Positions 1-64,000 of a stretch of DNA of 64,000 bases are shown here, piece by piece (within the stretch, counting starts at the first letter, position 1; each line of letters starts with the position of its first letter). The notes below the pieces were generated by a model. That model was given only the letters and a program-made list of their open reading frames with translations. It did not search any database and had not been told where the DNA came from. The stretch comes from Gammaproteobacteria bacterium (lineage in GTDB: Bacteria > Pseudomonadota > Gammaproteobacteria > GRL18), in contig JADGDG010000010.1 of assembly GCA_016744995.1 (NCBI GenBank), forward strand, positions 1-64,000. Direction: 5' to 3'. The position numbers and the translations under genes were made by a program.

Positions 1-298
1 CTTTTTGGTCGAAACAAATTTGATCACAATTCACCATGAAAGTCGATCAATTTCTAATTTTTCAGTGAGTTACCTATTATATTCGTGGGGATAACTCAGC
101 TATTACAATACATATGATTGGATGCCTTAAGAGATGGAAAGATTTAGAACTTGAATAATAGTTGTTGAACACCATGGTGATTTCCCCGGTAGCAATACTC
201 CGAGAAAGATTAACCCCTTATAAAGTAGTGGCACGGGATGGTCTAGGAATGGACTCAGTGGATTAGCCCATTTTTCCTGAGAACTGCTTATAGATTAC
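1..298. other. Leading segment with no identifiable gene
   Basis: No convincing coding region, RNA gene or repeat is visible here. Short open stretches occur, for example from about 178 to 264, but they have no clear ribosome binding site and no recognisable protein. Because the gene that follows looks like the C-terminal part of a larger toxin, this segment may hold decayed remains of its N-terminal part. That is inference only. Confidence 0.4.
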
Positions 299-1312
299 GT
301 GGCTCTGATGTATGAACTGGCTTTGAGAAGCAACCCCATCACTGCCCCCATAAAATTCAGAGAAGACTTAAAAGCCTTAAAATCTACTCATAAAGAATTG
401 CAGCAATTTGCAGATGACGATCTTGAACTGTATGCCGCTCTAATCAGTGATGATGATACCCAGACACTCTTTAAGAATTTCAGTACAGATTATCTGGATG
501 CCCAACACTCACTGGAATATACCGAAGCCGGTGGTGAAGTCAGCTTTGATATTTTGCTGACCATTTTTACGGTTGGTGTAGGTGCTGCGGCCAGTATCCG
601 ACATGCAGGAAAACTCAAAAAGCTCAAGCCACTGATGCAGAAATTAATGGCATTATTAAAACGCAAACGGGCAAAAGGTCAATTTAAAGGAGTACAGGAT
701 AGCAGAATAATAAGTACGATCCCTCTGAAAAATCCCCATAAGGGCCTGCATAATAGGGAGCATTTAACTCCAGAATTCAAAACTTCAGCGGAATCATTTA
801 AAACATCCCGTAACGTAGACATGCAATATTTATCACCAAAGGATGATGCAATAAGTGAAGTCTTGGAGACTCAAAGCTGGGATAAAAAGAAAATACAACA
901 AGTTCTTGAATCTGGCGAGCACTTTACTAAAAAAATATACAAAGCAGGTGATAAAATGTATGGATTTAATACCCTTGGCCGGCCTAGAAACTTGAATAAT
1001 TCTGCTTACCTACTGGATGAAGTGGGTTATCAAAATATTAAAGAAAAATACTTTAAACAAGGTCACTGGGATAAAGAAGGGGTTAAAGACTACCTGGCAT
1101 TGCCCTGCTTTAATACTGCCAACAGTATTGATATTATGGAAGTCACTCAATCTACTACAGGGCTTCAGTCCACTATTGGTAAATCAACTGAGCTACTCCG
1201 TTATGATGGTGTTGATGGGTATTCAACAAAAATTTTAGGTAAAACTATGGGTGGTGGTGGCACGCAGATCACCCTGGATACCTCAACTCTGAAACTTTTG
1301 CCCAAGGAATAA
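299..1312 (+). CDS. Probable C-terminal part of a polymorphic (T6SS-type) toxin
   Basis: A 337-residue protein of unrecognised family. It contains a glycine/alanine-rich hydrophobic segment near residues 80-100, followed by a very basic Lys/Arg/Leu stretch near residues 103-127. This arrangement is often seen just before the toxin domain of large VgrG, PAAR or Rhs effectors. The C-terminal 180 residues would then be the toxin domain, and they end in a Gly-rich strand (GGGGTQITL). No catalytic motif was recognised. The GTG start at 299 has a weak ribosome binding site, and an ATG at 308 is an alternative. An in-frame stop at 278 closes the frame upstream, so any delivery domain is missing. The next gene begins 3 bp after the stop, as expected for a toxin-immunity pair. 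Confidence 0.55.
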   Translation: MALMYELALRSNPITAPIKFREDLKALKSTHKELQQFADDDLELYAALISDDDTQTLFKNFSTDYLDAQHSLEYTEAGGEVSFDILLTIFTVGVGAAASIRHAGKLKKLKPLMQKLMALLKRKRAKGQFKGVQDSRIISTIPLKNPHKGLHNREHLTPEFKTSAESFKTSRNVDMQYLSPKDDAISEVLETQSWDKKKIQQVLESGEHFTKKIYKAGDKMYGFNTLGRPRNLNNSAYLLDEVGYQNIKEKYFKQGHWDKEGVKDYLALPCFNTANSIDIMEVTQSTTGLQSTIGKSTELLRYDGVDGYSTKILGKTMGGGGTQITLDTSTLKLLPKE

Positions 1313-1315
1313 ATT

Positions 1316-1960
1316 ATGCCTGATACTGAGGAGCAACGACTGGATATTATTGAAAACTGCAACCTTTTACTTGAAGGTTGTTTGAAAGAATACAGTCAGA
1401 CGGATAACACTGCACAAGGGCGCATGATCACACAATGTAAATGGCTTAAAGAACGAGCTGAAAATTATGATTTACCCTTGCCAGCAAAAGAAGGAACGTT
1501 AGGATCTTTGCTCTATATTTATACTAATGGTGAACTTTTTGTTACGGATAGTACAAAGGAAGAAATTCGTAATGTAGAGATAATTATGAATCGTTTAATT
1601 AGTTTGGCAGATAAAGGTCAAGTCCTCCTTAAAGCATCTTACTACCCCTACGCCACCCGTTACATTGATGCTCTGATTCAACTACTGGCAACATCCACCA
1701 GACCATTAGATAATTATGAACAAGGTTTTATTGGTGAGTTAAAGCAATTGAAACAACTTTTGGGTGAAAAAAAAATTGAACCGCCATTAGGTGCTTATAT
1801 GCCTCAGTACCCTAACTTTATAAAAGCTAAACGCTCTATCAAAGACATTCACAATGGAAAAAATTATTTTTTTGCCGTATCTGATCTTTTTTTTGATGGG
1901 GTTCGCCCAGATAGCTGGTTAACGCTTGAAGACGCAGATCAGGAGACTAAAAATTTATAG
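1316..1960 (+). CDS. Hypothetical protein, candidate immunity protein
   Basis: A 214-residue, mostly helical, acidic and soluble protein with no signal peptide and no recognised domain. Its ATG lies 3 bp after the stop of the putative toxin gene, so the two are almost certainly cotranscribed. Small size, lack of export signal and position directly after a toxin-like gene are the usual marks of a cytoplasmic immunity protein. The role is inferred from context only, and an unrelated cytoplasmic function is possible. Confidence 0.5.
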   Translation: MPDTEEQRLDIIENCNLLLEGCLKEYSQTDNTAQGRMITQCKWLKERAENYDLPLPAKEGTLGSLLYIYTNGELFVTDSTKEEIRNVEIIMNRLISLADKGQVLLKASYYPYATRYIDALIQLLATSTRPLDNYEQGFIGELKQLKQLLGEKKIEPPLGAYMPQYPNFIKAKRSIKDIHNGKNYFFAVSDLFFDGVRPDSWLTLEDADQETKNL

Positions 1961-2361
1961 CTATATCATTCTTATGGTCGTAATCATTTTTAGTCTGACC
2001 TTCTGTGGTTTCTTTTATTCGGCCTGAAGAGTATGTGACAAATAATCATCACTTAATCCCTATTGCGGCTTTAGAAAAATTTTAAAAAGTGAGTCACAAC
2101 GCAAAGCTCATAGGGTTTTATACAAAGAGTGGTTCAAAACAGACATAATTTAAAAATTGTTTAATCATAATGAGAACTGAGTATATTATTTATTTGTACG
2201 ATAATCAAATGTGTTTGTATTCCAGATAGTTCGTCTCAGGTTTTTGTCTGCTCTATACTGGAATGAAATTGTATCCTATAGTAACCACCTTGTAGTACCC
2301 CCTTTTTTTAGTGACTGTATATTATTTATCGGCAGTTTTAACAGTATGGTTAATTTTTAAT
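1961..2361. other. AT-rich gap between the toxin pair and the broken TA locus
   Basis: About 400 bp without a gene. No terminator hairpin or repeat stands out. The right-hand end (about 2310-2361) has an open frame leading into the HigB-like remnant and may be its degraded upstream part, but residue similarity to the family is not convincing there. Confidence 0.4.
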
Positions 2362-2459
2362 AGTTTTATTAAAAAACCTCAAAACCACCAAAGAAAGAAA
2401 TAGATCAGGCTCGTCGACGTAAAAATGAATGGCTTAAAGAGATAAAGAATAATGAATAA
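2362..2459 (+). pseudogene. Remnant of a HigB/Gp49-like (RelE-superfamily) toxin
   Basis: Two frames that join across an A-tract at 2371-2376 encode SFIKK followed by TSKPPKKEIDQARRRKNEWL and a short charged tail. This resembles the C-terminus of HigB/Gp49-type toxins, where an F-(I/V)-KK-T pattern is followed by PKKEI and a charged helix. Reading through requires one extra A in the tract, so the locus carries a frameshift. The N-terminal two thirds of the toxin is not recognisable upstream. The stop codon at 2457-2459 overlaps the ATG of the next gene by 8 bp, as in higBA operons. I am fairly confident of the family and less sure of the extent. Confidence 0.5.
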
Positions 2460-2730
2460 ACATACGGGTAGTAATTTTGATGACTTTCTTGAAGGAGAAG
2501 GTATTTTTGAAGAAGTCTCTGCAAAAGCACATAAACGCCTTCTTGCACTTCAGCTTTCAGATATCATGGAAGAAAAGAAAATAACCAAAAGCTCATTAGC
2601 TGAAAAATTAAAAAACAGTCGTTCTCAATTGGATCGTATTCTTGATCCAGAGAACTCTTCGATAACCCTGGAAGTCTTAGAACGCATTGCTCATGCTATT
2701 GGAAAAAACTTACGTATTGAGTTTTCATAA
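2452..2730 (+). CDS. XRE-family (HigA-like) antitoxin / transcriptional regulator
   Basis: A 92-residue protein with a lambda-repressor-like helix-turn-helix at about residues 38-85 (LSDIMEEKKITKSSLAEKL and the following recognition helix). The architecture, an acidic N-terminal extension followed by an XRE domain, is that of antitoxins that partner RelE/HigB-type toxins. They bind DNA to repress their own operon and neutralise the toxin. The gene overlaps the last 8 bp of a broken HigB-like remnant, so it appears to be an orphan antitoxin. It may persist as a regulator or as protection against a related toxin elsewhere. Confidence 0.75.
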   Translation: MNKHTGSNFDDFLEGEGIFEEVSAKAHKRLLALQLSDIMEEKKITKSSLAEKLKNSRSQLDRILDPENSSITLEVLERIAHAIGKNLRIEFS

Positions 2731-3101
2731 AGTATTTTAATAATCAATACATGATGTTTTAACGTCTCAAATTCATACTGTTTTAAAATGGCTGTTTGTA
2801 TCGAAAGGAGACATTTTTAAGCGTCAAAAAACAAACTAAATTTTTCGCTTTTTGTACACTTGAGACTTTCATCCGAACGTTGAAATATGAATTATATTTA
2901 GTTTGGAATAGTTGCTTTTTTAATTTATTCTCACTTTTGAAAAGTACCACTAATTGGTGCTAAACACAATAAGCTGTATTTTAAGATTATCTTTTTTCGA
3001 TATTTAATATGATACTGCACTTTATTACTCGACCACATTTGCTCTTGCATTTTCTTTGCTTTTGGACAACACCAGTGAGGACAACTGAGGTAGAAGAGTG
3101 T
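2731..3101. other. AT-rich spacer between the antitoxin gene and the REP-like element
   Basis: No gene is supported here. The stretch is AT-rich with no clear hairpin. The structured repeat begins at 3102, and the remaining sequence to the lpdA stop (3211-3337) also shows no gene. Confidence 0.5.
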
Positions 3102-3210
3102 ACGCGAGACTGGTTCGTCTAACTGGGGTGTCAGAAAACATGGACGTTTTCTGCCAAGCGACCCATGGACGGGCTTGCAGCGACCCCAGCTAGACGAGCC
3201 AGTCTCACGT
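3102..3210. repeat. REP/MITE-like intergenic element with three nested hairpins
   Basis: A 28-bp imperfect inverted repeat (3102-3129 and 3183-3210, 25 of 28 positions complementary) encloses 53 bp. Two further hairpins lie inside. One is 3132-3153, a perfect 8-bp stem (cagaaaac/gttttctg) around the loop ATGGAC. The other, at about 3156-3176, is again closed around ATGGAC (cccatggacggg). Paired ATGGAC loops within a larger stem resemble dispersed REP-type elements of several gammaproteobacteria. It lies 3' of lpdA and could also act in transcript termination or stabilisation. Confidence 0.7.
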
Positions 3211-3337
3211 GCAATCGGCAGACTCAGCACTTTGTCCGAACACCCCCTTTCTTTTGATCTTCGAACAACCAATGAATTGCGCCACAAAAGAAGTGACCCA
3301 GGGTGCCACTATGCTCGTAAGCCGACACAACAGGTAC

Positions 3338-5092
3338 TTATTTCTTCTTAGGTAAATAAATATCCGTACAGGTCCCCTCTGCCACTTCTGTTGCAAAGTT
3401 TAGTGTTTCAGACAATGTCGGATGAGGGTGAATCGTTAATGCCACATCTTCCATCTCAGCACCCATTTCTACAGCGAGGGCTGCTTCGGCAATGAGTTCA
3501 CCGGCATTCTTACCTAAAATTCCAGTACCCAGCATACGATGAGTCTTTTTATCGTATAGCACTTTTGTCATACCAACATCAGCGCCAACGGATAATGCTC
3601 TGCCACTGGCCGCCCATGGAAAAACACCTTTTTCGTATTCAATGCCTGCTTCTTTGAGCTGTTCTTCAGTTTGACCGCACCAGGCAATTTCCGGCTCAGT
3701 ATAAGCAACAGAAGGAATGGTTCGGGCATCAAAGAAACGTTGCTGACCGTCAATTACTTCAGCTGCAATTTTGGCTTCATGGGTGGCCTTGTGTGCCAGC
3801 ATAGGCTGGCCAACCACATCACCAATCGCAAAAATATGATCAACATTAGTTTTCTGCTGTGAATCAACAGGAATAAAGCCCTGTTCATTAACCACAATAC
3901 CGGCTTTGTCAGCATCAATAAGTTTACCATTGGGTGAACGACCAATAGCCACCAGAACATTATCAAAGGTATCTTCTGCAGGTGCTTTTTTACCTTCAAA
4001 CTTACACACTATGCCATCTTCAGATGGTGTCAGCTCAGTTACCTTTGTATTGACATAGATATTTTCATAGCGCTTTTTCAAAGTGCGTTCAAAGGGCTTA
4101 AGTAAATCACGATCGGCACCCGGAATTAATCCCGGACCTAATTCAACCACGGTAACCTGTGCACCCAGAGCATGATAAACAGTCGCCATCTCAAGACCGA
4201 TGATACCGCCGCCAACGACCAATAAACGTTTGGGAATATTATGTAACTCCAGGGCATCGGTAGAATCCCAGACCCGCTCATCCTCCCATGGAATAAAGGG
4301 CAGTTTGGTGACCGATGAGCCAGCAGCAATGATGCAGTTTTCAAAACCAATAACTTGTTTAGCACCACCAGAGCCTTTAACTTCAATGGTGTTCGCTGAA
4401 GTAAACTTGCCAAAACCAGTGACAACCTGAACTTTACGCTGTTTCGCCAGTTGTTTTAAACCACCGGTCAAACGCCCAACCACTTTATTTTTATGGGCAC
4501 GCAGCTTATCCGTATCAATTTCCGGTTCCTGATAAGTAACCCCGAGATCAGAAAATTCACGCGCTTCATTTAACACTTCAGCAACATGTAATAATGCTTT
4601 AGAAGGAATACAGCCCACATTCAGGCAGACTCCCCCCAAGAAACTGTCTTTTTCAATTAAGACAACCTGTTTACCCAGATCAGCCGCACGAAATGCTGCC
4701 GTATAACCACCTGGACCAGAGCCCAGAACAACCACCTGAGCCTGGATATCAACATCGCCTGAAGCTTTAGCCGCAACAGGCGCTGGCGACGACTCATTGC
4801 TTTCTGCCGAAGCTTTAGTCGGTTTTGTCTTTTTCGTCTGAACTTTTGACTCTGCAACTTCAAGTTCCAGAACCACACTGCCTTCCGAAACATTGTCACC
4901 CAGACTGACTTTTAATGATTTCACAATACCGGCATCAGATGAGGGTATTTCCATACTAGCTTTATCTGATTCTACAGTAATTAATGCATCTTCAACTTTA
5001 ATCTCATCCCCTGGAGCAACTAAAATTTCAATAATTTCTACACTGTCAAAATCACCAATGTCCGGGACTTTAACTTCAATGCTATGACTCAT
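3338..5092 (-). CDS. lpdA: Dihydrolipoamide dehydrogenase (E3) with N-terminal lipoyl domain
   Basis: The FAD flavoprotein that reoxidises dihydrolipoyl groups with NAD+ in the pyruvate dehydrogenase complex. Residues 1-80 form a lipoyl domain with the lipoylated lysine in ESDKASMEIPSS. A Ser/Ala/Lys-rich linker follows, then the E3 body: FAD site GSGPGGYTAAFRA, redox disulfide GGVCLNVGCIPSK, NAD site GGGIIGLEMA, and the C-terminal catalytic region HPHPTLSE. At 584 residues it is the long, lipoyl-bearing form rather than the 475-residue form. It is the last gene of the aceE-aceF-lpdA run, 17 bp after aceF, with a GGGAA motif upstream of its ATG. The lipoyl domain closely matches that of the neighbouring E2, which suggests domain duplication. 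Confidence 0.97.
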   Translation of the reverse strand: MSHSIEVKVPDIGDFDSVEIIEILVAPGDEIKVEDALITVESDKASMEIPSSDAGIVKSLKVSLGDNVSEGSVVLELEVAESKVQTKKTKPTKASAESNESSPAPVAAKASGDVDIQAQVVVLGSGPGGYTAAFRAADLGKQVVLIEKDSFLGGVCLNVGCIPSKALLHVAEVLNEAREFSDLGVTYQEPEIDTDKLRAHKNKVVGRLTGGLKQLAKQRKVQVVTGFGKFTSANTIEVKGSGGAKQVIGFENCIIAAGSSVTKLPFIPWEDERVWDSTDALELHNIPKRLLVVGGGIIGLEMATVYHALGAQVTVVELGPGLIPGADRDLLKPFERTLKKRYENIYVNTKVTELTPSEDGIVCKFEGKKAPAEDTFDNVLVAIGRSPNGKLIDADKAGIVVNEQGFIPVDSQQKTNVDHIFAIGDVVGQPMLAHKATHEAKIAAEVIDGQQRFFDARTIPSVAYTEPEIAWCGQTEEQLKEAGIEYEKGVFPWAASGRALSVGADVGMTKVLYDKKTHRMLGTGILGKNAGELIAEAALAVEMGAEMEDVALTIHPHPTLSETLNFATEVAEGTCTDIYLPKKK

Positions 5093-5109
5093 TTTTAAAT
5101 TCCCGTTGT

Positions 5110-6396
5110 TTACATTAATAAATAGCGTACATCTGATAATACTTTACCCAGATAGCTTGAGAATGCCGCACCCTGAGCACCATCAATCACACGGTGATCA
5201 TAAGAAAGTGATAACGGACATATCAGGCGCGGCTCAAAATCAGAACCATTCCAGACCGGTTGCATTTTCGAACGAGAGACGCCAAGAATGGCCACTTCCG
5301 GTGCATTGAGGATCGGTGTAAAATTAGTCCCGCCAATACCACCCAGACTGGAAATTGTAAAACAGCCGCCCTGCATTTCAGAAGGCTTCAGCTTCTTATC
5401 ACGAGCTTTAATAGAGACTTCACGCAATTCAGTCGCCAGCTCACCCAGACTTTTCTGATCCACATCACGGATCACAGGAACCACCAGACCATCCGGTGTC
5501 GCCACAGCGATACCAATATGATAATAGTTCTTTTGTATCAGTGATTCACCGGAGACATCCAATGAAGAATTAAAGCGAGGAAACTCTTTCATAGCCATAA
5601 CCACCGCCTTCATCACAAATGACAACATGGTTACTTTAATGCCTTTATCCGCATACTCTATATTGCTTTTCTTACGGAAAGCTTCCAGTTCAGTAATATC
5701 CGCTTCATCAAATTGCGTCACATGAGGAATATTCACCCAGTTACGGTGCATGAACTTGCCCGTGAGAATATTAATTTTAGAAAGTTTTTTGCTCTCAACC
5801 TCACCCCACTGACTGAAGTCAACTTCCGGCATGGGCTCAACACCTAAATTGGCTCTACCTCCGGAAGGCTCTCTTAGAGCCTGCTTGACAAAGTCCTGAA
5901 TGTTATCTTTGAGTACGCGTTTGTGGTTCCCTGTTCCCTTAACCTGACTTAGATCGACTCCCAGTTCCCTGGCAAATTTTCTCACCGCAGGTGATGCATG
6001 GGCTTTTTTGAAATTGTCATGATTAATGTTAATGGTCGGTGATGGTTTTCGTATGTGGGCAGTTTTTGCAGGAGCGGCCTTCAGCTCTGGCGCTTTTTCA
6101 ATAGGTGGCAATTTTTCAGGCTCAGGTTGTTCTACAGCGACTGTTTCACTCTCAGCTGCTGCATCCAGTAATATAACCAGAGAACCTTCTGCAACCCGTT
6201 CACCAACATTGACCTTAATTTTGGCAACAACGCCTGCATGACTGCTGGGAATTTCCATAGTCGCTTTATCGGACTCTACCGTGATCAGTGAATCTTCCAC
6301 ACTGATGGTATCACCTTCAGAAACCAGCACTTCAATCACTTCAACATCATCAAAGTCGCCAATATCCGGTACAAATACTTCTATCATCTTACTCAT
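5110..6396 (-). CDS. aceF: Pyruvate dehydrogenase dihydrolipoyl acetyltransferase (E2)
   Basis: The core of the pyruvate dehydrogenase complex, which transfers acetyl groups from lipoyl-lysine to CoA. The order is a single lipoyl domain (residues 1-80, lysine in ESDKATMEIPSS), a Pro/Ala/Glu-rich linker, a peripheral-subunit binding domain (ASPAVRKFARELGVDL onwards, about 135-170), and the catalytic acetyltransferase domain with the active-site motif SYDHRVIDGA near the C-terminus. At 428 residues it has one lipoyl domain, whereas the E. coli enzyme has three. A GGGAG ribosome binding site precedes the ATG, and aceE ends 11 bp upstream. Confidence 0.97.
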   Translation of the reverse strand: MSKMIEVFVPDIGDFDDVEVIEVLVSEGDTISVEDSLITVESDKATMEIPSSHAGVVAKIKVNVGERVAEGSLVILLDAAAESETVAVEQPEPEKLPPIEKAPELKAAPAKTAHIRKPSPTININHDNFKKAHASPAVRKFARELGVDLSQVKGTGNHKRVLKDNIQDFVKQALREPSGGRANLGVEPMPEVDFSQWGEVESKKLSKINILTGKFMHRNWVNIPHVTQFDEADITELEAFRKKSNIEYADKGIKVTMLSFVMKAVVMAMKEFPRFNSSLDVSGESLIQKNYYHIGIAVATPDGLVVPVIRDVDQKSLGELATELREVSIKARDKKLKPSEMQGGCFTISSLGGIGGTNFTPILNAPEVAILGVSRSKMQPVWNGSDFEPRLICPLSLSYDHRVIDGAQGAAFSSYLGKVLSDVRYLLM

Positions 6397-6407
6397 GCTG
6401 TTCTCCC

Positions 6408-9089
6408 TTAAGCAGTGACTGGATTTGGTTTTTCAGGATCAATACCATATTTAATAATGGCATCCTGTACCTTACCCGCCGGGAACTGCCCATCATCAGC
6501 TAATGATTTTAAAGCGGCAATAACAATGTATGCAGCATTGACTTCAAAGAACTTACGTAATTGAGCTCGGGTATCTGAACGGCCAAAACCATCCGTACCC
6601 AGGACATCATATTTTGTCGGTATCCATTTTCTGATTTGATCGGGATAAGCCTTGATATAATCCGTTGCTGCAAGCACTGGACCACGACGATCTTTCATGC
6701 ATTTTTCAATATAGGATACTTTTGGATCTTCCAGAGGATGCAGTATATTCCAGCGATCCACATCCAGTGCTTCACGTCGTAATTCATTGAAACTGGTAAC
6801 ACTCCAGACATCGGCATCAATAGACCAATCTTCATCCAACAGACGTGCTGCTTCAATCGCTTCTCGCAAAATAGCACCCGACCCCATAAGTTGAACTTTC
6901 TTCCGCCGCTTGCCGCCGCCCTGCAGAAGATACATGCCTTTGATAATACCTTTCTCAACTCCTTTGGGCAGCGCAGGCTGCTTGTAGTTTTCATTCATCG
7001 TAGTGATGTAATAGAACACATTTTCCTGTTCCTGATACATACGACGCATACCGTCCTGAATAATGACTGCCAGCTCATAAGCAAAGGTTGGGTCATAAGA
7101 GGCACAATTTGGAATCGTAGCAGCAGAAAGCAATGAATGGCCATCCTGATGCTGTAAGCCCTCACCGGCCAGAGTGGTTCTGCCTGCAGTGCCACCCATA
7201 AGGAAGCCGCGAGCCTGCATATCACCAGCCATCCACATTAAATCGCCCACTCGTTGAAAACCAAACATGGAATAGTAAATATAAAACGGCACCATATTCA
7301 CATTATGATTACTATAGGCTGTTGCCGCAGCAATCCATGAAGACATCGCACCAGCTTCGTTAATACCTTCCTGAAGAATATGACCCGATTTATCTTCCTT
7401 ATAGAACATAACCTGATCTTTATCCTGAGGCGTATAAAGTTGCCCAACTGAAGAGTAGATCCCCAATTGGCGGAACATGCCTTCCATACCAAAAGTACGG
7501 GCTTCATCCGGTACAATAGGTACCACATTGTCACCCATTTTTTTATTGCGAGTAAGCAGGGTCAACATTCTCACAAAGGCCATGGTGGTTGACATTTCTT
7601 TATCACCTGAACCCTTTAGCAGAGGTTCAAAGATCGACACGTCTGGTATGTCCAGTGGCGCAGCAGTACGATTACGTACCGGCATGACACCCCCCAGTGC
7701 TTCACGTTTGGACATCATGTATTTGTATTCTTCACTGTTCTTGCCTGGATGATAATAGTCAGCCTTTGCAGCCTGTTCATCACTAATAGGAATACGGAAA
7801 CGATTTTTATAAGCAATCATTTCTTCGGCATCAAGTTTTTTCTGCGAGTGTGAACGCATCTGCCCTTCACCAGCCGACCCCATGCCATAACCTTTTACCG
7901 TATGAGCAAGAACAACCACCGGCTGTCCAACGGTATCTACTGCTTCTTTATAAGCCGCATAAACTTTATACGGATCATGCCCGCCACGGTTCAAACGCCA
8001 GATATCATCATCTGTCATATTAGCCACCATGGCTTTTAGTTCAGGGTATTTGCCAAAAAAGTGCTCACGAACATAAGCACCATCTTTTGATTTATAATTT
8101 TGGAAATCACCATCAACACATTCCATCATACGCCGTTTAAGTAAGCCGTCTTTATCTTTAGCCAGCAATGGATCCCAATAGCTGCCCCACATGACTTTAA
8201 TGACTTTCCAGCCTACACCACGAAACACAGCTTCCAGTTCCTGAACAATCTTGCCATTACCACGCACCGGGCCATCAAGACGCTGCAGGTTACAGTTAAT
8301 TACCCAGATTAAATTGTCCATTTTTTCACGAGAGGCCAGTGAGATCGCTCCCAGAGTTTCTGGTTCATCGGTTTCTCCATCACCAATAAAGGCCCAGATT
8401 TTCCGACCACGAGCACAGGACAAACCCCGATCATGCATATAATGCATAAAGCGCGCCTGATAAATAGACTGAATAGGACCCAGTCCCATAGAAACCGTTG
8501 GAAACTGCCAGAAATCGGGCATCAACCAAGGGTGAGGATAGGAAGACAGGCCATCACCATCGACTTCCTGACGAAATTTATCCAACTTAGCTTCATCCAT
8601 CCGCCCTTCCAAAAATGCACGAGCATACATCCCCGGAGCTGAATGTCCCTGAAACAAAACCATATCACCGCCATGTTCATGTGTCGGTGCTCGAAAGAAA
8701 TGGTTAAAGCCGATATCATACAAAGTTGCCGCTGAGGCAAAACTGGCAATATGACCACCCAGTTCAGTTGATATGCGGTTTGCTTTAACAACCATAGCCG
8801 CAGCATTCCAGCGGATCAAAGAACGAATTCTAGCTTCCATTGCAACATCACCCGGCATCACTTGCTCAAGATGAGTAGGAATGGTATTCACATACGCCGT
8901 ATTTGATGAATGAGGTAAATTGACACCTGAACGGCGCACTTTTTCAATCATCTGTTCAAGTAAAAAATGGGCACGCTCAGGACCTTCTACTTCCAAAACA
9001 CTTTCAAGGGCATCCAGCCACTCCTGTGTTTCCAATTGATCGCTATCCTGCTGCTCAATCGCCTGCTCATTTGAGTTCTGATTCGACAT
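6408..9089 (-). CDS. aceE: Pyruvate dehydrogenase E1 component, homodimeric type
   Basis: The thiamine-diphosphate enzyme that decarboxylates pyruvate and acetylates the lipoyl groups of E2. The thiamine/Mg motif GDGETDEPETLGAI is followed by the conserved NLIWVINCNLQRLDGPV segment, and the protein is collinear with bacterial AceE along its whole length of about 893 residues. I prefer the ATG at 9089 (MSNQNSNEQ) because AGGAG lies 8 bases upstream. An in-frame ATG at 9107 would add six residues. It is the first gene of aceE-aceF-lpdA. No pdhR-type regulator lies next to it in this window. Confidence 0.97.
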   Translation of the reverse strand: MSNQNSNEQAIEQQDSDQLETQEWLDALESVLEVEGPERAHFLLEQMIEKVRRSGVNLPHSSNTAYVNTIPTHLEQVMPGDVAMEARIRSLIRWNAAAMVVKANRISTELGGHIASFASAATLYDIGFNHFFRAPTHEHGGDMVLFQGHSAPGMYARAFLEGRMDEAKLDKFRQEVDGDGLSSYPHPWLMPDFWQFPTVSMGLGPIQSIYQARFMHYMHDRGLSCARGRKIWAFIGDGETDEPETLGAISLASREKMDNLIWVINCNLQRLDGPVRGNGKIVQELEAVFRGVGWKVIKVMWGSYWDPLLAKDKDGLLKRRMMECVDGDFQNYKSKDGAYVREHFFGKYPELKAMVANMTDDDIWRLNRGGHDPYKVYAAYKEAVDTVGQPVVVLAHTVKGYGMGSAGEGQMRSHSQKKLDAEEMIAYKNRFRIPISDEQAAKADYYHPGKNSEEYKYMMSKREALGGVMPVRNRTAAPLDIPDVSIFEPLLKGSGDKEMSTTMAFVRMLTLLTRNKKMGDNVVPIVPDEARTFGMEGMFRQLGIYSSVGQLYTPQDKDQVMFYKEDKSGHILQEGINEAGAMSSWIAAATAYSNHNVNMVPFYIYYSMFGFQRVGDLMWMAGDMQARGFLMGGTAGRTTLAGEGLQHQDGHSLLSAATIPNCASYDPTFAYELAVIIQDGMRRMYQEQENVFYYITTMNENYKQPALPKGVEKGIIKGMYLLQGGGKRRKKVQLMGSGAILREAIEAARLLDEDWSIDADVWSVTSFNELRREALDVDRWNILHPLEDPKVSYIEKCMKDRRGPVLAATDYIKAYPDQIRKWIPTKYDVLGTDGFGRSDTRAQLRKFFEVNAAYIVIAALKSLADDGQFPAGKVQDAIIKYGIDPEKPNPVTA

Positions 9090-9421
9090 GGTTTCGTCTC
9101 CTGCCATGCAATAACATCTGATGATGTTAATGTTGTCTGTTATCGCTCTATTTATCTATAAATTATCGTTCTGTAAAAGCACATTTATTACATGGTTTTT
9201 TACAAAACAAAATTAATTAACTTATTTTTCAAAAACTTACAAAGGGCAAATAAATGGCCATTTAATATTGGATTTAAGTATAGGTAATTCTTGAGAAAAT
9301 TACAATGCTGTTTCTATTATCAAAGCACGGGGTTTCACTGATATAGAATATTTGAATTGCTTGCACAGCAGGCTGATAAATTGACGTTAACGGCTAGAAA
9401 ATGAAAATTGGACAGTAATAT
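9090..9421. other. Intergenic region between rsbS-like gene and aceE
   Basis: About 330 AT-rich bases separate the end of the signalling operon from aceE on the same strand. It should contain the aceE promoter, but I see no sigma-70 match good enough to place. No gene, repeat or strong terminator hairpin was found. Confidence 0.4.
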
Positions 9422-9775
9422 TTACACCTGATTAAAAACTCTTCTGGCTGATTCAATATTTAAAGCCGTTTCAAAAGGCGGCGGCTCCTTCATAAAACAC
9501 GACAAGCCATAAGCTGCTGAGGGCTTCATATGAATAGCTACTAACTGGGTATTATTTAATTTACAAAGAGTGAACAGATATTTTAACCATTGGTAATAGG
9601 TTTTATCAATCAGGGCAAGTTCTTTTAAATCGTAAATAAGCCCCTGTATGCGATTTTTTTGCAGAAACTCAATAATATCCGCAGCATATTGCTCAGGATT
9701 TGCAGGATCAAGGCTCACTCCCGGCTCTAATAAAACGCACTGGCTGGACAAAACAGTTAAATGCATGCCCTGCAT
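9422..9775 (-). CDS. RsbS-like STAS-domain protein, divergent
   Basis: A 117-residue single STAS domain with the pattern of RsbS, the stressosome scaffold and RsbT antagonist. The core strand-loop GLIYDLKELALIDKTYY aligns with the region that in Bacillus RsbS carries the phosphorylated Ser59 (IDS). Here lysine (K58) occupies that position and threonine (T59) follows. The second conserved block (GIxPxVAxTL) is also altered. The ATG at 9775 overlaps the TAA of the upstream rsbR-like gene (TAATG), indicating translational coupling. The start at 9793 would run further into rsbR. It is likely part of an RsbRS complex. Its odd phosphosite means control may differ from the Bacillus paradigm. Confidence 0.7.
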   Translation of the reverse strand: MQGMHLTVLSSQCVLLEPGVSLDPANPEQYAADIIEFLQKNRIQGLIYDLKELALIDKTYYQWLKYLFTLCKLNNTQLVAIHMKPSAAYGLSCFMKEPPPFETALNIESARRVFNQV

Positions 9776-10647
9776 TATGACTCTCCAGCACAAACAACAA
9801 TATTCAGATGACGGAATGCCTCTTTTAATCCTTCTGAAAGCGTTGATCGGGTGACAACATCACCCAGATCAATATTCAGATTTGTCAATGCACGGGCTAT
9901 TTCCGGACGTATCCCGGTAATAATTGGTGTTGCCCCCATTAATTTAACTGCTCGCATCATTTGGATCAGATGATGTGCTACCTGCGAATCAATCGTTATG
10001 ACGCCAGTGACATCAATCACTACCATACGTGAACGCTCTGTTTCAATTTTTTGTAATAATTTTTCCATAACCACCATGGTTCTTGACGAATCAAGACTGC
10101 CGATAATGGGTAATGTCAGCACACCATCCCAAATCTCTGTGATAGGTGTTGAGGTTTGTAAGAGTTCTTCTTGCTGTGCGTTAATAGTAAATTCTTTTTC
10201 TCCCAGATAGATTTCAAAAATATGCAAAGTCATGTCATTGAATATTGAAGCCATCATAAGCAATACATCACGATACTGAGCCATACTCATGGCCTTATCT
10301 TCATGCAGACCTTCAATTAAACAGGTCTGTAAAAAATGCATATATTTCACAAATTGATCCATGGTGCCGCCACGGATCTGGATTTGCTCAGAGCAATTAT
10401 TAAAAAATGAAATTAATGCCTGATATTCAGGGCTGTCTCTATCACTGTATTGCTGTGTGTGTAAAATTCCCACAAATAGTTCAAGAAACTCAATCGAATA
10501 ATCTTCAATTTCTTCAGTTGACAATAAGCTATCATCACCAAAGGCATCTGCACCTTTAGTCTCAATTAATTCTGAAATATTACCGATATTTAACTTAAGG
10601 TTTTCAATCAATAATTCTGCAGTTGATAATTTTTTCTTTCTGCTCAT
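9775..10647 (-). CDS. rsbR: RsbR-like stressosome sensor protein with C-terminal STAS domain
   Basis: A 290-residue protein. Residues 1-160 form a helical N-terminal sensory domain of no identified type, and residues 165-285 form an RsbR-type STAS domain with the family signature TPITEIWDGVLTLPIIG, then VIDVTGV and ITGIRPEIARAL. In Bacillus RsbRA, Thr171 and Thr205 are phosphorylated by RsbT. The Thr171 position is Ser221 here (IDSQVAHH), still phosphorylatable, whereas the Thr205 position appears to be Ala253. The gene follows the kinase/phosphatase fusion by 20 bp and is coupled to the RsbS-like gene. Such modules form megadalton stress-sensing complexes in bacteria with and without sigma B. 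Confidence 0.85.
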   Translation of the reverse strand: MSRKKKLSTAELLIENLKLNIGNISELIETKGADAFGDDSLLSTEEIEDYSIEFLELFVGILHTQQYSDRDSPEYQALISFFNNCSEQIQIRGGTMDQFVKYMHFLQTCLIEGLHEDKAMSMAQYRDVLLMMASIFNDMTLHIFEIYLGEKEFTINAQQEELLQTSTPITEIWDGVLTLPIIGSLDSSRTMVVMEKLLQKIETERSRMVVIDVTGVITIDSQVAHHLIQMMRAVKLMGATPIITGIRPEIARALTNLNIDLGDVVTRSTLSEGLKEAFRHLNIVVCAGES

Positions 10648-10667
10648 AACTACCTCTAACGCTATTA

Positions 10668-11816
10668 TTATGTTTTTTTAATTGCAATCATTGACTGATC
10701 ATCACTACTTCTGCCTTTCTTATTGCCAAGAAAAAAACAAATCAGCTGTGGATGTTTATCCCAAAGTCCGGGAAAATCAGTTAACTTCCAGTTTCTTCGG
10801 ATACCATCTGAAGTGCTGAAAATTAATTCATTGCTTTCTAATGTATACTTCTGTCGACTATGACTGCGTGATTCAATACCAAGAATTCCAGAAGCCACTT
10901 CAAGATCGTGTATCACACCTAAAGGGTTCTCCTTTGAGCAGTTGAGTGTAAAGACACGCATATCACCCACAGCAGAATATTCACCCTGCCCTGCTTCAGC
11001 ATTATATTTCAATGCCACAACAGCACCTCCTGCCGTGGATTTTAACTGGCGTTTGCTTATATCCAGCATTGTTTTAACACCCTGCTTATGGATATCAGCA
11101 CCTGCATTTCTCATTTTTTTTACAATTAATTCAGCCTCTGAGCCATGACCGGTAGCATCAAGATGCAGACAGCTCAATTTTTTTGTATCCAGCTGTAGCC
11201 AGAGGTCATCACCATTTTGAGCAAGATCATGATACGAACGACAAAAAGCACCATATTGGTAGCGCGCAGGTTTTTCATTTTCTGAGCGATAAAACCGACC
11301 CCAGCAAGCCACTCCATGCCAGGACTTTTGATTCGTTAAGGACTTTTGACCCGTTAAGGACTTTTTACTCGTTAAGGACTTTTGATCAGTTAAGGATTTT
11401 TGCTCCGTTAAAGTAAATATACCGGATTCATGAGCCATCCGACTAATTGAACCTAAGCCCTTTCCCATCGTCTTTGATGTCGTATAACCATCCTGAAAGG
11501 CTTTTTCCACATCCTCAATTCCCGGCCCATAATCCATTGCAAAAATATCTATAGTGACTGGTAATGTCTGGCTGTTTTTAATTCCATCGTTGTTATGATT
11601 TTTGTTATTAAACCCTTCATTATTAAACCAAAGCTGCACCATTCCGGTTTTTTGAGAATACTTTATTTGATTTGAAAGCATTTCACTGGCTACAATCTGC
11701 ATGTTCTCAATGCAAATAGAATCAAAGCCCAATTTTTTTGCCAGAGTTTTCAAACGCACTTTAAATAGAACCAGACTGCTTTCATCCTTAACAACCTGTT
11801 GTATCGAAAGTTTCAT
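10668..11816 (-). CDS. Fused RsbT-like serine kinase and PP2C (RsbX/SpoIIE-like) phosphatase
   Basis: A 382-residue fusion. Residues 1-135 form an anti-sigma-type HATPase domain: N box SEMLSNQIKYS, G1 box DYGPGI, G2 box GKGLGS. Residues 138-165 form a repetitive linker of KSLTxQ units. Residues about 185-380 form a PP2C domain with DATGHG (220-225) and a C-terminal DDQS metal site. RsbT phosphorylates RsbR and RsbS, while RsbX dephosphorylates them. Having both in one chain would couple the forward and reverse reactions. The gene lies between a diguanylate cyclase (33 bp upstream) and rsbR (20 bp downstream). The assignment rests on motifs and context. Confidence 0.8.
   Translation of the reverse strand: MKLSIQQVVKDESSLVLFKVRLKTLAKKLGFDSICIENMQIVASEMLSNQIKYSQKTGMVQLWFNNEGFNNKNHNNDGIKNSQTLPVTIDIFAMDYGPGIEDVEKAFQDGYTTSKTMGKGLGSISRMAHESGIFTLTEQKSLTDQKSLTSKKSLTGQKSLTNQKSWHGVACWGRFYRSENEKPARYQYGAFCRSYHDLAQNGDDLWLQLDTKKLSCLHLDATGHGSEAELIVKKMRNAGADIHKQGVKTMLDISKRQLKSTAGGAVVALKYNAEAGQGEYSAVGDMRVFTLNCSKENPLGVIHDLEVASGILGIESRSHSRQKYTLESNELIFSTSDGIRRNWKLTDFPGLWDKHPQLICFFLGNKKGRSSDDQSMIAIKKT
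11321..11410 (-). repeat. 18-bp tandem repeat, five copies, inside the kinase-phosphatase gene
   Basis: Five contiguous imperfect 18-bp units, on the plus strand of the form aggacttttgattcgtta, start at 11321, 11339, 11357, 11375 and 11393. They encode a run of six-residue KSLTxQ-type units in the linker between the HATPase and PP2C domains. The unit length is a multiple of three, so copy-number changes would lengthen or shorten the linker without breaking the frame. Confidence 0.9.
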
Positions 11817-11849
11817 CGGTAAAGCACCCAGCCATTTAATTCAGATAAT

Positions 11850-12878
11850 TCAATCATGAAGCAATTCTTTTTTTTCTGATAATTCATAATCAATAACAAC
11901 CTGTCCTCGCCCTCTTTCTTTAGCTTCATACAAGGCTTCATCCGTTCTTGCAATTAATGACTCGACCGTATCATCTGCTGTTAATAATGCAATCCCAATA
12001 CTTACCTTGCCATCCATTTTAACTAATATTTTTTCTGCTGCCCGACGTGCAATATCTGTCTCTGCAAAAAAAACAATAGCAAATTCATCACCACCCATAC
12101 GGCAAACATGATCAACATCTTTCCTGGTAAAGCGGGTCATATGCCTGGCCATTTTTTTCAATATTTCATCACCAGCCTGATGCCCAAGAGTATCATTTAC
12201 CTGTTTAAAATAATCCAGATCAAGCATGATCAGAGACAAAACATTGCCTTGCCTCTGACAATGCTTCACCCCTTCACTTAATCGCCGGTCATAAGCGCCT
12301 CTATTATAAATCTGGGTCAGACTGTCAATTTCTGCCGTACGAATACTGTCTTGTAATTGTGAACGCTTGGTATCCAGTTTTTGTTCCAGCTGTCGGAGTT
12401 CCTGCGCAGCACGCTCTTTAGCTGCCTTCATTTCTTTGCGGATATTTTCGTTATGCTGACGCAATAATTCAGGATCACTGACTTCACTTTGTAAAGATAA
12501 GTCTTCTTTAATTTTTTCAATATGCTCAAATGAAGGCGCTTCAGATAAACGAATAAAAAATTCATTTTGTATACTATTCAATGCGGTATCACTTGAACGA
12601 CTATAAAGACCAAGGGATAGTGTCTTATCGGCAAGCACAAGCTGCAGATTAAAAAACTCATTGTCTTTTTCACTGCGAAATTGAAGGCTCTCAAGAATTT
12701 CGGGCAATCGTGCCGCGCCCATAAAAGGACTCACATTCAACATTTCCAGACATTTCATCACAAATGTTGAAAAGCGCTGTTTATCAGCTTCTTTAAAAAA
12801 AGGGAGTTTTAATAGAACAACAGTTTTTGCACCTGATAAATTATCAGGCCCTGATGTTTTTTCTGACTTGAATACCAC
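11850..12878 (-). CDS. Diguanylate cyclase (GGDEF domain) of the stressosome operon
   Basis: A 342-residue cytoplasmic protein with an N-terminal domain of unknown fold (about 15-130), a long charged coiled coil (about 138-182) and a GGDEF domain with an intact active site (GGDEF at 262-266). It makes cyclic di-GMP from two GTP. The product-inhibition I-site (RxxD ending six residues before GGDEF) reads KDVD, so feedback inhibition may be weak or absent. It is the first gene of the operon leading into the RsbT-like, RsbR and RsbS genes. Stressosome modules linked to diguanylate cyclases are known in Vibrio, so cyclic di-GMP is the likely output. Confidence 0.9.
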   Translation of the reverse strand: MVFKSEKTSGPDNLSGAKTVVLLKLPFFKEADKQRFSTFVMKCLEMLNVSPFMGAARLPEILESLQFRSEKDNEFFNLQLVLADKTLSLGLYSRSSDTALNSIQNEFFIRLSEAPSFEHIEKIKEDLSLQSEVSDPELLRQHNENIRKEMKAAKERAAQELRQLEQKLDTKRSQLQDSIRTAEIDSLTQIYNRGAYDRRLSEGVKHCQRQGNVLSLIMLDLDYFKQVNDTLGHQAGDEILKKMARHMTRFTRKDVDHVCRMGGDEFAIVFFAETDIARRAAEKILVKMDGKVSIGIALLTADDTVESLIARTDEALYEAKERGRGQVVIDYELSEKKELLHD

Positions 12879-13008
12879 AGTGTCAAACCTATTTGTATTA
12901 ACTTTTTTGTTTTATTATTCATGCTATTATGTTTCTATTTATAGTACAGATTAAAATTAATGCAAATAATATTAGAGCTAATTAACTTATCAACCATCAT
13001 CCCCCTGT

Positions 13009-13074
13009 TATTTGACAGAAAGTGAAGGGTTATTTAACAGAAAGTGAAGGGCTATTTAACAGCAAATGAAGAGT
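13009..13074 (+). repeat. 22-bp tandem triplication spanning the MATE gene start
   Basis: Three exact-period 22-bp units begin at 13009, 13031 and 13053, of the form tatttaacagaaagtgaagg plus two bases. The third unit contains the ATG of the MATE gene, and the equivalent position in the first two units is GTG. Each of the first two units carries a GAAGGG motif that resembles a ribosome binding site. Loss or gain of a unit would alter the leader length and the number of such motifs. Confidence 0.85.
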
Positions 13075-14448
13075 CCATTTTACTTATTTAAACAACAACT
13101 CTTTCAATTAGTAACTCTGGCAATTCCTGTGGTAGCCACCCAATCCAGTCAAATGGCCATGGGTGTTGTTGATACTATTATGTCAGGTCATGCCAGTGCT
13201 ACCGATCTTGCGGCAGTGGCAGTGGGTTCCAGTATATGGATCCCACTCATGTTACTGATTGCGGGAATTTTAACGGCAATTACCCCCACTGTAGCGCAAT
13301 TTTGTGGCTCCAGGGAGTATTCCAGAATTGGTCATACAATCCGCCAGTCACTCTGGATTGGTCTGTTACTCAGTTTTCTTAGTTTCATCGCATTATTTTC
13401 AACTCATGATCTATTTGTTTTTATGTCCGTTGAAGCAACTATTTTGCCAATTTCTACTGGTTATCTACAAGCAATTGCCTGGGGTATGCCAGGTATCATC
13501 GGCTTTTTTATCCTGCGCTTTCTTAATGAAGGCATGTCAAACATGATACCCGTTATGCTTATCGGATTTTTAGGATTACTGGTTAATATCATGGCTAATT
13601 ATATTTTGATCTTCGGGAATTTTGGCGCCCCCGCTCTGGGAGGAACGGGTGCGGGCTGGGCAACAACTATCAGCCATTGGGTGATGTTTTTATGTCTTAT
13701 TGTCTATTTATTTAACAGCCAAAAATTTACTCACATTAAGCTGTTTCAATTTAAATTCAGTCCACATGTTGATGAATTAAAAAAGCTGTTAAAACTTGGA
13801 ATTCCAATCGGCATCGCTTTTTTTGTAGAAGGCAGTATTTTTTCAATTATCGCCTTATTCCTGGCTTCCATGGGGGTTGTAACCGTTGCATCGCATCAAA
13901 TTGCTCTGAGTTTTTCTTCCCTCATTTTTATCTTGCCTCTGAGCTTATCCATCAGCCTGACCATTCAGGTCGGTCAACGAATTGGTGCCGGTCAGTTTCA
14001 ACAGGTACGTGATACCATTAAGGCAGGTTATTTAATAAGTCTGAGCATTTCACTCATTGCCGCAATTTTTATTATGAGTTATTCCTCTAGTATCGCCGCC
14101 CTGTATACCGATAATACAGAAATCATTGAATTAGCCAGCAGCTTGATGATATTTACTGCCTTATATCAATTTTCAGATGGTATTCAACTTTGCTCAGCTG
14201 GCTCATTACGGGGTCTGAAAGATACCACCATTCCAATGTTCCTGTCGATTAGCGCCTATTGGCTGGTGGGCTTTCCTTTAGGTTACATGCTGGCATTAAC
14301 TGATATGATCATAACCCCCATGGGTGCCAAAGGCTTCTGGATTGGTTTATTATGTGGACTGACCCTCTCCGCTGTTTTTATGACTTTTAGGCTCTACTCC
14401 ATCATATGTCAACGTTATACACCAGAGGTTACAAATACACCCAATTAA
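13066..14448 (+). CDS. MATE-family multidrug/Na+ antiporter
   Basis: A 460-residue integral inner-membrane protein with about twelve transmembrane helices in two homologous halves. It belongs to the NorM-like branch of MATE exporters, which expel cationic drugs and other organic compounds in exchange for Na+ or H+. Family traits include the opening segment LVTLAIPVVATQSSQMAMGV followed by VDTIMSGHAS, and the second-half equivalent LLKLGIPIGIAFFVEGS. Length fits the family. The start lies in a 22-bp tandem repeat and has no well-placed Shine-Dalgarno sequence, so translation efficiency may depend on the repeat. The gene is divergent from the diguanylate cyclase operon. Confidence 0.93.
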   Translation: MKSPFYLFKQQLFQLVTLAIPVVATQSSQMAMGVVDTIMSGHASATDLAAVAVGSSIWIPLMLLIAGILTAITPTVAQFCGSREYSRIGHTIRQSLWIGLLLSFLSFIALFSTHDLFVFMSVEATILPISTGYLQAIAWGMPGIIGFFILRFLNEGMSNMIPVMLIGFLGLLVNIMANYILIFGNFGAPALGGTGAGWATTISHWVMFLCLIVYLFNSQKFTHIKLFQFKFSPHVDELKKLLKLGIPIGIAFFVEGSIFSIIALFLASMGVVTVASHQIALSFSSLIFILPLSLSISLTIQVGQRIGAGQFQQVRDTIKAGYLISLSISLIAAIFIMSYSSSIAALYTDNTEIIELASSLMIFTALYQFSDGIQLCSAGSLRGLKDTTIPMFLSISAYWLVGFPLGYMLALTDMIITPMGAKGFWIGLLCGLTLSAVFMTFRLYSIICQRYTPEVTNTPN

Positions 14449-14620
14449 AGCAACCAAAATACTATCACTTTTTAATCAACTTACCCCTGCATCACACACT
14501 TTGAAAGTGAAGTTTTGACAGGTTCTTATTACGTTTTATTATTCCTATGGAAATACCCTATTACAATCCCACAATTATTTTGTTAGTATTTGAAATCTGA
14601 AAAATAAGAAAGAGATAATT

Positions 14621-14794
14621 TTGGAAGAATTATTAAAAAACGACGAATTTATTCAGTACATTATAAATGAATATATCCCCACTAATGATATAATCTACCA
14701 TGAGAAAATCCAAACAGTATTTTCATCAGTGGAAGACTTCACTAAAGCGATGGAAAGTTTTAAGTTGAGTGGTGGTGTGATTAGTAAACATTGA
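14621..14794 (+). CDS. Small hypothetical protein with TTG start
   Basis: A 57-residue frame from TTG (14621) to TGA (14794). It is preceded by a purine-rich AAGAAAGAG stretch about 7 bases upstream that could serve as ribosome binding site. The composition is acidic and helical (LEELLKNDEFIQYIINEYI). No in-frame ATG exists before residue 45. It lies 89 bp before the next gene on the same strand and may share its transcript. I do not recognise a family, and it could be a chance frame. Confidence 0.35.
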   Translation: MEELLKNDEFIQYIINEYIPTNDIIYHEKIQTVFSSVEDFTKAMESFKLSGGVISKH

Positions 14795-14883
14795 CAATTC
14801 CAGACTATCTATTATGAAAATGTACTCTCGAATTATCTTCATACAAGCCACCATTTTTAATAATTACTACAGGTGTTTATATT

Positions 14884-15291
14884 ATGGTTATTGATACTGG
14901 TAAGGCAAAAATTAACTTATTTAATGAAACAGACAATATTATTGTGGTTGACATTTATGCTGACGGTGAATTAAACAAGAGTGATCTTAACAATATTCAT
15001 CAAGCTATTGAAAAATTTGATGTATCAATCCCTGTAGATACTATTTGTATCAAATCAGGAGAAAACTATCTTTCAGAGGAAGCATTTAATTATTCTATCA
15101 ACCATAATTGCCTGCACAATAAAATTGTTTATATTATCAAGCATATGAAAGATATTCACTTCCCCTCAGAAGCTCAGAAAACTTATTTCAAAGATCATCT
15201 GGTAGATTTCTGCACCTCAACTGATGAGGCCTATTACCTATTAAAAGCTAAATCGCTTCAGCACCAGCCTTTAAAGTCACTATCCATCTAA
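14884..15291 (+). CDS. Hypothetical protein, possible SpoIIAA-like fold
   Basis: A 135-residue soluble protein. The predicted alternation of strands and helices (IIVVDIYADGELN, then a helix, DTICIKSG, a helix, KIVYIIK, and a terminal VDFCTSTDEAYYLL) resembles SpoIIAA-like/STAS-related small proteins, which often end in a strand followed by an EA(W/Y)-type helix. No catalytic motif is visible. The start is an ATG after a long AT-rich leader containing ACAGGTG about 9 bases upstream. No function can be assigned. Confidence 0.6.
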   Translation: MVIDTGKAKINLFNETDNIIVVDIYADGELNKSDLNNIHQAIEKFDVSIPVDTICIKSGENYLSEEAFNYSINHNCLHNKIVYIIKHMKDIHFPSEAQKTYFKDHLVDFCTSTDEAYYLLKAKSLQHQPLKSLSI

Positions 15292-15419
15292 GTTCTCTGC
15301 GCTAGATTTTATTTATGCAGGATATTTCTTTGTGTGATCCCATAACCTTCGTTCTGACCTTCAACAATGAGAGCAAGACCTGCTGCTGACATTATAGTGC
15401 CGTGCTGGCAGACAACTTG

Positions 15420-15722
15420 TTATAAGGCATTACTGTACACACTTTCGTAATGCTCTACTATGGGAAATGGATCATAAAAGTGGTGCAGTAATAACCGCCA
15501 TTCCTGATACTGCTTAGATCCTCTGAAACCCACAGTATGATCTTCAAGTGTTCTCCAATTTACAAGAAGAATATAACGGCTTTTATTTTCAATGCACTTT
15601 TGGAGCTGGTGAGAAACGTAGCCATCCATGCTGGATATAATATTTTGGGCTTTCTCAAACGCAGCCTCAAATTTGATTTCTTGATTTTGTTTTACATCAA
15701 GAACTGCAACTTCCAATACCAC
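15420..15722 (-). CDS. Antibiotic biosynthesis monooxygenase (ABM) domain protein
   Basis: A 100-residue protein made of a single dimeric alpha-beta barrel (ABM) domain. Features are the opening strand LEVAVLDVKQNQEIKFEAAF, the central SMDGYVSHQLQKCIENKSRY, and LLVNWRTLEDHTVGFRGS. Members include quinol and heme oxygenases and many uncharacterised proteins, so the substrate is unknown. The start is GTG at 15722, supported by an AGGAG motif six bases upstream. It stands alone between a convergent hypothetical gene and the RNase P RNA gene. Confidence 0.85.
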   Translation of the reverse strand: MVLEVAVLDVKQNQEIKFEAAFEKAQNIISSMDGYVSHQLQKCIENKSRYILLVNWRTLEDHTVGFRGSKQYQEWRLLLHHFYDPFPIVEHYESVYSNAL

Positions 15723-16035
15723 TGAATTCTCCTATAACTTATTGACTGGTGTAGAATAACTCGATTTTGCCATTTTTCACCCAATTTTTACAAATTTTAA
15801 TACAACGTTAAAATTGATTTGAAGCTATAAATGTAATTATTATGATTTTAATCAAAAATTACTTATTTGGAATTATTCTACAACCTCAACGACAAAGTCA
15901 GCCGGGAATTTTTACCTCTGTTAGATTCACTATTAGTACTTTATTTCTTGAAATAAATGGGTTTAAAAACATGGAGTATAGGAAAAAGATAGATTAAAGC
16001 AGTAATTATCAGCCCTGAGCTAATAAAAAAAGAAG
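15723..16035. other. Intergenic region upstream of the ABM gene and downstream of rnpB
   Basis: About 310 AT-rich bases. It should hold the promoter of the ABM-domain gene and the 3' processing/termination region of RNase P RNA, both on the minus strand. I see no protein gene, repeat or clear factor-binding site. Confidence 0.4.
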
Positions 16036-16418
<383 letters not shown>

Positions 16419-16460
16419 GGGGCGCATTATCCTTGAATAGAGTAGAAAAATCCAGTCTAT

Positions 16461-17441
16461 TTATTCAACCTGGCTGTCTTTCAAAAACAAGGCAAAATTG
16501 TATAACTTTTTCTTTTTTTCACCAGTAATATCAACTGCCAGTTTAACAGCCTGTTTTAATGACAAGTCTTTAAGCAAAATTCTCAAGGTTCGCTCTGTTT
16601 CTTCTGAAATTGTATCACCTTCCACCACCTTGTAACCCTGGACCACCAGCACAATCTCACCTCTTTGCTGATTGCTGTCATCCTTTACCCAGGCCAATAG
16701 TGATTTTGCAGTATCATTACGTATTGTTTCGAAAGTTTTGGTCAGCTCTCTTGCCAGCACAACGGTTCGATCTTCACCTAATTGCTCACATAAATCCTTT
16801 AATGAACCCACAATTCGATGGGGTGTTTCGTAAAAAACCATGGTTCTGGGTTCTTTTTGGCGTTGTGCATAAAAGCTCTTCCTTGGGCCGCCTTTAGAGG
16901 GTACAAAACCTTCAAAACAGAATCTGTCCGTTGCAACACCCGCCGCAGATAATGCCGCAATTAAGGCACTGGGCCCGGGAATGGGTGTCACTGGAATTTT
17001 TTCCTCGTGGGCTAACTTGACTAAAAAATACCCTGGGTCACTGACCAGTGGTGTGCCTGCATCAGAGATAAGTGCAATATGACTTCCCTGCTTGATTTGC
17101 TGGATTATCTTTTCTGCGAACTGCCTTTCATTATGTTCATGCAATGCAATACAATGCGTGTTAATATCAAGCTGTTTCAGAAGGTGGCCGCTGTGACGTG
17201 TATCTTCCGCTGCGATGCGATCAACCCGTTTTAATACAGCAACAGCACGTGGAGAGATATCCTGCAGGTTTCCAATGGGTGTGGCAACAATATATAATTG
17301 GCCCATACCTGAATCGGAACTGTGATCGAAGCCATAATCGGAACTATGATCGGAACTATGATCGGAACTATGATCGGAACTATGATCGGAACTATGATTG
17401 GAACTATGGTGAGGATCAGAACTATGGTGATTTGTAGCCAT
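16461..17441 (-). CDS. rsmI: 16S rRNA (cytidine-1402-2'-O)-methyltransferase with repetitive N-terminal extension
   Basis: A SAM-dependent methyltransferase that 2'-O-methylates C1402 in the ribosomal P site. The catalytic body starts at about residue 46 (MGQLYIVATPIGNLQDISPRA) and carries the family motifs AEDTRHSG, LISDAGTPLVSDPG and PGPSALIAALSAAG. The preceding 45 residues consist largely of HSSD repeats absent from the family. A GGAG motif nine bases before the ATG at 17441 supports translation of the extended form. The conventional start would be ATG at 17306, which has only a weak CAGG upstream. It is divergent from lpoA, as in many gammaproteobacteria. Confidence 0.93.
   Translation of the reverse strand: MATNHHSSDPHHSSNHSSDHSSDHSSDHSSDHSSDYGFDHSSDSGMGQLYIVATPIGNLQDISPRAVAVLKRVDRIAAEDTRHSGHLLKQLDINTHCIALHEHNERQFAEKIIQQIKQGSHIALISDAGTPLVSDPGYFLVKLAHEEKIPVTPIPGPSALIAALSAAGVATDRFCFEGFVPSKGGPRKSFYAQRQKEPRTMVFYETPHRIVGSLKDLCEQLGEDRTVVLARELTKTFETIRNDTAKSLLAWVKDDSNQQRGEIVLVVQGYKVVEGDTISEETERTLRILLKDLSLKQAVKLAVDITGEKKKKLYNFALFLKDSQVE
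17337..17408 (-). repeat. 12-bp tandem repeat in the rsmI 5' coding region
   Basis: Five perfect 12-bp copies (plus-strand unit atcggaactatg) lie at 17337-17396, followed by a sixth with one change (17397-17408) and degenerate copies on both sides. On the coding strand each unit encodes His-Ser-Ser-Asp. The unit is a multiple of three, so slippage changes the number of HSSD tetrapeptides without a frameshift. Confidence 0.95.
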
Positions 17442-17505
17442 TAAATGAACTCCACAAAAAATAATGTCCTATAACAAAGACTGAAAGTAGCTATGGTTTA
17501 AAGAT

Positions 17506-19536
17506 ATGTTCAAAGATACATTCAAAATTATGTTCTCAAGAAACAAGATTAAAAATACAATGTCAAAATTATACCAATTTACTTCAATTTTTATCATTAT
17601 TCTTTTTTTTACCGGATGTGGTGGTTCAAACATTATAAAAAAAGATCCCGGTAAAACAACTACTTCAACTAAAACTCAGCCTATGACTCTCGCTTTAATT
17701 GCTGCGATGAGTACTGATGAAAAACTCAAACAAGCTGAACAGCTGTTTGACTCTGCACTCTCATCAAAAGATATTGCAGAAAAAAATAATCGCCTGAGTA
17801 ATGCATTACTGATTTGCACTCAATTATTAGTCGATGCTCATCAGACTAAATTATTAAACATTCAATCCGCTTCAGAAATCTCTCTGGCACAATACGATTA
17901 CTCTCTGCAGTTGGCTCAAAAGATCATGTCACAGCTTAATGATGAGCAGCTCTCTGATGAGCAAAACAATCAATACATTCTAGCCTCTGCTGCGATTAGC
18001 TTAACTAATTACCAGACAGAAAAAACTCTGTCACAACTTAATAACGACTTTGATTCAATTCAAAACACTCAATGGTCTCTTTATTATCAAATACGTGCAA
18101 TGGCCGAATTTCAATTGGGAGAGCACTCAAAAGCAGTTAAAGCATTAATTATCAGACAGGGCTATTTGACTTCAGAACAGGCAGTTCAGGCTAATTTGAA
18201 TCTGATCTGGAATTATCTGGCTGGCGTTAATATCAGTGAGCAGATCAACATAAATAACCAGAGTGCTGTTAATGATAAACGCAGCAGCAGTGATGAGATT
18301 TATTTGGGCTGGCTTGAGCTGGCCAGAGCTCTGCGAGATTCAAAAGATCCTCAAACAATGAACCATGCTATTAATTTTTGGTTCCAGAGCTATCCTGCCC
18401 ATCCGGCAGATCGCACCTTTGTTAACAATATTCTTCAACTTCGTCAGGAATCTATTCTTCAGATCAGACATATTGCTGTTTTATTGCCTCAACAGGGTAA
18501 ATTGGCAAAACCGGCAAAAGCAATCCGAGATGGGATCATGGCTTCACATTATAAGTCATCCCTGTCTTCTAACATTCAGTTACGCTTCTATGATACCGCT
18601 AATGATGATCATATTTGGTTGACTTACCAGCAAGCTATTGATGATGGTGCAGACTTTGTCATCGGCCCATTGGCAAAAAGCAACCTTGAAGTGCTGTCTG
18701 AATCAGCTGAACTGAGCGTTCCCACACTGGCTTTAAACAGCCTTGAACAGGGTAGCGGCACATCCGTCAAACCAAATAACTTGTTTCAATTTGGACTTTC
18801 ACCTGAATCTGCCGCACGCATGGTCGCTGAAAAAGGCCGTCAGGACGGGCACTATTATGCAGCCGTTATGGTGCCTGATAATCACTGGGGAGAACGAATG
18901 AAGAAAGCTTTTTCTTCACATTGGAAAGCATCAGGCGGCATTGTCGTTGAGAGCATTGACTACAAATCAGAGCAACATGATTTTTCTGAATCAATTAAAT
19001 CCATGCTCAATATTGATGCCAGCGTATCCCGTAAAAAAGAAGTCAGCCGAACCATTGGCCGTAAGTTAGAATTTACTCCAAGAAGACGTCAGGATATTGA
19101 TATGCTGTTTATGGCTGCTCTGCCAAGACAGGCTAAACAGATCCCTCTTCAGATCATCTATCACCATGGAGAAACAATTCCTGTTTATTCAACTTCTCAT
19201 ATTGTAGCCAATTATCACAATCCACGTCGAAATATTGATATGGATGGTGTTATTTTTTCTGATATGCCCTTTTTATTAGGAGCTGTACAGAATACTGCCA
19301 GCGAGGAAAACACCTATCAGAATACTCTCTATCAACGCCTCTTTGCCATGGGTGTTGACAGTTACCAGTTAGCACCTTATGTGGATTATTTATATAAAAA
19401 TCCATCTGAATCATTCTCTGGTGACACAGGAAAAATATCGATTCATAAAGATGGTCATATAATCCGTTCACTGCCATGGGCAATATTTGATCAGGGCAAT
19501 ATAATGCTGCAAAGTATTTCAAGTAATGCTCTTTAG
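17506..19536 (+). CDS. lpoA: Penicillin-binding protein activator LpoA (LppC family) lipoprotein
   Basis: An outer-membrane lipoprotein that in E. coli activates the peptidoglycan synthase PBP1A. A hydrophobic signal ends in the lipobox FTGC. Residues about 60-300 are helical repeats of the TPR-like N domain, and residues about 315-660 form a periplasmic-binding-protein-like domain (IRHIAVLLPQQGKLAKPAKA, then DFVIGPLAKSN, then PTLALNSLEQG). Length, about 676 residues, fits the family. The start is uncertain: ATG at 17560 (MSKLYQF) gives an ordinary lipoprotein signal, while 17506 gives a longer N-terminus. It heads the lpoA-yraN-diaA-dolP block. Confidence 0.93.
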   Translation: MFKDTFKIMFSRNKIKNTMSKLYQFTSIFIIILFFTGCGGSNIIKKDPGKTTTSTKTQPMTLALIAAMSTDEKLKQAEQLFDSALSSKDIAEKNNRLSNALLICTQLLVDAHQTKLLNIQSASEISLAQYDYSLQLAQKIMSQLNDEQLSDEQNNQYILASAAISLTNYQTEKTLSQLNNDFDSIQNTQWSLYYQIRAMAEFQLGEHSKAVKALIIRQGYLTSEQAVQANLNLIWNYLAGVNISEQININNQSAVNDKRSSSDEIYLGWLELARALRDSKDPQTMNHAINFWFQSYPAHPADRTFVNNILQLRQESILQIRHIAVLLPQQGKLAKPAKAIRDGIMASHYKSSLSSNIQLRFYDTANDDHIWLTYQQAIDDGADFVIGPLAKSNLEVLSESAELSVPTLALNSLEQGSGTSVKPNNLFQFGLSPESAARMVAEKGRQDGHYYAAVMVPDNHWGERMKKAFSSHWKASGGIVVESIDYKSEQHDFSESIKSMLNIDASVSRKKEVSRTIGRKLEFTPRRRQDIDMLFMAALPRQAKQIPLQIIYHHGETIPVYSTSHIVANYHNPRRNIDMDGVIFSDMPFLLGAVQNTASEENTYQNTLYQRLFAMGVDSYQLAPYVDYLYKNPSESFSGDTGKISIHKDGHIIRSLPWAIFDQGNIMLQSISSNAL

Positions 19537-19544
19537 AAAAAATA

Positions 19545-19925
19545 ATGCTTCACCTTCTTAAGGATCATAATAAAAAAGGTCAGCAGGCAGAGGTAATTGC
19601 ACTAGATTTTTTGCAAAAAAAGGGACTGATTCAATTACAAAGCAATTTTGCATGTAAATGTGGTGAAATTGATTTAATCATGATTGATAATGAATTTTTG
19701 GTCTTTATCGAGGTCAGATATCGTAAGCGAACTCACTATGGCCACCCATTAGAAACCATTAATTATGCAAAACAAAAGAAAATCATTAATACCGTTCAAT
19801 ATTTTTTAATGAAGCACCCTGAATACAAGCATTTTCCCTGTCGCATTGATGCTATTGCAATTAATTCTCAACCCCAAACAGGCCAGGAACAAATACAATG
19901 GGTTAAAAATGCCATACAGGCATAA
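19545..19925 (+). CDS. yraN: YraN/UPF0102 family endonuclease-like protein
   Basis: A 126-residue protein with the restriction-endonuclease-like core of UPF0102: GQQAEVIALDFLQKKG, then NFACKCGEIDLIMID, then FIEVRYR, and a downstream Gln/Lys-rich helix. The E-D-ExR pattern corresponds to the catalytic residues of this fold (the family typically has EVK or EVR). The biological role is not established. It starts 8 bp after lpoA and continues the conserved lpoA-yraN-diaA-dolP order. Confidence 0.92.
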   Translation: MLHLLKDHNKKGQQAEVIALDFLQKKGLIQLQSNFACKCGEIDLIMIDNEFLVFIEVRYRKRTHYGHPLETINYAKQKKIINTVQYFLMKHPEYKHFPCRIDAIAINSQPQTGQEQIQWVKNAIQA

Positions 19926-19936
19926 AGTTTGAAGAT

Positions 19937-20584
<648 letters not shown>

Positions 20585-20620
20585 ATAACTTTTCTTCTCA
20601 TTTAAAGGCCAGAAACAACG

Positions 20621-21217
20621 ATGAAACCATTAACAGCAATTCCCTTAATTTTATTTTCCCTTTATATTCTTAGTGGTTGCACTGCAGCGGTGGTCGGTGG
20701 TGCTGTGGCAGGTACCTCAGTCGCAATGGATAATAGAACAACTGGAGATTATGTCGAAGATCAGAACATAAAAACAAAATTCGCCCACTTGTTTTATAAG
20801 GATGAAGATCTCTCAAAAAATACTCACGTTAATATTACCAGCTACAACCGCCAGGTTCTTATAACGGGTGAAACACCAGCAGAGCAGCAAAAACAAAAGC
20901 TCAGTGATATTGCCGATCAAATAAAAAATGTACGCCGATACTTCAATGAAGTTATTATCGCTCAACCAACCTCGATGAGTTCCCGGACTAATGACAGCTA
21001 TCTCACCAGTAAAATCAAAACTTCAGTTTTTACTCATATGGATGAGCTGGATGGCGCCCAGGTCAAAGTGGTGACAGAAAATGGTACCGTCTTTTTAATG
21101 GGTCTAGTGACTCGTAAGCAGGGCGAACAGATCACTGAAATCACACGCACAACCAATGGGGTAAAACGAGTCATTAAATTATTTGAATACCCTAATCCTA
21201 CTGACAACAAGATCTAA
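20621..21217 (+). CDS. dolP: BON-domain outer-membrane lipoprotein DolP (YraP)
   Basis: A 198-residue lipoprotein with signal peptide and lipobox LSGC (residues about 17-20), followed by two BON domains. The first is in the region DYVEDQNIKTKFAHLFYKDE to about residue 110, the second in SYLTSKIKTSVFTHMDELDG to about residue 190. In E. coli DolP binds anionic phospholipid at division sites and supports outer-membrane integrity and BAM function. It closes the lpoA-yraN-diaA-dolP block, 37 bp after diaA. Confidence 0.93.
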   Translation: MKPLTAIPLILFSLYILSGCTAAVVGGAVAGTSVAMDNRTTGDYVEDQNIKTKFAHLFYKDEDLSKNTHVNITSYNRQVLITGETPAEQQKQKLSDIADQIKNVRRYFNEVIIAQPTSMSSRTNDSYLTSKIKTSVFTHMDELDGAQVKVVTENGTVFLMGLVTRKQGEQITEITRTTNGVKRVIKLFEYPNPTDNKI

Positions 21218-21234
21218 TAGCTGTTCATATTTCA

Positions 21235-22614
21235 ATGATGCAAAAAGAGTTTCTTGCTCAGTTAAAACAACTCATCCATGTTGATGATCGGATCACTGAA
21301 GCCTCTCAGTGCTGGAGTTATGGCTACGATAATAGCCGACTCCATGCTTTACCTGAAGCAGTCATTTTTGCCCGCAATCACCAGCAGATTGTCAAACTTG
21401 TTAAGCTCTGTCGAAAGTATCGGGTAGCTGTCATTAGTCGTGGTGCAGGAACTGGAACAACGGGTGCAACCGTCCCTTCTAACGGCGGTATCATTCTCTC
21501 ATTCGAACATATGAATAAAATTCTGGAAATTGATCCAGCTAATCGTTTAATTTCCGCTGAACCCGGTGTAACCAACCAGCAAATTCAGGAAGCCGCAAAA
21601 TTACATGGTTTTTTCTGGGCTCCAGATCCGACCAGCAGCAAAGTCTGCACCATTGGCGGTAATCTGGCCTATAATTCAGCAGGGCCAAGAGCCGTTAAAT
21701 ATGGCACAACTCGTGATAATGTATTACAACTCACTCTGGTAACCGGTAAGGGTGATACTCTCCATACTGGAGTAAAAACCACAAAGGGAGTGGTTGGTTA
21801 TGACTTAACCCGATTATTAATCGGCTCTGAAGGCACTCTTGGTATTATCACTCAGGCCACCTTGAAGCTGCTGCCCATTGCCGCCGATAAGCGTACATTG
21901 CAAATTTCCTATGATTCGATTCACAGTGCTGCACAAGCAGTCTCTTCGATTATGGCACAGCCTGTCACCCCATGCGCATTAGAATTTATTGACAAAAATG
22001 CCATTGAAATGATCCGCGAGTATTCATCAGCCCAATTACCACGCAATGCTGGTGCCATGTTGATGGTTGAAATTGACGGCAGTAAAAAAGCTCTGGTTGA
22101 GGGGCTTGAATCCATTATTTCAGCTGCAAAAAATAATGGCTGTCTGGAAATAAAACAGGCTCAATCAGAACAGGAAATTAAGGCACTCTGGGATACCCGA
22201 AAAGCTTTGTCTCCTGCATTAAGAAAAATTGCGCCTAAAAAAATTAATGAGGATGTTGTTGTCCCGGTTTCACGAATTCCTGAATTAATTGATGGTCTTG
22301 ATACGCTTTCACAAAAATATGGGATCCCAATCGTTAATTTTGGCCATGCTGGAAATGGCAATATTCATGTTAATCTGCTCACTGATCCAGAGGATGCTCA
22401 ATTACTCATTAAAGCGACTGATTGCCTGGAGGAAGTTTTTCAGCTGGTGCTGGATTTGGAAGGGACACTTTCCGGGGAGCATGGCATTGGACTGGTTAAA
22501 AAAGAATATGTCAGTAAAGAACTGGATGAAGTGAGTCTAAACTACATGAAAGCCATCAAACAGCAATTCGATCCTGATAACATTTTGAATCCAGGAAAGA
22601 GTTTTCCTGATTGA
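21235..22614 (+). CDS. FAD-linked oxidase, GlcD/D-lactate dehydrogenase type
   Basis: A 459-residue VAO/PCMH-type flavoprotein. The N-terminal FAD domain carries SRGAGTGTTGATVPS and SEGTLGIITQATLKLLP, and the C-terminal FAD-oxidase domain carries NFGHAGNGNIHVNLL and the signature LSGEHGIGLVKKEYV. These are typical of glycolate oxidase subunit GlcD and of D-2-hydroxyacid dehydrogenases. No GlcE or GlcF partner follows, so a stand-alone D-lactate or D-2-hydroxyglutarate-type dehydrogenase is likely. The substrate cannot be set from sequence. It starts 17 bp after dolP. Confidence 0.9.
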   Translation: MMQKEFLAQLKQLIHVDDRITEASQCWSYGYDNSRLHALPEAVIFARNHQQIVKLVKLCRKYRVAVISRGAGTGTTGATVPSNGGIILSFEHMNKILEIDPANRLISAEPGVTNQQIQEAAKLHGFFWAPDPTSSKVCTIGGNLAYNSAGPRAVKYGTTRDNVLQLTLVTGKGDTLHTGVKTTKGVVGYDLTRLLIGSEGTLGIITQATLKLLPIAADKRTLQISYDSIHSAAQAVSSIMAQPVTPCALEFIDKNAIEMIREYSSAQLPRNAGAMLMVEIDGSKKALVEGLESIISAAKNNGCLEIKQAQSEQEIKALWDTRKALSPALRKIAPKKINEDVVVPVSRIPELIDGLDTLSQKYGIPIVNFGHAGNGNIHVNLLTDPEDAQLLIKATDCLEEVFQLVLDLEGTLSGEHGIGLVKKEYVSKELDEVSLNYMKAIKQQFDPDNILNPGKSFPD

Positions 22615-22630
22615 AAGAATATAAAAATAA

Positions 22631-22664
22631 TTTTGAATGCTGAATTTTAATCAAGCATTCAAAA
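22631..22664 (-). terminator. Hairpin between the FAD oxidase gene and sspB
   Basis: A perfect 11-bp stem (ttttgaatgct at 22631-22641, agcattcaaaa at 22654-22664). On the minus strand it lies just after the sspB stop and is followed by a T-rich stretch, so it best fits termination of sspA-sspB. It may work in both directions between the convergent genes. Confidence 0.6.
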
Positions 22665-22682
22665 CTGCTCCTTATGAAAGCT

Positions 22683-23087
22683 CTATTTAACCAGGGTCAA
22701 ATGGGGCTTTTGCGCAGGCGCTTCTTTTTTGCTTCCTTTACCTGGATCGGGAGTGGGTGAGAGCGGCTCGTTGTCATCGCCTTCTTCGGGAAACATCATG
22801 CCCCTGCCATTTTCCTTTGAGTACAAGGCCAGTGTTGCCATAATAGGTACATTTACTATCATGGGTTTACCGCCAAAGCGAGCATTAAAACTAACACCAT
22901 CATTGGTTAACTCTAAATCACGTGTCGCGGTCAAACTAATGTTCAGGATAATTTTACCATCCTGAACATGCTCTATCGGAACAATAACATCCTCTGCTTC
23001 AGCATCAACAAGAAGGTAAGGAGTTTGCTCATTATCAATAAGCCAGTCATAAATTGCACGCAATAAATAAGGGCGACTCGGAGTCAT
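22683..23087 (-). CDS. sspB: ClpXP specificity-enhancing factor SspB
   Basis: The adaptor that tethers ssrA-tagged and other substrates to ClpXP. The 134-residue protein has the family start SRPYLLRAIYDWLIDNEQTP followed by YLLVDAE, the central FNARFGGKPMIVNVPI, and a variable linker ending in the conserved ClpX-docking tail PHLTLVK. It is encoded directly after sspA on the same strand, as in most beta- and gammaproteobacteria. Confidence 0.96.
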   Translation of the reverse strand: MTPSRPYLLRAIYDWLIDNEQTPYLLVDAEAEDVIVPIEHVQDGKIILNISLTATRDLELTNDGVSFNARFGGKPMIVNVPIMATLALYSKENGRGMMFPEEGDDNEPLSPTPDPGKGSKKEAPAQKPHLTLVK

Positions 23088-23216
23088 AAATAACCTGTTT
23101 CTTCATTAAACCTAAAGCAGTGATAGTGTCTTAGGTATAAAAATAATTTCCCGTTATTATAATATTAATTCAAGATTATAATAACGGGCATCTAAAGCAG
23201 AATTTCAAAGATTTGC

Positions 23217-23849
23217 CTAGGTAATAATTTCCATGTCTTCTTCAACATCAGAGAGGCTTTCCTGAAATGATTCCCTTTCAAATAGGCGTTGAGCATACTG
23301 AGTTACTGCAAGAGCCGACTCAGGAAGTTCGATGCACATTTCATTTAAACGCCATAAAATAGGTGCCAGAGCACAATCAACCAGAGTAAATTCATCGGAC
23401 ATAAAGTATGCTTTTTGCTCAAACACCGGGGCAATAACCGTTAGACTTTCACGCAACTCTTTTCTTTGCTTGACGCCTTGTTTTTCTGTTTTTCCAATCA
23501 ATTTTTCAACCAGTGGATCCCAGTCTTTTTTAATTCGAATTAACAGCATCTTTAATTTAGCACGATTAACCGGATCAACTGGCATCAGAGGCGGGTGAGG
23601 AAAACGCTCATCCAGATACTCCATAATCAATTGGGCATCATACAAGACCAGATCTCGATCCACTAAAGTTGGTGCAGTATTATAAGGATTTAAATCAATT
23701 AAATCTTCTGGCAGATTATCTGCCTCAACATTAACAATCTCATGGTTAATGCCTTTTTCAGCTAAAACCATTCTAACTCGATGACTCAAAAGATCGTTCC
23801 CATCTGAAAAAAGGGTCATTATTGATCTTCTGTTAGTAAGTTGAGTCAT
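23217..23849 (-). CDS. sspA: Stringent starvation protein A
   Basis: An RNA-polymerase-associated protein of the glutathione S-transferase fold that affects transcription in stationary phase and acid stress. The N-terminal thioredoxin-like domain begins RRSIMTLFSDGNDLLSHRVR, and the C-terminal helical domain carries DCALAPILWRL. GSTs bind glutathione at a residue that SspA proteins lack. The ATG at 23849 (MTQLTNRRS) is preceded by GGAGG and is preferred over 23870. It precedes sspB and lies downstream of petABC on the same strand. Confidence 0.95.
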   Translation of the reverse strand: MTQLTNRRSIMTLFSDGNDLLSHRVRMVLAEKGINHEIVNVEADNLPEDLIDLNPYNTAPTLVDRDLVLYDAQLIMEYLDERFPHPPLMPVDPVNRAKLKMLLIRIKKDWDPLVEKLIGKTEKQGVKQRKELRESLTVIAPVFEQKAYFMSDEFTLVDCALAPILWRLNEMCIELPESALAVTQYAQRLFERESFQESLSDVEEDMEIIT

Positions 23850-23973
23850 AGTTCCTCCGTAGGAAATCATAAACGCAAACAGGGGGCATGGAAGCCCCCC
23901 TTAAATATTCGCTCTCTCCTCTTCTTTTTATTAAAAATATCAAAAAAGGAGAATCATTTTGTCAAAGTCCTCA

Positions 23974-24005
23974 AGAGACAGGCATATAAATAATAACCTG
24001 TCTCT
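23974..24005 (-). terminator. Hairpin downstream of petC
   Basis: A 9-bp perfect inverted repeat (agagacagg at 23974-23982, cctgtctct at 23997-24005) lies about 45 bp after the petC stop. The T-run expected of an intrinsic terminator is poor, so it may be a weak terminator or an mRNA 3'-end stabiliser. A second, GC-rich hairpin (23881-23901) lies closer to sspA. Confidence 0.45.
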
Positions 24006-24048
24006 GGACTATCATATAAACATTTATAGCAGCCATTAGCATTAAAGG

Positions 24049-24786
24049 CTAGTGAACATCTTTCCAGTAATCTTTCTTCATTGCATAAGCAATGCCGAAG
24101 AAGACAAACAAAAAGATCAGAACATAGATACCTAAAGACTTACGATAGCTCTGGTTTGGCTCACCAATATAAGCCAGAAAAGCAACCAGATCACGGATCA
24201 TAGTATCAAATTCTTCTGGTGCCATAGTGCCTTTTTCAACAACTTCAAGACCTTCCATGACTCTTTCGCCATTTACCTCTTTATAGACTGCCTTTTTAAT
24301 GCCTTCCTGTTTCCAGAAAATATTAGGCATACCAACATCTTTAAAAATCGCATTGTTATGACCGGTAGTCTTAGTCGGATCAGCATAGAAGCTGATTAAA
24401 TAAGTATATAACCAGTCCACACCTCTTGAACGAGCCACTAAAGACAAGTCAGGAGGAACTGCACCAAAAGCTTCTTTGGAATAGTCTTCCGTCATAACGG
24501 CTGTCATTGTTGAACCAAACTTGACTCCGAGATGATTTAAATTATCCATCACTTCAGATTCAGTCATACCCAGATCAGTTGCAACACGATTAAAGCGCAC
24601 AAATTTTGCTGAGTGGCAACTTAAACAATAATCAGTGAAAACTTTTGCACCACGCTGCAGTGAAGCCATATCTGTGACATCGACATTTGCGGGTGATTTT
24701 GGATATCCACCACCACTGGCCATTGTCAGGCCAGTACTTAACATTGCTATTGTAGTTAATAGCAGAACCAGGATTGTTTTTTTCAT
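24049..24786 (-). CDS. petC: Ubiquinol-cytochrome c reductase, cytochrome c1 subunit
   Basis: The c-type cytochrome of the bc1 complex. It takes electrons from the Rieske cluster and passes them to soluble cytochromes. A cleavable signal peptide (MKKTILVLLLTTIAMLSTGL, then TMAS) is followed by the heme c attachment motif CLSCH, a central PPDLSLVARSRG segment and a C-terminal membrane anchor near the end (LGIYVLIFLFVFFGIAYAM). The ATG at 24786 is chosen because it begins the signal peptide and overlaps the petB stop as ATGA. Longer frames upstream are spurious. Last gene of petABC. Confidence 0.96.
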   Translation of the reverse strand: MKKTILVLLLTTIAMLSTGLTMASGGGYPKSPANVDVTDMASLQRGAKVFTDYCLSCHSAKFVRFNRVATDLGMTESEVMDNLNHLGVKFGSTMTAVMTEDYSKEAFGAVPPDLSLVARSRGVDWLYTYLISFYADPTKTTGHNNAIFKDVGMPNIFWKQEGIKKAVYKEVNGERVMEGLEVVEKGTMAPEEFDTMIRDLVAFLAYIGEPNQSYRKSLGIYVLIFLFVFFGIAYAMKKDYWKDVH

Positions 24787-26024
24787 TTCATTGTCACCCT
24801 TTCTGGAACTGGTTTGTTTTTCTCCAACTTCGTATAAATCGGCATCAATAAGAAGAAAGCAAAATAGTAAGCAGTACAAATCTGAGCTAGCAGAGTACGG
24901 CCATCAGTTGGCGCCAAAGTACCTAAAACACCCAGAATAATAAAAGTAATAACAAAGATTGCTAACAATATTTTATACCAGCCTGCACGATAACGGATTG
25001 ACTTAACAGGATTACGATCCAGCCATGGCAAGAAAAACAGGATCACAATCGATGCACCCATTGCAATAACACCAGGAAATGCCGAACCAGCAATACTTGG
25101 AACCGCACGCAGTACAGAATAATAGGGCGTGAAATACCAGACCGGGGCAATATGCTCAGGTGTCTTCAGAGGGTTAGCAGGTTCAAAGTTAGCATGCTCA
25201 AGGAAGTAACCAAACATCTCAGGCATAAAGAACACTACAATTGAAAAGAACATCAAAAAGACAATCACACCAACAATATCTTTAACAGAATAGTAGGGGT
25301 GAAAAGGAATGCCATCTTTAGGAACACCATTTTCATCTTTGTTTTTCTTGATTTCAACACCATCCGGATTGTTAGAACCTACCTGGTGTAAAGCAACGAT
25401 ATGAGCAAAAATCAAACCAATCAGAATTAAAGGAATGGCTGCAACATGTAAGGAAAAGAAGCGGTTTAGTGTCGCATCACCAATAACAAAATCACCACGA
25501 ACCCAGATACTCAAGTCTTCACCAACAAAAGGTATGGCGCTGACCAGATTAATAATCACCTGAGCTCCCCAGAAAGACATCTGTCCCCAGGGTAGTAAGT
25601 AACCCATAAAACCTTCGGCCATCAATGCCAGGAAGATCAACATTCCAAAAATCCAGATTAACTCACGAGGCTTTTTATAAGAGCCGTAGAGTAAAGCACG
25701 GAACATGTGTAAATAAACCACAATAAAGAACGCTGAAGCACCGGTAGAGTGGAAATAGCGAATTAACCAGCCCCATTCCACATCACGCATAATGCCCATT
25801 TCAACTGATTGAAAAGCCAGGGCAGTATCAGGCTTATAAAACATGGTCAAAAAGACACCGGAAAGGATTTGAATCACTAAAACCATAAAGGCTAAGGAGC
25901 CAAAGAAGTACCAGAAATTGAAATTCTTGGGTGTATAGTATTTTGCAAGATGTTTTTCCCACGTTACCGTGGCAGGATAACGGGCGTCAATCCAGCCCAT
26001 CACACCATTCGATTTTTGTTCCAT
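24783..26024 (-). CDS. petB: Ubiquinol-cytochrome c reductase, cytochrome b subunit
   Basis: The membrane core of the bc1 complex, which holds two b hemes and the quinol oxidation and reduction sites. The 413-residue protein has the b-type helices with paired histidines (WLIRYFHSTGASAFFIVVYLH and SLHVAAIPLILIG), the fused C-terminal half with the Qo-site PEWY-like motif (here PVWYFTPYYSVLR), and about eight transmembrane helices. The ATG overlaps the petA stop (TAATG) and the stop overlaps petC (ATGA), showing tight translational coupling. Confidence 0.97.
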   Translation of the reverse strand: MEQKSNGVMGWIDARYPATVTWEKHLAKYYTPKNFNFWYFFGSLAFMVLVIQILSGVFLTMFYKPDTALAFQSVEMGIMRDVEWGWLIRYFHSTGASAFFIVVYLHMFRALLYGSYKKPRELIWIFGMLIFLALMAEGFMGYLLPWGQMSFWGAQVIINLVSAIPFVGEDLSIWVRGDFVIGDATLNRFFSLHVAAIPLILIGLIFAHIVALHQVGSNNPDGVEIKKNKDENGVPKDGIPFHPYYSVKDIVGVIVFLMFFSIVVFFMPEMFGYFLEHANFEPANPLKTPEHIAPVWYFTPYYSVLRAVPSIAGSAFPGVIAMGASIVILFFLPWLDRNPVKSIRYRAGWYKILLAIFVITFIILGVLGTLAPTDGRTLLAQICTAYYFAFFLLMPIYTKLEKNKPVPERVTMK

Positions 26025-26632
26025 TATGCGTTACTCCCATCTTGACCAATCAGGATCACCGTGTCACTCTCATATTTATAAGGAGGTACTGGCAAGTTTG
26101 TTGGTGCTGGCATTGACGAATAAACTCGACCAGACAAATCATAAATTGAACCATGACAAGGGCAGAAGAAGCCACCTTTCCAGCTGTCACCCAGAGAGCC
26201 GGCAAATGGATTATTTAAGTCAGGTACATATTTAGGGGCACAACCCAGGTGGGTACAGACGCCTTCCATCACCGATATTTTGGTATGCTGATCATAAGAA
26301 CGACCTGGATTTTTACAATACTCAGGTTGTTTTGAAGAATCTGAATTCGCATCAGCTAACATGTCAGTATCAGACTCTAATACTTTCATGCTCTCATCAG
26401 TTCGATTCAATATGTAAACTGGCTTACCTCGCCACTCTACAGTAATCATTTGCCCTTCTTCAAGCTTGCTGATATCAGCAAGTACTGGTGCTCCAGCCGC
26501 TAAAGCTTTAGCGCTTGGATTCCAGGATTTGATGAAGGGTACAGCGACAAAACCGGCGCCAACAGCACCGACCACAGAAGTGGCGGCAACCAGAAGACGG
26601 CGTTTGCTATTATTTACAGCGTCTGCACTCAT
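26024..26632 (-). CDS. petA: Ubiquinol-cytochrome c reductase, Rieske iron-sulfur subunit
   Basis: The [2Fe-2S] subunit of the bc1 complex. An N-terminal twin-residue region followed by a hydrophobic anchor (RRLLVAATSVVGAVGAGFVA) fits a Tat-type signal anchor. The Rieske cluster boxes are CTHLGCAP and CPCHGSIYD. The length of 202 residues is normal. A GGGAG motif precedes the ATG. It is the first gene of petABC, so the promoter must lie in the 385-bp region upstream. Confidence 0.97.
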   Translation of the reverse strand: MSADAVNNSKRRLLVAATSVVGAVGAGFVAVPFIKSWNPSAKALAAGAPVLADISKLEEGQMITVEWRGKPVYILNRTDESMKVLESDTDMLADANSDSSKQPEYCKNPGRSYDQHTKISVMEGVCTHLGCAPKYVPDLNNPFAGSLGDSWKGGFFCPCHGSIYDLSGRVYSSMPAPTNLPVPPYKYESDTVILIGQDGSNA

Positions 26633-27017
26633 TTACTTAACTCCCAAATATAAGATCTTAACCCGCCCCAAGTGACCAAAACAGGATCTGTTTCAGCCTT
26701 TGTAAATCATGCATTTCAAGTCGCATAATCCATGTGAAGAGTGTTACTACTCTTTATTCGATACCGAAAAAATTTGCAATATTTTCTTAGATGTAGGGGA
26801 TAATATCAAGAACAATTTCATTATTTGCTAATTAAGCTGATATTTATCAGCATATAGTTGCTAAATTCAGCAAATGTGTAGAAAAAAGACGAGATAGCTA
26901 AGTACATATTTATCACGAGTGATTATCATTTAACAATACTAATTATTCACTTTTTTCTTGTTTTTTTATCCAATATTCTGATTGTACCATCTAGCGTCCA
27001 GCCATAGGTGATTGCAG
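26633..27017. other. Intergenic region upstream of petABC with adjacent small palindromes
   Basis: No gene is visible. The region lies 5' of petA and 3' of the Nif3-family gene, both on the minus strand, and should contain the petABC promoter. Two neighbouring short palindromes, at 26836-26851 (gctgatatttatcagc) and 26858-26873 (ttgctaaattcagcaa), could be operator sites. No known consensus is matched well enough to name a regulator. Confidence 0.4.
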
Positions 27018-27761
27018 CTAAATCGGGTTGAAAATATCAATAAATTCATGTTCAAGTCCAAAATGATTTGCCAGGTGTTCAGCAAGCGCTTTCACGCCGT
27101 ATCGTTCCGTTGCATGATGCCCGGCAGCAAAATAGTGCAGCTTGTTTTCTTTAGCAATATGCCAGGTATTTTCAGACACTTCACCACTGATAAAGGCATC
27201 AACACCCTGCTCTATTGCCTCTTCAATATAACTTTGCGCCGCTCCAGTACACAGTGCAACTCGTGAAATAGTTCGCTCTGCTTCAATGTGCAGAGGCTCT
27301 CTGTGTAAGGTTTTAGAAAGTAATTGTTTGAAATCATTTCCTGTCTGGTTTTTTATTTTACCCCGGACGGCTATTTCATAGTCGGCAAAAAAACCTTCCA
27401 CTGAAATGCCGAGTTTCTGCGCAAGCAAAATATTATTACCCAACTTTTTATGGGCATCCAGCGGTAAATGGTAGGCAAGCAAATTCATATCATGGGTCAA
27501 AATAGATCTCAGACGTTTTTTTTTAATACCGGTTAATACCATATTTTCACCCTTCCAGAAGAAACCATGGTGGACAAGCAATAAATCAGCCTGACTCTCA
27601 ATTGCCGCATCAATTAAGGCCTGACTGGCAGTTACCCCGGAAATAATTTTTTTAATTGTACATTTTCCTTCAACCTGAAGGCCATTTGGACAGTAATCCT
27701 TAAATGCACTGATTCCAAGTAGTTCATCACAATAAGCAACTAACTCAACCCGATTTACCAT
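27018..27761 (-). CDS. Nif3-like dinuclear metal centre protein (YbgI family)
   Basis: A 247-residue protein of the Nif3/YbgI/GTP-cyclohydrolase-1-type-2 family, which forms ring-shaped hexamers with a two-metal site. Metal-ligand motifs are visible: LLVHHGFFW near residue 65, and a C-terminal AGHHATERYGV. The physiological function of the family remains unsettled. I choose the ATG at 27761 (MVNRVELVAYCDELLGI), which matches the usual N-terminus. The longer frame would overlap the divergent protease gene. In several gammaproteobacteria this gene neighbours a DegS/AlgW-type protease and the bc1 genes, as here. Confidence 0.9.
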   Translation of the reverse strand: MVNRVELVAYCDELLGISAFKDYCPNGLQVEGKCTIKKIISGVTASQALIDAAIESQADLLLVHHGFFWKGENMVLTGIKKKRLRSILTHDMNLLAYHLPLDAHKKLGNNILLAQKLGISVEGFFADYEIAVRGKIKNQTGNDFKQLLSKTLHREPLHIEAERTISRVALCTGAAQSYIEEAIEQGVDAFISGEVSENTWHIAKENKLHYFAAGHHATERYGVKALAEHLANHFGLEHEFIDIFNPI

Positions 27762-27802
27762 ATATTCCTCGACTGATGACTGGCTTTGTGTAAAATATCT
27801 GA

Positions 27803-28978
27803 ATGTTACAAAATAAACATTCATCACAAATACTTTTTCTAATAATTTCAGCAGTAATTGGTTTTCTGCTGGCACTAGGATATTACGATTTATTTATTCA
27901 AACAACTGATGAACAAACAAACACCTCTGTTCTTCAACCTGTAGCACCGCCCCACAACCCGAATATAAGTTCACTGCCCCCAGCAGTCATAACCAGCTTT
28001 GCACCTGCTGTCAGCCGGGCTGCACCAGCAGTGGTCAATATCTTTACCCGCAAACGTATTAAACAAAAAAGCAGTTTATATAATAATGCCACAATCAGAG
28101 CATTAATCGAAAAACGTCCCCCACCCTCACGCTACAAAGAAGAGACTAATCTGGGGTCAGGCGTTATCGTATCATCACAGGGACATATATTAACCAACAA
28201 CCACGTGATTTCCGGGGCTGAGGATATTGAAGTTCTTTTAAAAGATGGCCGTTATTTCAAGGCCAGTCTGGTTGGCCGAGATCTTGAAACAGACCTTGCT
28301 TTATTAAAAGTAGACGCCCAAAACCTTCCCACAATTCACTTTGGTAATTCAACCAATTTGCAAGTTGGTGATATTGTGCTTGCCATTGGCAACCCCTTTG
28401 GTTTAGGAAACACTGTCACATCAGGCATAGTCAGTGCCTTAAACCGTTCTCGCTTCAGAACCAATGATTTTGATAATTTCATCCAGACCGATGCTGCCAT
28501 TAATCCCGGAAATTCAGGGGGTGCTCTGGTCAATACTCAGGGTGATATGATTGGCTTAAATACCATTAATATCACTAATAGCGGCGGCTCTCAGGGTATT
28601 GGTTTTGCCATCCCCTCTTCAATCGCCCGTGATGTTATGGATCAGTTAGTTATCTTTGGTGAAGTCCGCCGCGGCTGGATAGGTATTGAAGCAAAAGAAA
28701 TATCTCCCATGCTGGCGCAACAGCTTAATAGTGAAATCAACGATGGTCTGCTCATCATTGGTGTCATGCAAAATGGTCCGGGGCAAAAGGCAGGCATTCA
28801 GGCAGGCGATATTATTACCCATATTAACAATATAAAAATAACATCAGCGAAAAAAACACTCGAGATGATCACCAACCTTCGCCCCGGTGATACCGCTATT
28901 CTACGAGGAATTCGACATCACCAGTCAATGCAATTCAGAGTCACTGCGGAGGAACGACCACAAATGTCAGGCTCCTAA
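27803..28978 (+). CDS. Periplasmic serine endoprotease, DegS/AlgW-like
   Basis: A 391-residue membrane-anchored trypsin-like protease. An N-terminal transmembrane segment (residues about 10-28) is followed by the protease domain with catalytic His in LTNNHVISG, Asp in ETDLALLKV and Ser in INPGNSGGAL, then a single PDZ domain (about 290-380, GWIGIEAKEI onward). One PDZ domain plus a membrane anchor favours DegS/AlgW, which cleaves an anti-sigma factor in envelope stress, over soluble DegP/DegQ with two PDZ domains. It is divergent from the Nif3-family gene, with only 41 bp between starts, and its 3' end overlaps that of hisC by 12 bp. Confidence 0.93.
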   Translation: MLQNKHSSQILFLIISAVIGFLLALGYYDLFIQTTDEQTNTSVLQPVAPPHNPNISSLPPAVITSFAPAVSRAAPAVVNIFTRKRIKQKSSLYNNATIRALIEKRPPPSRYKEETNLGSGVIVSSQGHILTNNHVISGAEDIEVLLKDGRYFKASLVGRDLETDLALLKVDAQNLPTIHFGNSTNLQVGDIVLAIGNPFGLGNTVTSGIVSALNRSRFRTNDFDNFIQTDAAINPGNSGGALVNTQGDMIGLNTINITNSGGSQGIGFAIPSSIARDVMDQLVIFGEVRRGWIGIEAKEISPMLAQQLNSEINDGLLIIGVMQNGPGQKAGIQAGDIITHINNIKITSAKKTLEMITNLRPGDTAILRGIRHHQSMQFRVTAEERPQMSGS

Positions 28979-30070
28979 AATTAACTTAAGACTATCAATA
29001 AAACTCTGATTTTCTTCCGGAGTACCAACAGTCACACGGAGGCAGTTAGCCAGAGATCCTGAGGTATTTGCAAAGCGTTTGATCAAAATACCAGATTTCC
29101 TGAGTTCTTCAAAAACAACTTCTGAACTCAGATCAATCACTTTAAATAGAATGAAATTCGCCGCACTGGGGTATTGAGTAATAGTTTTAAACTCAGATAA
29201 AGCTTCTTGTAAAATAGTTCTGTCAGCGCAAATCTGATCGGTTTGATATTTCAGAATATCATCATGTTCAAGGGCAAATTCAGCACTGAACTGGGTTAAG
29301 ACATTGATATTATAGGGCAGACGGACTTTATCAAATTCATTAATCCATTCTGGAGATCCGCTGAGCAAACCAAGTCTCAGACCGGCCAGCCCCATTTTAG
29401 AAACAGTTCTCATAACAACTAAGTTATCATATTCACTTAACATCGGCATAAAACTATGCTCTGCAAATGCATGATAGGCCTCATCAACCACCACCAGACC
29501 CGGAGCTATTTCAATAATAGTTCGTACGTCCTGCTCTGAAAATAAGTTACCCGTAGGATTATTAGGATAGGCTAAAAAGATAACAGCTGGTTGACAGGAT
29601 TCAATTGCCTCAGTCATAGCAGGCATATCAAGCTGAAACTGCTGATCCAGTGGAATACCCTGGTACGCCATATTGACGAAGCGGGCAATCATATTGTACA
29701 TAACAAAGGTAGGCTCAGGGGCCATGACAAGACTATTGGTTTTACCACCTTGCTTAGAGAGTGCCATGCAGATGATCTGAATTAACTCATCAGAGCCATT
29801 GCCGAGAATAGAGTTCATTCCCTGTGGAACAGCCATGACTTTCTCAATTCTGGATGTGAGCGTCGCAGCAGCAGGATCGGGATAGCGATTTATGGGGATA
29901 TCAGCCAGTTTAGCCAGCCAAAGTTGTTTCATTGACTCCGGCCAGAGATAAGGATTCTCCATGGCATCCAGTTTGATCATTTCACCCGAATCAGGCACAT
30001 GATAGGCATGCAGTGAACGAATATCTTCTCTGATCCATTTTTCAACAAATTGTTTAGCTGAATCAGCCAT
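28967..30070 (-). CDS. hisC: Histidinol-phosphate aminotransferase
   Basis: A PLP-dependent class I/II aminotransferase that makes histidinol phosphate from imidazole-acetol phosphate and glutamate. Seen are the substrate segment KLDAMENPYLWP, the AYPNNPTGN loop, VVDEAYHAFAE with the PLP-binding Asp/Tyr, and the Schiff-base lysine in RTVSKMGLAGLRLG. The length of 367 residues is usual. It is the third gene of a murA-hisG-hisD-hisC run on the minus strand, 64 bp after hisD. Confidence 0.96.
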   Translation of the reverse strand: MADSAKQFVEKWIREDIRSLHAYHVPDSGEMIKLDAMENPYLWPESMKQLWLAKLADIPINRYPDPAAATLTSRIEKVMAVPQGMNSILGNGSDELIQIICMALSKQGGKTNSLVMAPEPTFVMYNMIARFVNMAYQGIPLDQQFQLDMPAMTEAIESCQPAVIFLAYPNNPTGNLFSEQDVRTIIEIAPGLVVVDEAYHAFAEHSFMPMLSEYDNLVVMRTVSKMGLAGLRLGLLSGSPEWINEFDKVRLPYNINVLTQFSAEFALEHDDILKYQTDQICADRTILQEALSEFKTITQYPSAANFILFKVIDLSSEVVFEELRKSGILIKRFANTSGSLANCLRVTVGTPEENQSFIDSLKLILGA

Positions 30071-30134
30071 TCATTTATGCCCCGCTGCTCTGTTCTTGTT
30101 TTGGGTTTATCGTTCTGGGTTCTGGCCCATCAGA

Positions 30135-31436
30135 TTATTTCTTAATGCGATATTCTGCACTTCGTGCGTGGGCAGTCAGGCCCTCACCCCGGGCAATCAC
30201 AGAAGCAATTTTACCCAGCTCTGAAGCGCCCTCTTCTGAACACATAATTAAACTGGAACGTTTTTGAAAGTCGTAGACACCAAGCGCTGAACTAAAACGT
30301 GCCGTTCTTGATGTCGGCAGGACATGATTAGGCCCGGCACAATAATCACCCAGCGCTTCAGCGGTATAACGCCCCATAAAAATAGCACCTGCATGACGTA
30401 TTTCAGGCAGCAAAGCCTGTGGCTCATCAACAGACAGCTCCAGATGTTCGGGGGCAATATAGTTACACACTTCTATGGCTTCATGAATATCTTTTACATG
30501 GATCAGAGCAGCACGCTCATTCAGAGAAACCTGAATAATATCCTTGCGTTCCATGTCAACCAATAAACGTTCAATAGACTCCTGGACTTTATCCAAAAAC
30601 TCAGAGTCTGGTGAAATCAGTATTGGCTGGGCATCTTCATCATGCTCAGCCTGGGAAAACAGATCCATCGCAATCCAGTCCGGATCGGTTTTGCCATCAC
30701 AAATAACCAGTATTTCAGAGGGACCGGCAATCATATCAATACCTACCGCCCCAAAAACCATACTCTTTGCTGTGGCAACATAAATATTGCCTGGCCCAAC
30801 AATTTTATCAACTGCTGGAATAGATTCTGTACCATAGGCTAAGGCAGCAACAGCCTGAGCACCACCCACAGCAAAAACTTTATCAACACCAGTAATTGCC
30901 GCAGCGGCAAATACCAGCTCATTCACGGTACCATCCGGTGTTGGTACCACCATAATTAATTCTTTAACACCGGCCACTTTAGCAGGGATGGCATTCATTA
31001 AGACTGAGGATGGATAAGCAGCTAAGCCTCCAGGCACATAAAGTCCAACTCGATCTAAAGGAGTAACCTGCTGACCCAGCAAAGTACCGTCCTCCTCTGT
31101 ATAGGACCATGATTCCATTTTTTGTTTATCATGATAGCGTCTGACCCGCTCAGCAGAAATTTCAAGAGCATGGCGCTGCTCATCTGACAAGCCATCCAGA
31201 GCCTGTTGCAGGCGCTCTTTTGAAATAGAAAGTACTGACATATCTGCAGCGGTCATTCGATCAAATTTATTGGTATATTGCAATAAAGCCTTATCACCAT
31301 CCCTGCGAACATCAGCCAGGATCTGTTTCACCGTTAATTGCACAGAATGATCTGAAACATTATCCCAGGCCAGTAACTCTTTCATTGATGGCCAGAAATT
31401 AGTATCAGTGGTTTTAAGACGCTTAATACTAAGCAT
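30135..31436 (-). CDS. hisD: Histidinol dehydrogenase
   Basis: A Zn-dependent NAD+ enzyme that carries out the last two oxidations from histidinol to histidine. The 433-residue sequence shows the family blocks [35 protein letters not shown], then [10 protein letters not shown], the zinc-ligand [10 protein letters not shown] segment, and [14 protein letters not shown] with the catalytic histidine. It sits between hisG and hisC, all on the minus strand. Confidence 0.97.
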
Positions 31437-31500
31437 GGTAGACTCCGGTGGGTTAGTTCTTTATAAGTATTTTGGGATCGAAAATGACTATTGGTATTGT

Positions 31501-32133
31501 TTAAGCGTTAACTGCTTCCGCAATACGTTCAATCAGTGATTTGACACGATGATGTTTCATTTTCATTGATGCTTTATTGACCACCAGACGTGAGCTGATA
31601 TCAGCAATATGTTCCAGTGGTGTCAGACCGTTTGCCTTAAGCGTATTACCAGTATCAACCACATCAACAATTTGATCAGCAAGACCCACTAAAGGCGCCA
31701 GTTCCATAGAACCATAAAGCTTGATGACTTCAACCTGAATACCTTTCTCTGCGTAAAAACGCTTGGCAGCATGCACAAATTTTGTAGCAACGCGTAAGCG
31801 ACCGGAAATGGGCTTATCTTCAACCGGGCCTGCCGTCATTAGCCGGCATTTGGCTATTTTCAGATCCAACGGTTCATAAAGACCTTCACCACCATGTTCC
31901 ATCAAAACATCCTTGCCGGCAACACCTACATCAGCAGCACCATATTGAACATAAGTCGGCACATCAGTTGCACGGATAATCACCAGTTTAATGTTGTCAT
32001 GATTGGTATCCAAGATCAGCTTACGGCTTTTATCCGGATCATCTATGGGGTAAATGTCTGCATGAGCAAGCAAAGGCAGTGTTTCTTTAAAAATTCGACC
32101 TTTGGATAGTGCTATCGTCAGGGTATCACTCAT
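31501..32133 (-). CDS. hisG: ATP phosphoribosyltransferase, short form
   Basis: Catalyses the first step of histidine synthesis, joining ATP and PRPP. At 210 residues it is the short form ([18 protein letters not shown], then [13 protein letters not shown], then the PRPP-binding [15 protein letters not shown]), lacking the C-terminal histidine-binding domain. Short HisG needs the HisZ regulatory subunit, which is not in this window. It follows murA by 41 bp, an arrangement common in gammaproteobacteria outside the enterics. Confidence 0.96.
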
Positions 32134-32174
32134 TGATTAATCTCTTTCTTTAAATATAAATGTCAGATAATAAT

Positions 32175-33440
<1,266 letters not shown>

Positions 33441-33680
33441 CTACCAAACCTTTGAGATTAAACAAAACAGAGCATTTTACCCCCAATTTCAAAGATAGTC
33501 ACTGAAAATGAAGCAAATTTATCAGTAGCACATCCTAGAATGGCTATTTACCTTCAAAAACATTACTAAGGGCGTAGAAAAATAATAATCCAGTAGAGGT
33601 AATAAAGCACCAAAAGCAGGCGCTGCCGGAGTTATTATTGTAAATTAGAGTAATTCTTGCGCAAACTCTTGCAACAGGCT

Positions 33681-33935
33681 TTAACCAATTAGTAATTTAC
33701 TGGCAGTTTTCCACTCTTTAGTGGTGTAGGTCTTAATACTCAGTGCATGAATAGCACCACTGGTGATAACGGTATTGACTGTTGCATAAACCATTTGCTG
33801 TTTTTTTACTGGAGTCAGACCTTCAAATTTGTCTGAAACAACAATGGTGTCAAACATACCATTGTCACCATTAACAGTTACTTGTGCAGACTCAATGCCT
33901 GTTTCAATCATTGCTTTAATTTCATCAGTTGTCAT
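33681..33935 (-). CDS. ibaG: BolA-family protein IbaG (YrbA)
   Basis: An 84-residue BolA-like protein with the class II KH-like fold. It has the conserved VxGDxxxF region (VTVNGDNGMFDTIVVSDKFE) and ends in a conserved helix preceded by HALSIKTYTTKEW. IbaG-type BolA proteins bind monothiol glutaredoxins and [2Fe-2S] clusters and respond to acid stress. Position between mlaB and murA matches E. coli. Confidence 0.93.
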   Translation of the reverse strand: MTTDEIKAMIETGIESAQVTVNGDNGMFDTIVVSDKFEGLTPVKKQQMVYATVNTVITSGAIHALSIKTYTTKEWKTASKLLIG

Positions 33936-33949
33936 ATTGTCTCTCTATT

Positions 33950-34273
33950 TTATTTAGCGGACAGTGGCAATATTTCATTTAGACCACTAATTCGGGCAAT
34001 TTCGTACATTTTTGCAGGCAAATTTAAAAAAGTTATTTTTTTACCAGCCTGTTCAGCTTCGCGATACCATTCAACTAATAATGCCAGACCCGAACTGTCA
34101 GAACGTTCTAGTTGCGACAAATCAATATTTATCGTATTTGTTTCATCAGTAAATAATGAAAGCTTATTTTTTTTCCAAAGTTCTGGTACCGTTTTGAAAT
34201 TTAACTGGCCTATGACTAAGTAGTGCCCCATAGAGACTTTTTCAAGTTGTACCGTTGCAGAATTTTCTGTCAT
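33950..34273 (-). CDS. mlaB: STAS-domain subunit MlaB of the Mla phospholipid transporter
   Basis: A 107-residue cytoplasmic STAS protein that binds and activates the MlaF ATPase. The conserved core NIDLSQLERSDSSGLALLVEW includes the DSSGLALL signature of MlaB. It starts 48 bp after the end of mlaD and is followed 14 bp later by ibaG. In most genomes mlaC stands between mlaD and mlaB, but here it is missing. Confidence 0.9.
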   Translation of the reverse strand: MTENSATVQLEKVSMGHYLVIGQLNFKTVPELWKKNKLSLFTDETNTINIDLSQLERSDSSGLALLVEWYREAEQAGKKITFLNLPAKMYEIARISGLNEILPLSAK

Positions 34274-34321
34274 GTCTTTTTCAGTCCCGTTTATAAGCTA
34301 TTAATTGAGACATATACTTTA

Positions 34322-34789
34322 TTATTTATCATCATTCGACTGACTAAAAAGAAATTGGCTGATCAGTTTCTCTAGAACAATTGAAGATTGGGTCAGTCGA
34401 ATAACGCCGCCTTCTTCAAGAAAATCAGGAGCACCACCAGGCTCAATACCAATATATTTTTCACCCAGTAAACCCGCAGTATAAATACCGGCGGAGGAGT
34501 CAACAGGCACTTCGCTAAAATTGGAATTAATAGTCATTTCAACCACGGCTTCAAAGGTAACAGGATCAACCGTGATACTGACCACTCGTCCTACAGTCAC
34601 TCCGGCAATCGCAACAGCTGAGCGTGTTTTTAAACCACTGATATTGTCAAAGTTCGCTCTGACAGTATATTGATTACCAGAGTTAAGCCCCCCCACATTG
34701 CTCACATTAACTGCCAGAACCAGCAAGGCTGCAATACCAACGGCAACAAAAATACCAACAGCAATTTCTAATCTTCTTGAATTAGACAT
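34322..34789 (-). CDS. mlaD: MCE-domain substrate-binding subunit MlaD
   Basis: The inner-membrane anchored MCE protein that forms a hexameric ring on the MlaFEB complex and takes phospholipid across the periplasmic side. An N-terminal transmembrane helix (LEIAVGIFVAVGIAALLVLA) is followed by one MCE domain (VRANFDNISGLKTRSAVAIA onward), and the C-terminus is SQFLFS-rich. I prefer ATG 34789, nine bases after a GGA motif. ATG 34795 is nearly as likely. Length of about 155 residues is normal. Confidence 0.93.
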   Translation of the reverse strand: MSNSRRLEIAVGIFVAVGIAALLVLAVNVSNVGGLNSGNQYTVRANFDNISGLKTRSAVAIAGVTVGRVVSITVDPVTFEAVVEMTINSNFSEVPVDSSAGIYTAGLLGEKYIGIEPGGAPDFLEEGGVIRLTQSSIVLEKLISQFLFSQSNDDK

Positions 34790-34872
34790 ACACATTTTTC
34801 CAATTTAATTTTTATACATATTTATACATAATTGTTGAATTCTCCAGGAGCCTGCCCGGGAATAAAAAACTG

Positions 34873-35646
34873 CTAAAGCATTAATGCTGTCAGCAAGAAA
34901 TCCAGTCCTAATACAACCAATGCAGAGTAGACAACGGTTCGAGTTGTTGCCCGACTGACACCTTCTGATGTTGGTACACAATTATAACCTTCATAAACAG
35001 CAATCCAGGTTGTCACAATGCCAAAAACAAAGCTTTTAATCACACCATTGACAATATCTTTATCAAAATCAACTTTTGCCTGCATTTGTGACCAGTAGGA
35101 GCCTTCATCAACACCCAGCAAGTCCACACCAACAAGATAACCACCAAAAATACCAACCGCACTAAACATAGCAGCTAATAGAGGCATGCTGATAATACCG
35201 GCTAATAATCTGGGGGCTAAAATACGCTCTACTGGATTAACTGCCATCATCTCGAGACCAGATAATTGTTCCGTTGCTTTCATTAAACCAATCTCTGCAG
35301 TTAAAGCAGAGCCAGCGCGTCCAGCATACAATAACGCCGTGACAACAGGTCCCAGCTCTCGAACAAGAGATAAGGCAACAATAACACCTAATGATTCCTC
35401 TGCACCAAAATCAACCAGGGTGTTATATCCCTGAAGGCCAAGAACCATACCAACAAAAAAGCCTGAGACAATAATGATCAGCATAGAGCGAACGCCAATT
35501 GAATAGAGTTGCTGTATGATTAACCCCGGGCGTAATATCACGGCCCAGAAGGACAATATTGTTTGTATAAATAAAAGGACTTCCTTACCCAGGCGAGCAT
35601 AAAACTCTATGGTATTTTTGCCAAGTTGTGCAAACCAATCAAACAT
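34873..35646 (-). CDS. mlaE: Mla transporter permease MlaE
   Basis: The permease of the MlaFEDB ABC transporter, 257 residues with about five membrane helices. Family blocks visible are IIIVSGFFVGMVLGLQGYNTL, then LVRELGPVVTALLYAGRAGSA and LTAEIGLMKATEQLSGLEMM with the conserved coupling-helix glutamates, and the C-terminal TTRTVVYSALVVLGLDFLLT. It sits between mlaF and mlaD in one minus-strand operon. Confidence 0.96.
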   Translation of the reverse strand: MFDWFAQLGKNTIEFYARLGKEVLLFIQTILSFWAVILRPGLIIQQLYSIGVRSMLIIIVSGFFVGMVLGLQGYNTLVDFGAEESLGVIVALSLVRELGPVVTALLYAGRAGSALTAEIGLMKATEQLSGLEMMAVNPVERILAPRLLAGIISMPLLAAMFSAVGIFGGYLVGVDLLGVDEGSYWSQMQAKVDFDKDIVNGVIKSFVFGIVTTWIAVYEGYNCVPTSEGVSRATTRTVVYSALVVLGLDFLLTALML

Positions 35647-35753
35647 TTTATTATCTTATCTTTAATTTTAAGTAATGGATTTAAGCTTATTCAGAGGCCA
35701 GCCCTGGAGATATGTCAGCCACACAAAAACGAGTTACAACGGAAGGATCTCAA

Positions 35754-36596
35754 TTAAACGCCCTGCAACATGTCATCCTTGTAGGAATGAGCAGGATAAT
35801 GAAATGGAACCGGCCCATCCGCCTCTCCATGAACAAATTGATTGATCCAGGGTGAATCCGATTGATTCATCTCTTGCGGACTGCCATGACCAACCACTTT
35901 ACCCTGAGAGATAATATAAATCTTATCAGCAATTGCCAGTGTCTCCTGAATATCATGGGAGACAATAACACTGGTTAAATCCAGAGCATCATTCATAGAA
36001 CGTATCAATTCAACCAGAGCACCCATGGAAATGGGATCCTGTCCGGTAAAAGGCTCATCATACAAGATCATTTCTGGATCAAGGGCAATAGCCCTGGCTA
36101 AAGCAACACGACGAGCCATGCCGCCTGATAATTGACTCGGATTTAAGTCACGAGCACCTCGAAGTCCCACCGCCTGCAATTTCATAAGAACCAGATCGCG
36201 TATCATCACTTCAGGTAATTCTGTATGTTCGCGCATAGGAAAAGCAATGTTATCAAAAACAGTCATATCCGTCAGAAGAGCACCACTTTGAAACAACATG
36301 CCCATTTTTTTTCTAACTTCATAGAGTTTTCTGGTCTTCATGGCAGGAATATTTTCACCATGAAAGTGTATTGTCCCTTGTTGCGGCTTTAGCTGGCCGC
36401 CAATTAATTTTAACAGGGTCGTTTTTCCTGTACCGCTAGGCCCCATGATGGCAGTGATTTTCCCTTTTGGAATATCAATATCAATGCCATTAAAGACTTT
36501 GGAGTGACCACGGGAGAAATGTAAATTTCTTATGCTAACAAGGTTGTTATCGTTGTTATCAATATTGCTATCAAGATTGTTATCAATTTCCGGCAT
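35754..36596 (-). CDS. mlaF: Mla transporter ATP-binding protein MlaF
   Basis: The ABC ATPase of the Mla phospholipid system. Walker A is GPSGTGKTT, the signature LSGGMARRVALARAI, Walker B MILYDEPFTGQDP, with the switch histidine in VSHDI. The first 20 residues are an unusual Asn/Asp-rich run (DNNLDSNIDNNDNN) before the conserved start LVSIRNLHFSRG. At the DNA level this comes from short near-repeats around ttgttatc. It is the first gene of mlaF-E-D-B-ibaG. Confidence 0.95.
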   Translation of the reverse strand: MPEIDNNLDSNIDNNDNNLVSIRNLHFSRGHSKVFNGIDIDIPKGKITAIMGPSGTGKTTLLKLIGGQLKPQQGTIHFHGENIPAMKTRKLYEVRKKMGMLFQSGALLTDMTVFDNIAFPMREHTELPEVMIRDLVLMKLQAVGLRGARDLNPSQLSGGMARRVALARAIALDPEMILYDEPFTGQDPISMGALVELIRSMNDALDLTSVIVSHDIQETLAIADKIYIISQGKVVGHGSPQEMNQSDSPWINQFVHGEADGPVPFHYPAHSYKDDMLQGV

Positions 36597-36716
36597 AATT
36601 TTGGCTTGATTTTAGCTTAAAGTCCATTTGCATTATCTTTCCTGGATAGTGAGTATAAATAAGTCCATATTGAATAGCGACCAAGATAAAATTATAACAA
36701 AGAATATTATGCATCT

Positions 36717-36879
36717 CTAGTACCTTAACTCATAAGTTCGCTTAACATATAACGCCGGATAAAAAAGTGATAGTCAGGCGTGGAAACGTAGGAATATCAG
36801 TATCTTTCAAGGTTTCACAACGACGCTAGCGTTTTTTAGACCAGTTAGATTTAAGTCAACTTATGCATTGGGGTACTAG
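36717..36879. mobile_element. MITE-like element with 29-bp imperfect terminal inverted repeats
   Basis: The left arm (36717-36745) and right arm (36851-36879) match at 23 of 29 positions when one is reverse-complemented. Both arms begin CTAGTACC at their outer ends. The 163-bp unit has no coding capacity, is AT-rich apart from a short CGCTAGCG palindrome, and lies between mlaF and a hypothetical gene. Short size, terminal inverted repeats and intergenic position fit a miniature inverted-repeat transposable element. No target-site duplication could be fixed with certainty. Confidence 0.6.
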
Positions 36880-36888
36880 AACCTTAGT

Positions 36889-37551
36889 TCACATCATACT
36901 CTCAAGCAATAGGGCATTACGGCAGTTATCCAGTGCATCGTGTGCTGAAGAGAAAATAAGACTGACTGATTTGTATTGACTGGATGTTGCATAGGAACGA
37001 ACCTGCTCTATTAGTTTTTTTAATTCAACAGGTTTTATCTTTTTTTCATTTTTAACAACACAAAGCAGTTCTTTGTCCTGCAACCCCAAATCATTACCTC
37101 CCGAAGTCACAAATAAGCACTCCAATTCTGCAGGGCATACCTCATCCATTTGACTAAGGGAGCACTCTAAATTAACAAAATGACAACTACAGCTGGTTTT
37201 TTTTTGAATATTACATAAAGCATATTGAGTATCATTCGTTAGCTTAGAAACATCAAACCACAGGGAAAATCCATCACCAATATCTTCTCTAAATTGAGCG
37301 ACTCCCTCAAGAATATCATCCGGCGCCATCGTTTCTACAGCCTGATCCAATGACAGAGAGTGTGTAAGATCCTGTGGACTGGTTAGAAGCAAGTGAAAAT
37401 CATTGCTATAATAAGCAACTCTCCAGTCTTCGGGTAAGTCCTCTGGAAAATATTGCTCTATCAGTGATGGATTGTGCAAACAGTCAATACCAAAGTTTAT
37501 TTGACAATAAGCGGGTTCAACTTCAGTTGGCTGCATATGATCTGAATTCAA
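36889..37551 (-). CDS. Hypothetical protein, weakly DUF72-like
   Basis: A 220-residue acidic soluble protein. The segment YFPEDLPEDWRVAYYSNDFHL recalls the opening of DUF72 TIM-barrel proteins (a YP...LP.....YY...F pattern), but the rest is too divergent to be sure. The protein is cysteine-rich around residues 118-145 (CNIQKKTSCSCHF). The TTG start at 37551 is supported by a GGGGGAG sequence eight bases upstream. An ATG at 37536 lacks one. It lies beside the MITE-like element and is divergent from the small zinc-ribbon-like gene. Function unknown. Confidence 0.65.
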   Translation of the reverse strand: MNSDHMQPTEVEPAYCQINFGIDCLHNPSLIEQYFPEDLPEDWRVAYYSNDFHLLLTSPQDLTHSLSLDQAVETMAPDDILEGVAQFREDIGDGFSLWFDVSKLTNDTQYALCNIQKKTSCSCHFVNLECSLSQMDEVCPAELECLFVTSGGNDLGLQDKELLCVVKNEKKIKPVELKKLIEQVRSYATSSQYKSVSLIFSSAHDALDNCRNALLLESMM

Positions 37552-37608
37552 AAAACAAGCTCCCCCGGCTTTTTTGTTTATAACATTATTTCTTATAGGC
37601 TAAATTCT

Positions 37609-37803
37609 ATGTCAAATGTAACTAATTTAAAACAATTTAAAAAACAGCAGCTCAAGAAAAAAAATAAAGCTAAGACCTTTTGCAAAAGTGGTTTCCATCA
37701 GTGGAAAATCACCAATCCCAATCAATTTGACGTAAAGAAGGGTAAGTTAGTGACAAATTTTCAATGCACAATTTGTGGAAAAACTAAAGTTACATTGCAG
37801 TGA
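37609..37803 (+). CDS. Small conserved zinc-ribbon-like protein
   Basis: A 64-residue basic protein. After a lysine-rich N-terminus comes FCKSGFHQWKI, then QFDVKKGKLVT and a CTICGK motif near the C-terminus. The cysteine and histidine spacing suggests a small metal-binding ribbon. Similar short proteins of unknown role occur in Pseudomonas and relatives with the same C-x-SGFHxW and G-KLVT blocks. It is a single-gene unit between the divergent hypothetical gene and mlaA. Confidence 0.75.
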   Translation: MSNVTNLKQFKKQQLKKKNKAKTFCKSGFHQWKITNPNQFDVKKGKLVTNFQCTICGKTKVTLQ

Positions 37804-37994
37804 GAGAATAAACATTAACAAATGAAGTTCATTTGTAGGAATAAAACCACAAAATAAGCGATTGATTCTATAAGGTTTTTAATAAGCCCTTGCTATTTGT
37901 CAACTTTTTGCAACAAAAATGTATATTTATAAGACAATTTTTAATATCATAGTCTGGATAAATTAAACAAAAACAAATAACAAGTTGTAAACCC

Positions 37995-38729
37995 ATGACG
38001 TTTTTAAGACTTACACACTGCCACATGCAAAAATTACTTGTTGGTGTGATCACTCTCTTCATTTTTGGCTGTGCTTCGACAACACCTGATGGTGATGTCA
38101 ATGATCCCATTGAATCAGTCAACAGAAGCATCTATGATTTTAATGAAGGTTTTGACCGCACCATTCTAAAACCTGTTGCCAAAGGGTATCAAAAATTACC
38201 AGGACCCGTGCAGACAGGGACCCACAATTTTTTCAGTAATCTTAATGATGTTATTGTGGTGGTCAATGATGTCTTGCAGCTTAAAGTCGAACAATTCAGT
38301 TCCGATGCACTGCGCCTTTCCGTTAACACCGTTTTTGGTATTCTGGGTCTGATTGATATGGGCACACCAATGGGTCTGCCTAAACACGAAGAAAGCTTTG
38401 CTGATACACTGGGTTACTGGGGTGTTGGCTCCGGACCATATGTTGTTCTTCCTATTCTGGGCCCCAGCAGTGTCCGTGACGCACCGTCCTTAATCGTTGA
38501 CTTTCTGGTTCATCCTGCCAGCCAGGTATCTCCAACCTCTGCCGTTGTGGGGTTAGCTTCAGTACAAGCAGTTGATACTCGTTCTGAATTACTTAAAACA
38601 ACTGAGCTTCGAGATCAATTAGCTCTTGACCCTTATATTTTTACTCGTGAATCTTATTATCAATGGCGCCAAAACCGGGTTTATGATGGCGAACCACCCA
38701 GAGTTATTATTGAAGACTTTGAAGAGTAA
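37995..38729 (+). CDS. mlaA: Outer-membrane phospholipid-removal lipoprotein MlaA (VacJ)
   Basis: The outer-membrane component of the Mla system, which removes phospholipids from the outer leaflet. A short signal ends in the lipobox FGC (about residue 26), followed by the VacJ core DPIESVNRSIYDFNEGFDRT, then ADTLGYWGVGSGPYVVLP and ILGPSSVRDAPSLIVDF. The ATG at 37995 or at 38025 could be used. It lies near the mlaFEDB operon but on the opposite strand, which is unlike E. coli where mlaA is elsewhere. A strong terminator region follows. Confidence 0.95.
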   Translation: MTFLRLTHCHMQKLLVGVITLFIFGCASTTPDGDVNDPIESVNRSIYDFNEGFDRTILKPVAKGYQKLPGPVQTGTHNFFSNLNDVIVVVNDVLQLKVEQFSSDALRLSVNTVFGILGLIDMGTPMGLPKHEESFADTLGYWGVGSGPYVVLPILGPSSVRDAPSLIVDFLVHPASQVSPTSAVVGLASVQAVDTRSELLKTTELRDQLALDPYIFTRESYYQWRQNRVYDGEPPRVIIEDFEE

Positions 38730-38756
38730 ACAACTTCTGGCTGAAGAAGTTGTTTA
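38729..38756 (+). terminator. Hairpin directly after mlaA
   Basis: A perfect 10-bp inverted repeat (aaacaacttc at 38729-38738, gaagttgttt at 38747-38756) starts at the mlaA stop codon and ends in TTT. It is the first of two hairpins after mlaA. Confidence 0.65.
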
Positions 38757-38787
38757 AAATAATAAGCGTTTATCCTTATTACCTGCT

Positions 38788-38826
38788 AAAATGCCCCGCT
38801 ACGGTCACCGTATCGGGGCATTTTTT
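38788..38826 (+). terminator. Strong intrinsic terminator between mlaA and the CaxA/YrbG gene
   Basis: A GC-rich stem (aaaatgccccg at 38788-38798, cggggcatttt at 38814-38824) followed by a T-run to 38826. The A-rich opposite arm means it could act in both directions. It isolates mlaA from the LPS-transport operon. Confidence 0.9.
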
Positions 38827-38905
38827 CGAATGAGCTTTTCTAATGAACAGTGTTAACAAATAACACCATTTACGAACCACAACGCCTAAGGATCCCTGTT
38901 TAGAA

Positions 38906-39916
38906 ATGGACATGTTATTAAGTAGTATTGCAATTCTAAGTGGTTTTTTACTGCTCATCTGGAGTGCTGATCGATTCGTCATAGGCGCTTCTGGTATCGC
39001 TCTTAATTTTGGTGTATCACCACTGATTATTGGCCTGACTATTGTCGGCTTTGGCACCTCTGCTCCTGAAATGATTGTTTCCGGAGTTGCAGCTTTTGAG
39101 GGAACTCCTAATTTAGCTGTTGGTAATGCTTTAGGATCAAATATAACAAACATTGCTTTGGTTCTTGGCATCACTGCATTGGTAACACCTCTCATGATTG
39201 ATTCTAAGATCCTTAAACGTGAATATCCCATTATGTTTCTGATAATGATACTGGCATGGGGATTACTCTGGGATGGGGAGTTAAGCTCAACCGATGGCTA
39301 TATCTTGATTGCAGGTATGATTGCCCTGATGGTTATGATCACCCTTATAGGAGTCAGTGAGAAAAAACGTGAAAAACAGCACAATATAAAAGATCCTCTG
39401 GATGAAGAATTCAGTGAAGAGATCCCTAAAGATATGTCCACCCCAATGGCTTTTTTATGGCTGTTTATCGGACTGGCTGTTTTACTGATCAGTTCCAGAA
39501 TGCTGATTTGGGGAGCTGTTAACATTGCCCACGCCTTTCATGTCAGTGATTTAGTTATTGGTTTGACAATTGTTGCCATTGGTACCAGTCTGCCTGAATT
39601 GGCAGCCTCTATCACCAGTGCTCTAAAGGGCGAGCATGAAATTGCCATCGGTAATATTATTGGCTCAAATATGTTCAATCTACTGGGAGTGCTTGGCATA
39701 CCCGGGATCATGACCGGCACTTTTTTTGGCTCCACTATCCTGTTAGATCCAGGTGTTCTCAGCCGTGATTATCCTGTTATGATAGGTCTTTCCATCTTGC
39801 TCTTTATTTTTGCTTATGGTTTTAAAGGCAAAGGCAGGCTCAATCGCTTTGAGGGTGGTATTTTATTGGCATGTTATATTGCTTATATGCTGGTTATTTT
39901 TAAGCAGAGTATCTAA
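38906..39916 (+). CDS. yrbG: Calcium/sodium antiporter family protein (YrbG/CaxA)
   Basis: A 336-residue inner-membrane cation exchanger with two homologous halves of five helices. The alpha-repeat ion-binding motifs are clear: GFGTSAPEMIVSG followed by GNALGSNITN in the first half, and AIGTSLPELAASI followed by GNIIGSNMFN in the second. The transported ion is probably Ca2+ with Na+ or H+ exchange. It heads the kdsC-lptCAB run, as in E. coli, although kdsD, which follows yrbG there, is absent here. Confidence 0.93.
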   Translation: MDMLLSSIAILSGFLLLIWSADRFVIGASGIALNFGVSPLIIGLTIVGFGTSAPEMIVSGVAAFEGTPNLAVGNALGSNITNIALVLGITALVTPLMIDSKILKREYPIMFLIMILAWGLLWDGELSSTDGYILIAGMIALMVMITLIGVSEKKREKQHNIKDPLDEEFSEEIPKDMSTPMAFLWLFIGLAVLLISSRMLIWGAVNIAHAFHVSDLVIGLTIVAIGTSLPELAASITSALKGEHEIAIGNIIGSNMFNLLGVLGIPGIMTGTFFGSTILLDPGVLSRDYPVMIGLSILLFIFAYGFKGKGRLNRFEGGILLACYIAYMLVIFKQSI

Positions 39917-39960
39917 CCTGAATTAAGCAGCCTGAGAAATCATTAAGGAAAGCATTTAAT

Positions 39961-40497
39961 ATGCATAAAATAAATACTCAAACAATACTGTCTAAAGCCA
40001 AAAACATAAAATTATTGATCTGTGACGTTGATGGCGTCATGACAGACGGCAGCCTTTTTTTTGGCGACAATGGCCTGGAATACAAAGCATTCCATTCCAG
40101 AGACGGCCTGGGTATCATAATGTTGCAGCGTTCAGGTACTCCTTTAGCCATTATTACTGCACGAACATCTGAAGTCGTAACACACCGAATGAAAAACCTG
40201 AATATTGATTTGGTATTTCAAGGACAACTCGATAAAGTCAAAGCCTTTGAGCAGCTCTGTGAACAGGTTAAATTAAAGCCTGAACAGGTTGCCTACATTG
40301 GCGATGATCTGGTTGACCTGCCCGTCATGAAACAAGTTGGGCTAGCCATTGCAGTTGCCGATGCCCATGAGCGTGTTATACACTTTGCTGATTGGACAAC
40401 TACTCATAAGGGTGGTCATGGTGCGGTACGTGATGCATGCGAGTTATTAATGGAAGCCCAGGGCACACTGGAAGAACAATTTTCTGTTTATCTTTAA
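39961..40497 (+). CDS. kdsC: 3-deoxy-D-manno-octulosonate 8-phosphate phosphatase
   Basis: A HAD-superfamily phosphatase that releases Kdo for LPS synthesis. The nucleophile motif is LLICDVDGVMTDGSLFF, followed by the Thr motif IITARTS, the conserved Lys in DKVKAFEQL and GDDLVDLPVMKQVGLA. At 178 residues it lacks a cap, as KdsC does. It starts 44 bp after yrbG and is followed 12 bp later by lptC. Confidence 0.96.
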   Translation: MHKINTQTILSKAKNIKLLICDVDGVMTDGSLFFGDNGLEYKAFHSRDGLGIIMLQRSGTPLAIITARTSEVVTHRMKNLNIDLVFQGQLDKVKAFEQLCEQVKLKPEQVAYIGDDLVDLPVMKQVGLAIAVADAHERVIHFADWTTTHKGGHGAVRDACELLMEAQGTLEEQFSVYL

Positions 40498-40509
40498 AGA
40501 TAGCAACTT

Positions 40510-41115
40510 ATGGAAAAGAAACTTTTAGCACTGCTTCTAACTCTCCCGGTGATTTCTATCGCTATCACCTGGTATGTTTTTGTAAGTTCATCAACAGAGC
40601 AGTCACAAGTTGTTTTTCCAGAGCAAAATATACAAAAAAAAGTGGCCGATACTTTTTTTAATCATGCCACTATAATTAGTTTTAGCGTTACGGGTGACCC
40701 AAAGAGCAAAATAGTGGGCGATCAAATTTTTCATTACCCGGATGAAGAAGATTCAGAAATTACCAATCCCGAAATTACCATTTTTCGCGATGTGGGTTTA
40801 CCAGTCCATGTTACTGCTGATCACGGCTGGATTAATAAGGAGGGAACTCGAGTCTTTTTAAAAGGTCATACTGTTATCAAACGAGAAGAGTCCAGGGATA
40901 ATAAATTTTCTCAGCTGGAAACACCTGAGTTAACCATCTGGCCTAATAAAGATTTTGCTGAGACAGACAAAGCGGTAAAAATTACCACAACAGCAAGCAT
41001 TGCCACAGGCATTGGAATGAAGGCTTACCTGGATAAAGAGCATTATTATTTACTCAATAATGTGAAAGTTCGACACATTCCAACAAAAGAGCCTGCAACA
41101 AAAACAGGTAATTAA
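40510..41115 (+). CDS. lptC: LPS export protein LptC
   Basis: The bitopic inner-membrane subunit of the Lpt bridge that receives LPS from LptBFG and passes it to LptA. The N-terminal transmembrane helix (LLALLLTLPVISIAITWYVF) is followed by a beta-jellyroll periplasmic domain with the pattern SFSVTGDPKSKIVGDQIFHY. The length of 201 residues is usual. Position between kdsC and lptA confirms the assignment. Confidence 0.93.
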   Translation: MEKKLLALLLTLPVISIAITWYVFVSSSTEQSQVVFPEQNIQKKVADTFFNHATIISFSVTGDPKSKIVGDQIFHYPDEEDSEITNPEITIFRDVGLPVHVTADHGWINKEGTRVFLKGHTVIKREESRDNKFSQLETPELTIWPNKDFAETDKAVKITTTASIATGIGMKAYLDKEHYYLLNNVKVRHIPTKEPATKTGN

Positions 41116-41139
41116 GAAAATTATGGGGAACCAAGACTA

Positions 41140-41703
41140 ATGAAATTTAACAATTTTTCCTGGATGGGAAAAACTTTATCTCATGTTCTGCTATTTTTTA
41201 TACTGCTCAGTTTACCTTTTGCAGTATCGGCTCTTTCTTCCGATCGTGACCAGCCGATTAACCTTGAGGCAGACACTGCTGATATTGATGATCTCAAAGG
41301 CATCAGTATTTATACCGGCAACGTTATTTTAACTCAGGGCAGTATGGTGATTAAATCCAGCAAACTGACTCTTTATAATGATAAAAATAATGAGTTAGAA
41401 AAAGCAATTGCCGTAGGCACTGAGAAAAAATTAGCCACCTTTAAACAACGACCTGAAGGAAAGGATAAGGATTTTCGTGCTCGTGCCAGGACAATGATTT
41501 ACTTTCTCGATAAGGATAAAATACACTTACTGAAAAATGCCTATGTCTGGCAGGCAGGCGACACATTTAGTGGGGACAAAATTATCTATGACACAAAAAA
41601 TGAAACCGTTGTCGCTTCCAGCATTAAAAATAAAAGTGGTCAGCCTGTATCTAATGGCAACCGAGTAAGAGTGACAATCCAACCTAAGAGCAATAATAAA
41701 TAA
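41140..41703 (+). CDS. lptA: LPS transport periplasmic protein LptA
   Basis: The periplasmic bridge component of LPS transport. The 187-residue protein has a cleavable signal peptide (about residues 1-30) and one OstA/LptA jellyroll domain beginning DRDQPINLEADTADIDDLKG and containing the TGNVILTQGSM strand pair. It lies 24 bp after lptC and 3 bp before lptB. Confidence 0.95.
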   Translation: MKFNNFSWMGKTLSHVLLFFILLSLPFAVSALSSDRDQPINLEADTADIDDLKGISIYTGNVILTQGSMVIKSSKLTLYNDKNNELEKAIAVGTEKKLATFKQRPEGKDKDFRARARTMIYFLDKDKIHLLKNAYVWQAGDTFSGDKIIYDTKNETVVASSIKNKSGQPVSNGNRVRVTIQPKSNNK

Positions 41704-41706
41704 AAA

Positions 41707-42444
41707 ATGTCCAGTGATCTATTTGAGCTACGTGCAGAAAACCTAAATAAGACATACAAGTCACGCCAGGTGGTGAGCAATGTCTCCTTTGCCGTCCAAA
41801 AAGGAGAAGTTGTCGGTCTTTTAGGACCTAACGGTGCTGGAAAAACAACCAGCTTTTATATGGTGGTCGGTTTAATCAAGGCTGATAGTGGAATAATAAC
41901 TTGCCGTGGTCAGGAGCTGACTCATTTGCCCATTCATAAAAGAGCAAAGCTTGGTATTGGTTACCTTCCACAGGAAGCTTCTGTATTTAGAAAGCTCAGT
42001 GTAGAAGATAATATCATGGCTATATTACAAACCCGCAAAGAGCTCAACCGAACCGATAGAAAAGACCATCTGGAACAACTGCTCAATGAGTTAAAAATTA
42101 CTCACATTCGAAAATCTGAGGGCATCAGTCTTTCAGGAGGTGAGCGTCGCCGTGTAGAAATTGCCCGCACATTATCAATGGAGCCTGATTTTATTTTGTT
42201 AGATGAACCCTTTGCCGGGGTTGATCCCATATCAGTAAGTGATATCCAGGGTATTATTTCACACCTGACTGAGAAAAATATTGGTGTATTAATCACCGAT
42301 CACAATGTCAGGGAAACATTGAGTGTTTGTCGGCGCGCCTATATTATGAATGAAGGCGAAGTGATAGCCAAAGGCACACCTGAACAGCTTCTAAACAACG
42401 AGAGGGTTCGAAAAGTTTACCTTGGTGATAATTTTAAGATTTAG
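41707..42444 (+). CDS. lptB: LPS export ABC transporter ATP-binding protein LptB
   Basis: The ATPase that powers LPS extraction through LptFG. Walker [15 protein letters not shown]-loop [13 protein letters not shown], signature [16 protein letters not shown], Walker [14 protein letters not shown], switch histidine in ITDHNV. The length of 245 residues is usual. The lptF and lptG permease genes are not in this window. It ends 186 bp before rpoN. Confidence 0.97.
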
Positions 42445-42543
42445 AATTTTTTACAACTTTCTTTATTTTTAACCCTTTGATATATAATAGTAATATTTTT
42501 TTACTTCAAAATAATGTAGTTTTTTGATCCGTATCAACTGCAA

Positions 42544-42559
42544 TGGCACACAATTTGCG
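42544..42559 (+). promoter_or_regulatory. Sigma-54 (-24/-12) promoter upstream of rpoN
   Basis: The sequence TGGCACACAATTTGCG matches the sigma-54 consensus TGGCAC-N5-TTGC at every fixed position, with GG at 42545-42546 and GC at 42557-42558. Transcription would begin near 42570, about 60 bases before the rpoN start. An enhancer-binding site was not identified. Confidence 0.8.
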
Positions 42560-42630
42560 CTACTATTAAATCAAGGAACACTTATTTTCAACGGTATGAG
42601 TTTAATAGACAGGTAGTAGCTATTTAATTT

Positions 42631-44178
42631 ATGAAACAATCGCTTCAACTCCGCTTAGGCCAGCAACTTACAATGACGCCTCAATTGCAACAGGCGATAA
42701 AACTGCTGCAATTATCCAGTCTGGATCTCCAGCAAGAGATACAAGAAGCACTTGATAGTAATGTCATGCTCGAGGTTGATGAAGATCAGTCCAATAGCTC
42801 CTCTGATAATTCACAAAATGATGCATCAAGCTCAGAAAATTCTCAATCTGAGGCAGAAAACCACTCTCAAAGCGACTCCGGTAATACATCAGGTGATGAT
42901 TTCACTAATGAAGCCAATGCGGATAGTGTCGACTTTGAAAACACACAGAATGATATTCCCAGTGAGCTTTCTACTGACTCCAGTTGGGAGGACGTCTATG
43001 ATACAGGCCCTTCTTATACTGCGGGACAAAGCATTACTAATTCCTGGAGTGGCGATGACAGCAATTTATTTGAAAACAATGGAAAAACTGAAGACAGCCT
43101 GAAAGAACATCTTGTCTGGCAAATGGAAATGACACCTTTTAGCGACATCGACCGAGTCATTGCTGAAACCATTATTGACGGCATTGATGACAGCGGTTAC
43201 CTGACCCAGACGATTGAAGACTTACTCCACTCATTTCCTCCTGAAGATGAAATCGAAGCCGATGAAATTGAGGCCGTACTTCATCGAGTCCAAAACTTTG
43301 ATCCACCCGGTGTCGCTGCCCGTGATTTACAGGAAAACCTGCTATTGCAATTAAGGGTACTTGACAGTGAAACTCTATGGCTGAACGAAGCAAAAATTCT
43401 GGTTTCCAGACATTTAAAAATACTCGGCAATCGTGACTTTGCCACTTTAAAACGCCGCATGAAATTAGATGAGACAAAACTGGCTCAAGTCATTGATTTA
43501 ATTAAAAGCCTGAGTCCCCGACCTGGCAGCCATATTTCTGATGACAGACCCCATTATGTGACACCCGATGTTTACGTCAAAAAAATAAAAGGTATCTGGA
43601 CTTGCGAACTAAATCCAGATTCTGCACCTAACATTAAGATAAACGAGAAATATTTAAATCTGGTGAAAGGTGCTAAAAAAGACAAGGATATGAACTCAAT
43701 TAAAGATCACCTGCAGGAAGCTCGCTGGTTTATTAAAAGCCTGCAAAGTCGTAATGACACCTTGTTAAAAGTTTCACGCTGTATTTTAGATTTTCAGAGA
43801 GATTTTTTTGAGTATGGAGAAGAGCACATGCGGGCATTAGTCCTCGCCGATGTTGCCGAAGTAGTTGAGATGCATGAATCAACCATTTCAAGGGTCACTA
43901 CTCAAAAATACATGCATACCCCAAAAGGGATCTTTGAATTAAAATACTTTTTTTCCAGTCATGTAACAACAGCCAGTGGTGGTGAAGCTTCAGCAACAGC
44001 TATTCGCGCCATTATTAAAAAATTTATTGCAGCAGAAAATAGCCGCAAGCCTTTAAGTGACAACAAAATATCAATTATGCTGGCAGAGCAGAATTACAAG
44101 GTGGCTCGACGCACCGTGGCAAAATACCGCGAATCAATGTCGATACCACCCTCTAATGAGAGAAAAAATATTGTCTAG
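42631..44178 (+). CDS. rpoN: RNA polymerase sigma-54 factor
   Basis: The sigma factor for -24/-12 promoters that need an AAA+ activator. The N-terminal activator-interacting region begins LQLRLGQQLTMTPQLQQAIK and is followed by an acidic Ser/Asn/Asp-rich segment (about residues 50-130), the core-binding domain, a helix-turn-helix (LADVAEVVEMHESTISRVT) and the C-terminal RpoN box ARRTVAKYRE. It is in the usual lptB-rpoN-hpf-ptsN setting. A consensus sigma-54 promoter just upstream suggests autoregulation. The ribosome binding site is weak (ACAGGTAG about 18 bases away). Confidence 0.97.
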   Translation: MKQSLQLRLGQQLTMTPQLQQAIKLLQLSSLDLQQEIQEALDSNVMLEVDEDQSNSSSDNSQNDASSSENSQSEAENHSQSDSGNTSGDDFTNEANADSVDFENTQNDIPSELSTDSSWEDVYDTGPSYTAGQSITNSWSGDDSNLFENNGKTEDSLKEHLVWQMEMTPFSDIDRVIAETIIDGIDDSGYLTQTIEDLLHSFPPEDEIEADEIEAVLHRVQNFDPPGVAARDLQENLLLQLRVLDSETLWLNEAKILVSRHLKILGNRDFATLKRRMKLDETKLAQVIDLIKSLSPRPGSHISDDRPHYVTPDVYVKKIKGIWTCELNPDSAPNIKINEKYLNLVKGAKKDKDMNSIKDHLQEARWFIKSLQSRNDTLLKVSRCILDFQRDFFEYGEEHMRALVLADVAEVVEMHESTISRVTTQKYMHTPKGIFELKYFFSSHVTTASGGEASATAIRAIIKKFIAAENSRKPLSDNKISIMLAEQNYKVARRTVAKYRESMSIPPSNERKNIV

Positions 44179-44319
44179 GAATAAAACAGCTCTATTGCTG
44201 CCCCTGACAATAGCTAAGGATAAGTGCCATTTACAATAGCGGCACTAAAAACCGATAAAACTGTTTTATTCATGCTTGTAATATACTGTTTTATCATTTT
44301 TTAACGAGGAGCCAATCTT

Positions 44320-44643
44320 ATGCAAATAGATCTAACCGGACATCATATAGACATCACTGATTCACTACGCGATTATGTTAATCAGAAAATGGAGCGTGTT
44401 GAACGCCATTTTGATATTGTCAATAATAGTCATGTTATTTTAAGTGTCGAAAAACAACGTCAGAAAGCTGAAGCAACGTTGATGGTAAAAGGTAACAAAG
44501 TCTTCGCTGAAGCTGTCGAAGAAGATATGTACACAGCAATTGATAATCTGATTGACAAACTGGACCGTCAGGTGAAAAAGCATAAAGAGAAAATGACTGA
44601 TCACCATCGAGGTGAGGTCAGTCTGAAAACACACGAACTATAA
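44320..44643 (+). CDS. hpf: Ribosome hibernation promoting factor, short form
   Basis: A 107-residue protein of the HPF/YfiA family that binds the 30S decoding region and promotes ribosome dimerisation or silencing in stationary phase. Family blocks are MQIDLTGHHIDITDSLRDYV and VEEDMYTAIDNLIDKLDRQV followed by KKHKEK. An ACGAGGAG Shine-Dalgarno lies directly upstream. It is followed by a strong terminator, so transcripts starting before rpoN may end here. Confidence 0.95.
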   Translation: MQIDLTGHHIDITDSLRDYVNQKMERVERHFDIVNNSHVILSVEKQRQKAEATLMVKGNKVFAEAVEEDMYTAIDNLIDKLDRQVKKHKEKMTDHHRGEVSLKTHEL

Positions 44644-44651
44644 TACCTCTT

Positions 44652-44697
44652 CAGCCCTGGGCCTCATGGAAACAATAAGGCTCAGGGCTGATTTTTT
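44652..44697 (+). terminator. Intrinsic terminator after hpf
   Basis: A 13-bp stem (cagccctgggcct at 44652-44664, aggctcagggctg at 44678-44690, one G-T position) followed by six T residues. It separates rpoN-hpf from ptsN and the downstream PTS genes. Confidence 0.93.
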
Positions 44698-44752
44698 GGA
44701 TATGTATTATTGTCTATAATTAATCATCTAATAACTAAATAACTTAACCAAC

Positions 44753-45202
44753 ATGAAATTGCGCAATCTTATCAAAATTGATCAGATTCACCTGAACAAC
44801 AATGCCAGCAGCAAAAAAAAAGCACTCGAGGCAATCAGCCAGATAATTACTGATAATTATCCTGAGTACAATATTAACCGTGTTTTTGAAACTCTGGTTG
44901 AACGTGAACGACTTGGCAGTACCGGTATAGGACATGGTGTAGCCCTACCCCATGGTCGACTGTCTGAATGTACTGATACCATCGGTATTTTTATCAGCCT
45001 GAAAAATGGTATCGATTATGACGCTATTGATAGAGAACCAGTCAAACTGCTTTTTGCCCTTTTAATCCCTGAGCATTCTACCGAAGAACATTTACAAATA
45101 TTAGCAAAATTGGCTGAATTTTTTCGTGCTAGTGGTAATCGTCAAATGCTAGAGAATGCCACTTCTCCTGAAACTGTTTACAATTTAATTATAAACATTT
45201 AA
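44753..45202 (+). CDS. ptsN: PTS IIA-like nitrogen regulatory protein PtsN (EIIA-Ntr)
   Basis: The terminal phosphocarrier of the nitrogen PTS, which regulates potassium uptake and other processes rather than sugar transport. The 149-residue EIIA domain has the phosphorylatable histidine in TGIGHGVALPHGRL. It follows a strong terminator and so probably has its own promoter. A TATAAT sequence lies near 44715. It is the first of ptsN-hprK-rapZ. Confidence 0.95.
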   Translation: MKLRNLIKIDQIHLNNNASSKKKALEAISQIITDNYPEYNINRVFETLVERERLGSTGIGHGVALPHGRLSECTDTIGIFISLKNGIDYDAIDREPVKLLFALLIPEHSTEEHLQILAKLAEFFRASGNRQMLENATSPETVYNLIINI

Positions 45203-45221
45203 CCCGTCTGGAGCTTAGCTA

Positions 45222-45773
45222 ATGACAATGCTCCAACTCCCCTCTCATGGTGTGCTGCTTAAGCTACATAATATAGGAATTTATTTGATTGGTGATAGCG
45301 GGATTGGTAAATCTGAAATCGCCTTACAATTAATTCATCAGGGCGCCTGCCTTATTTGTGATGATGCCCCAAATTTCATAGTCAATAAAAATCCTGAACA
45401 AATAACAGGGCATTGCCCAAAAGATTTTTATGGTCTGCTGCACATACATGATTTGGGAATTATTAATATTATGGAAATTTTCAGCTCAGATCCACCAGAA
45501 AGAGAAATTTTTAAACCCAGTCAGACCATCCATTTTATTATTGAACTGGTTGCTGCCGACAGGCTCTCAGTCATCAAAAAACAAAATCCGCAACAGCTCC
45601 TGAGCCCTGTTCACCAATACTGGCAATACCATAACCAGACAATTCCAGGAATACGTATGCATTTGTACCCTGGCAGAAACATCCCCATAATGATCAAAAC
45701 TGCAGTAATGCAATTTTCTGCTCTTTCTCATAAAACTTCTTCTAATCACTATCACCTCTCAGCAGAGCAATAA
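45222..45773 (+). CDS. hprK: Short HPr kinase/phosphorylase homologue
   Basis: A 183-residue protein covering only the C-terminal catalytic domain of HPr kinase/phosphorylase. Walker A is GDSGIGKSE, followed by LICDDAPNF, matching the ADD motif region. Usual HprK proteins are about 310 residues with an N-terminal domain. Short forms are known in alphaproteobacteria. The HprK signature around LExRGLGI reads LHIHDLGI here, so its Glu, Arg and Gly are replaced, and phosphorylase or kinase activity is uncertain. It lies between ptsN and rapZ, 20 bp and 4 bp from its neighbours. Confidence 0.82.
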   Translation: MTMLQLPSHGVLLKLHNIGIYLIGDSGIGKSEIALQLIHQGACLICDDAPNFIVNKNPEQITGHCPKDFYGLLHIHDLGIINIMEIFSSDPPEREIFKPSQTIHFIIELVAADRLSVIKKQNPQQLLSPVHQYWQYHNQTIPGIRMHLYPGRNIPIMIKTAVMQFSALSHKTSSNHYHLSAEQ

Positions 45774-45777
45774 AATA

Positions 45778-46632
45778 ATGAAATTACAAATCGTCAGTGG
45801 CTTATCAGGTTCAGGAAAAACCATTGCTCTGCAGGTACTGGAAGATTTAGATTATTATTGCATTGATAATCTGCCTCTGGAGCTTTTACCTGAACTGGTT
45901 GATAAGAGTCTTAAAGATCGGCTTTATCTTGATAAAGTCGCTATTGGCATTGATGCCCGGACACTGGGCAGTGATTTTTTAGATTTTTCAAATATCATAC
46001 AAAAAATAAAAAATAACGGCATAGACTGTAATGTTTTATTTCTGGATGCCCAAAATGACATACTGCTTAAACGCTTTAGTGAAACCCGAAGAAAACACCC
46101 TCTCACCAATGAACAAACCTCATTGGAAGAGGCAATCAAGCGTGAGCGTCTGGTTCTTGAAGTAATTTGCAATGAATCCAACCAGCAGATTAATACTACC
46201 CAAACCAATGTCCACCAACTACGAGATAAAATAAAACACCTGCTCATCCTTAACAATCAACCTGTTATGGCACTACAGTTTTTATCCTTTGGATTTAAAC
46301 ATGGCCTGCCAGGTGATATGGACATGATGTTTGATATGCGTTGTCTGCCAAACCCTCACTGGGAAATAGAACTCCGCCCACTCACAGGAAAAGATCAGGC
46401 TGTTGCCGATTTTTTAAATCAACATGACAGCTTCAATAAAATGTTTGAAGACATAAAACAATATGTTGAGCAATGGTTACCCTGTTTTGAAGACAACAAC
46501 CGTAATTATTTAACCATTGCCATAGGCTGCACTGGCGGACAACATCGCTCAGTCTATATGGTTGAAAAACTGACTCAATATTTTAAACAACAACGAGACT
46601 CTGTTATTTCACGCCATAAAGAACTCAATTGA
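45778..46632 (+). CDS. rapZ: RNase adapter protein RapZ (YvcJ family)
   Basis: A 284-residue P-loop protein. Walker A is SGLSGSGKTIALQVLED, followed by YYCIDNLP, and the C-terminal domain contains SFGFKHGLPGDMDMMFDMRC and the conserved GCTGGQHRSVYMVE. In E. coli RapZ binds glucosamine-6-phosphate and guides RNase E to the sRNA GlmZ. In the rpoN-ptsN cluster it is a standard member. It begins 4 bp after the HprK homologue. Confidence 0.95.
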   Translation: MKLQIVSGLSGSGKTIALQVLEDLDYYCIDNLPLELLPELVDKSLKDRLYLDKVAIGIDARTLGSDFLDFSNIIQKIKNNGIDCNVLFLDAQNDILLKRFSETRRKHPLTNEQTSLEEAIKRERLVLEVICNESNQQINTTQTNVHQLRDKIKHLLILNNQPVMALQFLSFGFKHGLPGDMDMMFDMRCLPNPHWEIELRPLTGKDQAVADFLNQHDSFNKMFEDIKQYVEQWLPCFEDNNRNYLTIAIGCTGGQHRSVYMVEKLTQYFKQQRDSVISRHKELN

Positions 46633-46746
46633 CTCTGAGTAACTATTTTAAAAAATGGATAATATATCCCATTTGTCCTCTATTAAAGCAAGGTATTTCA
46701 GCATATAATCTACGCATCTATTAATTTATTTTAAGGGCATGATGGC

Positions 46747-47160
46747 ATGGCTGTCACACTGCTACTCATTACTCATGACAACATTGGCAGTAGCCTTTTG
46801 AGTACTGCAACAAACATGATGGGTACTCCACCTCTTGTTTGCATCAATTTAAAAATTACATCACAAATGGATATTGACCAAGGCTATGCTGAAGCGAATA
46901 AACTGTGTGAAGCACTTGATGAGACTGACGATCTTCTGATTGCCACTGATATTTACGGTTCAACACCCAGTAATATTGCCACCCGATTAACAGAAAATAA
47001 ATCCAGCTCACATCGGCTAATCATTACTGGAATAAACTTGCCTATGCTGGTTCGAATTATGAATTACGCTCATCTGAACTTGTCTGAACTGGCCCAAAAA
47101 GCTTGTTCTACGGCCAGTGACAGTATCTTTATCGTCGATAAAAAGCATATCTGTGATTAA
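46747..47160 (+). CDS. PTS mannose-type EIIA domain protein
   Basis: A 137-residue single EIIA-Man domain. The phosphorylatable histidine lies in LLLITHDNIGSSL, and the core LLIATDIYGSTPSNIATRL is typical. No EIIB, EIIC or EIID genes follow, so it is likely a regulatory phosphocarrier rather than part of a sugar permease, as in the rpoN clusters of many beta- and gammaproteobacteria. An AAGGGC motif lies about nine bases before the ATG. It overlaps the start of the HPr gene. Confidence 0.92.
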   Translation: MAVTLLLITHDNIGSSLLSTATNMMGTPPLVCINLKITSQMDIDQGYAEANKLCEALDETDDLLIATDIYGSTPSNIATRLTENKSSSHRLIITGINLPMLVRIMNYAHLNLSELAQKACSTASDSIFIVDKKHICD

Positions 47161-47419
47161 CAAAACACTTACCATAACCAACAAACTGGGCTTACATGCC
47201 CGGGCAGCAGCTAAACTGGTAACTCTGGCCACTAGTTTTAGTTCTGCTATTGAGCTTAAAACAAAATGTAAAACAGCCAATTGCAAGAGCATTATGAGTG
47301 TTATGATGCTGGCAGCCTCCAAAGGAACAGAAGTAACCTTAACCCTCAATGGTGATGATGAAAAAGAAGCCGTTGCTGCTTTGGAAGTATTAATCAACCG
47401 AAAATTTGACGAAGAATAA
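47153..47419 (+). CDS. Phosphocarrier protein HPr/NPr
   Basis: An 88-residue HPr with the phosphorylatable histidine in NKLGLHARAAAKL and the regulatory-serine helix region CKSIMSVMMLAASKG. I place the start at GTG 47153, which overlaps the last 8 bases of the EIIA gene (GTGATTAA) and gives the standard N-terminus INKTLTITNKLGLHAR. An ATG at 47117 would add twelve unlikely residues. Conservation of the serine region fits the presence of an HprK homologue nearby. EI (PtsP/PtsI) is not in the window. Confidence 0.92.
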   Translation: MINKTLTITNKLGLHARAAAKLVTLATSFSSAIELKTKCKTANCKSIMSVMMLAASKGTEVTLTLNGDDEKEAVAALEVLINRKFDEE

Positions 47420-47580
47420 AAACTTATTAGCAAATTCACCTTTTTATAGCTTTATTTAAGCACATCATCAAACATTCATTTCCAATATGTTAGACTTAGC
47501 CCCTATAGTACACACTGATATAAAAATGCCGGGCAGTTATTTAGTTTTCCTGGTTCAGCCAATATTATGCTTATTGAAAA

Positions 47581-48762
47581 ATGAACAATAAAATTATTTT
47601 TGTCTTAGGAATTCTCTCAATTCTGATATTAGCACTTCAACTCTTTGATCAGAAACCACCTGCGCACTTTATTTATAACAAAAGTGATCATCAAAGAAAT
47701 AATGATAATAAAATTCTGCTGGCCAATATAAAAGAAAAATCAATATTCTATAAATCAGATTTTGCCTCCCATGAGTCAACTCCTGAAGTTCATAGCGCCA
47801 CTGCAATTGAACTGGATAATAATAATATTATGGCATTCTGGTATGGAGGAACACGTGAAGGCCATCAGGATGTTACTATTTTTCAAAACACCTGGCACAA
47901 TAACACAAAACAATGGGGGCAGGAAAAAAGCCTGCTGAACCGCTCATTAACAAGAGATTCAATATCACGTTACATTCGTAAGCTAGGCAATCCAGTTGTC
48001 ACAAGAGGACCTGATAACAGCATCTGGTTATTTTATGTCAGTGTTTCTGTCGGCGGCTGGGCAGGCAGTGCTATTAATTTAACCCGTTCTTTTGATGAAG
48101 GTAAAAGCTGGTCACCAGCAAAACGTTTAATAACAAGTCCCTTCCTTAATCTTAGTACTCTGATAAAAGGTACTCCTATTCATTATTCTGATAAGACTAT
48201 AGGGCTTCCCGTTTATCATGAGTTAATAGGCAAATTTGGCGAATTATTAAAGCTCAATTCAAAGGGTGAAGTCATAGATAAAATACGCTTATCATGGGGA
48301 AAAACATCTCTGCAACCTATTATCTTTACCAATTCACCCTCAGATGCTGTGGCAATGATGCGTTACCAGGGTGAGGCTCCCAAAAAGATACTAACTCAAA
48401 CAAGCGATGATGCAGGCTTAAGCTGGACCCCTGTAAAAAAAAGCACATTACCAAACCCGGGAGCAGGTATTATTGGCATAACACTCAATAATAATGAATT
48501 ATTACTGGCCTTTAATAATAATGAGGAAGAGCGTGATGATCTTTCCCTGGCAACTTCAACTGATCAGGGTCAGAACTGGCAGCTTGCCCGAGCTATAGAA
48601 GAAAATAAATTACCCATACCTGACAAAAGTAAACAATTTTCCTATCCATGGTTATTACAAACTGAAAACGGCAACATTCACCTTCTCTATAGCTGGCATA
48701 AAAGTCATATTAAACATGTCACATTTAATACTGCCTGGCTTAAGCAGGGAGAACAACAATGA
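47581..48762 (+). CDS. Sialidase-like BNR-repeat protein
   Basis: A 393-residue protein with an N-terminal membrane anchor or signal (IIFVLGILSILILALQLF) followed by a six-bladed propeller of the BNR_2/sialidase family. Three Asp-box motifs are visible: SFDEGKSW, SDDAGLSW and STDQGQNW. The segment FWYGGTREGHQDVTIF is typical of family members whose substrate is not sialic acid. An exported or anchored glycan hydrolase or binding protein is likely, but the substrate is unknown. The downstream membrane protein overlaps its stop by 4 bp. Confidence 0.8.
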   Translation: MNNKIIFVLGILSILILALQLFDQKPPAHFIYNKSDHQRNNDNKILLANIKEKSIFYKSDFASHESTPEVHSATAIELDNNNIMAFWYGGTREGHQDVTIFQNTWHNNTKQWGQEKSLLNRSLTRDSISRYIRKLGNPVVTRGPDNSIWLFYVSVSVGGWAGSAINLTRSFDEGKSWSPAKRLITSPFLNLSTLIKGTPIHYSDKTIGLPVYHELIGKFGELLKLNSKGEVIDKIRLSWGKTSLQPIIFTNSPSDAVAMMRYQGEAPKKILTQTSDDAGLSWTPVKKSTLPNPGAGIIGITLNNNELLLAFNNNEEERDDLSLATSTDQGQNWQLARAIEENKLPIPDKSKQFSYPWLLQTENGNIHLLYSWHKSHIKHVTFNTAWLKQGEQQ

Positions 48763-49361
48763 GCCTGCAGACAATCATGGGCCTGAGTGGAATTTCATTA
48801 TTACTCAGCACCATATTATTCCGACTTCTGAATCTTATGGAAGTAAAAAAGCAGTCCTGCTATCTTTTTACTGTATTATTATTTGTCATCTCATTTATTC
48901 CTTTTACCGGTGATTCCATTAATCTTTATTTTCGAGGGCTACTTAACGACTTAAGTATCACCAGTATTATTCTATTATGTTCCTACCTTTACAAACCTGA
49001 CAGAGACAGGGAGCAAACATCTGTTATTTTTTTTATTATTGTAATAACAGGCTTATTTTTCTATCCCGCAGCATTAGGTTTTAGTGCCATTGACCCATAC
49101 TCCTGGGGATTTCTTAATAAAGATCATGGCTTATTTCCGCCAATTATATTCCTGTGTTCTCTCTCGGGACTCATGCTTTATGCTTTGATAAAAAATAATA
49201 CACTCTTATTACTCAGTCTTGTTTTATCAACACTGGCATATCAGTTTCGTGTGCTGGAAAGCCAAAATATCTGGGACTATTTATTTGATCCTGTTATTTT
49301 CATTTACGCTTTAATAATAATGCCTGGATTGCTATATTCTTTATTAAAAAAGTCCAGATAA
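48759..49361 (+). CDS. Polytopic membrane protein of unknown function
   Basis: A 200-residue protein with about six transmembrane helices and a short charged loop (YKPDRDREQT). The start overlaps the stop of the sialidase-like gene (ATGA), so the two are translationally coupled. A loop segment containing DPYSWGF and KDHGLFPP lies between helices. No family recognised. The tight coupling suggests a shared envelope or glycan-related role, but that is inference. Confidence 0.7.
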   Translation: MSLQTIMGLSGISLLLSTILFRLLNLMEVKKQSCYLFTVLLFVISFIPFTGDSINLYFRGLLNDLSITSIILLCSYLYKPDRDREQTSVIFFIIVITGLFFYPAALGFSAIDPYSWGFLNKDHGLFPPIIFLCSLSGLMLYALIKNNTLLLLSLVLSTLAYQFRVLESQNIWDYLFDPVIFIYALIIMPGLLYSLLKKSR

Positions 49362-49672
49362 AATTAAAATTTGTTCTAAAAAAAAGGATATTGAATAAAT
49401 CCTACACGATCTTCAAGGATTTTTGTTGCCACATCGAGATTATTATCCAGCCAGGTTCACGGCATTACCTGCTATTGTAAAATTTCTACAAAGTGCTCAT
49501 TGTCTTTTTATTTATGTCAATAAACTTTACAATTATTAACAACAAAAGATACTATGCAACAAAAAAAATCTATAACCTAATGAAATAGTTATATTATTTA
49601 AATTATGGCATTAATAATGCTTACTAAAAGACATCAATTTAAATAACCTAATAAATGGGGTCTAAGGTAAAA
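49362..49672. other. Intergenic leader of the PEP-CTERM gene
   Basis: About 310 AT-rich bases after the membrane-protein gene. The only clear feature is the sigma-54 promoter at 49606-49622. No small gene or hairpin terminator is convincing here. A site for an enhancer-binding protein would be expected within this stretch. Confidence 0.5.
49606..49622 (+). promoter_or_regulatory. Sigma-54 promoter upstream of the PEP-CTERM gene
   Basis: TGGCATTAATAATGCTT matches TGGCAC-N5-TTGCW with two differences. The invariant GG (49607-49608) and GC (49619-49620) have exact spacing. Transcription would begin near 49632, about 40 bases before the coding start. Sigma-54 promoters in front of PEP-CTERM genes, working with the PrsK-PrsR system, are established in other proteobacteria. 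Confidence 0.75.
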
Positions 49673-50197
49673 ATGAAAAATTTAATGATTAAAGTGAGTT
49701 TCGCACTTGTTTTAGCTTTTGCTGCTTCAAGCGCCAATGCATTGTCGCTTTTAGGACAAGCTCCAAACCCAGCTAATATTGTAAATACTGGTAATGGTCT
49801 GGAATGGGTTTATGCTGCACCATGTGCTGCAGTATCACCAAGCTGTGGTGTAGTACAACTTCATCATGGATTTCGTTTTGCAACGGCTTCTGAATGGTTA
49901 AGCAGTTTTGTTAATCTACAAGGTTTAATTGCCGCATTTAGCCCACTACCAAACAATGCTTGTTCTGCGCCTGAATTTTCTACAGTGCATAACCATTGTG
50001 ACTTTGGTGATGTGACAGGTGGATACGTTTGGGGTGCTCCTGCAAGCATTGCAACAACCAGCTCAACAAGTTCAGTCACTGAAACGTTCTTAGTACGTGG
50101 TTTAGTAGAAGATATTCCTGAGCCAATGACACTTGGACTGATTGGTTTAGGCCTTGCAGGTCTTGGTTTTGGTCGCCGTCGCACAGCTAAAGCATAA
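49673..50197 (+). CDS. PEP-CTERM sorting-signal protein
   Basis: A 174-residue exported protein. A Sec signal peptide (MKNLMIKVSFALVLAFAASS, then ANA) is followed by a small globular domain of unknown fold with four cysteines in two close pairs (APCAAVSPSCG, NNACSA/NHCDFG). The C-terminus is a textbook PEP-CTERM signal: IPEPMTLGLIGLGLAGLGFG followed by RRRTAKA. An exosortase (EpsH) should cleave at the PEP motif; none is in this window. ATG 49673 is chosen for its AAGG motif and signal peptide. Confidence 0.9.
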   Translation: MKNLMIKVSFALVLAFAASSANALSLLGQAPNPANIVNTGNGLEWVYAAPCAAVSPSCGVVQLHHGFRFATASEWLSSFVNLQGLIAAFSPLPNNACSAPEFSTVHNHCDFGDVTGGYVWGAPASIATTSSTSSVTETFLVRGLVEDIPEPMTLGLIGLGLAGLGFGRRRTAKA

Positions 50198-50207
50198 AGC
50201 TTATATG

Positions 50208-50241
50208 ACACTCTGTTAAATTGTAGGAGATAACAGAGTGT
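50208..50241 (+). terminator. Hairpin after the PEP-CTERM gene
   Basis: A perfect 10-bp inverted repeat (acactctgtt at 50208-50217, aacagagtgt at 50232-50241) lies 10 bp after the stop codon. The following T-run is poor, so termination strength is uncertain. Confidence 0.6.
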
Positions 50242-50639
50242 TGTAAATCAAACTTAGTTTCTGTCCTTCCGCCTTTATCCGTCCTTCAGATTTATCTCTT
50301 CATAGAGAATTAAACACACTAGTATTATTGCTTTAATGCATAACTGTCAGTTTTTTTAACACGCTTTAAGATGAGAAAATACGATTTAGAAAGAGTCTGA
50401 GTGTGCATCTATTTGATATGGAAAACTGCAAAGAAAAATAGACTTATTTGCTCTGTTCCATATTATATCATTATTATTGAACGAAATAATCCATACTGTT
50501 TAGCATAGAAGAAGTCTTCTCAAACAACTCATGTGGCAGTATTCAAAGGCAATACGATATTGTAATTGGTTTCACTCACAGCAAACAGTCCTTCTGATTC
50601 CCTGTCATTTTAATCCTGACTGTGTGGGTGATAAGCTTA
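50242..50639. other. Gap between the convergent PEP-CTERM and PrsT genes
   Basis: About 400 bases with no supported gene. The stretch is AT-rich. An open frame from 50531 runs antisense into the end of the PrsT gene and looks spurious. No terminator with a clear T-run was found for the minus-strand PrsT gene. Confidence 0.4.
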
Positions 50640-53414
50640 TTACTTTAATTGCTCTAACAAAGTCCTGGCTTCATTTGTCAGCACAAACTCTCCTGATGCT
50701 AAGATCTCTTCAAGCAAACGTACTGCCTGCTGGTTCTCATTATTTTGCCCATAAGCCTGGGCCAGGTGATATTTTATCTCCTTATTCAAGGGTGCCATTT
50801 GTACAGCCTGTTTCAGGATAGGGATTGCTTCCTGAAATTTGTTGTTGCGCAATAAAACATAACCATAAGTATCAGTTACTGCCGCCGAGTTAACAGAAAG
50901 CTCATACGCCTTACGTGCATATCCCAGTGCATCGGGATTTTTCTTCTCTGAATAAATCATTGCAAGATTGTTCAGTGCAGTTATATTATCAGGCTTTTCT
51001 AATAGCATACGCTCATAATATTGAACAGCAGAATTCAATTGTCCTTTGCTATGATACAACCTGGCTAATTGAAGAATAGCCTCAAAATTTTTATTATTTT
51101 TATCAATCTCTGCTTTTAGGAAACTCAATGCATCATCACTTTTACCTGAACTTTGCATCATTTGAACAATGGTAATTAATGATTGATCATCCATAGTTTC
51201 TTTATATATTTCTTCATACAAAGTGAATGCTTTCTCATTATTCCCCTGAGCACGATAAATATCTGCTGTTAGTATTTTAGCCTGACTTTGATAGGGAAAC
51301 CTTTTATTCAGTTCACCAGCCGAGCTTAAAGCCTGTTCATAATCCTTGATTTTAATCAGAGTGTTAATTTTAGTTTCGAGGAGCTTAAAATCGTCTGGAT
51401 TTAATGGTTCAGCTTGCTTTATCAGTGTAAGAGCCTCATCTGCCCGCTCCTGTTTATTAAGAAGTTGTGCCAATAATAAGCGATGTTTTACATCTTTTTT
51501 GTCATTGAGAATAATTTTACTCAGTGTTTTTTCGGCTTGGACAATATTATTATTCAGTATTTGAGCACTCGCAAGAAAAGATAACGCCTTTATATTAGAG
51601 GGATGATTTTTTACCCATTTACTCGCAAAACTTTCAAGCTTTGCATAGTCATGTTGCTGTAAATACCTTTTACCCAACAATACAACCACAGAGTACTGGT
51701 TATTAAAATCATCACCTGACGCAGTCATTGCCTGTAAAAGATACTCTTCAGCCTGTGCAGGCTGGTTCAGTTCATCTGAAATCAGAGCAAGAGAAATATA
51801 GGCTTTGATATTACGATTGTCTATTCCCAGGATATCCAGATAATATCCTTGTGCATCTGACCATTTTTTCTGTGTGATTGCTATTTGCGCAAGTCCCATA
51901 CGAGCCGGTAAATTATCATCATTGAGTTGTATAATTTTATTGTACTCACCCTCAGCTGCCTGATAATCTTTCTGAAAGAATTTTAACATGGCATTCAAAT
52001 TTAAAAATGAAGTATCATCAGGAAAATCAATAAGCAACTGATTTATTTTTTCTTCAGCTTTAATAAATTCATTTTGTTGAAAATAACTAATAACCAGTAA
52101 GTAAGTATTAGATTGATCGGTTTGCTCCAGTTTTGTCAAATTTTCTAATTCAGGAATCGCATCATCAAGAATGCCTGATTTAATCTGACTACTCACCAGT
52201 ACTTTTTGAACATTCACATTGTCAGGATCAAGAAGCCGGGCCTTATTCAGCAAAGCAGAAGCCTTGTGAAAATCTCCCAGTTCATAATAAGCCTTTCCAA
52301 GGGTAAACAGACTTTCAACATTCTTATTTATTGTTTCAGGAGCTATTCCCTCTAAGAGCTTTATTGCATCACTCATTTTACCCTGGGCAATTAGTACACT
52401 TGCAATCATATTCTGTGCATCCATATCCGAAGGGTTTTCAACCAGATAGTTTTCCAGATACTTATAAGCCTGATTATAATTTTTTAATCCCGCATTAGCT
52501 GTGCCTAAAATGAACATCGCCGGATATTGTTTCGGGTTATTTTTTAAAATTATATTTGCTGCCACCATTGCCGTTTGAAAATCACCTTCCTCTAACTTTA
52601 ACTGTGCATGTAATAACATTGCTTTGGGGTGGTTACTATAGCGTTCAAGAATATAATTAATATCAGCATAGGCAGCATCAGCATCACCCAATGTAATAAA
52701 TGTGGCAGCTCGCTCAAGCAAGACAATGTAATTATCAGGATTAGCTTTTATCAGATTATTATAAATTTCAATAGCCTCCTTATATTGCTTATTCTGATTT
52801 GCAAGCACAGCCTTAAGCTGCAAAGTATCCTGATCTGCTGGCTCGAGGTAAAGCGATTTTGACAATAAAGTATTTGCCAGCTCAAGATCTTGCTCAAACA
52901 AAGCCAAACTGACCAGACCATTGTAGGTTATGACGCTTTCTTTTAGTTGATTTGCCTCATTAAAAACCTTTTCTGCTTCAGCTAATTGCTTTAACCCCAG
53001 ATAAGCATAACCAAGAAATACAAGCCGCCGGCTATTCCCATCAGCATCTTTAACAGGTGCTTTAAGTGCCTTTAATACAGTTCTATAATCATTTTTTTCC
53101 AGTAAAAATTCAGCATATCCAAGAAGAAACTCACTATCATCCGGGGTAAGCAGGAGGGCTTTTTTATAATAATCTTCAGCAGCCTCCTGATTTCCTGTTT
53201 TGCTATAGACCACTGCCAGAGTGTGCCTTGCCTCAGCATTATCAGGGTTTTGCTTTAGTTCATTTTTAAGATGGATAATGGCTTCCTTATATTGCTCATT
53301 TTTAAGTGCTTTTTGTGCATCGTTTAAATTATCAGCAAGTACAAGTGAGCATAAAAAAATTTGCAATACAGACAGGCTGAATATAATTTTTCGCTGCGAT
53401 TTAGAAAATAGCAT
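50640..53414 (-). CDS. prsT: PrsT-type TPR protein of the PEP-CTERM/EPS system
   Basis: A 924-residue exported protein with about twenty tetratricopeptide repeats from residue 30 to the end. The signature opening NLNDAQKALKNEQYKEAIIH followed by LKNELKQNPDNAEAR matches PrsT, a TPR protein of PEP-CTERM/exosortase loci linked to exopolysaccharide export. Length is right for the family. The signal sequence (SVLQIFLCSLVLA) lacks a standard lipobox, although PrsT is normally a lipoprotein. Its position next to a PEP-CTERM gene supports the call. Confidence 0.85.
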   Translation of the reverse strand: MLFSKSQRKIIFSLSVLQIFLCSLVLADNLNDAQKALKNEQYKEAIIHLKNELKQNPDNAEARHTLAVVYSKTGNQEAAEDYYKKALLLTPDDSEFLLGYAEFLLEKNDYRTVLKALKAPVKDADGNSRRLVFLGYAYLGLKQLAEAEKVFNEANQLKESVITYNGLVSLALFEQDLELANTLLSKSLYLEPADQDTLQLKAVLANQNKQYKEAIEIYNNLIKANPDNYIVLLERAATFITLGDADAAYADINYILERYSNHPKAMLLHAQLKLEEGDFQTAMVAANIILKNNPKQYPAMFILGTANAGLKNYNQAYKYLENYLVENPSDMDAQNMIASVLIAQGKMSDAIKLLEGIAPETINKNVESLFTLGKAYYELGDFHKASALLNKARLLDPDNVNVQKVLVSSQIKSGILDDAIPELENLTKLEQTDQSNTYLLVISYFQQNEFIKAEEKINQLLIDFPDDTSFLNLNAMLKFFQKDYQAAEGEYNKIIQLNDDNLPARMGLAQIAITQKKWSDAQGYYLDILGIDNRNIKAYISLALISDELNQPAQAEEYLLQAMTASGDDFNNQYSVVVLLGKRYLQQHDYAKLESFASKWVKNHPSNIKALSFLASAQILNNNIVQAEKTLSKIILNDKKDVKHRLLLAQLLNKQERADEALTLIKQAEPLNPDDFKLLETKINTLIKIKDYEQALSSAGELNKRFPYQSQAKILTADIYRAQGNNEKAFTLYEEIYKETMDDQSLITIVQMMQSSGKSDDALSFLKAEIDKNNKNFEAILQLARLYHSKGQLNSAVQYYERMLLEKPDNITALNNLAMIYSEKKNPDALGYARKAYELSVNSAAVTDTYGYVLLRNNKFQEAIPILKQAVQMAPLNKEIKYHLAQAYGQNNENQQAVRLLEEILASGEFVLTNEARTLLEQLK

Positions 53415-53578
53415 TTAGAATCCTTTTTTGAGAACCGAAGGTTATAATATAAATAAAATATTTTGAGACTTTCCTTTACCCTGTCCACGCTAAAAATAGC
53501 AGTTCTAAAACAGATTGTAAAATATAAACTTCCCCTCACCACTATAAAAATAATATTAAACAATTTAAGTAAATATTT

Positions 53579-53594
53579 AGCAATAAATAACCCT
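53579..53594 (-). promoter_or_regulatory. Possible sigma-54 promoter for prsT
   Basis: Read on the minus strand, AGGGTTATTTATTGCT has the GG and GC pair at sigma-54 spacing and a good -12 half (TTGC), but a poor -24 half (GGGTT instead of GGCAC). It would start transcription about 150 bases before prsT. Support is moderate at best. Confidence 0.35.
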
Positions 53595-53626
53595 TTTTCA
53601 ATGAATCTACGTCTATAATCTACAGC

Positions 53627-54229
53627 ATGGAAGAAAATGCAACGGATGAACAGTTAATCCAATTTTATCAAAAAGGTGATGCAGAGGCTTTTGAAGTGCT
53701 CTATGCCCGGTATAAAAGTGCCATATATCATTATTTTTTTCGTCAGGTTAATTCAACAGGGACTGCAGATGAATTACATCAGGATGTCTGGCTGAATATT
53801 ATAAAATCATCAGCACATTTTACCCAGCAATCATCCTTTAAAACCTGGCTTTATAAAATTGCACATAACCGCTTGATCGATCATTACCGACAGAGCAGTA
53901 AGCAACCACTTTATCTTGTAAAAACAGACACTCAAGATAATCAGGCAGATGAAAGGACTGAAACAGAAAAAACAATCGACACATCATCCAGTCAATCAAA
54001 TGAGCCCGAGATGAGCTTACAGAAACAGCAAATAAGTCAACTTTTACTCAAAGCTGTTCACACATTGCCTGAAGAACAAAAAGAAGTATTCCTGCTTCAT
54101 GAAAAAAGTGGTTTAACACTCCAGGAAATCGCACTGGTAACAGAAAATTCTTTTGAAAGCACAAAAAGTCGCCTGCGTTATGCCGTCAAAAAATTACGTC
54201 ACCATATGAAACTGGTACTCACACTATGA
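53627..54229 (+). CDS. ECF-type RNA polymerase sigma factor
   Basis: A 200-residue sigma-70-family factor with regions 2 and 4 only. Region 2 is about residues 10-85 (DAEAFEVLYARYKSAIYHYF, then ELHQDVWLNII and FKTWLYKIAHNRLIDHYRQ). A charged linker of about 40 residues follows. Region 4 is about residues 140-195 (LPEEQKEVFLLHEKSGLTLQ, then EIALVTENSFESTKSRL). It overlaps the next gene by 4 bp (ATGA). A TATAAT sits only 6 bases before the ATG and no Shine-Dalgarno is visible, so the mRNA could be leaderless. Confidence 0.93.
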   Translation: MEENATDEQLIQFYQKGDAEAFEVLYARYKSAIYHYFFRQVNSTGTADELHQDVWLNIIKSSAHFTQQSSFKTWLYKIAHNRLIDHYRQSSKQPLYLVKTDTQDNQADERTETEKTIDTSSSQSNEPEMSLQKQQISQLLLKAVHTLPEEQKEVFLLHEKSGLTLQEIALVTENSFESTKSRLRYAVKKLRHHMKLVLTL

Positions 54230-55068
54230 AAAAGACCAGCAGCAACTCAGCATCCATGAGCATTGAAGATGAGATTTTTTTTGAAAAACACCTTCAGCAT
54301 GAGTCATCATTATCTGAACTGTATCAAGATATTGAATCCCCCACTCCCTCTGATACACTTGATCAGAGTATCCTTTCTATTGCCAGAAAGGCTTCCAGGA
54401 AACCACTAAAGCAATCAACTCATTGGTGGCAGCAACCAGCTTCCTGGGCTGCGTCTGTTGCTGTTTTTTCTCTGGCAGCACTATTAAGTCATCAAATCTG
54501 GTTGACTGAGCAAAATATCTCTGAACAGGACTTTGCCCCTAAAGAGGCCATAGAAGCAAAACAAAATATCGAGCCTTTGTCTTCACCATCGGACTCTATA
54601 GTACCCAATCATGCTAAAGAAAAAATGCATAGACGCCTTAGTGATAAAAATGACAGCCGAAAATTGTTATTTAAATCAGAACCTGCCCCGATTATACCTG
54701 CGGCACAAGAACATACATTACGTAGTCCACTTAAAACCTTATCCATTGAGGCGGATCAAACCCACACTCAAAAATCAGGGATGGATGAAGCTGAAATGGA
54801 TAGTGAAATGGATAGTATTGAGATAACCATACAAGCTCTACCCCTACGAGAAGAAACCGTATTAACAGAAAAAAAAGAACAAGACGTCAGAGGACACTCC
54901 TCCAAAGCTAATTATTCCAAAGCTCAATCTCTCCACCTGGACAAAATTCAGCTGTTAATAGAACAGGGAAAAATTGATGAAGCTAAAGAATTAATACAGC
55001 AATTTAAGATAAAATATCCTGAAATTTCAGTCAGCCCTGTAATTCTTCAACACTTATCCCCATATTGA
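54226..55068 (+). CDS. Putative anti-sigma factor, single-pass membrane protein
   Basis: A 280-residue protein overlapping the ECF sigma gene (ATGA). A cytoplasmic N-terminal part (residues 1-80) precedes one transmembrane helix (ASWAASVAVFSLAALLSHQIW, about 83-103), then a low-complexity periplasmic linker and a C-terminal helical domain (about 230-280). This is the usual topology of anti-sigma partners. The HxxxCxxC zinc motif of ZAS-type anti-sigma factors is absent. The role is inferred from coupling and topology. Confidence 0.65.
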   Translation: MKKTSSNSASMSIEDEIFFEKHLQHESSLSELYQDIESPTPSDTLDQSILSIARKASRKPLKQSTHWWQQPASWAASVAVFSLAALLSHQIWLTEQNISEQDFAPKEAIEAKQNIEPLSSPSDSIVPNHAKEKMHRRLSDKNDSRKLLFKSEPAPIIPAAQEHTLRSPLKTLSIEADQTHTQKSGMDEAEMDSEMDSIEITIQALPLREETVLTEKKEQDVRGHSSKANYSKAQSLHLDKIQLLIEQGKIDEAKELIQQFKIKYPEISVSPVILQHLSPY

Positions 55069-55072
55069 TAGG

Positions 55073-55690
55073 ATGAAAGAACATAATCCAATTGCTATAA
55101 ATCTGCACAAAAAATCTCATCTTCTGGAAATCGATTTTGATACTGGGGAAAACTACAAATTGAGTTGTGAATATTTACGCACTCATGGCAAATCCGCAGA
55201 AATAACAACATCTGACCGGCCTGTCGCTGGTAAAATCAATGTCAATATTGACTCAATCGAAGCACAGGGCAGCTATGCACTACGGCTTTTTTTTGATGAT
55301 GGTTATGACCAGGGCATATACTCATGGGAAACCCTTTATGATTTAGGGGAAAAATATGAGCAAAACTGGACCTTGTACCTTCAATCTCTGGAGAAGTATA
55401 AACTGAATCGAGGTGAATCCAACAAGGCTCATAAAGGTCCTTCGATTATTAAAGTCTTATACTTTATGGACAAGTTAATCAATTTTACTAATGAAGAAGA
55501 AGAGCTGGAATTACCCGATGATACAAGCACCATTCAAGAACTCCTTGACTTGTTGAGCAAGCGCGGCAACCGCTGGGAACGAGCCTTTAGCGCAGACAGC
55601 ATTCAATTTACAGTAAATAAAGAATTTGCTGAACTTTTTACCCTGCTTGAACATGGTGATGAAGTCGCTCTCATCCCAAAACCTAAATAA
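55073..55690 (+). CDS. DUF971 domain fused to a MoaD/ThiS-like domain
   Basis: Residues 1-105 are a DUF971 domain (IAINLHKKSHLLEIDFDTG, LSCEYLRTHGKSAE, SYALRLFFDDGYDQGIYSWE), related to the N-terminal domain of gamma-butyrobetaine hydroxylase and to proteins tied to iron-sulfur assembly. Residues about 124-205 resemble the molybdopterin-synthase small subunit MoaD (IKVLYFMDKLINFTNEEE, LPDDTSTIQELLDLL, GDEVALIPKPK). The C-terminal Gly-Gly needed for thiocarboxylation is missing, so it cannot work as a normal sulfur carrier. It follows the putative anti-sigma gene by 4 bp. Confidence 0.75.
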   Translation: MKEHNPIAINLHKKSHLLEIDFDTGENYKLSCEYLRTHGKSAEITTSDRPVAGKINVNIDSIEAQGSYALRLFFDDGYDQGIYSWETLYDLGEKYEQNWTLYLQSLEKYKLNRGESNKAHKGPSIIKVLYFMDKLINFTNEEEELELPDDTSTIQELLDLLSKRGNRWERAFSADSIQFTVNKEFAELFTLLEHGDEVALIPKPK

Positions 55691-55709
55691 ATCAACTGAG
55701 TAACACAAT

Positions 55710-56042
55710 ATGACCAAACTTAGCAGCTCATTGAAAAACTGGGGCTCTGATAAATTCAAAAAAAACTTGAAACAGGAGTTAGAAACATTGGATGATGGTG
55801 CCTTGCCTCTCCACCAGGCTGTTTGCCAGGGTGGAAAAGCAGATGGTTCTAATATTTCAGCACTGATTAACTCTGCAATAGAAACAGACACAAAAATACA
55901 GATAAACGTCGGTGTTTTTTTTAATGAAATTATTGCCGGCTGCAATTGCGGAGATGATCCAATGTCAGAAAATATCTATTGCGATCTGCTTGTTTCTATT
56001 GATAAAGAAACGGCTGAAGCAGAATTCACTATCAGCTCATAG
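55710..56042 (+). CDS. Small conserved hypothetical protein
   Basis: A 110-residue acidic soluble protein. The N-terminal half (LKQELETLDDGALPLHQAVC) is helical. The C-terminal half contains a short cysteine motif, AGCNCGDDP, and a beta-rich tail (DLLVSIDKETAEAEFTIS). Similar proteins of unknown function occur in gammaproteobacteria, and the CxC-GDDP element could bind metal. It lies 19 bp after the DUF971-MoaD gene and probably shares its operon. Confidence 0.65.
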   Translation: MTKLSSSLKNWGSDKFKKNLKQELETLDDGALPLHQAVCQGGKADGSNISALINSAIETDTKIQINVGVFFNEIIAGCNCGDDPMSENIYCDLLVSIDKETAEAEFTISS

Positions 56043-56100
56043 GCCGCTCTTATTTAAACAACTCTTGTTACCCCCCCTGTTTAAACTTAAGTGAATAAGA

Positions 56101-56604
56101 TTAAAAAGGTGTATATTGAACTTTATTTAAATAATATTCCATCACGCCATTAGGTCCTTTTACAAAAATATCATCCTCTTCTTTCTTATTTAAGAGTGCC
56201 TGAGCCAACGGTGAGTCCATACTGATAAAACCCTGCTTCACATCAAATTCATCGGGGCCAACAATACGGTACTGCTTAAGGCTGCCCCCTTCATCTTCCA
56301 GCTCAACCCATGCACCAAAATAAACCTTTTTGTTATCATCTGGAACTCTGTCCACCTCAACCATATCATCCAGACGCTTGGATAGAAAACGCACTCTGGA
56401 ATCGATTTCCCTTAATTGTTTTTTACCATAGATATATTCTGCATTTTCACTGCGATCACCCTGTGCGGCTGCCTCTGAAACAGATTGTGTTACTTTAGGC
56501 CGTTTCACCTTCCATAAATAACGCAACTCTTCTTCCAGCCGTGCTTTGCCTTCCGGGGTAATATATTTAGACGAGGCTTTGCGTGGCGGGCGATATCGTC
56601 CCAT
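56101..56604 (-). CDS. greB: Transcription elongation factor GreB
   Basis: Rescues backtracked RNA polymerase by stimulating transcript cleavage. The coiled-coil domain begins YITPEGKARLEEELRYLWKV and has the acidic tip SEAAAQGDRSENAEYIYGKK, with the Asp/Glu that reach the active site. The C-terminal FKBP-like domain carries ISMDSPLAQALLNKKEEDD. The GreB-type basic N-terminus (RYRPPRKASSKY) is present. ATG 56604 has AGGA ten bases upstream. A TTG at 56610 is less likely. Confidence 0.95.
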   Translation of the reverse strand: MGRYRPPRKASSKYITPEGKARLEEELRYLWKVKRPKVTQSVSEAAAQGDRSENAEYIYGKKQLREIDSRVRFLSKRLDDMVEVDRVPDDNKKVYFGAWVELEDEGGSLKQYRIVGPDEFDVKQGFISMDSPLAQALLNKKEEDDIFVKGPNGVMEYYLNKVQYTPF

Positions 56605-56891
56605 AAGCAAGAATTCCTGATTAATTTGTTCATTATATATAGAATTAAGTGATATTTTTCATTTAAAAATATGAAAAACGTCACTATATATTAAAAAGAA
56701 TACCAGCAACAGTGCACAAGTGGTGTATTATGGCTTTGAACTGACTGATATAATAATGGTCTATAAGCTATAATAAACAGCAGTTTTAGATTCAGGTATC
56801 CTCATCTTAACCGTCAAAGCAATGCAAGCGGTTATTTTGACCTTATCTGGAATTGAATTTAATCACCTAAAAAGAAATAAAGCAGTTTTCT

Positions 56892-59069
56892 ATGACCCAA
56901 TTTTTAAAATCTTTTTTGCAGTTATCCTTTTTAAATCGATTTGAAGCAAATTATCTCAATCGATTGCTGATAATTGCCACTGCTACCTTTTTTCTCAGCA
57001 TGCCCTTAGCATCTGTAGCTAAGGTTTATAATATCAAAGAATATGTTCACCCGGTTGAACCCGCAAAAGAACATGCAAAACTCAGTTTTGTCATCGCTAA
57101 ACAACTACAATATCAACACTACCGTCAAATGGTACTGGATGATGAATTATCATCAAAAGTATTTGATGCCTTTTTAAAATCACTGGATCCCAACAGAACC
57201 TTTTTTCTCGCAGACGATATTAAGCTCTTTGAAAAATTCCGCTTTCTCATAGACAATAATTTTCGTCGTGGTGAACTGAAAAATGCCTTTTCTACCTTTA
57301 ATCTTTATCAGAAACGTCATACTGAACGCTTAGTCTACACCTTAAATTTACTTGAAAACCATTATCAGGAACTAGATTTCAATACCTCTGGTGAACTGAT
57401 CATTGATCGAGATGAGCAGCCATGGCCTGCCAATAAAAAAGAACAAAACAAACTCACCACTCAACAGCTCATAAATGTCATTATCAGCTTTAAACTTGCT
57501 GGTAAAGATGAGCAAGAAATTCAGGAATTATTAATAAAACGCTATAAAAACCAACTCAATCGGATCAAACAAACTAACAACGAAGATGCATTCAGAATTT
57601 ATATGAATGCCCTGGCAGAGTCTTATGATCCCCACACTCAATATTTTTCACCACGAATTTCTGAAAATTTTGATATCCAGATGAGTCTGTCTCTGGAGGG
57701 TATTGGTGCCATGCTGCAATCTGAAGATGGTTATACTAAGGTCAAACGCCTGGTGCCTGCCGGTCCCGCTGAAAAGGCAGGGCAATTAAAAGCAGGTGAT
57801 CGTATTGTCAGCGTTGGTCAGGGCGTCGACGGTGATATGATTGATGTTATTGGCTGGCGGCTGGACGATGTGGTGCAGCTTATACGAGGTAAAAAAGGCA
57901 CCACAGTTCGCCTGGAATTGATCCCACAGAAAACAGTGGATGAACATAAGACTAAAACCATTCAAATTGTTCGAAATACCGTCAAATTAGAAGAACAGGC
58001 CGCTCAGAAAGAAATTATTGAAATCACCAGTAATGGTAAAAAACAAAAAATCGGTGTTATTGATATTCCTGCATTTTACATTGATTTTAAAGCAGCACAG
58101 GCAGGTGATCCTAATTATAAAAGCACCACACGAGATGTAAAAAAACTCATCAATGAGTTAAAACAGGAAAACATTGATGGCCTGATCGTTGATTTAAGAA
58201 ATAACGGCGGCGGCTCACTGCAGGAAGTTAACTCTCTGGTAGGCCTGTTCATTAAATCAGGACCCACTGTTCAGGTCAAAGCCGCTGATGGCCGAATTGC
58301 TCAGTTAAGTGATGAAACTGATGAAGTAACTTATCAGGGACCATTAGGTGTTCTGGTCAACCGATTAAGTGCTTCCGCTTCTGAAATTTTTGCTGGTGCT
58401 ATTCAGGACTACAATCGCGGCCTCATTATTGGCAACCAGACATTCGGCAAGGGTACAGTTCAAGCTCTTCAGCAATTAGAACAGGGCCAGATAAAATTAA
58501 CCCATGCTAAATTTTATCGCATCTCAGGAGACAGCACACAAAATCTGGGGGTGATACCAGACATTATTTTTCCTGCACTCTATGATAAGGATGATATTGG
58601 TGAAAGCTCTTTACCAGAGGCATTACCATGGGATCAGGTCGCGAATGCTGAATTTACTCATTTTACAAATTTCAGCAGCTTATTTCCAACTCTAAAAGAC
58701 AAGCACAACAAACGCAGTAACGTTGATCCAGACTTCCTCTATGTTCAGGAAACCGTCGCTCGAATTGATAAGAAAAAAGATCAAAAAATATTATCTCTCA
58801 ATTATAAACTAAGAGAGAAAGAATATAATGAGTCACGTCAGGAACAATTGGAAATAGAGAATAAACGTCGTATATCTAAAGGTGAAAAACCATTTAAAAA
58901 TATTAAAGAACTTGATGATGATGAAGATGTCCTGGGCTTAAATGGTGATCATGATGACAAAGACGATGATGATGAAGAAGACAGTGATAGTCGAACTTTT
59001 TTACTTGAGTCAGCCAATATTTTATTGGACTTTATTCAATTAAAACAAAAATCTCTGGCAAAAAAATAA
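56892..59069 (+). CDS. prc: Tail-specific periplasmic protease Prc (Tsp)
   Basis: A periplasmic C-terminal-processing Ser/Lys protease. After an N-terminal signal (about residues 24-43) comes the helical DUF3340-type N domain, a PDZ domain (about 250-330, LEGIGAMLQSEDGYTKVKRL) and the protease core. The catalytic serine is in RLSASASEIF and the lysine in TFGKGTVQAL. At 725 residues it is somewhat longer than the E. coli protein (682). The extra length includes a very acidic stretch near residues 672-702 (DDKDDDDEEDSDS). Confidence 0.95.
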   Translation: MTQFLKSFLQLSFLNRFEANYLNRLLIIATATFFLSMPLASVAKVYNIKEYVHPVEPAKEHAKLSFVIAKQLQYQHYRQMVLDDELSSKVFDAFLKSLDPNRTFFLADDIKLFEKFRFLIDNNFRRGELKNAFSTFNLYQKRHTERLVYTLNLLENHYQELDFNTSGELIIDRDEQPWPANKKEQNKLTTQQLINVIISFKLAGKDEQEIQELLIKRYKNQLNRIKQTNNEDAFRIYMNALAESYDPHTQYFSPRISENFDIQMSLSLEGIGAMLQSEDGYTKVKRLVPAGPAEKAGQLKAGDRIVSVGQGVDGDMIDVIGWRLDDVVQLIRGKKGTTVRLELIPQKTVDEHKTKTIQIVRNTVKLEEQAAQKEIIEITSNGKKQKIGVIDIPAFYIDFKAAQAGDPNYKSTTRDVKKLINELKQENIDGLIVDLRNNGGGSLQEVNSLVGLFIKSGPTVQVKAADGRIAQLSDETDEVTYQGPLGVLVNRLSASASEIFAGAIQDYNRGLIIGNQTFGKGTVQALQQLEQGQIKLTHAKFYRISGDSTQNLGVIPDIIFPALYDKDDIGESSLPEALPWDQVANAEFTHFTNFSSLFPTLKDKHNKRSNVDPDFLYVQETVARIDKKKDQKILSLNYKLREKEYNESRQEQLEIENKRRISKGEKPFKNIKELDDDEDVLGLNGDHDDKDDDDEEDSDSRTFLLESANILLDFIQLKQKSLAKK

Positions 59070-59332
59070 AAGGCTACAACTTATTTTAGAATAATAAAAG
59101 CGTTGAATTTCAATAAGTTAGATTTTATTGATTGTTTTTTAATCAGATCTGCTCTGCAACATTTTGAATTATCAAGTAATTGTAAAATAAAGCATTTTAT
59201 TTGAGTCATTTTCTTGCTCAATCCATAATCCTGACCCATAGTTAATAACAGACCTAAAATATCAGCCTAGCTCTCAACTTAGTTATCAGCTGATATTTTT
59301 CAGGTTTTCGTTTAATTATGAGGGAATATAAA

Positions 59333-59551
59333 ATGTTTCATTACACTAAACTTGATATATTTTGCAATGATGTCATAAAGTATGCTGACGCTGATGGATA
59401 CGTACCTGAAGCTGAGGATATTTGCCTGGATTTTAGCTATCCAGTAGAGAAATTCAAGAATCTAAAAACCTGGACTCAGCATATTAAAAACTCTGTCCAC
59501 GCCACTCGCTCTGCCCAACAAAAACTCTATGCCTGGCGCAACCGGCTCTGA
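59333..59551 (+). CDS. Small hypothetical protein
   Basis: A 72-residue soluble protein (MFHYTKLDIFCNDVIKYADA) with a basic, helical C-terminus rich in Trp and Arg (TRSAQQKLYAWRNRL). A GAGGGA motif 7 bases before ATG 59333 makes this start better than the in-frame ATG at 59318. It is convergent with recQ, with 28 bp between stops. No family recognised. Confidence 0.6.
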   Translation: MFHYTKLDIFCNDVIKYADADGYVPEAEDICLDFSYPVEKFKNLKTWTQHIKNSVHATRSAQQKLYAWRNRL

Positions 59552-59579
59552 TCAGAAGGGCAATATTGAATTACATCAA

Positions 59580-61412
59580 TTAACCTAACTGGTTCAGGAC
59601 AGCAAGAAATTCATCCCCATATTTATCCAGTTTACTGGCACCAACACCACTGATTTGGCTAAGTTCATGACGTGTGGTCGGGTGCAATTCCACCATTTCC
59701 ATTAATGTGGCATCATGAAAAATAATATAAGCGGGAACACCTTGCTCCTGAGCCAAATCAGTTCTTTTTACCCGTAAAGCTTCCCAGATAGTTTTTGCTT
59801 CTGACTTATCAGAAAAACTATCAGCATAACGGCCAGCCTGTTTTGATTTTTTCCGTCTGCCTGATTTTTTAGCTCGAGTAACATCTTTTCTAAAATAGAT
59901 GCTTTCTTCACCCCTAAGCACAGGGCGGCTCTCTGAGGTCAGTTTAAGAGAACCAAATTCCATATCAACCGCTATAAAGCCTCTTGCCATCAGCTGACGA
60001 AATACTGAACGCCATTGGACATCACTCAGTTCCTGGCCAATACCAAAGGTTGAAACCTGATCGTGTCTGAACTGCTCTATACGAGGCGTTTTTTTCCCTC
60101 GCAGCACATCTATCAGATAATTAACACCAAAGCGCTGTCCTGTTCGAAAGACACAAGAAAGGGCTTTTTGCGCTTCAGTTGTCCCCTCCCAACTCTCAAC
60201 AGGTTCAAGGCAATTGTCACAATTACCACAGGGTTCCTTCAATTGCTCACCAAAATAATTCAGCAAACTACTTCGTCGGCATGAGATAATTTCACAAAAG
60301 CCCAGCATAGCTTCAAGTTTTCTCTGTTCCAACCTTTTTACTTCTTCCACAGCTTCTGAACTGGATAGCATCTGTCTGAGCATAATGACATCTTGCAGAC
60401 CATAAACCATCCAGGCATCTGCAGGTGCTCCATCTCTCCCGGCACGGCCGGTTTCCTGATAGTATGACTCAATACTTTTGGGTAAATCCAGATGGGCAAC
60501 ATAGCGTACATCAGGTTTGTCGATCCCCATACCAAAAGCAACTGTAGCAACAATAACAACTTCATCTTCTCTGAGAAATCGTTCTTGATGTGTTTGCCGC
60601 ACCGATGTTGACAAACCAGCATGATAGGGTATGGCTTTTATTCCCTGCTGCTCTAGCCATAAGGCTGTTTCATCAACTTTTTTTCGGCTCAGACAGTAAA
60701 CAATACCAGCATCCTGTGGGTGCTCAGTCTCTATAAACTGGAGTAATTGCGCACGAGCATTATTCTTTTGTCTGACTCGATAACGAATATTAGGGCGATC
60801 AAAGCTGCTGATAAATAAATGAGCATTACCCAGATCCAGCCTCAATGAAATTTCATTACGAGTTGTTTCATCAGCCGTTGCAGTTAATGCAATACGGGGA
60901 ACTTTTGGAAATTGTTCATGAAGAATAGAGAGTTGTATATATTCCGGTCTGAAATCATGCCCCCACTGGGACACACAATGGGCTTCATCAATAGCGAACA
61001 AAGCCACATCAATCTGATGCAATAAATTAAGAGTACGTTCCTGGCACAAGCGCTCTGGAGCAACATAGAGTAAATCCAGCTCACCACGCATTAATTGTCC
61101 TTCAACTTGCTGTACTTCCTGAAACGACAGACTGGAGTTTAGAAAAGCAACGGCAACCCCCTGCAATTTCAGAGCAGCAACCTGATCCTGCATTAAAGCA
61201 ATTAAAGGTGAGACAATAATGCCGGTACCATCACGAATGATTGCCGGGATCTGGTAACAAAGAGACTTTCCACCACCAGTAGGCATTAGAACCAGAGCAT
61301 CCTGCCCTGATATGATCTGATTAATAATAGACTCTTGTTCACCACGAAAGGCAGGATAACCAAAAACACGGTTAAGAACATCCAGGGAAGAAATACTTTG
61401 TTCAGATGGCAT
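59580..61412 (-). CDS. recQ: ATP-dependent DNA helicase RecQ
   Basis: A 3'-5' superfamily 2 helicase in recombination and fork repair. Walker A is [15 protein letters not shown], the DEAH box is [20 protein letters not shown], and motif VI is [12 protein letters not shown]. The RQC zinc site ([13 protein letters not shown] and [10 protein letters not shown]) and a C-terminal HRDC domain (about 530-610) follow. Length is normal at about 610 residues. ATG 61412 has AAGGA five bases upstream, while ATG 61418 would be too close to it. Confidence 0.96.
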
Positions 61413-61530
61413 TGACATCCTTGTTTACCAGCAAAAACAAGCTAGAGAGAGAATTTTCCACCACACAATAATACGCAAGGAAGAACAGAACGTATTAATC
61501 TGAACTTCCGAGTATTCCATGATGAAAAAT

Positions 61531-62727
61531 TTACCTCAGCTGTTCATGTAACAGATTAAGAATACGATAGGACGTTTTGGATGTATCAGGCTTACCATTA
61601 GAATCCAGAACAATAATAACCGTATCGTCACCACGAGCAAATAATTTAATCTGATATTTACTCTTATCAACAGCTACTTTATCTTTCCAGAATTTCAGAC
61701 CCGAGAAGAAACCATCATCTGCTTCTTCTGCCAATGGATCAGCATACTGAACATAATAAACACCTTCTTCACGATTACGATCTTCCACCACAAAGCTGAT
61801 GCGATCCAGTGAAGCACCAGTGCGACGCCATGCTCTTGGGAAGGTTTCTCTAACCACAAGACGAGAATTACCCTGATCATTACGAGAAATGGTTGCTCTA
61901 TCCACTTTCTTGGTTGCAGAACGAGCAAGAAGCGCCTTAGCTTTCTGTTCTTCCACTCCCATATAAACCATCAAGCGACCCAGCATTTCTGCTTCAAGCT
62001 CAGGATCTCTGGGACGTGGTTTCCAGATAGTGCGTTCTGTGACATCACTTTCAATAATTTCTTCCATGCCATAGTGAGTCAGATAAAGATTCATTTTACC
62101 TGGCTGATCACTACTTTCAATTCGGACGCGGTATTTATCTCGAGTTGCGGCAGAATAAAAAGATTCAAGCACATAACTTAAAGCAGAGCGTATGAAATCC
62201 TGTGGAATGTCAGCACGATTTTCAGACCATTCTGTTTCTAAAATACCCGTAGCCGGATTCTCACGTTTAACCAGCATACCGCTATTAAGCCAGAATTCCC
62301 GCATTTTCTCCCAGGTCTGGGCCTTTGTGCCGGTAATAATCAGATGTCTGACATCTACACCTTCACGGATCAGCTCAATGTCATTTTGCTCAGGCAAAAC
62401 TTTATCAACAACAATTCGATTCCCACCCTGACGCTCACTGGCATAGTCCTGATACGAAGCACTTCCACCAGTATTAATATCAGGAACCACCATCATTTCA
62501 TCATAGGTTGCAGTGGTTAAATCTGGTGGAATTTCTAAAGAATCAACATCTCTGCTTTGTTTTTTATAGTCTACTTTTCGCCCGGCAAAAGTATCATCCA
62601 GATCAGGCATTGAATCACATGCAATTAAGGCTGATGAAATGGCCGCAACGATAGCCAGTTTAGTGAAGGCCAGCTTAGTAAATTTCATGCGGCTGTTAGT
62701 TATATTTTTTGAAGCGCTTTGATTCAT
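61531..62727 (-). CDS. bamC: Outer-membrane assembly lipoprotein BamC
   Basis: A lipoprotein of the BAM complex that inserts beta-barrel proteins. The signal ends in the lipobox LIAC (about residue 36), followed by the unstructured segment that binds BamD (DDTFAGRKVDYKKQSRDVDS) and two helix-grip domains (about 110-220 and 280-390). The signal contains a tandem FTKLAFTKLA from a 15-bp duplication. ATG 62727 is close to an AGGGTGAG motif, while ATG 62688 gives a shorter signal but has no ribosome binding site. It lies 47 bp after dapA. Confidence 0.93.
   Translation of the reverse strand: MNQSASKNITNSRMKFTKLAFTKLAIVAAISSALIACDSMPDLDDTFAGRKVDYKKQSRDVDSLEIPPDLTTATYDEMMVVPDINTGGSASYQDYASERQGGNRIVVDKVLPEQNDIELIREGVDVRHLIITGTKAQTWEKMREFWLNSGMLVKRENPATGILETEWSENRADIPQDFIRSALSYVLESFYSAATRDKYRVRIESSDQPGKMNLYLTHYGMEEIIESDVTERTIWKPRPRDPELEAEMLGRLMVYMGVEEQKAKALLARSATKKVDRATISRNDQGNSRLVVRETFPRAWRRTGASLDRISFVVEDRNREEGVYYVQYADPLAEEADDGFFSGLKFWKDKVAVDKSKYQIKLFARGDDTVIIVLDSNGKPDTSKTSYRILNLLHEQLR
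62654..62683 (-). repeat. 15-bp tandem duplication in the bamC signal peptide
   Basis: Two 15-bp units (gccagtttagtgaag, gccagcttagtaaat on the plus strand) stand head to tail at 62654 and 62669, with three or so differences. They encode the repeated FTKLA pentapeptide in the BamC signal sequence. Confidence 0.7.
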
Positions 62728-62774
62728 CACTCACCCTGTTGTCTATCTATTTTAACGGTTGTACTTTAAACTGA

Positions 62775-63650
62775 TTAAGAGGCAGAAGCTTGCTTGATGG
62801 CACCACGCACCACATCATGATATTGTGCGTCCAGTACGGTCAGCGGCAGCCGAATACCTTCAGGAATTAACCCCATATCATACAATGCCCATTTTACCGG
62901 AATAGGATTAGACTCAACAAATAATTTGCTGTGCAAGCCCAATAATCGTTCATTGATAGTCGCCGCAGTATCACGATCACCCGCCAATGCAGCAGCACAC
63001 ATTTCATGCATGGCTTTAGGTGCAATATTAGCTGTGACGGAAATATCCCCCTTAGCGCCAAGCAGTATTAATTCCATCGCAGTTGCATCATCACCCGAAT
63101 AGATATCCAGCTTATCTCCACATTCGTTGATAAGCTGCTGTCCACGCTGCAGATCGCCTGTTGCATCTTTAATACCAATGATATTAGAAATTCCAGAAAG
63201 CCGCAGAACGGTTTCCGGCAGCATATCAACGGCTGTACGCCCAGGAACATTATACAAAATCTGTGGAATCGCTACAGTTTCAGCTATTTTTTTAAAATGC
63301 TGGTATAAACCTTCCTGAGTAGGCTTATTATAATAAGGTGTCACTAAAAGGCAGGCGTCTGCGCCTGCTTCCATAGCACACTGAGTCAGTTCAATAGCCT
63401 CTGTTGTAGAATTTGCGCCCGTACCGGCAATCACAGGGATGCGATCATTGACCATCTCGACAACTTGTTTTATCACCTGACAGTGTTCTTTTTCATCCAG
63501 GGTTGCAGATTCACCTGTTGTCCCCATTGCAACGATAGCGTCAGTGCCATTTTCTATATGAAATTCAATCAGTTTTTCCAGAGACTCTTGATGCACACGC
63601 CCATCCGTATGCATCGGTGTCACTAAAGCAACCATACTGCCACTAAACAT
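62775..63650 (-). CDS. dapA: 4-hydroxy-tetrahydrodipicolinate synthase
   Basis: The first enzyme of the lysine/diaminopimelate branch, condensing pyruvate and aspartate semialdehyde. The 291-residue TIM barrel has the family motifs GTTGESATL (Thr pair at the active site), YNVPGRTAVDM with the catalytic Tyr, and the Schiff-base lysine in IIGIKDATGDL. dapA followed by bamC, with gcvR divergent, is the standard gammaproteobacterial order. Confidence 0.97.
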   Translation of the reverse strand: MFSGSMVALVTPMHTDGRVHQESLEKLIEFHIENGTDAIVAMGTTGESATLDEKEHCQVIKQVVEMVNDRIPVIAGTGANSTTEAIELTQCAMEAGADACLLVTPYYNKPTQEGLYQHFKKIAETVAIPQILYNVPGRTAVDMLPETVLRLSGISNIIGIKDATGDLQRGQQLINECGDKLDIYSGDDATAMELILLGAKGDISVTANIAPKAMHEMCAAALAGDRDTAATINERLLGLHSKLFVESNPIPVKWALYDMGLIPEGIRLPLTVLDAQYHDVVRGAIKQASAS

Positions 63651-63858
63651 TCACAATCTCCAAATCATAACTGATTGTCACTCGATAAATTTATTCAAGC
63701 AACTTGAGTACATTAAACAGTCGCCTATTATCCTTGATTCCTATACAGAAAACCACTACTAGAATGCAGGATATGAATGAATCGCAATCAAAAGCTTTAT
63801 TTATTGTACTATGTAGATAATAATTTAAAATATTTATCACACACAGGTGACAACACTT

Positions 63859-64000
63859 ATGGCAACCCACTCTGAAAATAGTTCAACTCAGTTAGTCATT
63901 TCCGCAATCGGCAGTGATCGTCCAGGCATTGTAAATGCACTCTCACAACTCATCGTTCAGAATAATGGCAATATTGATGACAGCCGTATGACTGTTTTAG
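63859..64000 (+). CDS. gcvR: Glycine cleavage system transcriptional repressor GcvR, partial
   Basis: The first 47 residues of an ACT-domain protein, cut by the window end. The visible part, [20 protein letters not shown] followed by [18 protein letters not shown], is the first ACT domain typical of GcvR, which binds glycine and blocks GcvA activation. Divergent position beside dapA-bamC supports the identification. The ATG follows a CACAGGTGACAAC leader with AGGTGA in ribosome-binding position. Confidence 0.88.

Follow-up and report, generated by a model that had tools for sequence, protein, structure and literature searches.

Introduction

The canonical stressosome module is represented by the RSTX genes of Bacillus subtilis, Listeria and Vibrio vulnificus and by operons of Xanthomonas and Paraburkholderia. 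It combines an RsbR protein (sensor plus STAS domain), a single-domain RsbS-type STAS protein, an RsbT-type HATPase and an RsbX-type PP2C phosphatase. In Moorella, a stressosome is known to govern a diguanylate cyclase, and control of this kind has been suggested for Vibrio, Chromobacterium and Herbaspirillum (PMC7647112; PMC9237108). The RsbT homologue MtT of Moorella acts on the cyclase MtG (PMC7647112; PMC4976288), an enzyme whose control is reported to run through RsbU_N and RsbT (PMC12143880; PMC7647112). Coiled-coil linkers have been proposed as carriers of the signal to GGDEF domains (PMC12143880).

A second group of partner switches also controls a cyclase through a phosphatase, a kinase and an antagonist. 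It comprises SiaABCD and HsbR-HsbA-HsbD from Pseudomonas and BgrUVW-BgrR from Sinorhizobium, for which no RsbR sensor or stressosome core has been described. Here we analyze an operon that encodes stressosome-type components, including RsbR- and RsbS-type STAS proteins, next to a diguanylate cyclase. It lies in a 64,000-nucleotide stretch of a gammaproteobacterial contig, referred to below as the window.

All four component types of the canonical module can be recognized in the operon, as can the RsbR acceptor positions and an HATPase-PP2C layout found in the RsbX of many RSTX operons. It differs from the canonical module in having no separate RsbT, in placing the output gene first and RsbS last, in the loss of a conserved RsbS acceptor, and in an HATPase domain that forms a clade of its own.

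Gene Content, Order and Distribution

Features of the operon are listed in Table 1. Transcription on the minus strand at 9422-12878 runs from the diguanylate cyclase (DGC) through a fused kinase-phosphatase (KX) and RsbR to the RsbS-like protein. A sequence-only reading of this DNA had proposed four adjacent minus-strand genes, and all four open reading frames are present at the positions it gave. The start codon of the rsbS-like gene overlaps the rsbR stop codon as TAATG; this ATG is the best start and replaces an upstream TTG. The operon is flanked on one side by a gene resembling a pyruvate dehydrogenase subunit, judging from its own sequence and from the neighbours in relatives, and on the other by a divergent MATE transporter gene. 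The same two genes bracket the module in the relatives for which both sides were readable (L013, L015, L016 and L017).

Table 1. Genes, domains and key codons of the operon, in window coordinates. Residue numbers refer to the encoded proteins.
Feature	Position	Strand	Details
DGC gene, operon position 1	11850..12878	-	GTG start; 342 aa; GGDEF E=1e-35; N-terminal domain, coiled-coil stalk and GGDEF
DGC N-terminal domain, residues 18-131	12486..12827	-	Predicted strand-helix-helix-strand-strand-strand-helix; matches no known family; throughout module family
DGC coiled-coil stalk, residues 136-183	12330..12473	-	One long predicted helix running into GGDEF
GGDEF domain, residues 182-325	11904..12335	-	GGDEF motif intact
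KX gene	10668..11816	-	382 aa; RsbT-type HATPase (kinase) fused to RsbX-type PP2C phosphatase
KX HATPase domain, about residues 1-135	11412..11816	-	N-box E45/N49 and G-box D95, G97, G99, G118, G120 invariant in family
KX PP2C domain, residues 165-381	10674..11324	-	Aspartates D203, D220, D337, D373 invariant
rsbR gene	9775..10647	-	290 aa; helical RsbRD_N-like sensor plus STAS (E=3e-14)
RsbR Ser187 codon	10087..10089	-	Invariant Ser in family; presumed B. subtilis RsbRA T171 position
RsbR Ser221 codon	9985..9987	-	Ser/Thr in 24/24 aligned members; B. subtilis RsbRA T205 position
RsbS-like gene	9422..9775	-	117 aa; single-domain STAS; ATG at 9775
RsbS-like Lys58 codon	9602..9604	-	B. subtilis S59 phospho-acceptor position; not conserved

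A search of relatives recovered the module in other members of the genus and family. Scored by script, the order DGC-KX-RsbR-RsbS on a single strand was present in all 22 complete loci, with genome G589 as a 23rd case, which bears out the earlier description of a rearranged operon, headed by the cyclase and closed by RsbS. Further carriers, identified by scanning named genomes, belong to Sulfuricellaceae, Gallionellaceae, a Halorhodospira metagenome bin and unclassified Gammaproteobacteria. An apparent DGC-KX fusion in G007 (locus L016) was discarded, as the reading crosses a stretch of unknown bases.

In a class-level sample of 369 genomes, the KX profile matched 17, of which 16 are module members (E<=1e-77). 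The remaining one, G332 (E=1e-45), is a canonical R-S-T-X operon, and the members are well separated from canonical RsbX. A phylum-level sample yielded one additional member, G589. Five of its weaker matches were inspected wholly or in part: four have a separate RsbT ahead of RsbX, and the fifth, G551, combines R-S with a fused kinase-phosphatase. One genome (G049) harbors both kinds of operon, the KX module and one with a separate RsbT.

All four genes gave dN/dS values well below 1 against a relative of the genus; dS was near or past saturation, so these values are rough. The distance matrices of all four genes are correlated (r=0.71-0.81), which any operon inherited as a unit would show. 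Because the order is kept in 22 of 22 loci and in G589, and dN/dS is well below 1, the operon is far beyond chance. Its occurrence within the genus is patchy (4 of 16 genomes), as a chance cluster or a decayed, functionless remnant might be. However, intact active-site residues, purifying selection and an order conserved across many families contradict that explanation, and we give it next to no weight.

The sequence-only reading had also stated that no sigma B homologue is present and had named cyclic di-GMP as the likely output. The first statement extends to the window's whole genome, in which no SigB-class factor exceeds the 315-bit cut-off (best score 81.5). The second is supported as well, and the cyclase stands first in every complete locus even though the enzymes diverge to 32% identity. 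The absence of a SigB-class factor and the position of the cyclase weigh against a reading in which KX, RsbR and RsbS act on another target, for instance a histidine kinase or an anti-sigma factor from a different locus, and merely lie beside the cyclase. Stressosome outputs are diverse (PMC9237108), and contigs C14 and C35 of the genome carry further partner-switch genes; even so, we regard such a target as improbable.

A Predicted Kinase-Phosphatase Without a Separate RsbT

The window's KX scored just over the cut-off for SpoIIE/PP2C and matched HATPase families weakly; in the family as a whole, HATPase_c_2 was recovered from 19 of 19 members with a relaxed threshold. The best solved relatives of the PP2C domain are 3zt9 (deposited as SpoIIE) and B. 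subtilis RsbX, and KX supplies the RsbX-type feedback phosphatase as a domain. No receiver domain was detected in KX by domain scans. The HATPase domains of the family form their own clade (100/100) in an unrooted tree, apart from both RsbT and the N-terminal domain of RsbX. They were therefore grouped with neither.

The fusion of an RsbT-like kinase to a PP2C phosphatase, as previously proposed, is real. It is not in itself unusual, however: the HATPase-PP2C layout is already known as the RsbX that stands beside a separate RsbT in RSTX operons of Xanthomonas, Paraburkholderia, Deinococcus and Halobaculum. The oddity is that no separate RsbT accompanies it. None is encoded in the operon, and at E<=1e-8 the RsbT profile finds KX alone in the window's genome, so that a copy elsewhere in this genome was rejected. 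In seven other carriers the only RsbT-like matches at this threshold are likewise KX itself. As positive controls, the search found separate RsbT proteins in G049, G105 and G332.

Two other loci come close to this arrangement. In G551 (locus L147), kinase-type and phosphatase domains also share one chain and a separate RsbT gene was not seen in the stretch; it differs in that R-S come first, the HATPase is nearer to RsbT by score, and the adjoining gene encodes a histidine kinase-response regulator. A Nonomuraea locus (L119), which was scanned only, has one HATPase-PP2C protein with R-S, and no separate RsbT was seen in the stretch.

STAS Proteins and Their Phospho-Acceptor Positions

At the sequence level, RsbR matches the stressosome RsbR chains of V. 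vulnificus (E=1e-40) and Listeria (E=1e-38). The best solved match to its full model is Listeria stressosome RsbR (7b0u), over the whole length (285 aligned columns, E=6e-13). With a loose threshold, the sensor gave weak RsbRD_N matches in 20 of the 24 family members, the best at E=6e-5. For the RsbS-like protein, solved RsbS is the top match (E=2e-7; 4e-7) to a profile restricted to sequences of the family.

Both RsbR phospho-acceptor positions (T171 and T205) are kept as Ser or Thr. We take Ser187 to be at the T171 position, based on alignment to Listeria RsbR and on the phosphosites of that protein. Ser221, which follows an aspartate, was considered for T171 and rejected; it falls at T205 both in the alignment to solved structures and according to the V. 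vulnificus paper (Thr233 = T205).

In the RsbS-like proteins, in contrast, the S59 position is Ser or Thr in just 3 of 25 members; the other 22 have Lys, Gln, His, Pro, Glu, Arg and others. Loss of this residue need not preclude stressosome function, since signalling is not abolished by S59A RsbS in B. subtilis (PMC3944199) and the RsbS of V. brasiliensis likewise lacks the known phospho-acceptors (PMC4976288). However, with no separate RsbT and with the RsbS acceptor serine lost in most members, the release switch of the canonical system cannot operate in its original form. For the same two reasons we do not file the module as canonical RsbRST/RSTX, although working like one is the best explanation. 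The earlier description of a stressosome version is thus retained for the component types and dropped for membership in the canonical class.

Proposed Coupling to the Diguanylate Cyclase

The GGDEF motif is invariant across the module family, as are the KX N-box, G-box and PP2C aspartates, and for this reason the cyclase, the kinase and the phosphatase are all predicted to be enzymatically active. In the DGC model, an N-terminal domain of mixed alpha/beta topology is followed by a long helix and GGDEF. When this model was searched against solved structures, the best 50 matches listed were all cyclases, among them WspR and SiaD, aligned over the stalk and GGDEF. A topology hint that the N-terminal domain might be a degenerate HATPase found no support from profile comparison, Pfam or the sequences of solved structures.

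RsbU_N is absent among the best 25 of the 48 Pfam families listed for 19 cyclases, and among those for the window's DGC, and the predicted N-terminal topology is unlike the four-helix bundle of RsbU_N. Since no RsbU_N is listed in the 19 members, any coupling here must depart from that of Moorella at least in the docking domain. The system of Moorella thermoacetica shares the output, as its stressosome-type proteins act on a diguanylate cyclase to control cyclic di-GMP (PMC4976288; PMC7647112; PMC12143880). As described there, MtG has RsbU_N and GAF domains and the RsbT-type kinase MtT is separate, whereas the module described here has neither RsbU_N nor a separate RsbT.

By analogy with RsbT-RsbU and MtT-MtG, freed KX may bind the DGC N-terminal domain and stalk directly, a proposal whose chances we put slightly short of even. 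The dgc and kx genes are neighbours in every complete locus and often overlap, although gene adjacency is weak evidence for contact. MtT binds and attenuates MtG (PMC7647112), and RsbT works via a coiled-coil linker in RsbU (PMC12143880); the missing RsbU_N and the mixed alpha/beta topology argue the other way.

More tentatively, the RsbS-like protein (or RsbR) could itself bind the DGC stalk or N-terminal domain. KX would then merely set the amount of free STAS protein by phosphorylating RsbR, and RsbS would be an adaptor instead of a kinase trap. This proposal and the direct binding of KX are two versions of the overall mechanism given below. Pseudomonas provides precedents for an adaptor: the SiaD cyclase is contacted at its stalk by SiaC (PMC8457831), and HsbA binds HsbD (discussed in PMC7647112). 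An adaptor role would suit an RsbS family that has lost the acceptor position but conserves Y60, W63, C71, P99 and F101 in a family-specific manner. SiaD, which has a helical stalk as well, is among the top matches to the DGC stalk and GGDEF model (7e6g, E=6e-15), but the match is confined to these two parts, which are widespread in cyclases. In addition, no sequence relation was found between the module's STAS proteins and SiaC; the module has RsbR/RsbS-type STAS proteins in place of a SiaC-type antagonist, and the KX phosphatase is without a response-regulator domain.

Proposed Mechanism and Implications

Considering the gene set and its fixed order, the intact active-site residues, the lack of a detectable RsbT in the window's genome, and acceptors lost in RsbS and kept in RsbR, we conclude that the operon is probably a stressosome-like partner-switching module with cyclic di-GMP as its output. 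RsbR, with its RsbRD_N-like sensor and STAS domain, and the RsbS-like protein would make up the sensing core. KX would cover the tasks split elsewhere between RsbT and RsbX: its HATPase domain may bind the STAS core and phosphorylate RsbR at Ser187 and Ser221, and its PP2C domain may strip the phosphate again. A signal on RsbR would shift KX (or RsbS) between a core-held and a free state, and the freed protein would act on the DGC N-terminal domain and coiled-coil stalk, altering the pairing of the GGDEF domains. Three steps are inferred: that the complexes form, which way phosphate is passed, and that the switch makes physical contact with the cyclase.

A more specific version, which we think rather unlikely to hold in full, is that one bifunctional kinase-phosphatase has replaced both RsbT and RsbX, RsbS serves as a non-phosphorylated adaptor, and docking on a DGC N-terminal domain not described before links the core to cyclic di-GMP synthesis.

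The sequence-only reading had called this version of the stressosome little described. We found no prior description of the four-gene module in the open-access literature, which does not prove its absence elsewhere; stressosome control of a cyclase as such was already known from Moorella. Two features set the module apart. Neither the operon nor the window's genome yielded a separate RsbT, and in place of RsbU_N, the domain bound by RsbT, the DGC has an N-terminal domain of unclassified type.

Stressosome outputs in Gram-negative bacteria are mostly unknown. The module offers a compact natural test of stressosome signalling when RsbT is not a protein of its own and RsbS has no acceptor serine. 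It also provides four proteins, with an enzymatic output that can be measured, for reconstituting stressosome control of cyclic di-GMP in this group.

Repeats and linker of the kinase-phosphatase fusion

The protein that fuses an HATPase domain to a PP2C domain (KX) carries in-frame 18-base repeats within its coding sequence, and these encode a K-S-L-T-rich linker joining the two domains; no linker of such length was seen among the aligned relatives. Single HATPase-PP2C proteins also occur elsewhere, as the R-S modules at locus L147 (G551) and at the Nonomuraea locus L119 each include one, and no separate RsbT was seen within the stretch at either locus.

Features of the window, with coordinates and strand.
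Feature	Position	Strand	Remarks
18-base repeat, five copies	11321-11411		inside KX coding sequence
22-base repeat, three copies	13007-13071		intergenic
ORF of unknown family	14884-15291	+	135 aa; near operon
Bacterial RNase P RNA, class A	16032-16418	-	Rfam RF00010, 333.5 bits
Additional small STAS protein	33956-34216	-	115-aa open frame

Genomic surroundings

Two further partner-switch gene groups are found in the window's genome, at L107 and L108 (contigs C35 and C14). One group pairs a response regulator-PP2C protein with a small HATPase; the other combines a STAS protein and a response regulator-PP2C-HATPase protein. In relatives, the space downstream of rsbS, up to the pyruvate dehydrogenase gene, holds differing genes, species by species; judged by eye, L013 has among them a PAS-like protein, L015 a histidine kinase together with a response regulator, and L016 a protein of the EAL type. 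Upstream of the cyclase gene, between it and the divergent MATE gene, the 22-base repeats form a candidate regulatory site.
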